Source: a virus
DNA: 37,775 nucleotides
Virus record (IMG/VR): IMGVR_UViG_3300044612_000772
Span: 1-37,775 of that record
Reading direction: 5' to 3' (one strand)
Shown: in pieces, positions 1 to 37,775 of the stretch
How the letters are laid out: every line of letters starts with the position of its first letter
How positions within the stretch are numbered: position 1 is the first letter of the stretch
Notes under the pieces: generated by a model
What the model was told of the DNA's origin: nothing
Database searches by the model: none
What the model saw: the letters and a program-made list of their open reading frames with translations, nothing else
Program-made: the position numbers and the translations under genes

Positions 1-800
1 GACATTCCCGCGCCGAGACTGTAGGCGCGAAAGCGTTTGTTGAGCGAATAGAGTTGAATCGTGCCAACGAAGTTACGCGCGGCAATCGTGAGCTCGTCGC
101 CTGTGCCGGTTTCAAAATCCACCTGCGTCGATGTCTGTGAAACGACAGACGTTGCGTTGTTGTAGTAGGTGCTAGCGCGAGAGCCGTTGGTGGCGGCCAA
201 GAGAAGCCCCTGCCTATCCGTTGATCCGCCATTGGGGAACGTGGTGTCGGCAATGACGCCTGACGAAACTGCGCCAGCACTTACCCATCCGATTGCTGTT
301 GTCAGATTGACGCCAGCTTGATTCGTGGCGTTGCCCATAAAAATGCGACTGCTGCCGCCAGCCTCCACGCCTTGCACATAACAGGACAGGTGGAAGCTAG
401 TCGCGGAGAGCGAGGCCGCAGGCGCTTTGAATCCCGTGTTGAGGTACTTCGTGGAGCCGTCGCCTTTGAGCCCGGCCGTGCTGCCGGTTTCGGTGTAATC
501 GCCCGCAACAAAGTTGAAATTCGTGTCGGTGGTGTTGCCAAACTGCGTCCCGGTGCGAGTCGGGCCTCTGAAAAGCGGGACAAGTGCGGCCGCCAGATTT
601 CCGCCCGCAAAGAGGTTCAGGCGAAAGAAACGGTCGCGGAGCCCGCTGGTCGTGATCGACTTGCAGAAGTCATCGACGGCCTTCATCGTCGTGGCGGAAA
701 CGGTGCCACCGTTAGCAATGACGCGGGCCTGCCAGTCCATCGCATCTAGGCCGTAGCCTGCGGATGCTCTGGGCCGCAACAAACGGGGCGACATTGGCAT
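1..800 (-). CDS. Phage tail or surface protein, 3' end cut by window edge
   Basis: An open frame runs leftwards from ATG at 800 to the window edge, giving at least 266 residues. I read it directly: a short basic N-terminus, then DRFFRLNLFAGGNLAAA near residue 60, a run rich in Gly, Thr and Asn, and many short beta-strand-like segments. This is the style of phage receptor-binding or tail-surface proteins with a lectin-like (LamG) beta sandwich, but I see no diagnostic catalytic motif. A second in-frame ATG lies at 794. The ribosome site is weak (AAGAG). It is the last visible gene of the leftward late operon, 30 bp after its neighbour. The structural role is an inference. Confidence 0.7.
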   Translation of the reverse strand, partial: MPMSPRLLRPRASAGYGLDAMDWQARVIANGGTVSATTMKAVDDFCKSITTSGLRDRFFRLNLFAGGNLAAALVPLFRGPTRTGTQFGNTTDTNFNFVAGDYTETGSTAGLKGDGSTKYLNTGFKAPAASLSATSFHLSCYVQGVEAGGSSRIFMGNATNQAGVNLTTAIGWVSAGAVSSGVIADTTFPNGGSTDRQGLLLAATNGSRASTYYNNATSVVSQTSTQVDFETGTGDELTIAARNFVGTIQLYSLNKRFRAYSLGAGM

Positions 801-830
801 GGAAGTGCGCTCTTGTGGTGATATCGCGTC

Positions 831-1157
831 TTAGCCCTTAACCGACACCGTGATGGTGCAGCTGGCGGCACCGACGATCACGGGGGCGATGTGGCTAAAG
901 CCGAAACATGCGTCTGGGATGGGCATGGCGCCAACGGTGACAGCGGTCGTGACCGCAGCGCCGTCAGAGTAGATCGGAGTGGGGAGCGACTCTGGACCTA
1001 CGGCGGCGTGCCAGTTGATCTGCGTAGCGCCGCCCGTGTTGCCGATCAGAATGCCGCCGCCCGCGTACCGACCAAACGGGAAACGGGGGGTGGTGGTGGC
1101 TGCGGACGAGGCGGCGACAATGGTCGCCCCCGTGAAGAACCGTTCAATCTGACTCAT
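831..1157 (-). CDS. Small hypothetical virion-associated protein, 108 aa
   Basis: The 108-residue product is rich in Ala, Gly, Thr and Pro, has almost no charged residues and ends in a beta-rich TITVSVKG tail. This fits a small beta-structured virion protein such as a decoration or tail accessory protein, but I do not recognise the family. Its ATG shares one base with the stop of the gene before it (TAATG), so translation is probably coupled. It sits between the portal-proximal 175-aa gene and the tail-like protein. Confidence 0.6.
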   Translation of the reverse strand: MSQIERFFTGATIVAASSAATTTPRFPFGRYAGGGILIGNTGGATQINWHAAVGPESLPTPIYSDGAAVTTAVTVGAMPIPDACFGFSHIAPVIVGAASCTITVSVKG

Positions 1158-1684
1158 TATCGACCTTTCGCTCTGTAAGTGTGCTTCTCCAGGATGCGCT
1201 CCCGCACATCCGCCGCCTTGGCGCCCGGGTTCTTCCGAAGCTCCTTGGCGACCTCTCGCTTCACGATCTTCTCGTTGATCAGTTTGCGCTGGGGGGCAGC
1301 CGGGCCCGGGTCGTAATTGACCGTGCCGGCCACAGCCATCCGGCGGCTCTTGGCCACGCGCATGATGTCGTCATTCGATGACACCCAGGCGTCAGGGTCT
1401 TTCCAGCCACGCTTGTCAGCAAGCCCGCCGCAGTAGTACTTGCCTGAGATACTGATCCCGGCCTCCTTGGCTTCTTTGACCATCCACTGCGCGGACTGGA
1501 CGGGCATGTCATCCAACTGCTGGTTGTTCATGCGGCCTTCCATGAACGCCCGGTCTGAGCCCTTGGTGCCCGGGGCGACTTGGAGAGCGCACATCGTGGC
1601 CCAGCGCTCCCCGTAGGGCAGGGCACGCCTGTACGTCTCAATCGCCTCTCGGCCGGCTCGCTGGACTTCGACGGGGATATCCAT
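1157..1684 (-). CDS. Hypothetical protein next to portal, 175 aa
   Basis: A mostly helical, charged protein with a basic C-terminus (KREVAKELRK, then RERILEKHTYRAKGR). No catalytic motif is evident and I do not recognise the family. It begins 6 bp after the portal stop. The ATG at 1684 is the last three bases of an 18-bp GGACA element (1682-1699), so if that element is a promoter the transcript would start almost at the ATG. In-frame position after portal suggests a connector, head-completion or virion role; this is inference. Confidence 0.65.
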   Translation of the reverse strand: MDIPVEVQRAGREAIETYRRALPYGERWATMCALQVAPGTKGSDRAFMEGRMNNQQLDDMPVQSAQWMVKEAKEAGISISGKYYCGGLADKRGWKDPDAWVSSNDDIMRVAKSRRMAVAGTVNYDPGPAAPQRKLINEKIVKREVAKELRKNPGAKAADVRERILEKHTYRAKGR

Positions 1685-1699
1685 ACTGGGCTATTGTCC
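1682..1699 (-). promoter_or_regulatory. GGACA element, copy 1 (candidate late promoter or operator)
   Basis: Minus-strand sequence GGACAATAGCCCAGTATG; the final ATG is the start codon of the 175-aa gene. It matches the shared consensus GGACANTNRTCYNNTAGG found at eight minus-strand places in the window. Copy 8 at 37181-37198 has the same layout, with the element running into ATG. It overlaps the last codons of portal. Confidence 0.5.
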
Positions 1700-3670
1700 T
1701 TGGGGAGGCTGCTCGCCAGGAGGAGGGCCCGGGGGCGGAGGCGGAGGAGGTGGAACGAGGTACGACGACACGTCGAACTGGTTCACCTGCCCCCAGGCCG
1801 TCATCAGGCTATTGAACAGATCGGGCTGGCCAGCCTGGAGAAGACCTTGCGCCACAGGCATGGCCACCTGCAGGAAGTTGTTGAGGTTCTCCGTCTTCGT
1901 CGCGAGATTCGGCTTACGCGCCGAACCGGCTTCGACGCGGTAGGAGTACTCGCGGACAATCGCGTCGGGATTCTCGCCTTGGACGTGCATGCCCCACGCC
2001 TGCGCAGCCATCGGCCCCAAGAGCGGTTCGACATCCTGCGGATAGATCAACCACCGCGCGAGAAGGGCTTCCTTGCGAGCGACCTCCGAGAGAGCGTCTT
2101 CCAGAATATTTGCATAGTCGTCCGGCCTGACCGAGATTTGCTCGGCCTTCACCTGGGCTTCTGCAGCTGACCGGAACTGGTTCCGGGTCATGCCGTACAA
2201 AAGTTCAGTAAGTCCAACGCGGCGGTCGAAGAGGGCGGTGACCTCACTGATGATCTGGTACATGTCCTGGGTCACGCCAGGAGTCTGGAACACCGAGATC
2301 ACGTCGCTGACCGACCGGCCGACCGCTTCCGAGATTTCAACGATGTTGAAGCCCTTCTCGGACTTCTCCAGAATCTTGGCCTTCAGGTCTGGGTCGGCCG
2401 CCTTGGCAACACCGATCAGCGTCTGCGAGGACGTGGCGATCCGGGTGGCGAGGAAGCTCATCGCCCAATTGATAAATCGCAATTCCGAAATCCCGGGACG
2501 GATCAAAGAGATCGGCCATGAGTAGCCCGGTTTGCCGTGCCACGCCAGGAGCGTGAAGGGCCAGCCGTTGGGTTCCGCCCAGAAGGGGATCGGCCACTGG
2601 GCAGCCATGAAGAAGTTCTGCGGCACACCGTTCTCGCCGGCCTCTTCCTGGAGCAGGGCAGGGGGGAGATTCAACGGAAACTCCACGCCCTCTGCGACGA
2701 CGATGTAACAGTTGGTGCCTAACGAATCAAACTTCCCTTGCAGGTCCTTGTCGGCGTCCTTCAGGCGATCTCCGAAGCCGGTCTTGGAGTAAATCTCCCA
2801 GTAGCAGATGAGGTCGTTCGTCTTGCCGTTCTTACGCTTGGTTTCGTAGCCACGCTCACCTTCCTCCGTGCGGGAGGCGTAGGATTCGATGTGACCCTTT
2901 AGGGCATCGCGAGACAGGCCGAACTTCGCTGCCACTTCATCGATGGGCTGCGTCCGCTTGCGGGCGGCCCAGCGGATGTCTTCAAACTCATCGGCATCCG
3001 GGTCCCAGACGATGTTGTCGATGGAGTCGAAGAACGACCCAGCGAACTTCACCTGCGACCCAGAAGGCGAGTAGAGTTCGTGCCACCAGACACCAGCACC
3101 CTTAATGAACGCCTCCTCCACCACCTTGCGGGAGTGGCCTTTGAGGTTCAACTCGTTGGGGGTGTAGTTCAGGTAGCCTTCCAGCAGTTGGGCAATCACC
3201 TTGCGGCGCTCCCACATCATCTGCTGCTGCTGAAGGCCCTGCTGGTACATCTGCATCCCGGGGTCCGGCATCATCACCGGCTGGCCATCGGGCCCCACCA
3301 CAGGACCTTCTGGACCCATCTGGGGAACCGGCTGCTGCGGGAAGATGCCCAGGAGAGCCGGGCCGACGATGGGGTACTCCTTCGGACTGACCGTACGCTG
3401 CGGGTTACGGTGATGGATCACCGACGCAAACAGACGCACGGCCTCCCAGACACGGTTGATGCACAACCGGATCGGCGGGGCATCGATCCCCTTGTTGTAG
3501 CCCTTCTCACCACGCGCGGTGGAGTCCTTCCACATGGTGTCAGGATCGCTGTCATAGAAGCCCAGAGCCTCGGCCGCATCATCGGCAAAGGGCTTCTTGT
3601 GCTTCTTGGCTAAGTCAATCTTCTTCAGCCAAGTGGCGACTATGGGGCGCAGCGGGTTCTCGTCGGCCAT
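1691..3670 (-). CDS. Portal protein
   Basis: This is the dodecameric head-tail connector through which DNA is packaged and ejected. The 659-aa length, the position after terminase, and the portal-like central part (residues about 170-300, with WDPDADEFEDIRWAARKR followed by PIDEVAAKFG) support the call; the size fits P22-like or podoviral-type portals. A Gln/Met-rich insertion lies near residues 110-160, and the C-terminus is a polyproline tail. ATG 3670 has a good ribosome site (TAGGAG, 8 nt spacing) that is also the right half of GGACA element copy 2. It follows a 105-aa gene whose TAG stop overlaps the left end of that element. Confidence 0.9.
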   Translation of the reverse strand: MADENPLRPIVATWLKKIDLAKKHKKPFADDAAEALGFYDSDPDTMWKDSTARGEKGYNKGIDAPPIRLCINRVWEAVRLFASVIHHRNPQRTVSPKEYPIVGPALLGIFPQQPVPQMGPEGPVVGPDGQPVMMPDPGMQMYQQGLQQQQMMWERRKVIAQLLEGYLNYTPNELNLKGHSRKVVEEAFIKGAGVWWHELYSPSGSQVKFAGSFFDSIDNIVWDPDADEFEDIRWAARKRTQPIDEVAAKFGLSRDALKGHIESYASRTEEGERGYETKRKNGKTNDLICYWEIYSKTGFGDRLKDADKDLQGKFDSLGTNCYIVVAEGVEFPLNLPPALLQEEAGENGVPQNFFMAAQWPIPFWAEPNGWPFTLLAWHGKPGYSWPISLIRPGISELRFINWAMSFLATRIATSSQTLIGVAKAADPDLKAKILEKSEKGFNIVEISEAVGRSVSDVISVFQTPGVTQDMYQIISEVTALFDRRVGLTELLYGMTRNQFRSAAEAQVKAEQISVRPDDYANILEDALSEVARKEALLARWLIYPQDVEPLLGPMAAQAWGMHVQGENPDAIVREYSYRVEAGSARKPNLATKTENLNNFLQVAMPVAQGLLQAGQPDLFNSLMTAWGQVNQFDVSSYLVPPPPPPPPGPPPGEQPPQGQ

Positions 3671-3679
3671 CTAGGTTCT

Positions 3680-3697
3680 CCTATGGGATCAGTGTCC
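3680..3697 (-). promoter_or_regulatory. GGACA element, copy 2, upstream of portal
   Basis: Minus-strand GGACACTGATCCCATAGG, followed by AGAACCTAG and the portal ATG. It is one of the closest matches to the consensus. The TAGGAG part can also serve as the portal ribosome-binding site, but the conserved left half GGACA is not explained by ribosome binding. Confidence 0.55.
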
Positions 3698-4014
3698 TAG
3701 CGGGCCTTTTTCCCCTCCAGGTCAGCCAGCTTCTTCTCCAGCAAGGCCACCTTTTCCGAGAGAATCGCATCCTTGCCTTTGCGCAGGTCCCAAGAGCCGT
3801 ATTCCTTCCACGCCGGGAACTCATCCACACCCGGGTCCGTGACGTGATGGACGCTCGGACGCTCCACGCCACCGTAGCCCGGGGCGATGACCCAGAGCGT
3901 GAGCGTGCGGGACGAGACAGCGGTCACGATGCCCACGTTGGGCTCGGCACCTTCATGGCGGTAGTACTGGACGAAGTCACCCAGGTCAGCCTTCGGCATA
4001 GCAAAGTCGGTCAT
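3697..4014 (-). CDS. Small protein between terminase and portal, 105 aa
   Basis: I place the start at ATG 4014, not at the upstream in-frame codon 4104: it gives an ATGA overlap with the terminase stop and has an AAAGGA ribosome site. The product has a beta-rich SH3/KOW-like first half (LGDFVQYYRHEG, then VGIVTAVSSRTLTLWVI) and a C-terminal charged coiled coil (SEKVALLEKKLADLEGKK). It is a candidate packaging or head accessory protein by position only; I do not recognise a named family. Confidence 0.75.
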   Translation of the reverse strand: MTDFAMPKADLGDFVQYYRHEGAEPNVGIVTAVSSRTLTLWVIAPGYGGVERPSVHHVTDPGVDEFPAWKEYGSWDLRKGKDAILSEKVALLEKKLADLEGKKAR

Positions 4015-5687
4015 TTTCCAAATCCTTTCGGGGCTAGATACAAAGCAGGGTCTTCGGACTCCCGCTGGCGGCGTTTCTTCTCGGACAGGTACTTCACCCA
4101 CCACGGCTCGGGACCATAGGTCTTGGGCGGGGCGTGGTACTTAGGCTCGTAGGCACAGAGGTATTCCAAGGATTGACAGGCGTGGACCTCGCCGCGGGTC
4201 TGCGGCTCATCGGTCACGTAGACCTGCCCGTTGACGGTGGTCGTCTTTTTTCGGTAGCGCCTCAGTTCCCTAAGAAGGTTGGGGCAGGAGCCTTCCAGGA
4301 TTTTGAGCTTGGTCGTCCCGTCGCCGCGGATGTGCAGCATCTGACGGACCATCGCCGTGCGGGCCGGGATGTCATCGGACCCAGGCATGAACCCAAAGCC
4401 TGATATCTGGGAGCGGCAGTTCCGCTTCTTCAACTCCTCCGAATACAACTCATGGGGCAGCCGGCCGGACCCCAGGTCACGCAGCATGCCTCCGTGCATG
4501 TCCATGATGAAGTTGTAGAAATGCTGGTCCTGGGCCTTCTCCCAGAAGCGCTCGCCAAAGATCAGGCTGTTGCACTGCCGGATATACAGTTCGTCGTAGA
4601 TGAGCAGGAACTTCTCGTCGGGTGGTACAGCACCAAAGACACACGCCATCACCGCATGGCCTGGATCGATGGCCACGTAGCGGGTCCAGTCGGGAGGCAC
4701 CAGACCGGCCGGCAGTTCTGACCGGGGGAGAATGTGGACCGACTGGTTGAACGTCGGGTACATGAGGGTGGATTCGGTCGTGAACTCACCCTCGGCGCGC
4801 ATCTTCAGTTCTTCTTGGCCTAGCGCGCTCCACCGCTCAATGTTCTTCCGCTTTTCCTCATCATCGATAAAGTCGTTATCCAAGAACCGGAACGTGAACT
4901 TGCGGATGATCGGGTTCTCGTCGCCGTTCTCCACCGCCTTGTCGGCACGTTCGCACAGACCGATGAGTGCATCGTTCTTGGAATGTGGCATGGCTGCCCA
5001 CACAAAGCGGCCCTTACGATCCGCCAGCCGGGCTTGGCACTCACCGACCCACCGCTCGTTGTTAAGGTCCTCGTCCAGCCAAATAAAATCGGCCTGATAT
5101 CCCTGGGGCGGTTCGCCTTCAGACGAGAAGCACCAGATGTTCCAGCCGTTGGTCAGTTCGACCTTGTTGAGATAGCCGGCGTTCTTCAGCACCCAACTCA
5201 TGTCTTTGATGAGTCGTGGTGGGATCAGCGGAGGGGCTGGCTTGCTTTTGGCCTTGTCGTCTCCCTTGCGGAACGAACGCCACTCTCCTGTCTCTTCATC
5301 TCGGATGATGCGGAACGCCCCGGCTTTGAAGAGGATCGGATAGATGACGAGCCCGATGTGGGGCCAGTTGCGTCCGACGATGGCGAGGTTCCCGTCCTTC
5401 TCTGGATACTTGCCGTAGGGGTCTTGGCCCGTCACAGCGCGAGCCGCCTCCACCGCGACAGCCAGAGACTTACCGCCTCGGTTGCCGCCCAGCACGATCC
5501 GCTCACTCACCATGCACTTGTGAAACTCTTCCTGATGTGGCATGGGGCGATAGAGCCGCAACGACTCCAGGCGGCGCGATGCAAGCTCGGCCTGCACCTC
5601 CCGCATCTGCTGGAGTGCGTGCTGACTGACTTCAGGACCAGCCGTCTTGGGCGGGTCAGGCAGCTCTATCTTCGGATGCTTTTTCAT
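4011..5687 (-). CDS. terL: Terminase large subunit (packaging ATPase-nuclease)
   Basis: The motor that cuts and pumps phage DNA into proheads. The 558-aa protein has a Walker A motif GGNRGGKS (residues 67-74), a Walker B motif FIWLDED (201-207, Asp205-Glu206) and an RNase-H-like nuclease domain beginning YVAIDPGH (Asp341) with a second acidic patch YDELY (365-366). Length and motif order are normal for the family. ATG 5687 overlaps the stop of the preceding zinc-ribbon gene (ATGA), and the next gene starts in its own stop, so the three are translated as a unit. Confidence 0.95.
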   Translation of the reverse strand: MKKHPKIELPDPPKTAGPEVSQHALQQMREVQAELASRRLESLRLYRPMPHQEEFHKCMVSERIVLGGNRGGKSLAVAVEAARAVTGQDPYGKYPEKDGNLAIVGRNWPHIGLVIYPILFKAGAFRIIRDEETGEWRSFRKGDDKAKSKPAPPLIPPRLIKDMSWVLKNAGYLNKVELTNGWNIWCFSSEGEPPQGYQADFIWLDEDLNNERWVGECQARLADRKGRFVWAAMPHSKNDALIGLCERADKAVENGDENPIIRKFTFRFLDNDFIDDEEKRKNIERWSALGQEELKMRAEGEFTTESTLMYPTFNQSVHILPRSELPAGLVPPDWTRYVAIDPGHAVMACVFGAVPPDEKFLLIYDELYIRQCNSLIFGERFWEKAQDQHFYNFIMDMHGGMLRDLGSGRLPHELYSEELKKRNCRSQISGFGFMPGSDDIPARTAMVRQMLHIRGDGTTKLKILEGSCPNLLRELRRYRKKTTTVNGQVYVTDEPQTRGEVHACQSLEYLCAYEPKYHAPPKTYGPEPWWVKYLSEKKRRQRESEDPALYLAPKGFGK

Positions 5688-6373
5688 TCACTTGCCTCAT
5701 CGACTGAGGGTGCCACTCCCCGCACGTCCACAGGGAGTTGGTCTTCGGAAACACCCCCATCACTTCGGTCGGATGCACCTGCGGCGGGAACCTCATGCAC
5801 GAACCCTGGATCGACCTCGGCAGTTCCCGCAGCCACCACCGGCAACTCTCGCACGTCCCCATTGCTCTCTATCCTTGCTTGCTTGCCATTCACTTTGATC
5901 GCCAGGGCGGCGGCGAGAACGTCCCGCCGATACTGCGCCTCTAGCTCTTCTTCGGTCATCAACTCCAGCGGCTTCTTCGCCCCACCCATGGCGGTGTTGT
6001 TCACGATCAGCCGCAGGAGGGAATCCAACTGCTTGGTGCGGAATGCTCCACCCGCAGGGGCGTCGAAGAACTGCTTCATAAACGCCCGCGAGAAACCCTC
6101 CACGCCGCCGAAGTACTTCATCATGCACTCCAGCAATTCGCTGGAATGCGGGATGTTCGTACCACCGACCCGGGAGGCGGCGATGAAGAGATCGACCGCA
6201 CCCTTCTCAATCTCAACGAGCTTCTTCTGACTCTTGGTCAGACGGTCGGCTTTGACCTGCTTGTTGCGACACTTCCGACAGCGGGCGTGGAAGCCGTCCT
6301 TGGACTTGTGGAAGTTCTCTGGAGTGAGGGCGTAGCTGACCCCACATTTCACACAGGCCCGATACTCAGCCAT
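5684..6373 (-). CDS. Probable terminase small subunit with N-terminal zinc ribbon
   Basis: A 229-aa protein directly upstream of and overlapping terL. Residues 7-10 (CVKC) and 32-35 (CRKC) form a zinc ribbon of the type seen at the start of some HNH and endonuclease VII proteins. The helical middle (KYFGGVEGFSRAF, then LLRLIVNNTAMGGAKKPLEL) fits a DNA-recognition small terminase. The last 60 residues are acidic and disordered. The role rests mainly on position; a zinc ribbon is not usual for small terminases. An alternative is a DNA-binding accessory factor. Confidence 0.6.
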   Translation of the reverse strand: MAEYRACVKCGVSYALTPENFHKSKDGFHARCRKCRNKQVKADRLTKSQKKLVEIEKGAVDLFIAASRVGGTNIPHSSELLECMMKYFGGVEGFSRAFMKQFFDAPAGGAFRTKQLDSLLRLIVNNTAMGGAKKPLELMTEEELEAQYRRDVLAAALAIKVNGKQARIESNGDVRELPVVAAGTAEVDPGFVHEVPAAGASDRSDGGVSEDQLPVDVRGVAPSVDEASE

Positions 6374-7238
6374 TCACTTTCACAGAGAACTTCGGCTTCA
6401 TGTCTACGAGCTTCACGGTCGGATCGTAGCCGGCAGCCCACGATTCCTTCAGTTTCTCGCTAACCGCCTTGGCTTCGATGAACTGCGGCTTGCCGACACA
6501 CTTCGGCTTCCAGTGGCCCGCCCAGGCATCCCAGTTACAGAAGACAGGGTTGTAGCCCAGCTTCTGCGTGCCAACGAGCGAGAGGTCGCGGGTCATCGTC
6601 ACGTCTTCCGTCGAAGCCTTGTCGGCCGCGTACTTGTCGGCCCACTCATAGTAAAACCAAGGCTTGTCGGCCTCTGTCTTGGGCTCGGTCAGATCAAAGA
6701 CCCGCATGTCGTACATGATCAGGCCCGTGGGCAGAGCCGCGCACTCTTGGATGCCCGACATCTTCACCGACTGCGACCGCTCGTACATCTTCAACTGGAA
6801 GTCTGGGTTGGCGTTGTTGGACTGCATGTTGCGCCACTCAAAGACGTACACGCATTCCGCCGGGGGAGGTCCACAGTACGGAGCCCCGATCACACATGGG
6901 CCCTTGTGGTAGTGGTCCACCAGGAAGTCGAAGGAGGACTGGAAGAACGGCTTGGCGTCCTTGTCCTGCCCCACCAAGAGGTCAGGCTTCATGTCCGAAT
7001 CCACCATCACCAGCACGTCCACGCCAAACTCACGCGCCATCAGGACGCAGCGATTGCGCGTCATGGTGATGGGCGTATCGGCTAGGTTCCAGATACGGAT
7101 ATTCTCAACGCGAGCGTCCCGGGACAGTTCCGAGACAAGGGGGGTCATCCACTCGCGGATGTCAGGAACTTCGGAGGAAATGCCTCCGTTCCCGCCATAA
7201 GAGAACGTACAGATACCGACGTTGAACTTCTGGTTCAT
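6366..7238 (-). CDS. Phage glycosyltransferase-like protein, GT-A fold
   Basis: The 290-aa protein starts with a nucleotide-sugar-binding-like segment (VGICTFSY), has TPITMTRNRCV and then the metal-binding D-x-D motif VMVDSDM (Asp80, Asp82), characteristic of GT-A transferases. The rest includes PTGLIMYDMRVFD and FYYEWADKY. It would move a sugar from an activated donor onto an unknown acceptor (DNA base, virion protein or host surface). ATG 7238 has a GAGGTG ribosome site. It lies inside the packaging operon and overlaps the next gene by 8 bp. Confidence 0.7.
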   Translation of the reverse strand: MNQKFNVGICTFSYGGNGGISSEVPDIREWMTPLVSELSRDARVENIRIWNLADTPITMTRNRCVLMAREFGVDVLVMVDSDMKPDLLVGQDKDAKPFFQSSFDFLVDHYHKGPCVIGAPYCGPPPAECVYVFEWRNMQSNNANPDFQLKMYERSQSVKMSGIQECAALPTGLIMYDMRVFDLTEPKTEADKPWFYYEWADKYAADKASTEDVTMTRDLSLVGTQKLGYNPVFCNWDAWAGHWKPKCVGKPQFIEAKAVSEKLKESWAAGYDPTVKLVDMKPKFSVKVNG

Positions 7239-7286
7239 GGGGCACCTCGGGGGGAGGCGTTAGTGTACGAAGTTACAGATTGCCGA

Positions 7287-8933
7287 TCAACCCCATTTCC
7301 CGCGGGTGGGGCGGTGCGGCGCTTGCGGCGCGTGACGGATCGCGCCAGCATTGCGAAATCGCTGCGGCGCGTGACTGATCCCGCCACCACCGCTAACGCT
7401 CAACTGTCCGCTAGGCGACTCCGTAATGGTGTATCCGTTAAACTCGCGCTGGAAAGGAAGGCCCGCGGCTTTCGCCATCTTGGCCTGTCCCAGAATCCAC
7501 TGCCCTTCACCGATCTCGCCCTGCTGTCGGCGCCTCTGTAGAGCCCTGCCGTCTTCAATAAATCCTTCAGTCACACCATCGCGCCTTCCGGCCGCTTGCT
7601 GGGGTCGCGGATCGACTGCGCGGCGCGACCTTGACTCCTGCTCCAATCGACTCATTCTAGCATTCGCGGCATCAACCTCCGACTGTGATTGCACGGAATG
7701 CCCGTACCTCGCCAGCTGACTCGGGTCGTTCCAGTCAATTCCTACATTGGCGGCACCGGGACGCGACGTTGATGCGCCGTACGGAGTGCCCTGAGACTGG
7801 GGCTGGATGGGCTGCGCTTGGCCGGGCCCGCCGCGCTGCATCGTGGCGCGAGGAGCTGCGTTAATCAGCTCCGGCGCCCGAATCCTGCCACTGCCGTCCG
7901 GATCCACTGCGTTGCCAAATGACCTGTACACCTGCCCGTCGCGGCGGAAGTACCCGCCCCTGTCTGCCACTAGGCTGTCGCGATTGGCAGCCTCATAATC
8001 GCTCCATTGCTGGTCTGTCCATGTGCTTGGGTTTGTGCGCTCCATGGCAGATACGAAGCGATTGGCGTTCACGATCTGCTGTGTGGGATCGAATACCCCA
8101 TTGGTCGATCCCGGCGGCACGGGCGTGTAGCGTTGCGGGCCGGTGACCGGCGGCTCCGGCGGGAACGGGCCCCCAGTGCGAGGCGGCGATACTGGCTCGT
8201 AGCCGCCGCCAAACTGCGGCGGCGGAGCCTGTTGGCCCAAGACACCAAGGAGTTGATCCATGAAGCCGGGAGGGGCTTGGATGCCGTTGCGCTGGAAGAG
8301 ATCGGCTACGGGGTTTGACGGAGGGGCTGGCGGCTGAACGCCAAACCCGGCGATGTTGGCGAATGGGTTCTGCCAGCCAGCGTTCACCATGCTGTTGGCA
8401 TTCTGCATCATCTCCATCGGGTCGTACTGCGGCTGGCCAATGTTCTGGTTGGTGGCGCCAGCGAGCTTGTACAGCTTGCCCTGGTCTAGCACCTGGGCCA
8501 AGGCGGCGGCACGCTGATTGTTGGCAGCGGCCAACTGCGCTATGCCTTGCTGCGTTTGCTGGCCAAAGTCCACTTCTGGCCGCGGCATGTTTGCCATGTT
8601 CCCATAATTGGACATGTCCCATCCCTGCTGGCCACCTTGCGTGCGCGTGCCGGGGAGCGCGAATGACTGCGCAGTAGTGGATGGGCTCCCGCCGCCAGCC
8701 CACGCAGACATGTTCATGCCGCCGGTCGATGGCGGGGCTGAAGGCCCCTGGGGCCGGGCCTGAGTGCCGAACTGGTTCTGTCCTTGGTTCTGCGTGCGCG
8801 TGGACGAGCCCTCACCGTACATCCGCTTATTCAGGTCTGCGAGGCCCTTCCACGCATTGTCGTATTCTTGTTGGGTCTTAAACCCACCGGGCGAACCAAC
8901 CGGCTGCGTCATCTGCGAGCTTGGCGAACTCAT
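7287..8933 (-). CDS. Low-complexity Gln/Pro/Gly-rich virion-like protein, 548 aa
   Basis: Most of the protein is disordered: long stretches of Gln, Pro, Gly, Asn and Ser with many Met. A more structured stretch near residues 290-340 contains NPSTWTDQQWSDYEAAN and RDGQVYRSFGNAVD. The C-terminus has a short tandem repeat based on SHAPQ/RHAPQ, visible in DNA as a repeated GCGGCGCGTGAC. ATG 8933 overlaps the stop of a 51-aa gene (ATGA). I do not recognise the family; a virion or internal head role is possible from context only. Confidence 0.65.
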   Translation of the reverse strand: MSSPSSQMTQPVGSPGGFKTQQEYDNAWKGLADLNKRMYGEGSSTRTQNQGQNQFGTQARPQGPSAPPSTGGMNMSAWAGGGSPSTTAQSFALPGTRTQGGQQGWDMSNYGNMANMPRPEVDFGQQTQQGIAQLAAANNQRAAALAQVLDQGKLYKLAGATNQNIGQPQYDPMEMMQNANSMVNAGWQNPFANIAGFGVQPPAPPSNPVADLFQRNGIQAPPGFMDQLLGVLGQQAPPPQFGGGYEPVSPPRTGGPFPPEPPVTGPQRYTPVPPGSTNGVFDPTQQIVNANRFVSAMERTNPSTWTDQQWSDYEAANRDSLVADRGGYFRRDGQVYRSFGNAVDPDGSGRIRAPELINAAPRATMQRGGPGQAQPIQPQSQGTPYGASTSRPGAANVGIDWNDPSQLARYGHSVQSQSEVDAANARMSRLEQESRSRRAVDPRPQQAAGRRDGVTEGFIEDGRALQRRRQQGEIGEGQWILGQAKMAKAAGLPFQREFNGYTITESPSGQLSVSGGGGISHAPQRFRNAGAIRHAPQAPHRPTRGKWG

Positions 8934-9085
8934 TGCCGATCCTCCTGCTGATTTGTCATTGAGTCAGTACCCATCCCAGACCCTTGGAGCATGCGGAGCT
9001 TCGCCATGTCGGCGTACTCGCTGTCGCGGATGGCCGCGATCAGTTCACGCAGGAAGTCCAAGTTCTGGATGGCCGGTTGATCCAC
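8930..9085 (-). CDS. Small helical protein, 51 aa, GTG start
   Basis: An open frame read directly from the sequence: GTG at 9085, TGA at 8930, 51 residues beginning VDQPAIQNLDFLRELIAAI and ending SMTNQQEDRQ. The first two thirds should form an amphipathic helix. It is supported by a GGGACC ribosome-like site and an ATGA overlap with the 548-aa gene, for which it may be the translational lead-in. It begins just after the terminator that closes the capsid operon, so read-through or an unseen promoter must supply its transcript. Confidence 0.6.
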   Translation of the reverse strand: MDQPAIQNLDFLRELIAAIRDSEYADMAKLRMLQGSGMGTDSMTNQQEDRQ

Positions 9086-9100
9086 GATTGGTCCCTATAC

Positions 9101-9136
9101 GAGAAAAGCGGCTGGCCAGTTACCCAGCCAGCCGCT
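9101..9136 (-). terminator. Rho-independent terminator after the capsid genes
   Basis: Perfect 10-bp inverted repeat AGCGGCTGGC / GCCAGCCGCT (9107-9116 and 9127-9136) with a 10-nt loop. On the minus strand it is followed by TTTTCTC. It lies 27 bp after the stop of the 196-aa gene and before the 51-aa gene, so it would cut transcription after scaffold, major capsid and decoration-like genes and raise their relative yield. Confidence 0.75.
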
Positions 9137-9162
9137 CCCCCGATAAGCCCACTAGGGGCAGA

Positions 9163-9753
9163 TTAGTAACGGGTCTTCACGATGGCCAGGACCGCAGCGC
9201 CGGTCGTCGCGCCCGTGCTGCACGCACGACCGATGACGCCCAGGCTGTTGTCGCCAGCGCCAGTCGTAGCCGCACCCACGCCGCTCTTGGTGACACGGCC
9301 GGCAGTGGTCGCACCCGACGTGGCAGCGGTGATCGCAGCCAGACGGTCGCCAACAGCCACATCCGTACCGCTGAGAGCAACCGACACTTCGGTCGGCCCC
9401 TCAACCGTCACCCAGTACACGTCGTTGACAGCAACGCCCGTCGCCGGGAGGTACTCGTCCACCACGCCCACCCGCTCTTCGTTCGTCACCGACGTGTAGC
9501 CCTTCGTCTCCGAGAAGACGGCAAGGCCAGCCGTGGTGGTGTCAAACGACACCACGCGCTTCGGCAGGATCACCCCAGCGGAGGTGTTCCGGACAGCCAC
9601 GCAGGTCTTCACCCGGTTGCTGCGGACCACGCCCGTGATGGGATTCACGTCGGGGAACTGCTTAATAACCCCCACCCAGTTCTTGCCGTCGTTGGCCGAA
9701 GTGACCCCAAGGGTCTGGCCGAGAGCGAACGGCGGATCGATCAGAAGACTCAT
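9163..9753 (-). CDS. Head decoration-like protein, 196 aa
   Basis: An Ala/Thr/Gly/Val-rich, beta-structured protein immediately downstream of the major capsid gene. It has two similar beta segments (VGVVDEYLPATGVAVNDVYW, then VSVALSGTDVAVGDRLAAI) ending in LGVIGRACSTG. Composition, size and place match capsid decoration or stabilising proteins such as DUF2190-type proteins, but I cannot assign the family firmly. ATG 9753 has an AGGTG ribosome site; a terminator follows. Confidence 0.65.
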   Translation of the reverse strand: MSLLIDPPFALGQTLGVTSANDGKNWVGVIKQFPDVNPITGVVRSNRVKTCVAVRNTSAGVILPKRVVSFDTTTAGLAVFSETKGYTSVTNEERVGVVDEYLPATGVAVNDVYWVTVEGPTEVSVALSGTDVAVGDRLAAITAATSGATTAGRVTKSGVGAATTGAGDNSLGVIGRACSTGATTGAAVLAIVKTRY

Positions 9754-9776
9754 GTCAACGCACCTCTTTCTTTGGA

Positions 9777-10886
9777 TTAGGCCACGGCGGCGAGTTTGAA
9801 GAAGTTACGCGGGCTCTTAAACTTAAGGTTGCCCAACGTAGAAACAACGTAGCGGTACTGCTGCGTGATCTCGTCATAGAACGGACCCTCGCTGTTGTAC
9901 AGCTGGCCTTCCATGCAGAGGAGTTCCATGTTGCCGATGGCCAAACCATAGGCGACACCGGCCGGAATCGAATTTTCCGAAGAACACTCCACTCCGTCGA
10001 ACTCAAACACATCCGTGAAGCCGTAGCTGCGGAGGCCGTTCGTGCGGCTCACCACCACACGCTCCTTCTCGTCCAGCTTGTTCAGGAAGTCGATGTACAT
10101 GCGACGGTCCATCAGGCACATGTCCACCTGATCCTGCTTCGTATCGTTGCGACGGGTCTGGTGAAGAGCTTCACGCAGAGCCTTCGTGCAATTCGCACTC
10201 CACGTCGTGCCACCGAAGTAGTTCGACGTGTAGTTGCAGATAACCGGCGAGTAAAAGTCATACTCAGGATCGGCTTCACCGTTGGGCCACACGCCCGTCT
10301 TCTGCGAGCCACCGTAGGCACCCAGGACGGTCGAAAGACCGGCGTAGGTGTCGGACGGAGCCGCAAACGGATCGGCCCCGGTGGCAACGCGAGTGGCACC
10401 CGTGTCCTTGTTGATCGTGCCGTTGTAGCCCAGGAACGACTCCAGGCCGTGGAAGCGAAGCTCGTTGCCGGCCGCATAGCCGTCAACCACCCACTCCTTG
10501 GCGAGGTACTGCTCCATGCTGGTAAGAAGACGCGAGGCCATCTTGCCCGCAACATTGACCAGAGCAGAAGCACTACGATTTTCCAGCATCTCTTTCTTGT
10601 AGATCGCGTCGGTCACCTGAGCGCCACGATACTCCAGCTCGGCGTTCTTCCAGAGATTCTGGCGGGCGAACGACCGGGGCGTCTCACCGTTGTTACCAGA
10701 AGGGGTATGATTTCTGTACTGGATTTCCCAGTCGAAACCACGACCCGACATGTTGGTGCGGATGTTTCCACTGCCTTCCAACGCAGCGAACACTTTAAAC
10801 TTGCGAAGCGAAGCAACCTCTTCCTCACGGAGATGGTTGACAATCGTCGTCGCAATGGAACGAGCCCAGTCAGTGCTACTGGCCAT
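9777..10886 (-). CDS. Major capsid protein
   Basis: The 369-aa protein lies directly after a scaffold-like gene and before a decoration-like gene, the usual order. Its layout fits an HK97-type shell protein: helical N-arm (residues 1-30), a segment with GRGFDWEIQYRNHTPSG, a long helical spine (AGKMASRLLTSMEQYLAKEW near 115-135), a Tyr/Gly-rich middle and a beta-rich C-terminal half (ESSENS-like turn, AIGNMELLCMEGQLYNSEGP). Its ATG overlaps the scaffold stop (TAATG). The call depends on context and general pattern, not on a recognised signature. Confidence 0.85.
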   Translation of the reverse strand: MASSTDWARSIATTIVNHLREEEVASLRKFKVFAALEGSGNIRTNMSGRGFDWEIQYRNHTPSGNNGETPRSFARQNLWKNAELEYRGAQVTDAIYKKEMLENRSASALVNVAGKMASRLLTSMEQYLAKEWVVDGYAAGNELRFHGLESFLGYNGTINKDTGATRVATGADPFAAPSDTYAGLSTVLGAYGGSQKTGVWPNGEADPEYDFYSPVICNYTSNYFGGTTWSANCTKALREALHQTRRNDTKQDQVDMCLMDRRMYIDFLNKLDEKERVVVSRTNGLRSYGFTDVFEFDGVECSSENSIPAGVAYGLAIGNMELLCMEGQLYNSEGPFYDEITQQYRYVVSTLGNLKFKSPRNFFKLAAVA

Positions 10887-11911
10887 TAAATAACTCCATC
10901 ACTTACGAGTTGGCTTTTCAGCCGTTCTTCAAAGCTCATCCTCGCACGCGGTGCGCGAGGCTCTGTGGTTCCTGCACTTCGATTGGGGGCGCGGGTTGCA
11001 CGCTCCCGAAGGAATTGCATGTTCGATTCGGCCACTGGGTCGGCCGGTTGCGGCGGAGCCGCTGGTACGGGCGCTGGCACCCCGGCCGGACCCTGCGCCG
11101 CATGTGCCTGCATCTGCTGGTAGCGCAGGTTCAGAAGGTCCCGCTGCAGCATGCCGGTGGCGTACTGCCAGCGGGCCTTGGGGTCCTGGATGCCAATCTC
11201 GGACGCCTGGGCGATGTAGCCTTGGATGGCCTGACCCTCACGGGAGATGTTCCCCTGCTGGTCATACAGCCAGTCGGCATTCTGCCGCTCCAGGTCGCTG
11301 ACATAGTTCTGGGACTGGTACTGGTTCAGGTGCTGCTGCACCATCTCCTGCGCCTTCTGGATGGCGACCTGCTCAACGAAGGGCTTCAGTGTATTTTCCG
11401 GATCGGTGACCAGCTTCCGCGCGAAGTCGGCGGTATAGGTCTGGTATTCCCGCAGGGCAGCTTGCGCCTCGTACGGGGCGTCCGGAGAAATGATTTCCTT
11501 GCCAGTCTGTGGATCGCGGACGATGTAGCTCTTCCACGTATCCTTCACTTCGGGGGGCGCCCACCACTTGGGTGCGGCCTGGGGCTTGGGCTGGGCCGCT
11601 TCGGCTTGGGACTTCCTCCACGCCTCAAAGTCCCGCTGGTTCTTCAGGTACTCTTGGGCGTAGGGGACGACCTGCTGGTACTGCTGCAGCTGACGCTGCG
11701 TCTCACCGTAGCCGTTGAAGGCACGGTAGAGGTTCTGGGCAATCGCGAGATCGTCCTGCCCGGCAAATTCGGGGAGGTGGCGGAACGCGCCGAATGGTGT
11801 GTCGAAGTCTGCCGCCGGCTGCGAGGGAGCAGACTGCGGCGCAGCGGTGTCAACGGGAGCCGAGACGGGGGCTTCGGTCTGTACGTCGTTCTGGATTACT
11901 TCTTCGGACAT
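10886..11911 (-). CDS. Scaffold-like capsid assembly protein
   Basis: Scaffolds guide prohead assembly and are removed before packaging. The 341-aa product has a disordered Ala/Pro/Gln-rich N-terminus, a long helical centre rich in Gln and charged residues (GYGETQRQLQQYQQVVPYA; QKAQEMVQQHLNQYQSQ), a Pro/Ala linker and a basic C-terminal helix (RMSFEERLKSQLVSDGVI), as is typical for scaffolds that bind the coat with a basic C-terminal helix. It sits just upstream of, and overlaps, the major capsid gene. ATG 11911 has an AAGGTG site. GGACA element copy 3 lies about 30 bp upstream. Confidence 0.8.
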   Translation of the reverse strand: MSEEVIQNDVQTEAPVSAPVDTAAPQSAPSQPAADFDTPFGAFRHLPEFAGQDDLAIAQNLYRAFNGYGETQRQLQQYQQVVPYAQEYLKNQRDFEAWRKSQAEAAQPKPQAAPKWWAPPEVKDTWKSYIVRDPQTGKEIISPDAPYEAQAALREYQTYTADFARKLVTDPENTLKPFVEQVAIQKAQEMVQQHLNQYQSQNYVSDLERQNADWLYDQQGNISREGQAIQGYIAQASEIGIQDPKARWQYATGMLQRDLLNLRYQQMQAHAAQGPAGVPAPVPAAPPQPADPVAESNMQFLRERATRAPNRSAGTTEPRAPRARMSFEERLKSQLVSDGVI

Positions 11912-11939
11912 ATTTCACCTTGGGGCTTATGGGGGGCCT

Positions 11940-11957
11940 CTAGGTGAACTACTGTCC
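11940..11957 (-). promoter_or_regulatory. GGACA element, copy 3, upstream of scaffold and capsid
   Basis: Minus-strand GGACAGTAGTTCACCTAG. The TAG is one base further right than in other copies. The scaffold ATG is 28 nt beyond the element and has its own separate ribosome site, which shows that the element is not just a ribosome-binding signal. The rest of the 87-bp gap (11912-11998) holds only a short 5-bp hairpin near 11970. Confidence 0.5.
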
Positions 11958-11998
11958 AAGTAAGTCGGTTTTTGTTACCGATTTACGGTGAGGGCTCG

Positions 11999-12577
11999 TC
12001 AGCGCCCACCCCGTCGAATATTACGAATGACTGATATCGGCTGCGAGTAGTCGTCCAGCGAGTACGCTCGCGGCGGCGGCGTGGGCGTGGGCGGGGCACC
12101 GAATCGGTACGATCTGTCAATCGGTAGCTCAAACACGCGGCGAATCCGGATCGCATCCGGTGAAATTGCTTGCAGCTCATCCGCCAGACCGATTCCGTTC
12201 CAGTTGTTCACCCATGACACCCCGGCATTTCTCATGGCTGGAACCAAGCCGTCCGTGCTGCCGAATTGCGAAATCATCTGCTGCGAAGCGTTGTCGATGA
12301 GGTCTGCCACGCCCGCGTCCGCGTAATCGACACCCGGGCCATCCACGGTAGCGTAGACAATCCCCCTCCTGCCAGAAGGCTCGCTTGGCAGGGGGCTTGG
12401 GACACGCTCGTGCGGAAGCCGCGCGAACGACAGGCCGTAGTTGCGGGCTTGCACGCCGGACAAGAGGCTGTCCAGGTTGCTGGATTCGTGAGACACCATG
12501 TGACTGCGCGGCTTCGCGAAGGCGGCGAGCCTCTGAACGAGTTCGTCTAACTTCGATGCCGCCCGCAGCCCTGACAC
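11999..12577 (-). CDS. Hypothetical virion-like protein, 192 aa, GTG start
   Basis: GTG at 12577 has a GGGGAG site 7 nt upstream. The N-terminal helix is basic (ASKLDELVQRLAAFAKPRS), the middle includes GIVYATVDGPGVDYADAG and WVNNWNGIGLADELQAI, and the C-terminus is Pro- and Arg-rich. No catalytic motif or known family is evident. It is the last member of a five-gene run (11999-15197) of unrelated-looking proteins upstream of the scaffold gene; by position these may be internal or ejected virion proteins. Confidence 0.6.
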   Translation of the reverse strand: MSGLRAASKLDELVQRLAAFAKPRSHMVSHESSNLDSLLSGVQARNYGLSFARLPHERVPSPLPSEPSGRRGIVYATVDGPGVDYADAGVADLIDNASQQMISQFGSTDGLVPAMRNAGVSWVNNWNGIGLADELQAISPDAIRIRRVFELPIDRSYRFGAPPTPTPPPRAYSLDDYSQPISVIRNIRRGGR

Positions 12578-12591
12578 TCGCTAGCTCCCCG

Positions 12592-12846
12592 CTACCACTT
12601 AATTTTGTCAGCCCACCATGCCGCCGACATCTTTCCCTTGGCGATGTTCTCCGCGTGACGAGCCTTAAACGCCTCGTTTCGCTTCGATCCATCCGGTGAT
12701 CCTTCCACACCCTGCTGCCCGAAGCGGATGAGCTTCTCTTGGCCGCCTGACTTAGCCAGGACCATGTGCGACTTCTCCGGATGATTCGGAGTACGCACAG
12801 GGCGGTTTGGGATGAGGTTGCGAATCTTGTCGCCTTCGGTGTCCAT
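12592..12846 (-). CDS. Small conserved phage protein, 84 aa
   Basis: A compact basic protein with the run KSHMVLAKSGGQEKLIRFGQ, then GSPDGSKRNEAFKARHAENI and GKMSAAWWADKIKW. From memory this is a widespread small phage protein found near structural genes of podovirus-like and metagenomic phages, without a proven function. ATG 12846 overlaps the stop of the preceding gene (TGATG). Confidence 0.75.
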   Translation of the reverse strand: MDTEGDKIRNLIPNRPVRTPNHPEKSHMVLAKSGGQEKLIRFGQQGVEGSPDGSKRNEAFKARHAENIAKGKMSAAWWADKIKW

Positions 12847-13445
12847 CAGCGGACCTCCTCATCCGGGTATGCCAGACCGTAGGCCAGACCACCACCAAGC
12901 GTGGCACCGGCGCCGATGGCTGCACCTTGGGCTATGGGGATGAGTGGGTTCTGGGCTTCTGCTGCCAAGCGGATGATCAGTTCGTCCGAGACTGGGAGAC
13001 GGAAGACAGGCGGCAGCTTGGCCAGGATGTCTGGGTTCTGTCGGCCTTTGTCCAGGATGGCTTGGGCTGTCAGTTGTCTTTGAGTGAGGCGGGCTTCGTC
13101 GGCATCAAATGGGTACGGCTGGATGGGCTGCTCCGGCAGCCGCACCGGCCGGCGTCGTCCATCGGGCCGCTTGCGGCTACTCCAGTAGAAGCCGTCGCCA
13201 AATCGTTCAGCCTCTGCGGCGTCCCATTCATGCGGAAGCATCGGGGCCCGCATTTGGCCATTGCGATAGCCGACCTGAGTCCCTTCCGAGAGTCCAGGAT
13301 TTGTGCGCTCCACCATCCGCCGTGCTTGGAGCATGGCTTCCATGGAGGACTCCGGATTGACCCGTGGAAGTCCGGCGGCTACGTCATCGACTACCCACGC
13401 GGGGAGATCGGAGAGGTCAGCGAGATAGCGACTTGGATTTGGCAT
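12846..13445 (-). CDS. Hypothetical virion-like protein, 199 aa
   Basis: Residues 1-60 are helical (DLPAWVVDDVAAGLPRV); the middle has PHEWDAAEAERFGDGFYW; the C-terminus ends in a Gly/Ala-rich stretch (IAQGAAIGAGATLGGGLAYG) that could insert into or cross a membrane. A C-terminal glycine-rich hydrophobic segment of this sort is common in proteins ejected with phage DNA, which is the basis for a tentative virion role. No known family recognised. Confidence 0.6.
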   Translation of the reverse strand: MPNPSRYLADLSDLPAWVVDDVAAGLPRVNPESSMEAMLQARRMVERTNPGLSEGTQVGYRNGQMRAPMLPHEWDAAEAERFGDGFYWSSRKRPDGRRRPVRLPEQPIQPYPFDADEARLTQRQLTAQAILDKGRQNPDILAKLPPVFRLPVSDELIIRLAAEAQNPLIPIAQGAAIGAGATLGGGLAYGLAYPDEEVR

Positions 13446-13449
13446 TGGT

Positions 13450-14124
13450 TCACGGAGAGTTGCGAAGACGACGGATCACGTCACCGGAAGCGTCGATGAG
13501 ATGCGTCGGGGCCCCGGCTCCGTATCGCATGCGAGACACGGCCCGACTGGCAGGCACGGCTGCCACCTCCATCCCGGGCATGGCGAAGTCCATCAGCATT
13601 GCGCCCACCGGATTGGTGTCGTACATCCGGTCGTACGCCTGCTCCACCGGGTAGCCCAGGTCTGGATACACCGCTGCGGGGACGGCCATGAGCAATCGCG
13701 CCGCTCGGTCGGCCAAAGTCTTATCTCCAGACAGCGCTTCGGAGGCGTGCATGACGACCTGCTCTGGTATTAGCACAGTCTGATGCCAGTTGTTGCGAGA
13801 CTCCGGCTTTGATGTGCTGTAGACGGCGATGTCCGACAATCCCTTGGCAGCCATCAATCCCGCAGGCCGACCGGATGCGCCGTAGTGATCTGCAACCTTA
13901 ACGCCAAACCTCGCAGCCGCTTCTTGGTCCACAGGGCCCGACCGACGCATGGCGCGCTCGGCGCTGTTCTTGCCCTCTGCGATTAACTTCAGCCGCAGAA
14001 GGTCATGGGATCGCATGGCCGACTCAATGTCTGCCGACGCATCCACGGCATCGTCGTGCCGCTTCTTGTAGACGCGAGCATCTTCTGGGTGGACGGGCAC
14101 GCGAGTGGAGAACCAGTCGGCCAT
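13450..14124 (-). CDS. Hypothetical virion-like protein, 224 aa
   Basis: A helical, charged N-terminal half (RVYKKRHDDAVDASADIESA) and a hydrophobic stretch near residues 140-185 (AARLLMAVPAAVYPDLGYP; GAMLMDFAMPGMEVAAVPAS). Its ATG overlaps the stop of the HELGH gene (TAATG), so it is made together with that putative protease. Family and function unknown; it shares its hydrophobic tail style with its neighbours. Confidence 0.6.
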   Translation of the reverse strand: MADWFSTRVPVHPEDARVYKKRHDDAVDASADIESAMRSHDLLRLKLIAEGKNSAERAMRRSGPVDQEAAARFGVKVADHYGASGRPAGLMAAKGLSDIAVYSTSKPESRNNWHQTVLIPEQVVMHASEALSGDKTLADRAARLLMAVPAAVYPDLGYPVEQAYDRMYDTNPVGAMLMDFAMPGMEVAAVPASRAVSRMRYGAGAPTHLIDASGDVIRRLRNSP

Positions 14125-15197
14125 TACTGCTCACCAAGCCTTTCAATGAGCGAGTCCTCGGGCGTCATGGCCATCGCCCCGCCAACGCCGTACACGGTCT
14201 TCAGCATGTTGGAGATGTACTTACGGGCCGTTGGGTTGTTCTTGTAGGCCCGCCAGTAAAAGGACAGGGCGCCGACATCGCCGCCGGACAGCGGGTAAGT
14301 CGCCCCAGGGCCATCCATGAAGTACTCCATTGCGTCGTCGGCTTGGCGTGGCGTTTCGATAAACTTGCCATGCAGACGAGCGTTGGCGCGCGACACCTCG
14401 CCCAGGTACTGCGCCATTTCCGCCCGGCGCGCGAAGTACGACTTGCTTGGGTTGTGTTCATTCGACTTGTAGAGGGCAGTCCTTGGGCGCGCCAACACCT
14501 CCGCTCGCGGCTGGATGGTGTGGCCCAATTCATGCTCCAAGACGGAGTTCACGGTCCATGGGGCGTTGTTGGCGGCCACTTCCGCGCTACGGTGGCGAGG
14601 GAAATCCTCACCGCCGAAGTACCTCATTGGTGCGCGGCCAAGGCTCACGCTGTTTCCGTGCTGAATTCCTGAGTCCTGCCGCATGAAGACAGGAACTTCC
14701 GGCAGCCCGGTGAGTTGCTGCGGGTTGGGGAGCCTGCGGGCCGCCGCTTCACGCATGTCCTCCGGATATCGCAACGCAATCGCGGCGTACGGATCGACGG
14801 TGTACATGGGCGTGCCGGGAGGAGGCATGGTGCCGCGCGGCACGATTTCCTCCATGGTGTTCCACGCCCGCTCGCGCTCGGCCGCATCATCGATTGCCCG
14901 AAGCGGGCGCAGGCTATCGACTATCTGAGGCTCATTGAGAACTTGCAGCCCCTGCCTGACGGACATCCCTCGCAGGACGGCATCGTTGACGAACGGCAGC
15001 TTGTCATCTGGCAGCGCGGCCACGCCAGCCGCAAGATTTCGCCCACCCGGAGACGCCAGCACTTCGTGCATGGCTGAGTCGCTCAGAACCTGCGACAGCC
15101 GGCGAATGGCTTCGCCGCCGTCATCCATTTGTGAAGCGGCCTGCGCAAGATACTTGCCGGTATCTAGGGCGTAGTCCGCAAACCGAAGCGGCGGCAT
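14124..15197 (-). CDS. Putative virion zinc metallopeptidase, HELGH motif
   Basis: The 357-aa protein holds HELGH at residues 222-226 (NSVLEHELGHTIQP), the HExxH zinc site, with a possible third ligand Glu260 in ARRAEMAQYLGEV downstream, the gluzincin arrangement. The first 120 residues are helical; the C-terminus (MLKTVYGVGGAMAMTPEDS) resembles domain ends of large phage polyvalent or internal proteins. Lying among likely virion genes, it may be a protease carried in the particle (head maturation, or host-wall or defence cleavage at entry). Activity is predicted from the motif only. It starts in the stop of a 13-codon frame. Confidence 0.65.
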   Translation of the reverse strand: MPPLRFADYALDTGKYLAQAASQMDDGGEAIRRLSQVLSDSAMHEVLASPGGRNLAAGVAALPDDKLPFVNDAVLRGMSVRQGLQVLNEPQIVDSLRPLRAIDDAAERERAWNTMEEIVPRGTMPPPGTPMYTVDPYAAIALRYPEDMREAAARRLPNPQQLTGLPEVPVFMRQDSGIQHGNSVSLGRAPMRYFGGEDFPRHRSAEVAANNAPWTVNSVLEHELGHTIQPRAEVLARPRTALYKSNEHNPSKSYFARRAEMAQYLGEVSRANARLHGKFIETPRQADDAMEYFMDGPGATYPLSGGDVGALSFYWRAYKNNPTARKYISNMLKTVYGVGGAMAMTPEDSLIERLGEQ

Positions 15198-15238
15198 CAG
15201 TCCACGTCCCAGTCGTCTTCAAAGAGGAAGTCAAACAT
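15197..15238 (-). CDS. Coupled 13-aa acidic microprotein or leader
   Basis: Reads MFDFLFEDDWDVD then TGA. Both ends are overlaps: its ATG lies in the stop of the 171-aa gene (TGATG at 15236-15240) and its own stop shares bases with the ATG of the HELGH protein (TGATG). That double coupling, with no spare bases, suggests it is translated. It could be a true short peptide (six acidic and three Phe residues in 13) or only a relay that delivers ribosomes to the next gene. No strong independent ribosome site is seen. Confidence 0.45.
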   Translation of the reverse strand: MFDFLFEDDWDVD

Positions 15239-15753
15239 CAGTAGATGGCGAAGCCGTCTCCGGCCATGAGGGGTCGGGGGCCAGTGTTCTGACGCTCCAT
15301 CTCCAGACGCTTCAGCATGGCTTCGATCCGCATGCGTTCGATGTCCTTCTCATGCTGCATGCGACGGGCCTCCCGGTTCTGGGAGACACGGGAATCATGC
15401 TCATCCTGCCACGCATTGGTGGTCTGGGTGATCATGTTCTGAAGGGCATTGCCCTGCTGGGCGCCCATCGCGCCAGCCATGCCGGCGACTGCGTTTACGT
15501 TGTACATAGTGTTTCCTGTGGCGAAGCCGCCTTGTCGTGAGAACCCGCCCCTTTGTTGAGCCCGCTCTTGGATGGCGGCCTTGCGGGCGGCGGCATCCGC
15601 AGCCTTGCGACCTTGGATGTCTTCCATCATCTGGTCGGAGCTTTCGTACCACTCCGGGTTTAGCTGCAGGGCCTTATTGCGTTTGGCAAGGACGGCACGC
15701 TCTTCGGCGTCCTCCGCCTCGTAATCGCGCTGGCCGACAGTCGTGCCGTACAT
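15238..15753 (-). CDS. Hypothetical coiled-coil virion-like protein, 171 aa
   Basis: I choose ATG 15753 (MYGTTVGQRDYEAEDAEERA) over the upstream in-frame codon at 15837, because AGGGAG lies 9 nt before it and the upstream part overlaps another gene. Charged helices flank a Gly/Met/Asn-rich middle (NVNAVAGMAGAMGAQQGNAL); the C-terminal helix is Arg/Glu/Met-rich (DIERMRIEAMLKRLEMERQN). That pattern is common in small internal virion or tail proteins. GGACA element copy 4 lies just upstream. Confidence 0.65.
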   Translation of the reverse strand: MYGTTVGQRDYEAEDAEERAVLAKRNKALQLNPEWYESSDQMMEDIQGRKAADAAARKAAIQERAQQRGGFSRQGGFATGNTMYNVNAVAGMAGAMGAQQGNALQNMITQTTNAWQDEHDSRVSQNREARRMQHEKDIERMRIEAMLKRLEMERQNTGPRPLMAGDGFAIY

Positions 15754-15763
15754 GGGTGATCTC

Positions 15764-15781
15764 CCTAAGAGATCAATGTCC
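15764..15781 (-). promoter_or_regulatory. GGACA element, copy 4
   Basis: Minus-strand GGACATTGATCTCTTAGG, continuing as GAG to make the ribosome site of the 171-aa gene, whose ATG is 10 nt beyond the element. It overlaps the end of the preceding gene, whose final codons (GGA CAT TGA) are the left half of the element. Confidence 0.55.
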
Positions 15782-16207
15782 CTGCTTCCGGCGGGCGTTC
15801 TTAATGGCTTTCCGCACCAGAATCCTGCCGGCCACATCCAAGAACGGGAGCTTGCGCTTAGTGGCTTCCTCCCTCAACCAGCCGACGATCTCGTCCAGAT
15901 TCTCCTCACACCAGTCACAGCCCTTTTCATCCATGATGGCGGCGCGTTTGTTGCATGAGCATCCCGGAGAAGCGGTGATGCCGATGGTCTTTAGGAGGGC
16001 TTTGAGTTCTGTGCCGGGGCCGGGGGCTGGGGACGGCGGCTTCGGAGACGCGAACCCAGGCTTTGGCTCGCGGGGGTAACTGCTGTGCGTCTCGTCCACC
16101 GTGATCTGGTCGCCGTCCTCGCTGACGATGCAGGCCCGCACTTCGTCCAGCGTGTAGCCGCGTTGAAGGCAGCGTGCGGCGAGATAAATGCGATGGCAGG
16201 TGATCAT
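15773..16207 (-). CDS. Zinc-binding-like hypothetical protein, 144 aa
   Basis: The start ATG 16207 overlaps the stop of the Cys-rich gene (ATGA); an in-frame upstream extension to 16255 is unlikely. The N-terminal part (YLAARCLQRGYTLDEVRACI) is followed by a Pro-rich linker and a C-terminal domain with GCSCNKRAAIMDEKGCDWC, four cysteines likely to bind zinc, then LREEATKRKLPFLDVAGR and a basic helix. From memory this C-terminal module recurs in planctomycete genomes and phages, often near glycosyltransferases, without known function. Confidence 0.7.
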   Translation of the reverse strand: MITCHRIYLAARCLQRGYTLDEVRACIVSEDGDQITVDETHSSYPREPKPGFASPKPPSPAPGPGTELKALLKTIGITASPGCSCNKRAAIMDEKGCDWCEENLDEIVGWLREEATKRKLPFLDVAGRILVRKAIKNARRKQGH

Positions 16208-17028
16208 GGGAGTGGGTTGTCCGCGCACGGATTGACTGCTTGCGAGGCGGCGCAATTACAGAGCAATTCCCAGTAGCCATTATCCAAGACAGAAGTGTCG
16301 CCCCATGGCACACATGTGCCAGAGCAGTCATCGCAGCTGTCCACTGCGCGCAATGTCGTGTATTGAAATCTCAGCACGTTGGCGAAATTACCGTCGCCGT
16401 CTTCCTCGCCGCAAGAATAACAAATCTGATTGCAATATTGATCCTGAGTCCCGCATGAAATTACGGTTCCCCTGACGCTTGCTATCAAACCGGCTTCCGC
16501 TGGTATCTGACGCGGAGGCTCTGTAACGCATTCACGGCCTACGCCACTCAAGTCCCCGCTGTCAAATTGAGTAATGCACAGAAACTTAAACTCCGTACAG
16601 CAGCGGCAGTCCGCTGCCGCGCTTGCGCACGCCGCGCCTGAATTCCACGTTCCACCAGCAGACTCGCAGGAAAACTGCGTGGTCTTTGATTGATCGGGAG
16701 AGCCGCCGATACAGCAGCAGCCAACCGCAGCCACGCACTCCCCATCCACGCACTCGCAGCCTTCGGGGCACGGGTTCTCCTCGTCGCAGGGGCCGGAACA
16801 CGGCGTCTCGCAGGGTGTCTCCAAGCACCGCCCATTGGTGACCCACGTACCTGGGCAGTCCTCCTCAGAGTCGATGTCATCCCTGATCTCACCTAGATCA
16901 CAGCAGACATCGCAGATGGTCCCCTTACCGTGGAAGACCTTGGGTGCGGTGCAGGGGGACTCCAGGGTCTGGGAGCCCGTGGACCCGTCACAACAGCAAC
17001 CACAGCAGCATTTGCAATTACAGGTCAT
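16204..17028 (-). CDS. Extremely cysteine-rich protein, 274 aa
   Basis: I count 41 cysteines in 274 residues, starting with a near-continuous block (MTCNCKCCCGCCCDG) and including an EGF-like patch (CDEENPCPEGCECVDGEC) and later CxxC pairs. ATG 17028 has TAGGAG 8 nt upstream; a further in-frame codon at 17085 lacks support. Such density implies a disulphide-bonded extracellular or virion-surface protein, or a metal-binding one. There is no signal peptide. GGACA element copy 5 precedes it, so it is probably a late protein. Family function unknown. Confidence 0.75.
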   Translation of the reverse strand: MTCNCKCCCGCCCDGSTGSQTLESPCTAPKVFHGKGTICDVCCDLGEIRDDIDSEEDCPGTWVTNGRCLETPCETPCSGPCDEENPCPEGCECVDGECVAAVGCCCIGGSPDQSKTTQFSCESAGGTWNSGAACASAAADCRCCTEFKFLCITQFDSGDLSGVGRECVTEPPRQIPAEAGLIASVRGTVISCGTQDQYCNQICYSCGEEDGDGNFANVLRFQYTTLRAVDSCDDCSGTCVPWGDTSVLDNGYWELLCNCAASQAVNPCADNPLP

Positions 17029-17038
17029 TACGGGGGCT

Positions 17039-17056
17039 CCTACTGGACAAGTGTCA
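17039..17056 (-). promoter_or_regulatory. GGACA element, copy 5 (TGACA variant)
   Basis: Minus-strand TGACACTTGTCCAGTAGG, continuing AG to make the ribosome site of the Cys-rich gene. It is the rightmost copy of the structural module and would start the whole leftward late transcript. The centre is almost palindromic (TGAC/GTCC around CACTT). Confidence 0.55.
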
Positions 17057-17458
17057 ACAGGAAGCGAACGGGGCTTAAAACGCACGCCAGAGGCCCTGCG
17101 ACACGCAGCGACAGCTGGGGGCCGAAGGCTGGAAAAAGCCTGGGGATAGAGGGGGTGAAAAAATCCAGGGGTGGATATGACATGAATCCGCTGACGATTT
17201 GGGGGGGGGTCGGGGGGGCTGTTTCGCGTGTCGCCTAGCCTTTCGGCCTTGTCCTAAGTCCCTACCACGATTGGAGATAGGGTAGTGGGCAGGCTTACCC
17301 CTCTAAAACGAGGATTTATTCTAATTTACTGGGCGGGTTCGCCTGTCCGCTCTGGCTTGCAGTGCATTGCCCCCACTATACCCCCGTTCACTTCCCACTC
17401 TTGCAATCCCCTTGCATATACCCCGGCCTGTTCACCCGTACACTATCCCCGCTGCGCA
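17057..17458. other. Gene-free stretch with G-runs
   Basis: About 400 bp with no gene I can support. It holds two guanine runs on the plus strand (nine at 17201-17209, seven at 17212-17218), which could fold into a quadruplex or slip in replication. On the minus strand a loose direct repeat begins GGGGTATA (about 17420 and 17390) with TATATG/TATAGT hexamers that might be -10 boxes for the leftward operon, but no well-spaced -35 accompanies them. Confidence 0.4.
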
Positions 17459-17494
17459 AGAAAAACGCCCCTACCCCCCCGCGGGGATAGGGGC
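17459..17494 (-). terminator. Rho-independent terminator of the lone 212-aa gene
   Basis: On the minus strand GCCCCTATCCCC pairs with GGGGGTAGGGGC (with one G-T wobble) around a short loop, then GTTTTTCTTG follows. It lies 12 bp after the stop at 17506 and separates this gene from the late operon that continues leftwards. Confidence 0.75.
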
Positions 17495-17505
17495 TCATTC
17501 GTACA

Positions 17506-18144
17506 CTACTGGCCCAACAGGCTAACGTAGTGGCCCGGTTCAATCTCCTGCCATTCGGGATCGGATGCCCTCCACTCCGTACCATCGCCGGGCATGGCTG
17601 GCATGGGCTTCGTGGGCGGGAGCGTACGGGGGATATGGGCCACCACTCGCGGGCATTCCCCGGGCTCGCGCTCTGAAGCCCCCCGCATATCAGGGCATGC
17701 CATGGCTTTGATATCGTCGCGGGACATGGAGCGTATCGCTCGGGCATTCCGTCCGCATGCTGTCATTAGGAGGGCTTCAGCCGTTTCCATGCCCACGGCG
17801 AGCATGGCGGGATTGTCTACCCATTCCCCTCTCATGCGGGCGTTAGTGGCGTGGATGGGTTCCCACAGTTTGCGACGGTTTGCCCGTCGTGCCCCGCTGA
17901 AGCCCATGTAACGGGATTTTCGCATGTACTTGCGTACACTGTAGTACGCGTGTACAGGCTCTAATTCACACTCCAGCCATCGCGTAAAGGCGAGTTGGGC
18001 TCCGTCGTCCGCATCGAATTCGGAAAGCCCTTCACGCCGTGCATCACGATAGAAGGCTTCCCGGATTTTCTCTGCCATGCCCGGGATAGCACAGAAGCCC
18101 GCCACAGTATCTGCCATGCCCGTAAGGCTCTTAATGGTTTCCAT
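17506..18144 (-). CDS. Lone regulator-like protein, 212 aa, possible sigma-like fold
   Basis: I choose ATG 18144 because AGGAGG lies 9 nt upstream; an in-frame ATG at 18189 has no such site. The part EFDADDGAQLAFTRWLECEL followed by HAYYSVRKYMRKSR and ARRANRRKLW resembles the 2.2-2.4 helices of ECF-type sigma factors (acidic helix ending in W, then a basic helix), and a possible second helical unit follows (ARAIRSMSRDDIKAM). The C-terminus is Pro-rich. It has its own promoter and terminator and faces the early genes, the usual place of a phage transcription switch. The sigma resemblance is weak and needs a profile search. Confidence 0.6.
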   Translation of the reverse strand: METIKSLTGMADTVAGFCAIPGMAEKIREAFYRDARREGLSEFDADDGAQLAFTRWLECELEPVHAYYSVRKYMRKSRYMGFSGARRANRRKLWEPIHATNARMRGEWVDNPAMLAVGMETAEALLMTACGRNARAIRSMSRDDIKAMACPDMRGASEREPGECPRVVAHIPRTLPPTKPMPAMPGDGTEWRASDPEWQEIEPGHYVSLLGQ

Positions 18145-18200
18145 TGCTCGTATCCTCCTGCTAAGTCTCGCGACAGTCTCAATTGCCATCGCGTAGTGGG

Positions 18201-18229
18201 ATCATAGTGTGGTCATCGTCATAACACAA
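18201..18229 (-). promoter_or_regulatory. Sigma70-like promoter of the lone 212-aa gene
   Basis: Minus strand: -35 TTGTGT (18224-18229), 17-bp spacer, -10 TATGAT (18201-18206). The start site would be about 50 bp before ATG 18144. Three iterons abut the -35 box, well placed to control it. Confidence 0.5.
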
Positions 18230-18262
18230 GTTAGGATTACGTTAGGATTTTGTTAGGATAAA
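18230..18262. repeat. Three tandem 11-bp iterons
   Basis: GTTAGGATTAC, GTTAGGATTTT and GTTAGGATAAA follow each other without gaps; the first eight bases are identical. An 11-bp period puts all copies on the same face of the helix, as for cooperative protein binding at an operator or replication origin. The A-rich stretch after the third copy fits an unwinding region. Confidence 0.7.
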
Positions 18263-18278
18263 AAATCATTGCCCGCTA

Positions 18279-18513
18279 CGGTTTTTATATTGGGCCAACT
18301 GTGCATATATAGGTGTTGAGCGTTTCACGCATGCGAAAGCATGACGACCGCGAAACAAAGTTGAGAAGTTGTAACGCGGGCCACTTTTGCATCCGTGCAG
18401 GAGTGACCGCGTTTCACTGGCTTCGCTTATGCGATCAGTTGGCAACATGAAAAAACTTCCGGTTTTTTATTGTGCCAAGTGTGCATGTGTAAGCGTGAGC
18501 CATTCACGCATGC
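18279..18513 (+). repeat. Duplicated 55-bp control element (two imperfect copies)
   Basis: Copies at 18279-18334 and 18460-18513. Both start CGGTTTTT, share GCCAA-TGTGCAT in the middle and end TTCACGCATGC; the middle differs by substitutions and two short gaps. They lie between the iterons and the first early gene. A 9-bp GCGTTTCAC also recurs at 18320 and 18409, and a 7-bp hairpin (AGGAAGC/GCTTCCT, 18519-18537) follows the second copy. The two copies may be tandem early promoters or operators; no clear -35/-10 pair is seen. Confidence 0.55.
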
Positions 18514-18564
18514 CGAGTAGGAAGCGTGTTGCTTCCTGCGCATGCGGGCAGGTGTGGAGGTTTC

Positions 18565-18774
18565 ATGTACTGCGATCACAACTTCCAGTCCAAGAAGCAG
18601 CTGAAAGAAGCAGTTGCGCAGGGGATGGTCTTCGGACTGTTCCAGGCTGGGCCGTTTGGTGGTGGCGATTACCGAAACGGGACATACACCGTGGAGGGTC
18701 CGCACTACCCCCAGCCGCATAGGTGGTACGCACAGGTGACCATGAAAGATGGTCGGCCTGTGAAGGTGAAGTAA
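18565..18774 (+). CDS. Conserved small phage early protein, 69 aa
   Basis: ATG 18565 has GGAGG 5 nt upstream. The product (MYCDHNFQSKKQLKEAV, then GPFGGGDYRNGTYTVEGP, HYPQPHRWYAQV, ending KVK) belongs to a small family I remember as common in phages of many hosts, with a conserved EGPHYPxPHRWYA core. It probably forms a small beta-structured fold; function unknown. It is the first gene of the rightward early operon, after the control region. Confidence 0.8.
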   Translation: MYCDHNFQSKKQLKEAVAQGMVFGLFQAGPFGGGDYRNGTYTVEGPHYPQPHRWYAQVTMKDGRPVKVK

Positions 18775-18781
18775 TCGGGCC

Positions 18782-19129
18782 GCCGGGCAGGGGAGCAGTG
18801 ATCCCCTGTCCCGGCATCCGATCCTGGGCAGGTGGGCAGGGGTAGCGGCATCGCGTCCGCACTAAAGTCCCTGAATGCCTGCCTGCCTGGGATCAGGTGC
18901 CGTTTCTACGGTGTCCGAATAGCCCGCCATGGGCTGACTGTGCTGCCAATCCGATCCCGCTAGCGGGTGAGGTCCGGCGGCTGCATGGAATACGGACGGC
19001 GAGGGCCTGGGTCATGCCTATCAGCGGCGTGACAGGCTAACCCTCAACAACGCCCCCGGATAGTTCGGCCCGGGGGTCCATGCAGCAACCGCACAGCATG
19101 GCGGGCTATTCGGCTGCCGTTCGGTAGCC
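18782..19129 (+). ncRNA. Candidate large structured RNA, about 350 nt
   Basis: No gene fits this 370-bp gap, but it is full of nested complementarity. Domain 1: 12-bp stem 18782-18793/18803-18815 with one bulge. Domain 2: 19 continuous pairs, 18820-18838/18876-18894, four of them G-U, which fits RNA better than DNA. Domain 3: perfect 17-bp long-range stem 18915-18931/19097-19113, extended by 18908-18911/19117-19120, enclosing 18938-18943/19091-19096, 18980-18989/19077-19086, and hairpins 19011-19018/19026-19033 and 19053-19059/19070-19076. A 5-bp pairing 18972-18976/18993-18997 would make a pseudoknot. A competing hairpin 19112-19129 ends 6 nt before the next ribosome site. It could be a noncoding RNA, a long leader switch or a DNA origin structure. 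Confidence 0.6.
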
Positions 19130-19145
19130 ATTCACGGAGGTGCAT

Positions 19146-19958
19146 ATGGTCGCAAGATCACGCACCGCCAAGCCGCTCGGTGTCATTCTGCACCGGGGCA
19201 CGTCTGCTTTTGATGGCAGCCCCTACGTGGTGATCATGCCACTGGGGAAGTCTTCTAATAGCAAGACGGGCAAGATGCTCCAGACCTACATCATTAGGTC
19301 ACATGTGCATCCGGTTCAGGCGGTGCGTACCGGGGGTGACGTTGGTATCTGCAACGATTGCCCTATGCGTGGCCTAGTTGCTACGCAGAAACGCAGGTCT
19401 CGGAAGAAGAAGAACTTTCGGGCCTGCTATGTGAATGTCGGGCAGGGGCCTGCCATGGTGTACGGTGCGTTCAAACGTGGCCGTTACGTGGACTATGTCC
19501 CTGCTCTGCATGATCAGTACATCCGGGGTCGCAAGGTGCGTTTCGGCACCTACGGCGAGCCGGTGCTGATTCCGCTGGAGCTTGTGCGCCATCTGGCCAG
19601 TATTTCGTCCGGTTGGACGGGTTATACTCACCAGTGGTCAAACGTGCAGTATGCGGGCTACAAGCAGTTTCTCATGGCATCCGTCCATGGTCTTACCGGG
19701 CCTTGGTCATACGAGCATGCCAAGAGTCTCGGCTGGCGTACCTTCCGCACTATGCGTGGAGGCGAGCCGGTGGAGGGTGAACGGCTCTGTCCTGCCAGTA
19801 AGGAAGCCGGTCATCGGCTGTCCTGCCTGACGTGCAATTTGTGCGACGGTGCAGGCCGGCGGAAAGTCGGTCTGGAATTGGTGGACGTTTACATCCCCGG
19901 GCATGGTGGCAAGGCGATTATGTCTGCCGTCGCCAACCTGCCCATCCTTCAGGCGTGA
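19146..19958 (+). CDS. Conserved phage early protein with CxxC zinc site, 270 aa
   Basis: ATG 19146 has GGAGG 5 nt upstream; a GTG at 19140 overlaps that site and is unlikely. Conserved-looking blocks: MPLGKSSNSKTGKMLQTYII, DVGICNDCPMRG (paired Cys), KNFRACYVNVGQGP, VRFGTYGEP, SGWTGYTHQW, LGWRTFRTM, RLCPASKEAGHRLSCLTC. From memory this is a widely distributed phage family (DUF7227-like) of unknown role. The Cys clusters at both ends probably bind metal. It directly follows the structured region. Confidence 0.85.
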   Translation: MVARSRTAKPLGVILHRGTSAFDGSPYVVIMPLGKSSNSKTGKMLQTYIIRSHVHPVQAVRTGGDVGICNDCPMRGLVATQKRRSRKKKNFRACYVNVGQGPAMVYGAFKRGRYVDYVPALHDQYIRGRKVRFGTYGEPVLIPLELVRHLASISSGWTGYTHQWSNVQYAGYKQFLMASVHGLTGPWSYEHAKSLGWRTFRTMRGGEPVEGERLCPASKEAGHRLSCLTCNLCDGAGRRKVGLELVDVYIPGHGGKAIMSAVANLPILQA

Positions 19959-19966
19959 GGTGTATC

Positions 19967-20242
19967 ATGGAACTGTGCCCTGACTATCCTCCCATGCGAT
20001 TCGGAAACCCTTACGTGAGGCGTGACATGGTAGACGCTTACTATTCCAGCGACCTGAAATGCTGGGTCCGCATGGAGCGACAAGCGGACGGCGAGTGGTG
20101 CCACACTTCAGGCTTCCACACCCGGGAAGAGGCTTTGGGAAGGCCGAGGCTGGCACATCCAGCCCTGCGGCATGATAAAGCAGAGCCAGGCGGTTGGGTT
20201 AACCCGTGCGACCGCCACACTACCGGGGCGGCTGAAGATTGA
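19967..20242 (+). CDS. Small early protein, 91 aa
   Basis: ATG 19967 with GAGGTG upstream, 8 bp after the previous stop. Contains MVDAYYSSDLKCWVRMERQA and WCHTSGFHTREEALG, a small mixed alpha-beta style; family unknown. Its last 23 bp overlap the end of the convergent minus-strand gene at 20220. Confidence 0.6.
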   Translation: MELCPDYPPMRFGNPYVRRDMVDAYYSSDLKCWVRMERQADGEWCHTSGFHTREEALGRPRLAHPALRHDKAEPGGWVNPCDRHTTGAAED

Positions 20243-20777
20243 ATAGCCGCGGGTATTTCGGCTCTTCCCATGGGCCGCGTCCGATGGGATGCACGCGTCC
20301 GGCGTCCATTAGTTTTCGCATGGCCTGCTGCGTGTCTTGGCTTTGAAGATGAATGGCGAGCCGCGATGCGTCCTGCTGCTCTAGCGTGTCCAGCAGGCCA
20401 GACAGGAAGCCACGACGCTTAAACAGGTCTTCCGCCGGAGTGAATTTCAGTTCGCCCGGCACGGCGTCCATGCGAATGATGCGTGCAACCTTGTTGCGGG
20501 CTGGGTTGCGATAAGGCTCCCAGTACGGTGGCTCAATTGGATGCGGCCCAACGGCCTGCTCAAACGTGCCGTATGCCTTGCCGCCTAGCTGGTCCGTCAC
20601 AGTCCAGGATTGGTCAGGCAAGACAGTGATTAACTGATCGCTCGGCGGAAGTCTTTGCCCCTCGCCAAGCATTCGGATGGCATCCGCGTACTGCGGGTGC
20701 CGGACTGCCAGTTCCGCCAGTTCGTCGGCACCTGCCAACTTGCGGACAGCATCACCAAAAAAGTCCAGTTTTCCCAT
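20220..20777 (-). CDS. Minus-strand late-type gene inside the early operon, 185 aa
   Basis: ATG 20777 (MGKLDFFGDAVRKLAGADEL) is preferred to the in-frame codon at 20855, which would run through the control element and into the early gene. The protein is a mix of helices (ELAELAVRHPQYADAIRML) and loops, with a Pro-rich end; it resembles in style the virion-like proteins at 12-15 kb. It is the only minus-strand gene between 18.5 and 29 kb and has its own GGACA element 11 nt upstream, so it is probably expressed late. No family recognised. Confidence 0.65.
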   Translation of the reverse strand: MGKLDFFGDAVRKLAGADELAELAVRHPQYADAIRMLGEGQRLPPSDQLITVLPDQSWTVTDQLGGKAYGTFEQAVGPHPIEPPYWEPYRNPARNKVARIIRMDAVPGELKFTPAEDLFKRRGFLSGLLDTLEQQDASRLAIHLQSQDTQQAMRKLMDAGRVHPIGRGPWEEPKYPRLFNLQPPR

Positions 20778-20787
20778 GCATCTAGTT

Positions 20788-20804
20788 CCTACATACCAGT
20801 GTCC
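20788..20804 (-). promoter_or_regulatory. GGACA element, copy 6, before the inserted minus-strand gene
   Basis: Minus-strand GGACACTGGTATGTAGG, one base shorter than the consensus between halves. It occupies most of the 46-bp gap between this gene and the divergent early gene at 20824, so nothing else explains its presence. Confidence 0.55.
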
Positions 20805-20823
20805 CTTTACGCGGAGTAATGAC

Positions 20824-20976
20824 ATGACCCTGCGAGAACTGATCGCACAGATCACCCCGATACTCCCCGACGCCTACTTCTGGCAGGACAACAACGGCGA
20901 GTTGCACATTGCGACCCGGTTCGTGTACCCGGTCGGAGAAGACGAGCCTATGGAGCCCTTTAGCGAGGAGGCGTGA
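20824..20976 (+). CDS. Small early protein, 50 aa
   Basis: Starts ATG 20824 after GGAG with 7-nt spacing; reads MTLRELIAQITPILPDAYFW then an acidic end. Small alpha-beta style; unknown. It is divergent from the inserted late-type gene and only 46 bp from it, so its transcript must read through from upstream across that gene. Confidence 0.65.
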   Translation: MTLRELIAQITPILPDAYFWQDNNGELHIATRFVYPVGEDEPMEPFSEEA

Positions 20977-20977
20977 C

Positions 20978-21154
20978 ATGCGATTCGTGGTTGAGATTCG
21001 GTGTGACGATGACGCATTCGCTGATGACCCCACCCATGAGGTGGTGCGTCTGCTGCGTCAGATTGCCAACCGCTGTGAGAAGGACGGCGAGTCCCGTGGC
21101 GGGCTGGTTGATGTGAACGGCAATGGCTGTGGCTTTTACAAGTACGAGGAGTGA
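20978..21154 (+). CDS. Conserved small early protein, 58 aa
   Basis: Begins MRFVVEIRCDDDAFADDP, followed by EVVRLLRQIANRCEKDG and VDVNGNGCGF. I remember close relatives with the VEIRCDN...AF and LxDxNGNxxG pattern as frequent in phages of GC-rich hosts. Function unknown. The ATG is one base past the previous stop (TGACATG). Confidence 0.75.
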   Translation: MRFVVEIRCDDDAFADDPTHEVVRLLRQIANRCEKDGESRGGLVDVNGNGCGFYKYEE

Positions 21155-21155
21155 C

Positions 21156-21512
21156 ATGAGCGAAGGCCACAACAACTACACCAACTACGAAACGTGGCTG
21201 GTGGCAGTGCATATGGATAACGACCCATACGACCAGCAGTACTGGCTGGATGCAGCCCGAGAGACATACGGTCAGGCTACGGATACCACGGAGTCGGGCC
21301 TGAAGTTTACGCGGGAAATCAACGCCCGCCTGACCTTGGAGGAGCGTCTGCGGGATGCATACGACGAGGCTTTGGAGGAACTGAAGCTGCGGCAAGGCGT
21401 CTTCTCGGACCTGCTCAATGCGGCCATGGGCTCTGTCAACTGGCGCGAGCTAGCCGGCAACCTGATCGATTCCATAGTGGAGGAGGAGAGCAATGCGACT
21501 AAGGATCGGTGA
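21156..21512 (+). CDS. DUF7249-like early protein, 118 aa
   Basis: ATG 21156, one base past the previous stop (TGACATG again). The N-terminus MSEGHNNYTNYETWLVAVHM matches the N-Y-E-T-W start of a common phage family of unknown role (DUF7249-like). The rest is helical and acidic. It overlaps the next gene by 20 bp. Confidence 0.75.
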   Translation: MSEGHNNYTNYETWLVAVHMDNDPYDQQYWLDAARETYGQATDTTESGLKFTREINARLTLEERLRDAYDEALEELKLRQGVFSDLLNAAMGSVNWRELAGNLIDSIVEEESNATKDR

Positions 21513-21696
21513 CTACACCCTGCCTGACCCAGACAACGTCGGGCAGTCGGAGTATCGGGCGTTGTATGAGTTCCTGGAGGACTGCCAGGAAAGCGGGGCA
21601 GTCGCCTCACCAGACGACGCCATCGATGTACTGCAAGAGGTGCGGAACTGGTGCGACTCCCTGATCGACAAACTTATTCACATCCATCAGGAGTGA
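21493..21696 (+). CDS. Small acidic early protein, 67 aa
   Basis: ATG 21493 after GGAGGAG, inside the end of the previous gene. Helical, with SEYRALYEFLEDCQES and DVLQEVRNWCDSLIDKLI. No family recognised. Confidence 0.65.
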   Translation: MRLRIGDYTLPDPDNVGQSEYRALYEFLEDCQESGAVASPDDAIDVLQEVRNWCDSLIDKLIHIHQE

Positions 21697-21699
21697 CCC

Positions 21700-21852
21700 A
21701 TGCAATGCCCCCTATGTGACTGCGTTGAGGTGTCGCTTGCCGGTGTTCTCGGTGACGTAGGTCATGCGAGATGCCGGGATTGTGGGATTGTGTACACGTT
21801 TACACCGGAGGAATGCGATGAAGACTTGGGTTGCGCATGCAATTGCGACTAG
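21700..21852 (+). CDS. Zinc-ribbon microprotein, 50 aa
   Basis: A short frame read directly: ATG 21700 after CAGGAG, TAG at 21850-21852. Eight cysteines: CPLCDC at the start, CRDC in the middle (residues 25-28) and CACNC at the end, so a zinc ribbon of the nucleic-acid-binding sort is likely. Overlaps the next gene by 35 bp. Size and cysteines suggest a small regulator or host-takeover factor; that is inference. Confidence 0.65.
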   Translation: MQCPLCDCVEVSLAGVLGDVGHARCRDCGIVYTFTPEECDEDLGCACNCD

Positions 21853-22063
21853 CGACTACAGCCTGGACGAAGAGTCCGACTACAGCGGTCGCGGGATGTT
21901 CGGTCAGGAAACATCGGCCGTGGTTGGCAGTCTGCCTGCGTTCGTTGCGGCGGCTGCGTCTGCGGCCCGTGATCTTGCCAACGATGACTTAGCCGAAGAG
22001 TTCTTGGATGCCCTGAAGTCCGTGCGTACCGACAGCATGGGCAAGGAGACGGTTTTCTACTAG
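21818..22063 (+). CDS. Small early protein, 81 aa
   Basis: ATG 21818 with GGAGG 7 nt upstream. Reads MKTWVAHAIATSDYSLDEES, an Ala-rich helix (VAAAASAARDLANDD) and a short basic end. No family recognised. Confidence 0.65.
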   Translation: MKTWVAHAIATSDYSLDEESDYSGRGMFGQETSAVVGSLPAFVAAAASAARDLANDDLAEEFLDALKSVRTDSMGKETVFY

Positions 22064-22081
22064 GCCACAAGGAGGTGTGCT

Positions 22082-22210
22082 ATGTGGGCAGTACGAACCA
22101 GGAAGCGGATCGTGGCGACGTTTGATGACCGCTGGGAAGCAGAGGAATGGATGCGGACTTGGCGTTCGCTCCATGGACACAGGGTGTACCTAGTACGAAC
22201 GGAGAATTGA
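22082..22210 (+). CDS. Small basic early protein, 42 aa
   Basis: Read directly: ATG 22082 after AAGGAGG, TGA at 22208-22210, product MWAVRTRKRIVATFDDRWEA through to VYLVRTEN. Basic, Trp/Arg-rich beta-alpha-beta style, possibly binding nucleic acid or host protein. Ribosome site is among the strongest of the operon. Confidence 0.65.
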   Translation: MWAVRTRKRIVATFDDRWEAEEWMRTWRSLHGHRVYLVRTEN

Positions 22211-22211
22211 G

Positions 22212-22538
22212 ATGCCACGCAATCCGCGGACGGATACCCGCACCCACGGGCTGGATGACCAGGACTTTCGCATTCTGCTTGGCGACATGGCTCAGGTTGC
22301 CGATCAGATGCGTGATCAGATGCGTGATATGCGGCAGTTCACCCGCAACTTCTCGCGGTTGGCCAATGCCGTCAGCGATACGGTAGCCCTCTTACGGAAT
22401 GGGCATACCGCCGATGCCCTAGAGGTCTGCGTTCAGGCCATGAGCGATGTCGGTGCGACTGGTTACGAGAACGATTACGACACACCAGAGTGGTGCAGTC
22501 GGTTCCTTGGAGAAGAGGAGAACTGCGATGACCGATAA
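22212..22538 (+). CDS. Helical early protein, 108 aa
   Basis: A central amphipathic helix with a short internal repeat (DQMRDQMRDMRQF), then SRLANAVSDTVALLRNG and an acidic C-terminus. Likely coiled-coil oligomer; function unknown. Its ATG is one base after the previous stop. Confidence 0.65.
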   Translation: MPRNPRTDTRTHGLDDQDFRILLGDMAQVADQMRDQMRDMRQFTRNFSRLANAVSDTVALLRNGHTADALEVCVQAMSDVGATGYENDYDTPEWCSRFLGEEENCDDR

Positions 22539-22776
22539 CGACAGGCAGCTGCTGCTCCGCATCGTCTGGGATCGGCTGAACTGCGGGAAGCAGGGCGGCA
22601 AGCAGCGGCATGTGGAGCAGGCGATCTTCGATGCCCACAACGGCAGGCCGGATGGATTCTTGGTGACCAACGACAACATGTGGCTGTTCCGGCAGTATCG
22701 CAACAGCGTTTCCCCCAGCCCCACGCAACTGGTGCATGAGGCTATGGATTTCTACAGAGAGGAGTCCGTGCGATGA
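22528..22776 (+). CDS. Small early protein, 82 aa
   Basis: ATG 22528 lies in the end of the previous gene after GAGGAG. Basic centre (RLNCGKQGGKQRHVEQA), then a beta segment with VTNDNMWLFRQYRN. Unknown family. Overlaps the next gene as ATGA. Confidence 0.65.
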   Translation: MTDNDRQLLLRIVWDRLNCGKQGGKQRHVEQAIFDAHNGRPDGFLVTNDNMWLFRQYRNSVSPSPTQLVHEAMDFYREESVR

Positions 22777-22988
22777 GTTACCGACCGATGGTGCGAGTGG
22801 GCACTGAGTGGGCTGGCAATGGCATTCGCTTTGCCACCCGTGAAGAGGCTGAGTCTTCCGCCCGTGATCTGTACGGACGGTGGACGCTGTGTGTGGATCA
22901 CCGGGCAGATGAGTCCGATGATCCAGTAAACTGTGAGTGGGATTCGTCCCGTGGCAATGTGCATTTGGAGGTGGTCAATGCGAACTAA
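22773..22988 (+). CDS. Small early protein, 71 aa
   Basis: Begins MSYRPMVRVGTEWAGNGIRF, includes ATREEAESSARDLYGRWTL and ends with a beta strand VHLEVVNAN. The pattern (beta, helix with EEAE, beta) is like small phage DUF proteins with a conserved strand-helix-strand core. Function unknown. Confidence 0.7.
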   Translation: MSYRPMVRVGTEWAGNGIRFATREEAESSARDLYGRWTLCVDHRADESDDPVNCEWDSSRGNVHLEVVNAN

Positions 22989-23361
22989 GACCGGCATGGC
23001 CGACACAACTGACATGGCTGCGTCTGCGTTTGATGCGGCATGTGGGTACTGGCTGAGCAAGGCCCGCGAGGACTTCGCCAAGCGGTACGCCACGTACTTC
23101 AGCGACGAAACCGACGATTCGATCTGCCACAAGGCAAGGCTGGTGCGGGACATGCAGGAGGCTGGCATGTCCTGGTCCGAGGCGACCGACCACCCCGATG
23201 TGTACCTGGGCAGTGAGGACAGGGGCTACGTCTCGTATCTCCTGTACCACTGGCAGACATCCGACGATCCGCATCTGTCGCTGGAGGAATACCGGCACCA
23301 GCGGCTGGTAGGCCATGCGATTGACGATGTCCGGCGGGCGATCCGGGAGGGCAAGCAATGA
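22978..23361 (+). CDS. Early protein, 127 aa
   Basis: ATG 22978 with GGAGGTGGTCA just before it, a leader repeated exactly at a later gene (23647). A later start at Met7 is possible. Helical, with DAACGYWLSKAREDFAKRY and MSWSEATDHPDVYLGSEDRG. Unknown function. Confidence 0.65.
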   Translation: MRTKTGMADTTDMAASAFDAACGYWLSKAREDFAKRYATYFSDETDDSICHKARLVRDMQEAGMSWSEATDHPDVYLGSEDRGYVSYLLYHWQTSDDPHLSLEEYRHQRLVGHAIDDVRRAIREGKQ

Positions 23362-23660
23362 CATCCCGCCACCTCGCCAAGATGGCCAAGGCAGCAGCCG
23401 TGATTGAGTCTGTGGTCGGCCAGGACTTTTCGTGCCACGCCAGTGAGGGGTGGGGCGGCGAGTACGGCAAGAATGCGGTGCTGATTCTGGAACACTACCT
23501 TGGTGATCCGCTGTACCCGTACGTGAACTACGATGGCGGGCAATACGGCAAGATCGAACAGTTGTCCGATGCGTTGTCGGCTGCTGGGTTCTGGGTAGAG
23601 GACTGCACCGGGTGGTACTCCGGTGTGTATGAGAAGGAGGTGGTCAATGTCGATGGTTGA
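23358..23660 (+). CDS. Early protein, 100 aa
   Basis: Overlaps the previous gene as ATGA. N-terminal helix then an aromatic/Gly-rich part (EGWGGEYGKNAV; PYVNYDGGQYGKI; WVEDCTGWYSGVYE). I have seen the VEDCTGWY ending in other phage proteins, but know no function. Confidence 0.65.
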   Translation: MTSRHLAKMAKAAAVIESVVGQDFSCHASEGWGGEYGKNAVLILEHYLGDPLYPYVNYDGGQYGKIEQLSDALSAAGFWVEDCTGWYSGVYEKEVVNVDG

Positions 23661-23952
23661 GAACGCCGAGGACATCTGCCTGGGAGACTGGGTGCGAGAT
23701 CAGTATGGGCGTATCGGCCGCGTGACGGAGAAGCATTACATCTGCCCACAAGATGAGCAGTGGCTGTCCATGCAGACGATACCCGTCACGCCCGAGCAGA
23801 TGGAGGAGCCGTGGTGCAGCGTGCTGGTTCACAACAGCGGTGCTGTTGTCCAGCCGATCAGCACCCTCTGCAAACTAGACAATCATCCAGAATCTTTGCA
23901 CAACCCTTGGACTAGCTTCTACTTTCGGGAGACAGCCAATGCCCGCGATTGA
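23647..23952 (+). CDS. Conserved early protein, SH3/KOW-like, 101 aa
   Basis: ATG 23647 preceded by GGAGGTGGTCA (identical to the leader at 22978). Core LGDWVRDQYGRIGRVTEKHY is a small-barrel signature, followed by CPQDEQWLSMQ and WCSVLVHNSGAVVQP. I recall a widespread phage family with this order; role unknown, possibly nucleic-acid or protein binding. Confidence 0.75.
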   Translation: MSMVENAEDICLGDWVRDQYGRIGRVTEKHYICPQDEQWLSMQTIPVTPEQMEEPWCSVLVHNSGAVVQPISTLCKLDNHPESLHNPWTSFYFRETANARD

Positions 23953-24205
23953 CATCTCAAACACCGAGGCCGTGGCTATCGACACGGCATGCATGACCCT
24001 CATGGAAACCGTGCGGCGAGGGCGCAAGAAGCAGAAGGCGTACATTGAAGAGGACAACGATCCCGATGGGGCCGCGTCCTTGGAAGACGGACTTTCTGAC
24101 CTCATTCGGGCCAACCGCACGCTTCGCCTCCTGCTGGAGCGGGCCGGGTGGACCAGCGAGATGATCGGTCATGCCTACAAGGAGAACGCCAATGCCGCAG
24201 ATTGA
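23939..24205 (+). CDS. Small helical early protein, 88 aa
   Basis: ATG 23939 in the end of the previous gene. Basic helix (TVRRGRKKQKAYIEE) then an acidic turn and a second helix (LIRANRTLRLLLERAGW). Unknown; could bind nucleic acid. Confidence 0.6.
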   Translation: MPAIDISNTEAVAIDTACMTLMETVRRGRKKQKAYIEEDNDPDGAASLEDGLSDLIRANRTLRLLLERAGWTSEMIGHAYKENANAAD

Positions 24206-24383
24206 TTGGACTGCTGACCAAGGCGAGGAGGTGCGGCAGTTGCTTCTGAATCAAATTGATTTCCTGCAAGAGAGAAAGGCAACGTGGGTTTCCGGCGGTG
24301 CTATCGGCCCAGCAGCAAGCGACTCGTACCTCATCCAAGACTTGCGTGACATCCTTTCTAAACTGGAGGCTGCATATGCCTAG
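24192..24383 (+). CDS. Small helical early protein, 63 aa
   Basis: ATG 24192 after GGAG, overlapping the previous gene. Two predicted helices (ADQGEEVRQLLLNQIDFLQE; SYLIQDLRDILSKLEAAYA) joined by a Gly/Ala loop. Unknown family. Confidence 0.65.
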   Translation: MPQIDWTADQGEEVRQLLLNQIDFLQERKATWVSGGAIGPAASDSYLIQDLRDILSKLEAAYA

Positions 24384-24708
24384 TCGCTGCGGCGAGCGTC
24401 CACCATGCCGCAAGTCCCGGCCCGATTACCCGGACGGGGTGGTCGCCATCTATGACAACCAGGGCGCCACATGCGACAGGTACACGGTGGTATACGCCCC
24501 GTTTCACAGCGAGGATGCGTGGCATTACCCCACTCTGGACATGAGCGCCGATCCCTTCCATCCGCAAGGGGTTGGGATGCACGGCGAGTATTCGTTCCGG
24601 CCTACGCGGAGACAAGGGGAGCGAGTGATCGATTGGTCTGACCTGCCAGCGTTGTGCCAGCAGGCCGTGCTGGAAGACTTGGAGGAAGACGATGAAGACA
24701 ATGCGTGA
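24376..24708 (+). CDS. Early protein, 110 aa
   Basis: ATG 24376 with GGAGG upstream, overlapping the previous gene by 8 bp. A beta-rich domain (PDGVVAIYDNQGATCDRYTV; VYAPFHSEDAWHYPTLDMS) and a very acidic C-terminus (LEDLEEDDEDNA). Unknown function. Confidence 0.65.
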   Translation: MPSRCGERPPCRKSRPDYPDGVVAIYDNQGATCDRYTVVYAPFHSEDAWHYPTLDMSADPFHPQGVGMHGEYSFRPTRRQGERVIDWSDLPALCQQAVLEDLEEDDEDNA

Positions 24709-24868
24709 TCTGCGGGAATGGGTCAACGAGAAGGACGAGCATGGGTATCTCATGCCTGACGAGTTCGTGGTGGGCGTGACCTACACTGCGATCTATGCTC
24801 GCAACCGCGACTGCTTAGTGGGTTGGGCTGGGTTTGAAACTACTAGCGACGAGGAGGATGAGGCATGA
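24692..24868 (+). CDS. Small early protein, 58 aa
   Basis: Read directly: ATG 24692 after GGAGGAAG, TGA at 24866-24868. Reads MKTMRDLREWVNEKDEHGY and ends ETTSDEEDEA. Overlaps the gene before by 17 bp and the next as ATGA. Unknown family. Confidence 0.65.
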   Translation: MKTMRDLREWVNEKDEHGYLMPDEFVVGVTYTAIYARNRDCLVGWAGFETTSDEEDEA

Positions 24869-25113
24869 CCTTTGAAGACTGGCGAGCGACACAGCATCAG
24901 GCCACGCAAGGTCTGGAGCATGACATTCTGGAAGACCACTTCGGTTATGTGCCGGACAACGTGCAGTCGGTGTGGGTCTATGAGGTGGGCGTGATTGCCG
25001 GGCTAAAGGACGGCCAGTACTTCACGCACATCGGACGGTCGGAATACACGGGCACGCTAGACGTTATTGAGCGTCGGCTGTGGGAAGATCACGCGAAACA
25101 GGAGGTGGGTTGA
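24865..25113 (+). CDS. Small early protein, 82 aa
   Basis: Begins MTFEDWRATQHQATQGLEHD; the middle has a beta hairpin (VQSVWVYEVGVIAGLKDGQY). Coupled to both neighbours (ATGA, TGATG). Unknown. Confidence 0.65.
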   Translation: MTFEDWRATQHQATQGLEHDILEDHFGYVPDNVQSVWVYEVGVIAGLKDGQYFTHIGRSEYTGTLDVIERRLWEDHAKQEVG

Positions 25114-25295
25114 TGGAAGTTCTTGTTGTGTTTCGTTACCCGGATATCAGCGACCCGAATGGGGCCGAGGCTACGTGGGCTATCGACTCCCTCACCGAAT
25201 CGCTGAAGGGCGCCGGCGTTGATTGTGATTCTTGGCACATTGAGGAGACGTTCTCCGATGCCTGCACCGAGTGGTCCGATGAGGAGGATGAGTGA
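25113..25295 (+). CDS. Small acidic early protein, 60 aa
   Basis: ATG 25113 in the previous stop (TGATG). Reads MEVLVVFRYPDISDPNGAEA, then an acidic ferredoxin-like layout (strand, helix, strand) ending DEEDE. Acidic small early proteins may mimic DNA, but nothing here proves that. Confidence 0.65.
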   Translation: MEVLVVFRYPDISDPNGAEATWAIDSLTESLKGAGVDCDSWHIEETFSDACTEWSDEEDE

Positions 25296-25531
25296 TGAGC
25301 GAGTTCATGTTCGGGGTTCGGACTGGCGAGAGTCGGCTTCCGCTGCGCGTCCGCATGGCATGCGAGCGTGCAGCCAAGGAACTGAAAGTAACGTGGATCG
25401 AAATCCGCGAACCCACGCGACAGTGGAAGTCTTGGTTTGCTGGGCCCAATCTTGGGCATCCGTTTGACGCCGACTTGCAGAGGGACTGCACGCGGCTGGT
25501 TGAGTCATTTCTTTCTGAGGGAGAAACGTGA
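25295..25531 (+). CDS. Small early protein, 78 aa
   Basis: ATG 25295 overlaps the previous stop (TGATG). Basic, with RLPLRVRMACERAAKELKV, TWIEIREPTRQWKSWFAGP. Unknown family. Confidence 0.65.
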   Translation: MSEFMFGVRTGESRLPLRVRMACERAAKELKVTWIEIREPTRQWKSWFAGPNLGHPFDADLQRDCTRLVESFLSEGET

Positions 25532-25881
25532 TGGCACATACACCTGGGCCGTGGTCTGTGATGCCCACCCCGACCGACGTGCAGCACACCCACAAGATCA
25601 TGTACGACTGTGTGCAGGAGCGCCGCAGGATCGGTGCCGTGTGCGGCGTGTTCGCAAAGGATGACGGCGAGGCGACTGACAACGCCCGCCTCATCGCCGC
25701 TGCCCCGGAGTTGCTGGCTGCCTTGCAGTCGTTCATCGATCTTAGTGATGACGGCTCTCTGCATATCGACGGCAGCCCGGCTACGGAAGACCCCGCACTC
25801 ACTGCTGCCCGTGCAGCAATCGCCAAGGCCGAAGGTATCACCACGGAGGTAGATGATGGCAAGGAGCGATCATTGGACTGA
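25531..25881 (+). CDS. HTPGPW-type early protein, 116 aa
   Basis: Starts MAHTPGPWSVMPTPTD and includes DNARLIAAAPELLAALQSFI, the two hallmarks of a very common small phage and prophage protein family of unknown function. ATG 25531 overlaps the previous stop; end overlaps the next gene by 26 bp. Confidence 0.85.
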   Translation: MAHTPGPWSVMPTPTDVQHTHKIMYDCVQERRRIGAVCGVFAKDDGEATDNARLIAAAPELLAALQSFIDLSDDGSLHIDGSPATEDPALTAARAAIAKAEGITTEVDDGKERSLD

Positions 25882-25993
25882 CGAGACAGTGGACAAGGCG
25901 ATCCGCCTGCTTGTGCTGGCGGAGTCTTTGGCCCGACGACTAGAGCCTGATCTCTACCAGGAGATCAGGCTTTTTCTTTTGGAGGAAGCATGA
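25856..25993 (+). CDS. Small helical protein, 45 aa, carrying an internal terminator
   Basis: Read directly: ATG 25856 (ATG 25853 also in frame) after GGAGG, TGA at 25991-25993. Product MARSDHWTDETVDKAIRLLV then LARRLEPDLYQEIRLFLLEE is a clean two-helix sequence. Its last third is encoded by a strong rho-independent terminator (25944-25980), and its stop overlaps the next ATG. So the same bases serve as codons, terminator and, just after the T-run, the next ribosome site GGAGGAAGC. Confidence 0.6.
   Translation: MARSDHWTDETVDKAIRLLVLAESLARRLEPDLYQEIRLFLLEEA
25944..25980 (+). terminator. Rho-independent terminator inside the 45-aa gene
   Basis: Perfect 11-bp stem AGCCTGATCTC / GAGATCAGGCT (25944-25954 and 25961-25971), 6-nt loop, then TTTTTCTTTT. 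It would stop part of the early transcripts about two thirds of the way along the operon, so downstream genes depend on read-through or antitermination. It is the clearest terminator in the window. Confidence 0.8.
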
Positions 25994-26199
25994 TCCAAGA
26001 GTTCGACGGCACGGCCGAGCAGTTCGCTCGTATCACCCGGGAGTTGTATCCCAACTGTCGGATATGCGAGGACGATGACGGGCAGATCGTGATCTACACC
26101 GGAGCCGCTATGCAAATGGGCGGCGAGGTTGTATCATGGTTGCCTGATGATGAGGATGTGTACCAATCTTGGTGCGATAGAAACCCGGAGGTGATGTGA
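25990..26199 (+). CDS. Small early protein, 69 aa
   Basis: First gene after the intragenic terminator; GGAGGAAGC ribosome site right after the T-run. Begins MIQEFDGTAEQFARITRELY, then CRICEDDDGQIVIYTG. Small alpha-beta style; unknown. Confidence 0.65.
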   Translation: MIQEFDGTAEQFARITRELYPNCRICEDDDGQIVIYTGAAMQMGGEVVSWLPDDEDVYQSWCDRNPEVM

Positions 26200-26468
26200 T
26201 GGCATGCACGTTCCGCATGACGTACGAGGAGGCGGCACGCCAGCCTGTTTCCGTGCGGGCGCAGGAATGCTGCGCTCACTTTGGCTACCCCTATCAGGCA
26301 ATCGTGGTGCCCAATTACCGGCCGGAGGTTGCGAGACTCCGCCGCGGGGCGTGCGAGGTAGGGTGCCTGAACCAACATTGGGCAGGCCCGCTCTTAGTCT
26401 GGTATCCAGAAGGCGATTGGGTATCCGCAACACACACTGGAGAGGTGGTGGTATATGAAGAAGTCTGA
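26199..26468 (+). CDS. Small early protein, 89 aa
   Basis: ATG 26199 sits in a 15-bp leader GGAGGTGATGTGATG that recurs exactly at 26748-26762. Contains MTYEEAARQPVSVRAQECCA and several other Cys, ending VSATHTGEVVVYEEV. Unknown family. Confidence 0.65.
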   Translation: MACTFRMTYEEAARQPVSVRAQECCAHFGYPYQAIVVPNYRPEVARLRRGACEVGCLNQHWAGPLLVWYPEGDWVSATHTGEVVVYEEV

Positions 26469-26745
26469 CATTGAAGCTGCCGTCAAAGAGATTGAGCAGA
26501 AGTACTTCGATCTCGTCTGGCTGGCACGTAAGCGGCCGGAGGACAGGCCCGCTGCGGGGGAGGCCGTCGACCGCGTGTGCGGCCTATACCCTGACGAGGT
26601 GGATCGCCTGCGTGGGGAGCATGGCGACTGGGAACACGGGTTCAACAGCGGCTGCCTTGCTGCGTTCCGCTATGTGTTTGGGTTGTTCGGCACCGATGCT
26701 GATGCCGCCCAGGCGAAAGAGGAGTTCCCTTTCCTGGATACTTAG
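26455..26745 (+). CDS. Small helical early protein, 96 aa
   Basis: ATG 26455 inside the end of the previous gene, with GGAGAGGTGG upstream. Helical: KKSDIEAAVKEIEQKYFDLV; then HGFNSGCLAAFRYVFGLFGT. The HGFNSGxLAAxR pattern is one I have met in other small phage proteins; function unknown. Confidence 0.65.
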   Translation: MKKSDIEAAVKEIEQKYFDLVWLARKRPEDRPAAGEAVDRVCGLYPDEVDRLRGEHGDWEHGFNSGCLAAFRYVFGLFGTDADAAQAKEEFPFLDT

Positions 26746-26759
26746 AAGGAGGTGATGTG

Positions 26760-27104
26760 ATGCAACTCATATGGCATTTGGAGTGCTGGCTAGACGCGAT
26801 GACCGAAGCCATCGACGCGGCCGAGCAGCAAGCTGGTGTGACCCAAGACACCAACAACTACAGCGACATCGCTGAACAGTTGCGGTCCCGGGTGGTATCC
26901 CATTTGTTTGACGCCGGCATCAGTCCGAAGTGGGCTTACCAACAGTCCGTTGGGGCGTACGTTATCGTGCAGTCAGCGGACGCTGGCGAACGAGCAGCCT
27001 TTGAGGCAGCCATGGATGCAGAGCGTGGTTTTGTGGATGAGCAAGTGAGGGCCGAAGCCCAGTCCCTAGCGGAGTTCAAAGCCCAGGAGGTGAGTGATGG
27101 CTAA
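26760..27104 (+). CDS. Early protein, 114 aa
   Basis: ATG 26760 with GGAGG 7 nt upstream in the repeated 15-bp leader. Mostly helical, Ala/Glu-rich (DAMTEAIDAAEQQAGV; AFEAAMDAERGFVDEQVRAE). Unknown. Confidence 0.65.
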   Translation: MQLIWHLECWLDAMTEAIDAAEQQAGVTQDTNNYSDIAEQLRSRVVSHLFDAGISPKWAYQQSVGAYVIVQSADAGERAAFEAAMDAERGFVDEQVRAEAQSLAEFKAQEVSDG

Positions 27105-27294
27105 GGCCGCAGACTATCCACGCAGCCTGGACGTTCTCGCCAACGAAATGTATCGGTTGTTGATTAAGTGCGGCATGCATCTGGACGGCGAGTGCGACTG
27201 GGAGCCCGATGACCTGCGTGAAGCAGTCGCCAACATTGTGGTGGAGATGGATGGGTACTACGTGCGTAAGTCAAAGGAGAAGCGTGATGGCTAA
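27097..27294 (+). CDS. Small early protein, 65 aa
   Basis: First of three consecutive genes starting with the exact 12-mer GTGATGGCTAAG; a fourth shares ATGGCTAAG. Product MAKAADYPRSLDVLANEMYR, then DDLREAVANIVVEMDG. Unknown. Confidence 0.65.
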   Translation: MAKAADYPRSLDVLANEMYRLLIKCGMHLDGECDWEPDDLREAVANIVVEMDGYYVRKSKEKRDG

Positions 27295-27532
27295 GACTGC
27301 GAATGAATGGCGACTGGAGGAGGCGTACCCGCCGATGCGGATGGTTGAGTTCACTCCGCTACGCAAGAAGGTAGTAGCTGAGTGGCTTCATTGTGCTGGC
27401 CTAACGTGCGACGAGTATGACCTCAGCCGCATTGCCGAGAAGATCGAACTGATTGTTCTGGATGAGTTGCGCGGCGTGGCGCACACGCCGTGGCGCAGTG
27501 TGATGTTCCTAACCAGGAATGAGGAGGAGTGA
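27287..27532 (+). CDS. Small early protein, 81 aa
   Basis: Second gene with the GTGATGGCTAAG start. Reads MAKTANEWRLEEAYPPMRMV, with YDLSRIAEKIELIVLDELRG. Helical, unknown family. Overlaps both neighbours. Confidence 0.65.
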   Translation: MAKTANEWRLEEAYPPMRMVEFTPLRKKVVAEWLHCAGLTCDEYDLSRIAEKIELIVLDELRGVAHTPWRSVMFLTRNEEE

Positions 27533-27834
27533 TGGCTAAGAAAACGGCGAAGCCGAAGAAACACATTCAGTTGCGGTACATCGCTGACCCCGGCCATGGC
27601 TGGGCGGAGGTTCCCAGTGTGCTGTGCAAAGCCATCGGCCTGGGCACAGACTTCACCGAGCGGAACGGGGTGCTGTACCTGGAAGAGGACTGCGAGATGT
27701 CGGACTTGGACCGCGCCCTGAAGAAGCATGGGTACAAGCCCGAGTACGTGGAGATGTATGTGGATGACTTTGACCAGTGGCTGGGCGGTGACGTGTGGCC
27801 ACAGATTCCCAAGGAGAGCGAGGCTCATGGCTAA
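27532..27834 (+). CDS. Conserved early protein, 100 aa
   Basis: Third gene with the GTGATGGCTAAG start. After a Lys-rich head, YIADPGHGWAEVPSVLCKAI and VLYLEEDCEMSDLDRALKKH match a phage family I remember as common (DPGHGWxxV, YLEEDCD pattern), without a known job. Confidence 0.75.
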   Translation: MAKKTAKPKKHIQLRYIADPGHGWAEVPSVLCKAIGLGTDFTERNGVLYLEEDCEMSDLDRALKKHGYKPEYVEMYVDDFDQWLGGDVWPQIPKESEAHG

Positions 27835-28063
27835 GAAGCGAGCGCCGAAGACACCGGCCGACAAGTTCATTGCCGCAGTGATGAAGCATGCGGACGGTAC
27901 GATTACCGATGTGGCGGAGGAGTTGGGGGTAACCCATCAGGCCGTATGCAAACGGCTGAAGGAGTACCGTCAGCGTGGGGTGAAGGGCCTGCCGGAATTC
28001 AATGCACGATCTGTAGACGTGCAGTCCGTCCAGGCTTTGGTCAACAAGTACAGGGGGAAGTGA
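27827..28063 (+). CDS. Small helix-turn-helix DNA-binding protein, 78 aa
   Basis: After a Lys-rich start (MAKKRAPKTPADK), residues about 22-45 (ADGTITDVAEELGVTHQAVC then KRLKEYRQRG) form a classical helix-turn-helix of the Fis/MarR-like one-domain type. A likely transcription regulator acting on the phage's own promoters. Shares ATGGCTAAG with the three preceding genes. Confidence 0.75.
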   Translation: MAKKRAPKTPADKFIAAVMKHADGTITDVAEELGVTHQAVCKRLKEYRQRGVKGLPEFNARSVDVQSVQALVNKYRGK

Positions 28064-28287
28064 TGACCACCGAGACGCGGCAGCCGGGCGTGTACTCCTT
28101 CGATGAGGACACCCTGCGATTCCTGGCAGATGCCTTGGAGGAGGCGGCCGAGGTGGCCGACAAGCGGGATGAGGAGACTGCAACCCAGTCTGCGAGGAAG
28201 CCGAAGAATCTGTTTGCTACCGGGGCGTTACTGCGTGAGTACGTCCGTCAGTTCAGGACCGATGCGAATACTTTGGAGGATCGATGA
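28063..28287 (+). CDS. Small acidic early protein, 74 aa
   Basis: ATG 28063 overlaps the previous stop (TGATG). Helical: SFDEDTLRFLADALEEAAEV, then ATGALLREYVRQFRTDA. Unknown. Confidence 0.65.
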   Translation: MTTETRQPGVYSFDEDTLRFLADALEEAAEVADKRDEETATQSARKPKNLFATGALLREYVRQFRTDANTLEDR

Positions 28288-28661
28288 AGCAGATGTTTGC
28301 AGACGATATGGATGCGTTGTCGTGGCTGTTTGATACCAAGGTGGTGGCGAAAATCTTCAGCCACATCATCGATATCAAGGGGGCCGGGGCTGCGTTGCGT
28401 GAGATTCAGGAGCTTGCTCGCACCCCGGGTGCATCGGCAGCAACCATGGCCCAGCAATGGCTTACATTCCAGGCGTGCATGGGGCCGCCTCTTGTCCATG
28501 AACTCCTGACCTCCGGCGAATTCCGCGAGGTCTGCCCGTCCCAAGCCGGGGCCCCCAAGCCGCCGCCGATGGACGATGAGTTCACCGTGTGGTCCGGTGC
28601 CGATGGTCGCCGCGTCGTGGCAGAGCATAAGGGTTCGCATTATCTGTTCGTTGTGAAGTAA
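28284..28661 (+). CDS. Early protein, 125 aa
   Basis: ATGA overlap with the previous gene. N-terminal helical part (ALSWLFDTKVVAKIFSHIID), a C-terminal beta segment (DEFTVWSGADGRRVVAEHK). No family recognised. Confidence 0.65.
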   Translation: MKQMFADDMDALSWLFDTKVVAKIFSHIIDIKGAGAALREIQELARTPGASAATMAQQWLTFQACMGPPLVHELLTSGEFREVCPSQAGAPKPPPMDDEFTVWSGADGRRVVAEHKGSHYLFVVK

Positions 28662-28671
28662 GGAGGAGCCG

Positions 28672-28782
28672 ATGTACAGGGAGGTACTACAGGTTCTGCA
28701 TGTCTTGGCGACATGCATCCTGATGTTGATTGCGGGTCAGTTAAAAGACATTTGTTTGCGTATACTTATGGAGGGTAAGTGA
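28672..28782 (+). CDS. Membrane microprotein, 36 aa
   Basis: Read directly: ATG 28672 after GGAGGAG, TGA at 28780-28782. MYREVLQVLHVLATCILMLI then AGQLKDICLRILMEGK, one hydrophobic helix. Coupled to the next microprotein by TGATG. Inside its end, TATACT (28761) resembles a -10 box that could serve the recombinase. Confidence 0.55.
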   Translation: MYREVLQVLHVLATCILMLIAGQLKDICLRILMEGK

Positions 28783-28862
28783 TGTCCCCGTTAGCAGACT
28801 TCTTGGTGGGTGGCGCAATTGTGCTGGCCGTTCTGTTCTTCTCCTCATTGAGTGACGCATGA
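28782..28862 (+). CDS. Membrane microprotein, 26 aa
   Basis: Read directly: ATG 28782 in the previous stop, TGA at 28860-28862 overlapping the recombinase ATG (ATGA). MSPLADFLVGGAIVLAVLFF plus SSLSDA: one transmembrane helix and nothing else. Both ends are coupled, which supports real translation. Could be a small membrane effector or only a coupling relay. Confidence 0.55.
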   Translation: MSPLADFLVGGAIVLAVLFFSSLSDA

Positions 28863-29635
28863 TCTACGGATACTGCCGAGTCTCCACAGACGATCAGTCG
28901 ATCAGCCTGGATAACCAGCGGCAGGAACTGGAGGCCCATGCCGCCAAGCATGGCATCACCTTTGACCGTGTCTTCTGCGACGAGGATGTCTCTGGCAAGG
29001 TGCCCCTGCGTGACCGACCGCAAGGGAAAGTCATGTGGGATTTGCTGGACAAGGGTGACCTCGTCCTCGTCACCAAGCTGGACCGTGGCTGGCGTAACAC
29101 CGCCGATGCGGCCGGTACTCTGGCCACATGGCGGCAGTATGGGGTGAAGCTCTCTATCCTGGACTTCCCCATCGACACGGCCACGGACGAGGGGGAGATG
29201 ATGTTCTGCCAGTTCGCAAGCTGGGCACAGTACGAACGCAAGCGGATCGGCCGGCGAGTATCCGATGCCTTCGGCTACCTGCGGCGGAACGGCAAACCCT
29301 ACGCTGGCACCCGTCCCTTTGGCTGGGTGCGGGGGGCAGGTGAGTGGGTGCCGTGCGAACGCGAGCGTGTGCTAGGCAACCGGGTGGTGGACATGCGGGA
29401 CCGTGGCATGTCCTGGAATGCGATCACCCTCTGCCTTTGCCGCGAGAACGTACGCAAGCCGGCGGCGAAAAAGACTTCTTCTGGTTGGTATCACCCGCCC
29501 GATGTGCGGAGTTTGTGCCGCGCGGCGAGAGCCGGATATCCAGTTGTGCCGCAAGCGTCTTGGCTAGGCGCGCAGCCCGCAGGGACGCCACCCGCAGCGG
29601 TATCTCATGGTCCTCTGCCAGCGTCCGCAGGGTAG
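28859..29635 (+). CDS. Serine recombinase (resolvase/invertase type)
   Basis: Cuts and rejoins DNA through a covalent serine link. N-terminal resolvase domain: YCRVST with nucleophile Ser9, SGKVPLRDRPQG (about 45-56), LVTKLDRGWRN (Asp75-Arg76), and the dimerising helix FASWAQYERKRIGRRVSDA (119-137). A short C-terminal part (GKPYAGTRPFGWV; GMSWNAITLCLCRE) fits a helix-turn-helix. At 258 aa it is a resolvase-sized enzyme, not a large serine integrase. The last residues after about 225 are low-complexity and lie opposite the sigma-factor gene (212 bp antiparallel overlap). No att site was identified. Confidence 0.9.
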   Translation: MIYGYCRVSTDDQSISLDNQRQELEAHAAKHGITFDRVFCDEDVSGKVPLRDRPQGKVMWDLLDKGDLVLVTKLDRGWRNTADAAGTLATWRQYGVKLSILDFPIDTATDEGEMMFCQFASWAQYERKRIGRRVSDAFGYLRRNGKPYAGTRPFGWVRGAGEWVPCERERVLGNRVVDMRDRGMSWNAITLCLCRENVRKPAAKKTSSGWYHPPDVRSLCRAARAGYPVVPQASWLGAQPAGTPPAAVSHGPLPASAG

Positions 29636-30044
29636 ACCCGCCGACGAACCTGTCGGTGGCGATCTCCCTGTCTTCTGATGGCAGGTCATCGATGGCAATC
29701 CGCAGGTGGTCTAGCTGATCGAACTCCGGCAGCAGATCGGCCGCCTCCTGCAGACTGATCTTCGTCAGCCCTGGCTGGCGGGTTGCGCGTTTGATGTGCT
29801 TCAGCATGGAGTTGAGGATCGCCCTGGCGAAGTACGCCTTGGGGTAGGGCAGGCGGGTCTTATCGTACGTGCGAGCAGCCTTGCATAGGGCGAGGTATCC
29901 CTCCCCCTCCAGGTCGGAGAGGTACACAGACCGCTGCCAGTGCGGCCGGTTCTGCAGGAAGTACTTGCCGAGTATCTGGACGAGCGGCTGGTACTCAATA
30001 ACCAGACTTTGTCTGTACTTTGAGAGACGCAATTTCCTGGTCAT
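29424..30044 (-). CDS. Phage-encoded sigma70-family factor
   Basis: Directs host RNA polymerase to chosen promoters. Region 2: DLEGEGYLALCKAARTYD (44-61) and YPKAYFARAILNSMLKHIKR (67-86), the core-binding and -10-reading helices. Region 4: DDLPSEDREIATDRF (119-133) and TLRTLAEDHEIPLRVASLRA (138-157), a helix-turn-helix for the -35 region. Length 206 aa, no region 1.1 or 3, as in small alternative sigmas. Residues after about 170 look random and lie opposite the recombinase gene. It is a minus-strand gene at the junction of early and late modules. A candidate reader of the GGACA elements; that link is inference. Confidence 0.8.
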   Translation of the reverse strand: MTRKLRLSKYRQSLVIEYQPLVQILGKYFLQNRPHWQRSVYLSDLEGEGYLALCKAARTYDKTRLPYPKAYFARAILNSMLKHIKRATRQPGLTKISLQEAADLLPEFDQLDHLRIAIDDLPSEDREIATDRFVGGSTLRTLAEDHEIPLRVASLRAARLAKTLAAQLDIRLSPRGTNSAHRAGDTNQKKSFSPPACVRSRGKGRG

Positions 30045-30222
30045 GCTTATCTAATCTCACCTCATGCTCCTCCAGTGTTTCGCGTAGCTCTCGCACCAGA
30101 TCGGGCAACTCTTCCACGCTCTTCGCGATCACCGCGACCTTGGCATGGATCGACATGGCCCACGGCACCACTGCCGCAGCCACGGAGATACCGATCATCC
30201 ACAGTTCAGCCGATTCACTCAT
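29995..30222 (-). CDS. Small membrane protein with coiled coil, 75 aa, holin-like
   Basis: N-terminal hydrophobic helix (LWMIGISVAAAVVPWAMS, residues 7-24) then a charged heptad-like helix (ELPDLVRELRETLEEHEVRL, DKHDQEI). One membrane span plus coiled coil is the layout of several small phage holin or spanin-like proteins. It overlaps the sigma gene by 50 bp and the gene before by 8 bp. Role inferred from layout and neighbours. Confidence 0.65.
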   Translation of the reverse strand: MSESAELWMIGISVAAAVVPWAMSIHAKVAVIAKSVEELPDLVRELRETLEEHEVRLDKHDQEIASLKVQTKSGY

Positions 30223-30388
30223 CGCGCATCCCCGAAAAAATCATGCGACACAATATGCTGCCGGCGGCAGCGTGTAACTGACCCTCATGGACATGCAGCG
30301 CCACCATCTTGGCTGCATCCTTGGCTTCATCGGGGGGATATTCGTAGACATGCGTATGCCCGTCGTACGTGCAGGCGAGGCGGATCAC
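30215..30388 (-). CDS. Small hypothetical protein, 57 aa, GTG start
   Basis: I prefer GTG 30388, which overlaps the previous stop (GTGA); an ATG at 30454 in the same frame would overlap the previous gene by 70 bp. Reads VIRLACTYDGHTHVYEYPPD, EAKDAAKMVALHVHEGQLHA, ending RMIFSGMRDE. The beta-helix layout looks like a small conserved phage protein; function unknown. Confidence 0.6.
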   Translation of the reverse strand: MIRLACTYDGHTHVYEYPPDEAKDAAKMVALHVHEGQLHAAAGSILCRMIFSGMRDE

Positions 30389-30786
30389 AGTGCGTCGAAC
30401 GCCTCCGTCCTCAGACGACGTAAATTTAAATCGTGGCTGCGGTTGCTTAACCATCGGATGATCCAGGCGGAGATCAAGTTAATAAGTATCGGCAGTACAA
30501 TCACTAAGAAGACCGACCCGCACTCGTAGCGTCGGGCGTACTCTTCCCGTATCTGCTTGCGGAATGCCGGGGCATCCACCTCCCCATCCGGTGACAGCAT
30601 GATGGCGATGAGTGCGACCTTCCTGGCATGGCTGCTGATCCTGTTGGCCCGGGTGCGGCGTACGCATTCCGCTGCGACTTTGCTGGCTTCTGTTGGCATG
30701 GCACTCGTCACCACTTCTCCCAGCATGCGACTGAAGTATTCCGCAGCTACCTTGCTGGCTTCGCTGGGCACGTCCCGTCCTTGCAT
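30385..30786 (-). CDS. Small membrane protein with internal repeat, 133 aa
   Basis: The N-terminal half repeats SEASKVAAEYF and TEASKVAAECV 24 residues apart, also visible in DNA. A hydrophobic span near residues 93-115 (VFLVIVLPILINLISAWIIR) is followed by a basic tail (RSHDLNLRRLR), giving a likely single span with basic inside end. Holin or membrane anchor are both possible. The start could be ATG 30786, 30726 or 30699; none has a strong ribosome site. Confidence 0.6.
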   Translation of the reverse strand: MQGRDVPSEASKVAAEYFSRMLGEVVTSAMPTEASKVAAECVRRTRANRISSHARKVALIAIMLSPDGEVDAPAFRKQIREEYARRYECGSVFLVIVLPILINLISAWIIRWLSNRSHDLNLRRLRTEAFDAL

Positions 30787-30992
30787 GCACCCTTGGTCTT
30801 ACACTTGCAGTCCGGCGGGCAGGGGCACGGGGTCTGGTGGCCGTCGCCGTGGGTGATCAGGCCGTTGCGGCACAGGCCACAGCACTTCTTCACCACGGGT
30901 TCGGACTGGATGTTGATGACGTACGCCGCTCGCACCGCCACGGCTGCGGTGTAATCGACCGGCGCCAAGAGCATGAGCAGGCTAGTCACCAT
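30747..30992 (-). CDS. Secreted cysteine-rich small protein, 81 aa
   Basis: A hydrophobic N-terminal stretch (MVTSLLMLLAPVDYTAAVAV) looks like a weak signal sequence, followed by a Cys-rich domain: KKCCGLCRNGLITHGDGHQT, then PCPCPPDCKCKTKGACKDGTC. Ten cysteines, so disulphides or zinc are likely. I remember this GDGHxTPCPCP pattern in planctomycete phages beside the papain-like gene, as here. Function unknown. Confidence 0.7.
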   Translation of the reverse strand: MVTSLLMLLAPVDYTAAVAVRAAYVINIQSEPVVKKCCGLCRNGLITHGDGHQTPCPCPPDCKCKTKGACKDGTCPAKPAR

Positions 30993-31932
30993 GGTTCAGT
31001 AGCCCTATGGTGCCGTAATCAGGAAGACGTTGAGCGGGGTAGCCGTCGATGCTCCCGTAAATCCAACAGTCACCCGACGAGACGCAGACATCGAAGTCTT
31101 CTGCAGACGTGAGGATCATGCCGGGCACCCACTCGCCGTACTCTTTGGGCCATGCCTTCGGCTGTTGGTTCCACGCACCCCAGCTATTGGCAATCATCCA
31201 GACACGGAAGGGGAAGATTTCTTTGGAGTCATCTACTCCCACGATAGCCATGTCGTGATTCCACCCACGCGGTGTGCGGTAGTGAATGCCACGCTTGTCG
31301 GAGTCGGCGGACCAGGATGCGTTCTGCCCTGAGTGGGCGGCGTACCCGTTGACGATGGCGTCCAGCAGTTCGTCCTGCGTTCGGACCAGGGTGATGACAC
31401 CGACCCGGTTCTGCTGGCAGAGGTCCTGTACCTCACGGGGCACGCCAGACGATCCCCACTTGGCGCCGATGCTGCCCTTGTACTTGGTGAGGTTGACGAT
31501 CCCGTAGTCGGTGCGAGCGAGGAAGCCAACGTCCCGCTCAAACTTGGAAGCTCTGGCCGGCGACATCCCGCCACCGCCATGGCCACGCGCCCCGTACGTC
31601 GGCTCGGTCGCGCCCACCTTAAACCAGTCTTCGGGCTCATGCTTCACTAGGATTTCGACGGCGCGCGTCACATCCCGTGCATTGCGACTGCCGTGGGAGA
31701 CGCAGTCTGGTTCTGTCTGGGCTTCGGTGAAGCAGTTCTTGTCCAGCTTCTTGGCATACTGCCATAGCAGGGCACGCTTGCCGATGCCCGATCCACGGAT
31801 GTTGGGCTCGCGGAAGTACTGGTACTTCTGCGTCTCTAGGTACTCATTCTTCTCACGCTCGTTCGGCACGTAGCCGGCGAGCCCGTCATCGTATGCACGG
31901 AGAATGGAGACGGGGTTATCGAAGTCAGCCAC
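30982..31932 (-). CDS. Papain-like cysteine peptidase (C1A-type fold), GTG start
   Basis: A cysteine protease candidate. The three expected sites occur in order: TEPDCVSHGSRNARD with Cys77, GWNHDMAIVGVDD with His226, and MIANSWGAWNQ with Asn249, which is the papain order Cys-His-Asn with the NSWG signature. The 316-aa length is normal. No signal peptide or clear propeptide; the first 60 residues are a charged head. GTG 31932 overlaps the preceding gene by 8 bp. It is next to a subtilisin-like gene, suggesting a joint role in lysis, wall attack or virion processing. Confidence 0.8.
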   Translation of the reverse strand: MADFDNPVSILRAYDDGLAGYVPNEREKNEYLETQKYQYFREPNIRGSGIGKRALLWQYAKKLDKNCFTEAQTEPDCVSHGSRNARDVTRAVEILVKHEPEDWFKVGATEPTYGARGHGGGGMSPARASKFERDVGFLARTDYGIVNLTKYKGSIGAKWGSSGVPREVQDLCQQNRVGVITLVRTQDELLDAIVNGYAAHSGQNASWSADSDKRGIHYRTPRGWNHDMAIVGVDDSKEIFPFRVWMIANSWGAWNQQPKAWPKEYGEWVPGMILTSAEDFDVCVSSGDCWIYGSIDGYPAQRLPDYGTIGLLNHGD

Positions 31933-32326
31933 CGCTCTGCCTCGCTACTTCCAGGCAGGCGTCCGCAATCTTCTTCGACAACTCTTCCGTGAGCGGCGCA
32001 GAGTCCAGCGAGTAGTACTTTGCCAGCACCTCTTCGACTGCGGTGTCTAGGCCCTTGTACTTACCGGGTAGATCGGTCCCGCCTGCGGCAAGCACCAGCG
32101 CGTCACGGTACACCTGACGCCAGATCACTGTGGTGGTGATCTTCTGGCCACCGTCGCGCTTCACTACGTCTGCCAGTGATCGGTAAATCCTGGCGACTTT
32201 TGCCCTGTCTGCGGAGGAGGCGTCCGCGAGGGCAGCTGCGACGGGACCAGTCGGCCTCGCCGCAGGCGGGAACATGAACGTGTACACACAGAACAAGGCG
32301 GCTGCGGTGAGCAGGATGTTCTTCAC
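31925..32326 (-). CDS. Exported or membrane-anchored helical protein, 133 aa
   Basis: GTG 32326 overlaps the previous stop (GTGA) and gives a clear signal-anchor: VKNILLTAAALFCVYTFMFP. The rest is helical (RAKVARIYRSLADVVKRDGG; RDALVLAAGGTDLPGKYKGL; SKKIADACLEVARQ). I remember this LAAGGTDLxGKYxGLD family from planctomycete phages beside proteases. Role unknown; a periplasmic partner of the proteases is plausible. Confidence 0.7.
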   Translation of the reverse strand: MKNILLTAAALFCVYTFMFPPAARPTGPVAAALADASSADRAKVARIYRSLADVVKRDGGQKITTTVIWRQVYRDALVLAAGGTDLPGKYKGLDTAVEEVLAKYYSLDSAPLTEELSKKIADACLEVARQSGG

Positions 32327-32541
32327 TGTTTCACCTGCAGCAACACGGCCAGCAGTTGGTTGCATGCTGTCACCACCTCCTGCGTCCTGGAGTGGGTGCG
32401 AATCTTCACCACCGATTCGATGTCCTTCAGCACCTGGGGCTTGGAGGCTGGGAACTGAATCCCACTCAGCACTGACGGGAGGTAGGCCCAGACAGCTACG
32501 GCTGCGAGGAGGGCGACCGAGATGATTTGCACAGTGGTCAC
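32323..32541 (-). CDS. Small membrane protein, 72 aa, GTG start
   Basis: GTG 32541 shares bases with the subtilase stop (GTGA). One N-terminal membrane helix (VQIISVALLAAVAVWAYLPS) then a mostly helical tail (DIESVVKIRTHSRTQEVVTA). The N-in/C-out single span with helical tail fits a spanin- or holin-like protein, without proof. Confidence 0.65.
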   Translation of the reverse strand: MTTVQIISVALLAAVAVWAYLPSVLSGIQFPASKPQVLKDIESVVKIRTHSRTQEVVTACNQLLAVLLQVKQ

Positions 32542-33476
32542 AGGATTTTGGCTCCCGGTATGTAGATCGTGACCCCAGTTGGCGTGGCTTTGATCTCGTA
32601 ATGCATGAGCTTGTGGGGATCGACAAGCCCCCAGCCGTAGACATCGTCATGCCCTTCGGCGCCGGCGTCCTTGCACGTCTTAGAGAGGGCTTCGATCACA
32701 TGCTTGTGATCCACCTTCTCGCCTTCCTGCTTGGCTGACGAGATGTACAACGCAAGGACACCGGCTACGAACGGCGCTGCCATGCTGGTGCCACTGATCG
32801 TGGCGTACCCATTCGACAGCCATGTACTGGTGATGTCGGAACCCGGGGCGGCGACGACGATCTCCTTCCCGCGGGATGAGAACTCACACGCCTGCCCACT
32901 CTTATCGACCGCGCCGACACCGACCGTTTCACGGAACGCAGCCGGGTAGTTCACGGCACCGCCGTCATTGCCAGCGGCACAGACAACGACGATGCCCTGC
33001 TCGTAGGCTTCCTTAATCGCGGTATGCAGGTGATCGTCTGGCCTGGAGGAACCAAGGGACATGCTGATGATGTCCACTCCGATCTCCGTGGCGTAGCGGA
33101 CGGCCTCTGCCACTGCATCGTTGCTGCCCATGCCGGAGTGACCCAGCACTTTCAACGAGTGAATCTTGCACTTGGGCGCGATCCCCTTGGCGTTGCCCGT
33201 CGTAGCTCCGATGACGCCGGCACAGTGAGTGCCATGCCCAAGCGTGTCATAGATGTCCGAGTCGCTGGTGAAGTTCCGGTAGTCCACCACTACATCCTTC
33301 AGGGCGTAGTGCGGAGCGACACCGGAGTCCACCACTGCGACCACCACCCCCTCGCCCTGGCTCTGCTTCCACAGGGCAGGGACACCGTACGAGGACACAC
33401 CCCAATCCACTCCGTCGCTCTTGGCGGCGAGTGGATGGGCGGTCACGCGGTAAGGAGGGAGGTGAACGTAGCTCAC
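32538..33476 (-). CDS. Subtilisin-like serine protease (S8 family), GTG start
   Basis: All catalytic parts are present: VVDSGVAPH with Asp50, GHGTHCAGVIG with His81, the oxyanion Asn170 in CAAGNDGG, and ISGTSMAAPFVAGV with Ser231. The 312-aa length is that of a bare catalytic domain: there is no signal peptide and no evident I9 propeptide, so it may act inside the cell, be packaged in the virion, or leave with help of the membrane proteins. The GTG start overlaps the stop of the previous gene (GTGA). Phage subtilases are uncommon. Confidence 0.92.
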   Translation of the reverse strand: MSYVHLPPYRVTAHPLAAKSDGVDWGVSSYGVPALWKQSQGEGVVVAVVDSGVAPHYALKDVVVDYRNFTSDSDIYDTLGHGTHCAGVIGATTGNAKGIAPKCKIHSLKVLGHSGMGSNDAVAEAVRYATEIGVDIISMSLGSSRPDDHLHTAIKEAYEQGIVVVCAAGNDGGAVNYPAAFRETVGVGAVDKSGQACEFSSRGKEIVVAAPGSDITSTWLSNGYATISGTSMAAPFVAGVLALYISSAKQEGEKVDHKHVIEALSKTCKDAGAEGHDDVYGWGLVDPHKLMHYEIKATPTGVTIYIPGAKIL

Positions 33477-33829
33477 TCGTCTTCTCTGAGGAGGGCCTTC
33501 AGGATGGCGATGACCAGCGGGATCACCACCTCAACGAGCGTCTTCCAATCGATGCCCAGCGCCTGCACCTCAGTGCCGGCCGACAGAAGCTGCACCTCGC
33601 GGTTCACTTCTTCCTCACTGTCGGGCCAGTTGTAGAGGTCATCGGCCATCAGGACCTTGGGCTTGGCGGCCTCCGCCTCCAGGATCGGGATCACGATCTG
33701 GGCGATCCTGTCCACGATCTTCCACTGTTCGATGAAGGGCAGAGTCTTGCTGTAACCCTTGGCAATCTCAACAATCTGCAGCAGCTGCGACTGGTGCGCG
33801 AGCAGCCACTTAAGAACCTTCAGATTCAT
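33473..33829 (-). CDS. Helical protein with hydrophobic C-terminus, 118 aa
   Basis: ATG 33829 has a perfect AGGAGG 6 nt upstream; an in-frame GTG at 33937 is less likely. N-terminal helices (VLKWLLAHQSQLLQIVEIAK) and a C-terminal hydrophobic helix (TLVEVVIPLVIAILKALL) with an acidic end. Possibly membrane-active, in the proteolytic/lysis operon. GGACA copy 7 lies about 80 bp upstream, inside the preceding gene. Confidence 0.65.
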   Translation of the reverse strand: MNLKVLKWLLAHQSQLLQIVEIAKGYSKTLPFIEQWKIVDRIAQIVIPILEAEAAKPKVLMADDLYNWPDSEEEVNREVQLLSAGTEVQALGIDWKTLVEVVIPLVIAILKALLREDE

Positions 33830-34181
33830 CTGTGTCCTCCTGAGTAGTCGCATAGTCCAGACAGGCAATCGCCACAATGGCGTGGCCCGCAATGTCTTTG
33901 AGAGTCTCCCTAATAGATGAGTGTCCGAGCGGGCCACTAAGCCGCCGGCACTTCTCCCCGATCCTGGCTAGCTGGTAGACCCACGGCTCAATCCCCTGGT
34001 CCTGGACGCCAAGTGCGTTAGACAGGGGGTTTTCCCGGCATCCGTAGTAGCCGCGCTTCCGGGACAGGAGGGCGTGTAGCTCGTCGCAGATCGGCTGGTA
34101 GGGATCACCATTCGATGGTGCGGCTGGCCTTTTGGATTCGTCCATATTCAGACCAGAAACTTGGGTGGTGCCACGGATCAT
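33810..34181 (-). CDS. DUF1599-like protein, possible nucleotide metabolism, 123 aa
   Basis: ATG 34181 has AGGAGG 6 nt upstream inside the previous gene; ATG 34145 is an alternative without such a site. The sequence DPYQPICDELHALLSRKRGY, then ENPLSNA and SSIRETLKDIAGHAIVAIAC follows the pattern of DUF1599 / MazG-like small helical proteins (D-Y-xx-N-F-type start, SxRETLxDIAxYA helix) linked to modified-nucleotide metabolism. The assignment is by memory of the family pattern and is tentative. Confidence 0.6.
   Translation of the reverse strand: MIRGTTQVSGLNMDESKRPAAPSNGDPYQPICDELHALLSRKRGYYGCRENPLSNALGVQDQGIEPWVYQLARIGEKCRRLSGPLGHSSIRETLKDIAGHAIVAIACLDYATTQEDTDESEGS
33909..33926 (-). promoter_or_regulatory. 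GGACA element, copy 7 (inside a gene)
   Basis: Minus-strand GGACACTCATCTATTAGG, continuing GAGA as in copy 4. It lies within the DUF1599-like gene and encodes part of GHSSIRETL, so the match may be forced by the protein. It is correctly oriented, about 80 bp before the ATG of the 118-aa gene and the protease operon. Confidence 0.35.
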
Positions 34182-34449
34182 CGCTATCCTCCTCCTCGTC
34201 ATTCAGCCAGACCACCCGGCCGTGAGCCCACTCCTCACAGAGGGTGTCCAGCGTTAGGTACTGGTTTAAGTCATCCCTGATCCAGATCGTCGCCCTCTCC
34301 AAGTCGTCGTCCATATCGAAGTAACCGAGGGCACCGTCCATCTTGGCCGCAGGCTTTAGGTAGATGCGCACCGGGAACTGCAGCGGGAACCGCCGGCTGG
34401 CCCACGTCCGAAACCGCCGAATGAATTTCTTCCGCAAAACGTCGGACAT
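34105..34449 (-). CDS. Peptidase-like protein with EEWAH in place of HExxH, 114 aa
   Basis: Basic N-terminus (RKKFIRRFRTWASRRFPL), a beta segment (GALGYFDMDDDLERATIWIR), then TLDTLCEEWAHGRVVWL and DPWHHPSFWSEYGRIQ. The last two blocks resemble the small phage HExxH proteins whose histidine helix is followed by an H-x-x-F/W...YxRI motif, but here the first zinc His is Glu. It overlaps the nuclease gene upstream by 179 bp in another frame; a later start is possible. Confidence 0.55.
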   Translation of the reverse strand: MSDVLRKKFIRRFRTWASRRFPLQFPVRIYLKPAAKMDGALGYFDMDDDLERATIWIRDDLNQYLTLDTLCEEWAHGRVVWLNDEEEDSDDPWHHPSFWSEYGRIQKASRTIEW

Positions 34450-34741
34450 CGGACAGCCTCACCAGCGCCAGCCACTCCTCGCCGTTGCGTTTATGCAGGA
34501 CGACGGGCACCTTCCCCTTGCCGTCACGGGCGGCCTGCTCCATCCACTTGTATGGGTTGCCTCGCTCCGTGTTCTTTACCTCTAGGTGAATGGTCGCGAT
34601 GGGCTGAACCACATCCGGGGAATCCGTTCCGCCCGCAAATTGCTGGCCTCTCCGACACTGGGAGGGGTCCAGTCCGATGGCCTCTGCCCAGGCGGCAGCC
34701 GCCATGCGTTCCCCTCTGGCTCCCTTGGCGCGGCTGTTCAT
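34271..34741 (-). CDS. RecB-like nuclease / Holliday junction resolvase-like protein
   Basis: ATG 34741 (MNSRAKGARGERMAAAAW) overlaps the previous stop (ATGA) and has a GGGAG site. The PDDEXK-type elements are in order: Glu14 in RGER, Asp45 in GTDSPDVV, and the E-x-K pair in IHLEVKNTE, followed by QAARDGKGKVPVVLHKRNGE, a pattern typical of small phage RecB/Hjc-like nucleases that cut branched DNA during packaging. The last 50 residues, opposite the start of the next gene, look unconserved (Pro/Ala/Gly-rich). Confidence 0.75.
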   Translation of the reverse strand: MNSRAKGARGERMAAAAWAEAIGLDPSQCRRGQQFAGGTDSPDVVQPIATIHLEVKNTERGNPYKWMEQAARDGKGKVPVVLHKRNGEEWLALVRLSDVRRFAEEIHSAVSDVGQPAVPAAVPGAHLPKACGQDGRCPRLLRYGRRLGEGDDLDQG

Positions 34742-34980
34742 CGCTCCCACCTCGCACAGCGCCCAGAGAAATCCCTGGACTCAACAATGTTGACTTCGGG
34801 GAACTGCTCGCTGACCAGCTTGCAGACTTCGGTGAGTGGCTTCTTGTTGAGGACCTTCTCGTTCTTGCTCACCCACGAACCGACGTTCCCCCACTGGGTG
34901 AAGTCGCGTCCCCCGCCAAGCGTCGGCCAGTAGACCGTGACTTGGAAACTCGTACCCTTCCAATAGCCGCCGGCATTCAT
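34738..34980 (-). CDS. Small hypothetical protein, 80 aa
   Basis: Coupled to both neighbours by ATGA. Beta-rich start (YWKGTSFQVTVYWPTLGG), then KVLNKKPLTEVCKLVSEQFP and a basic end (SRDFSGRCARWER). Family not recognised. It lies in the DNA-metabolism cluster. Confidence 0.65.
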   Translation of the reverse strand: MNAGGYWKGTSFQVTVYWPTLGGGRDFTQWGNVGSWVSKNEKVLNKKPLTEVCKLVSEQFPEVNIVESRDFSGRCARWER

Positions 34981-35357
34981 AGGTTCTCTGGCTCCTGTGC
35001 GTTAAGGAGGTCAGCCATCACACTCTCCAGGTGGTCGCCGCGTTCCACCGCAGCATCCCGCTGGAGGAGATACGAAGTGAGCGTGTCGCCCGTACGGCGG
35101 TCGCAGATGTTGGCGAGCAGCCGGCCGTATGAATCACGCAGCCAGTCAAAAACCATCAGTTCAAACCGACCGTAGTCGGCGTGAATCTCCAGCCAGTCGA
35201 TGATCTCTCGGACAGCCCGCGGTCGGCACTTAACGCCGGCCAAGACTGCGTACGTCGTGGCATAGCTTTGGATTGGTGCGACCAGAGTGCGGATCAGGAG
35301 CGTGTTCGGGCGGGTCACCCGGATCACCTCGCACGCTATTGATTTCGACTCTTCCAT
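34977..35357 (-). CDS. Degenerate SNase-like protein, 126 aa
   Basis: I choose ATG 35357 (MEESKSIACEVIRVTRPNTL); an upstream in-frame codon at 35486 would overlap the HNH gene by 150 bp. Order of elements follows staphylococcal nuclease: CEVIRVTRPNTLLIRTLV (barrel start), a helix, FELMVFDWLRDSYGRLLAN (the usual FDxYGRxLA strand), then SYLLQRDAAVERGD. The usual catalytic R-x-x-D-A-P-E block is not present (LAGVKCRP instead), so it may bind but not cut nucleic acid. Moderately sure of the fold, not of activity. Confidence 0.55.
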   Translation of the reverse strand: MEESKSIACEVIRVTRPNTLLIRTLVAPIQSYATTYAVLAGVKCRPRAVREIIDWLEIHADYGRFELMVFDWLRDSYGRLLANICDRRTGDTLTSYLLQRDAAVERGDHLESVMADLLNAQEPENL

Positions 35358-35734
35358 GAACCAAGGTTTCTTTGACGTTCGTCCAGGTAGTACTGAGGGA
35401 CGGGCTCCGGGTCGTACCCCAGGTGCTGCTTGTGCTTCAGTGAAGCCAAGTACTTCGGGTCGAAGTTTTCTGGGTCGCTTTCGCATTTCGTGGACAGAAG
35501 TATAGCATTTGTGAGATCGGGAAAACTACCGTAAATCTTTCCGCTATGAAGCACTCCATGGCAGCGTTCGCAGAGCCGGAGATAATTTCTGATGTCATGC
35601 TTGCGCCCTGCGCCGCCCATGATGTGATGCACATCTAACTTGCGTCGGCCGTCCGACTCAGGCCACCAGCAAACGGCGCAGCACCGATGCAGCTGCACCC
35701 ATTCCAGTAGCGCGGCCTGTTCAGCCTTGTTCAT
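35336..35734 (-). CDS. HNH endonuclease
   Basis: A DNA-cutting enzyme. The motif runs CCAVCWW (zinc Cys pair), LDVHHIMGGAGRKHD (catalytic HH), YLRLCERCHGVLHSG (second Cys pair and final His), the full beta-beta-alpha-metal layout in 132 aa. Phage HNH enzymes of this type often assist terminase or are homing enzymes; here it is not next to terL but in a nuclease cluster. It overlaps the endonuclease VII-like gene by 14 bp. Confidence 0.85.
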   Translation of the reverse strand: MNKAEQAALLEWVQLHRCCAVCWWPESDGRRKLDVHHIMGGAGRKHDIRNYLRLCERCHGVLHSGKIYGSFPDLTNAILLSTKCESDPENFDPKYLASLKHKQHLGYDPEPVPQYYLDERQRNLGSWKSRNQ

Positions 35735-36173
35735 GGCGTTCCTTATCGCGCAGGTAGTAATCGACTAGCCCAAGCAAATCCAAGACAGGGTCCATGCCGG
35801 ACCTCTCCTCGCACCGCAGGCTCTTGTTGTGCCATGAACACAGCACGCCGCGGACATGGCCGAGCGTGGGGTGGTGGTCGAAGTGCATGTCCCCGTCATG
35901 CTGGAAGACGTAGGTGCAGTGCGGGTGCTGGCAGGTCGGAACCTGCAGCCACGTTTCCAACTCTTCCTGCGTCAGCTTGTAGCGGTGCCGACGATTGCGG
36001 TCGCTCTTCCAGAACGGATTCTCTTTGTGATTCCGCTCCCAGCGCGCGCGGTTGTACTCCGCCACGCACTCCTTGCACTTCCAGTCACGCCCATCCTTGT
36101 TCTTGGGATGCACGTTGTACGACGAAAGCGGCTTGGACTTACCGCACTTATTACAGCGCTTGTGAGAAGGCAT
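35721..36173 (-). CDS. Recombination endonuclease VII-like protein (HNH)
   Basis: N-terminal zinc ribbon (KRCNKCGKSKPLSSYNVHPK ... CKEC, residues 7-36), a basic linker (RNRRHRYKLTQEELETWL), then the endonuclease VII core: CQHPHC...MHFDHHPTLGHVRGVLC followed by SWHNKSL. The pattern DHxxxxGxVRGxLCxxCN is diagnostic of T4 gp49-like Holliday junction resolvases; here CN is replaced by WHN. ATG 36173 has GGGAGG abutting it, closer than usual. First gene of the leftward cluster after a gene-free gap. Confidence 0.85.
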   Translation of the reverse strand: MPSHKRCNKCGKSKPLSSYNVHPKNKDGRDWKCKECVAEYNRARWERNHKENPFWKSDRNRRHRYKLTQEELETWLQVPTCQHPHCTYVFQHDGDMHFDHHPTLGHVRGVLCSWHNKSLRCEERSGMDPVLDLLGLVDYYLRDKERHEQG

Positions 36174-36556
36174 CCTCCCTTCGCTCTCTACCCTCCGTGG
36201 TAGGCCAGCAGTATACGTGTGTGCGCTATCGAAATTCCAATGGGTTTCAACATTAGACTGTGCAGAGGCGCAGTGACTCCTAGCAGGGTTAGTGCTAGGA
36301 GTTTGCCACTAGACCGCGCTTTCGGCGGCAGCGACAGGACGCTGACTTTTTAACGCCGTCGAATCCTTCTCTCCCAGACACGGCGCTTGCGGTTGGCATA
36401 ATGCCCGGGGCGGGCGGAGTCACCAGTTACCACCCCTCATCGCAAGAGATCGGATGGATTGCCTTCCGGCGGGTCACATCCGTGTTGCCCCCTCTTTCGC
36501 TTCCGAAGAAGCAGGTCGGCGGGGGGCCGAGCTTCAGGCCGTGTGCCACACTAGGG
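36174..36556. other. Gene-free stretch with one strong inverted repeat
   Basis: About 380 bp with no gene I can support. It contains a perfect 10-bp inverted repeat ACTCCTAGCA / TGCTAGGAGT (36276-36285 and 36293-36302) around a 7-nt loop; no T-run follows on either strand, so it is not a normal terminator. A segment at 36345-36375 looks like a tRNA 3' half but does not fold as one. It separates the metallopeptidase gene from the nuclease cluster. Confidence 0.5.
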
Positions 36557-37183
36557 CTAATCAAACTTTGCGTCAGTCAACTCGTCCCATTCGGGAATCA
36601 CTTCCCGGCAGCGAGCGAGTTGATAGTTGCAGAAGTCTTTCAGTTCTTTGTGCGGGTAGCCGTCACACTCTCGCGCCATCTCATAGAGAACTGCAGCGTA
36701 AGTGGCGAACGTCGCGCAGTGTACCGTTGTCTCTCTACGAGATTCCACAGTACTTTCTCTGCGCGTTCGGCATCCGTGGAGGTAGGCGTTCCACTCGTCC
36801 AAAATCATCAGCGGTCTGGTGGACCAGTACTCCGTCATGCCCTGCCGAAGATACGTCTGATAGATCGCGCCTCTTTTCTCAGCAGGCACTGCCGCAAAAA
36901 CGAGCGCGGTGTTCAGCGGAGGCGACGGGATGTAGATGCGAATACCATCACCGACATAGATGCCGTGGTATCCATCCCTCCCCTTGCACAAAAAGTGGGC
37001 GCCCTCATGGGCGTAGGTGATGAGGTCCGGTTCCTTCGCATCCGTATCGGGCGGGAGCCTGGAGGCAATGTCACGCAGCGTGGCGGGGTAGGCGGCCGGC
37101 GGGCTCCACACCCGGGCGACGTACTCCACCTCGGCGGCGGCAAGGCACGGCTCTGTGAACAGGCTCATCAGGATCATCCACAT
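36557..37183 (-). CDS. Putative zinc metallopeptidase with HEGAH motif
   Basis: LITYAHEGAHFLC carries the HExxH zinc motif (HEGAH, about residues 58-62). Downstream MILDEWNAYLHG (about 127-138) offers a Glu as third ligand, the gluzincin arrangement. The N-terminus MWMILMSLFTEPCLAAA looks like a signal peptide with an AxA cleavage end, so it is probably exported. ATG 37183 is the last part of GGACA copy 8. I remember the DEWNAYLHG-type family from planctomycete phages. Third protease-type gene of this arm; activity is predicted. Confidence 0.7.
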   Translation of the reverse strand: MWMILMSLFTEPCLAAAEVEYVARVWSPPAAYPATLRDIASRLPPDTDAKEPDLITYAHEGAHFLCKGRDGYHGIYVGDGIRIYIPSPPLNTALVFAAVPAEKRGAIYQTYLRQGMTEYWSTRPLMILDEWNAYLHGCRTRRESTVESRRETTVHCATFATYAAVLYEMARECDGYPHKELKDFCNYQLARCREVIPEWDELTDAKFD

Positions 37184-37198
37184 ACAGGACTAATGTCC
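37181..37198 (-). promoter_or_regulatory. GGACA element, copy 8 (perfect inverted repeat)
   Basis: Minus-strand GGACATTAGTCCTGTATG; with the base before it, AGGAC-ATTA-GTCCT is a perfect palindrome. The final ATG is the start codon of the metallopeptidase gene, the same layout as copy 1. It sits in a 19-bp gap between genes. Confidence 0.55.
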
Positions 37199-37202
37199 TG
37201 CC

Positions 37203-37424
37203 TTACATGTTCCGGCCTTTGAAGGGCTTGGGGTGGGCGATGTCGTACATCTCGTTGCCCATCACCCGGATTTCCGCGGAGTCAACGTGGATCACATTCC
37301 CCGACTCAAATAGGTGGACTACCCAAACACTGTTGACAGACGGGCCGTAGTCGATAAGGAACAGGGCATGCCCCTCGCCCAGTGGCGTGGTCACCCAGAT
37401 GTGCGGGTTCAGCTGCAGGATCAC
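37203..37424 (-). CDS. Small hypothetical phage protein, 73 aa, GTG start
   Basis: GTG 37424 overlaps the previous stop (GTGA). Compact beta-rich sequence: LNPHIWVTTPLGEGHALFLI, DYGPSVNSVWVVHL, then IRVMGNEMYDIAHPKPF. From memory a small conserved phage protein with LNPHxxxTTPLGxGxALFL; function unknown. Confidence 0.7.
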   Translation of the reverse strand: MILQLNPHIWVTTPLGEGHALFLIDYGPSVNSVWVVHLFESGNVIHVDSAEIRVMGNEMYDIAHPKPFKGRNM

Positions 37425-37633
37425 CGGATCACGGCCTTTCCATCAGTGATCTCAACCGTCCCGCTTCCCGACATGACTATGACGGGCTGCTGCTTACGGA
37501 CCCGTGTCTTCACCGGGACTGCGCAGTCGATCCCTTCCACCAAGAGGCACTGCCCCATGTAGTGGACGGTCATAACCGGGCGTTTCCGCTTGGCGGTTTC
37601 AGGCTTGTTGAAGTGAAACCAGAAGGCAGGCAT
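37421..37633 (-). CDS. Small hypothetical protein, 70 aa
   Basis: ATG 37633 (MPAFWFHFNKPETAKRKRPV) overlaps the stop of the preceding gene (TAATG); an upstream in-frame codon at 37726 would run inside that gene. Beta-rich with a basic head and VKTRVRKQQPVIVMSGSGTV. I know a similar FHFNKPxS start in other phages next to the TTPLG protein. Function unknown. Confidence 0.65.
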   Translation of the reverse strand: MPAFWFHFNKPETAKRKRPVMTVHYMGQCLLVEGIDCAVPVKTRVRKQQPVIVMSGSGTVEITDGKAVIR

Positions 37634-37775
37634 TACTTCACCAGGAGATAGGCGCCGACGTTGGCGAGCGCGTACGCGAAATACATCACCGATGCACCCA
37701 CGTTCCCGCGGAACGCCTGCTCGCACCCGACGTACAGGTAAATCAGTCCAGTCAGGATGATGAGTGGTCCGCTCA
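37633..37775 (-). CDS. Small membrane protein, 5' end cut by window edge
   Basis: The reading frame enters from the right edge; 47 residues are visible: GPLIILTGLIYLYVGCEQAF, then MYFAYALANVGAYLLVK. Two hydrophobic spans separated by a short polar turn, the layout of small two-span phage membrane proteins (holin-like or unknown). The start lies outside the window. Confidence 0.7.
   Translation of the reverse strand, partial: SGPLIILTGLIYLYVGCEQAFRGNVGASVMYFAYALANVGAYLLVK

Follow-up and report, generated by a model that had tools for sequence, protein, structure and literature searches.

In an uncultured phage, the gap separating the first early gene from the second holds a conserved, previously undescribed element that is real and is modular rather than one large RNA. 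By analogy with hammerhead ribozymes, we tentatively propose that this element (positions 18776-19129) may belong to an undescribed family of intercistronic RNAs that punctuate mRNA and work in a hammerhead-like way. The DNA analysed here, termed ‘the window’, is a virus sequence of 37,775 nucleotides (IMGVR_UViG_3300044612_000772) in which the gap (18775-19145) lies between two genes, referred to by position as the slot-1 and slot-2 genes. The features of this locus are as follows.

18520..18551, + strand: leader hairpin R, GGAAGC-GTGTT-GCTTCC then TGCGCATGCGGGCAG, just 5' of the slot-1 ribosome site
18565..18774, + strand: slot-1 gene, 69 aa (MYCDHNF..), stop codon TAA at 18772-18774
18776..18815, + strand: module e0, hairpin CCGGGCAGGGGA...TCCCCTGTCCCGG, directly after the stop TAA
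18812..18902, + strand: module A, long imperfect hairpin with a variable apex, 19-pair core 18820-18838/18876-18894
18896..18916, + strand: junction hairpin A/B, GGTGCCGT-TTCT-ACGGTGTCC, mean pair probability 0.79
18909..19119, + strand: module B, branched interior, covarying closing stem 18915-18931/19097-19113
18938..19096, + strand: inner helices of module B, thermodynamic prediction
19112..19129, + strand: hairpin C, GGCTGCC-GTTC-GGTAGCC, directly 5' of the ribosome site
19136..19140, + strand: ribosome binding site GGAGG of the slot-2 gene, read from the sequence
19146..19958, + strand: slot-2 gene, 270 aa, phrog_2554, weakly DUF7227-like, ATG at 19146

An earlier note on this DNA had placed a candidate structured RNA between these two genes, and that gene context (an upstream ORF at 18565-18774 and a 270-aa gene downstream) proved right. 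The slot-2 protein is assigned to phrog_2554 (E 1.5e-55), and its DUF7227 label is weak (14.8 bits in Pfam against a cut-off of 27). Searching IMG/VR with this 270-aa protein gave 32 close loci (75–99% identity), and DNA patterns taken from the element gave ∼20 additional loci, some of them with different neighbouring genes; about 45 related loci underlie the comparison of the element. Comparison with named phages returned no similar DNA (chance-level matches only), no relative of the portal protein and only distant relatives of the terminase; on the evidence of those two proteins the clade looks uncultured. The virus is an uncultured, freshwater-type virus infecting bacteria, belonging to a clade of podovirus-like phages that are likewise uncultured and roughly 60 kb in size, and since its relatives measure 57–63 kb, the window record (37.8 kb) is a fragment.

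The gene strand of the gap (18775-19145; 371 nt) folded to a computed energy of −208.5 kcal/mol (z = −6.06), a value that none of 100 dinucleotide shuffles reached. When the whole window was scanned in 150-nt segments (step 75), the segment 18751-18900 ranked lowest of all 502 segments in energy as well as in z (−6.0), and the mean z over 45 homologous elements was −5.1. Two further segments of the + strand also folded with unusual strength (32626-32775, z −5.6; 25876-26025, z −4.5). All of the helices that the earlier note had drawn across 18782-19129 were recovered in place: a hairpin at 18782-18815 (13 pairs plus one bulge), a 19-pair helix at 18820-18838/18876-18894 with exactly four G-U pairs, and a perfect, ungapped 17-bp stem at 18915-18931/19097-19113 that encloses inner helices at 18938-18943/19091-19096, 18980-18989/19077-19086, 19011-19018/19026-19033 and 19053-19059/19070-19076, plus smaller ones. 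The junction hairpin at 18896-18916 competes with the basal pairs of both A and B.

Compensatory changes in homologues, which the earlier note had suggested looking for, were found in hairpin C, in the closing stem of B and in the lower stem of A. Across 20 distinct sequences of hairpin C, 98.1% of cells were paired (89.6% in shuffles), with 11 double-change cells against 2.1 in shuffles (0 of 500 shuffles). For the closing stem of B (CGGTGTCCGAATAGCC ... GGCTATTCGGCTGCCG), examined in 12 sequences, double changes affected 12 of 23 pairs and amounted to 28 cells against 5.1 in shuffles (0/500), while 93.1% of cells were paired as compared to 80.0% in shuffles and 37–48% in slid controls. Covariation in the lower stem of A was weaker yet still beyond shuffles, with true non-canonical positions at inner loops. 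The signal of selected RNA structure exceeds both the shuffled and the slid controls. Among the 51 predicted pairs of B family I as a whole, nine showed compensatory changes. The interior of the window's own B module has almost no homologues, and it shares only its outer helices with L021 and L022, in which a reading by eye shows a compensatory switch from C-G to G-C in helix 18938-18943/19091-19096; the deeper inner helices are predictions from folding energy. RNA structure and RNA-level selection in the element are well supported. A miniature inverted-repeat element (MITE) was rejected as the sole explanation, because the closing stems change by compensation and the interiors are themselves structured.

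The minus strand of the gap also gave a low score (z −5.5), as expected of any inverted repeat. In inverted repeats that were found without favouring wobble pairs, G-T outnumbered A-C mismatches within helices by 77 to 27 (45 versus 20 distinct contexts), an excess that is partly explained by base composition (p 0.02–0.06 against composition). The gene strand was the more stable of the two strands in 44 of 45 loci. Together these strand data favour RNA folding on the gene strand, not decisively, and lend support (moderate in the case of the G-T bias) to the claim that the structured RNA lies on the mRNA strand. They also bear on the idea that the region is an origin of replication or another structural DNA site with no role as RNA. 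Strong inverted repeats close to a divergent early promoter region would suit such a site; stem-conserving changes accompanied by strand-biased wobble pairs would be unexpected of it, as would the strict orientation relative to the genes, the fusion to a stop codon and the close spacing to a ribosome site described below, and we regard this explanation as very improbable.

Comparison of the loci revealed that the element strings together hairpin modules (e0, A and B, then hairpin C) whose closing helices are conserved and whose apical domains are freely swapped. Module e0 precedes A in the window and in L002, L003, L011, L013, L143 and L155. The base of module A is conserved (stop codon plus CGG ... 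CCGTT) and its apex falls into several unrelated types; a covariance model placed the module in 24 of 25 relative records with one good gene-strand site each, its extra matches being on the mirror strand, in neighbouring modules or weak. The interiors of B fall into at least five unrelated types, exchanged between near-identical phages. About half of the loci contain A and C only (about 70–110 nt), and the minimal forms in L012 and L153 are plain imperfect hairpins. At the other extreme, additional modules D and E lie between A and B in L011, L083 and L098, L155 carries a tandem pair of B modules, and in L136 an ORF is placed between A and B. This L136 insert, a short acidic ORF (MDYMSEYDWWVDPD..), lies on the minus strand immediately upstream of B, between GCCGTT repeats. 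The single large RNA of fixed architecture that was originally envisaged therefore gives way to a set of exchangeable modules, with many relatives retaining A and C only. The element is present as a single copy per genome: no repeats of it were found elsewhere in the window, and no convincing second copies were found in the genomes of relatives (weak extra matches include G017:41112 and G008:7122). Module A was not found at 23 of the loci with distant relatives of the slot-2 gene (40–48% identity).

The proposal that the RNA was undescribed held up, in that Rfam 15 gave no match at the gathering cut-off anywhere in the window, and a relaxed search of 18190-19150 (E<=5) returned only sub-threshold chance matches. 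The element is thus an RNA family that is supported by covariation and has no Rfam entry. ARAGORN detected no tRNA, no promoter was recognised in the element region, and intrinsic terminators (a GC-rich hairpin plus a U run) numbered 0 in 18150-19250 against 1.0 in shuffles. A possible copy in a cellular genome was dismissed as chance, as the sole pattern match (L163, a Nitrospiraceae MAG) lay inside a protein-coding gene.

Neither neighbouring gene of the chain is homologous across the loci. The first module begins at the slot-1 stop codon in 24 of 25 loci checked (in L003 it is off by 15 nt), and the chain ends just before the slot-2 ribosome site. The slot-1 ORFs that abut the first module belong to at least nine unrelated families. 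The slot-1 position in relatives (e.g. L002-L033) is a hot spot of small accessory early phage ORFs. The slot-2 gene also varies: some loci have a DUF7227-like/phrog_2554 gene, some a GP88-family gene of either of two types and some a different gene, and the tie to a DUF7227-like gene that the earlier note had suggested does not hold. The element accordingly sits as a punctuation element would: intercistronic, between varying flanking genes, and abutting both a stop codon and a ribosome site. In the near-identical phage L002, DNA homology to the window covers 18520-18551, 18773-18934 and 19105-19962; it is lost through the slot-1 gene and again through the interior of B, and is regained at the stop codon. 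These blocks indicate that exchange of genes and of RNA domains breaks at structured elements.

In another explanation the modules would act as DNA, as an array of attC-like hairpins at which gene cassettes are exchanged, perhaps by means of a phage serine recombinase. The boxes at the ends of integron attC sites are R'' (RYYYAAC) and R' (GTTRRRY). The coincidence of the window–L002 breakpoints with the modules, and the L136 ORF that stands between two modules with GCCGTT repeats on both sides, are consistent with this idea. The window also encodes a small serine recombinase.

28859..29635, + strand: small serine recombinase, PF00239, 258 aa

Homologues of this enzyme occur in 19 of 20 relatives, and it is the sole recombinase common to nearly all of them; no tyrosine recombinase was found in the window record, and the matches in relatives are only distant, present in 14 of 21 records and absent from seven. 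The module ends read CGG... and ...CCGTT followed by letters that do not fit RRRY, so that no R-box (GTTRRRY) was seen there by eye. Furthermore, the modules stand at one place per genome rather than being spread as an array, exchange also takes place within stems rather than at a single site, and the wobble pairs favour the gene strand. Sites of the attC type and CALINs of integrons also occur in phages (PMC9892861), and the element resembles them in its conserved hairpin base, its variable apex and its place directly after an exchangeable ORF; it differs from them in its ends, in the lack of a genome-wide array, in its gene-strand wobble bias and in having several tandem modules without ORFs. 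On balance we consider a recombination element of this kind improbable.

A closer parallel is found within the same clade. A type II hammerhead consists of the core GAAAC – stem III – GUC – stem I – CUGAUGA, closed by stem II. Eight related loci contain complete ribozymes of this type at junctions of the same early operon, either ahead of the slot-1 gene or, where there are two such genes, between them (0-based starts L003:4419, L004:4332, L014:4481, L016:1501, L018:4130, L019:4367, L032:4367 and L141:12680). The sequence of their stem III varies while its complementarity is kept. As with module A, four of the eight begin on or beside the stop codon that closes the preceding ORF; a ribosome site follows shortly after them. 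The L019 hammerhead passes the Rfam gathering score, and the others reach 27–35 bits where scored. The window record itself has no match to the type II hammerhead family (RF02276), and none was found by motif either.

The element occupies the same kind of niche as these hammerheads. Hammerheads flanking single genes whose identity differs were described from prophages by Perreault et al. (2011), and the role proposed for them is the cutting of long transcripts into gene-length mRNAs (PMC3088659). Like the type II hammerheads of phages, the window element is an intercistronic structured RNA that flanks single variable genes (PMC3088659), with its 5' edge at a stop codon and its 3' edge before a ribosome site, in the same operon. 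Unlike them, it has no hammerhead core (GAAA/CUGAUGA) and no Rfam score, and it is built of tandem modules.

If the element does punctuate the early mRNA, as we tentatively propose, it would be transcribed within that mRNA and would fold from the stop codon of the first gene onwards into the stem domains e0, A and B, ending in hairpin C. The stems would then provide a protected 3' end for the mRNA of the upstream gene, and hairpin C a structured 5' end for the downstream mRNA. Those ends could arise when the RNA cuts itself, although a host nuclease is the likelier agent; module A is unlikely to self-cleave, since its minimal forms in L012 and L153 are plain hairpins. Cleavage, end protection and an effect on expression are what we infer for the element from these parallels. 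Coupling to translation is a likely extra feature: hairpin C uses a strand that also forms the base of A (or B), and a ribosome positioned on the stop codon would tip the balance towards hairpin C.

That shared strand also underlies a different explanation, in which the element would be a leader switch of the second gene. Hairpin C cannot form together with the base of A or B, and the state, and with it downstream expression, would be set by ribosomes ending translation of the first gene, by a protein or by RNA polymerase (put-like antitermination). The hairpin that competes with the closing stem (19112-19129), noted earlier, is indeed present and is itself conserved by covariation. Its 5' arm is shared with the base of B, or with that of A in loci lacking B, and that strand has been conserved in each of its two pairings. 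In the computed ensemble of the window this hairpin dominates (pair probability about 0.93) and the last base pairs of the B stem, which it displaces, fall to 0.06–0.08. Across 15 loci without B, the computed ensemble spans states from closed A base to closed hairpin C; holding open the 15 nt after the stop codon brought hairpin C to a computed 0.88–1.00 in 14 of the 15 (0.48 in L015). The hairpin is also only a short distance from the ribosome site. Against a switch, the balance of the two states differs between loci, and the downstream gene is inconstant, which makes autoregulation by one protein unlikely. Autoregulation by the DUF7227-like protein, considered separately, is weakened for that same variability of the slot-2 gene. 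We view a leader switch as possible, though unlikely. While still nascent, the HK022 put RNA suppresses pausing and termination as early phage genes are transcribed (PMC9378689). Like put, the window element is a structured RNA of a phage early transcript that would act, if at all, in cis; unlike put, it is preceded by a gene, and the number of its modules and their apices vary.

Action in trans would require a non-coding RNA cut from the early mRNA, for example one directed against a host nuclease or defence, with apices that evolve fast. Sequence conservation at unpaired positions in the predicted fold of B family I is in keeping with such an RNA, as are the rapid exchange of domains and the single copy near the early region. 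The element has no promoter or terminator of its own that we could recognise, the interiors differ among B families, and many phages retain only A and C; we rate a trans-acting RNA as improbable too, slightly more so than the attC-like array. As a large structured RNA with no known protein product, the element recalls GOLLD, ROOL and OLE (PMC12286853), which are longer and conserved in overall architecture, unlike the modular, variable window element with its lack of Rfam similarity.

The modules might also form a new class of exchangeable, structured RNA or DNA cassettes that are self-processing or active in recombination, that stand where relatives in the clade use hammerheads, and whose bases serve as hot spots for trading single early genes; we find this doubtful. 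What the comparison does establish is a phage operon in which folded RNA modules, beside true hammerhead ribozymes, make up the gene junctions and mosaic gene exchange breaks at the modules. The operon offers a test case for the purpose of ribozymes in phage operons, and for the question of why the breaks in phage mosaics often fall precisely on gene borders.

Upstream of the slot-1 gene, the divergent early region contains two copies of a promoter-like repeat (GGTTTTT.ATTG.GCCAA.TGTGCAT.T.TA.G; 18275-18315 and 18465-18505, ∼190 bp apart), at which no sigma-70 match was scored. The segment 18376-18525, in this divergent promoter/leader region before the slot-1 gene, gave the second strongest fold (z −5.8). 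The adjoining leader hairpin R is 100% identical in L002 and L003 despite a different adjoining slot-1 gene, and in most loci ‘GCATGCGGGCAG’ is conserved while the complementary arms of the hairpin vary. The kind of place that hairpin R occupies is taken in some relatives by a type II hammerhead ribozyme.
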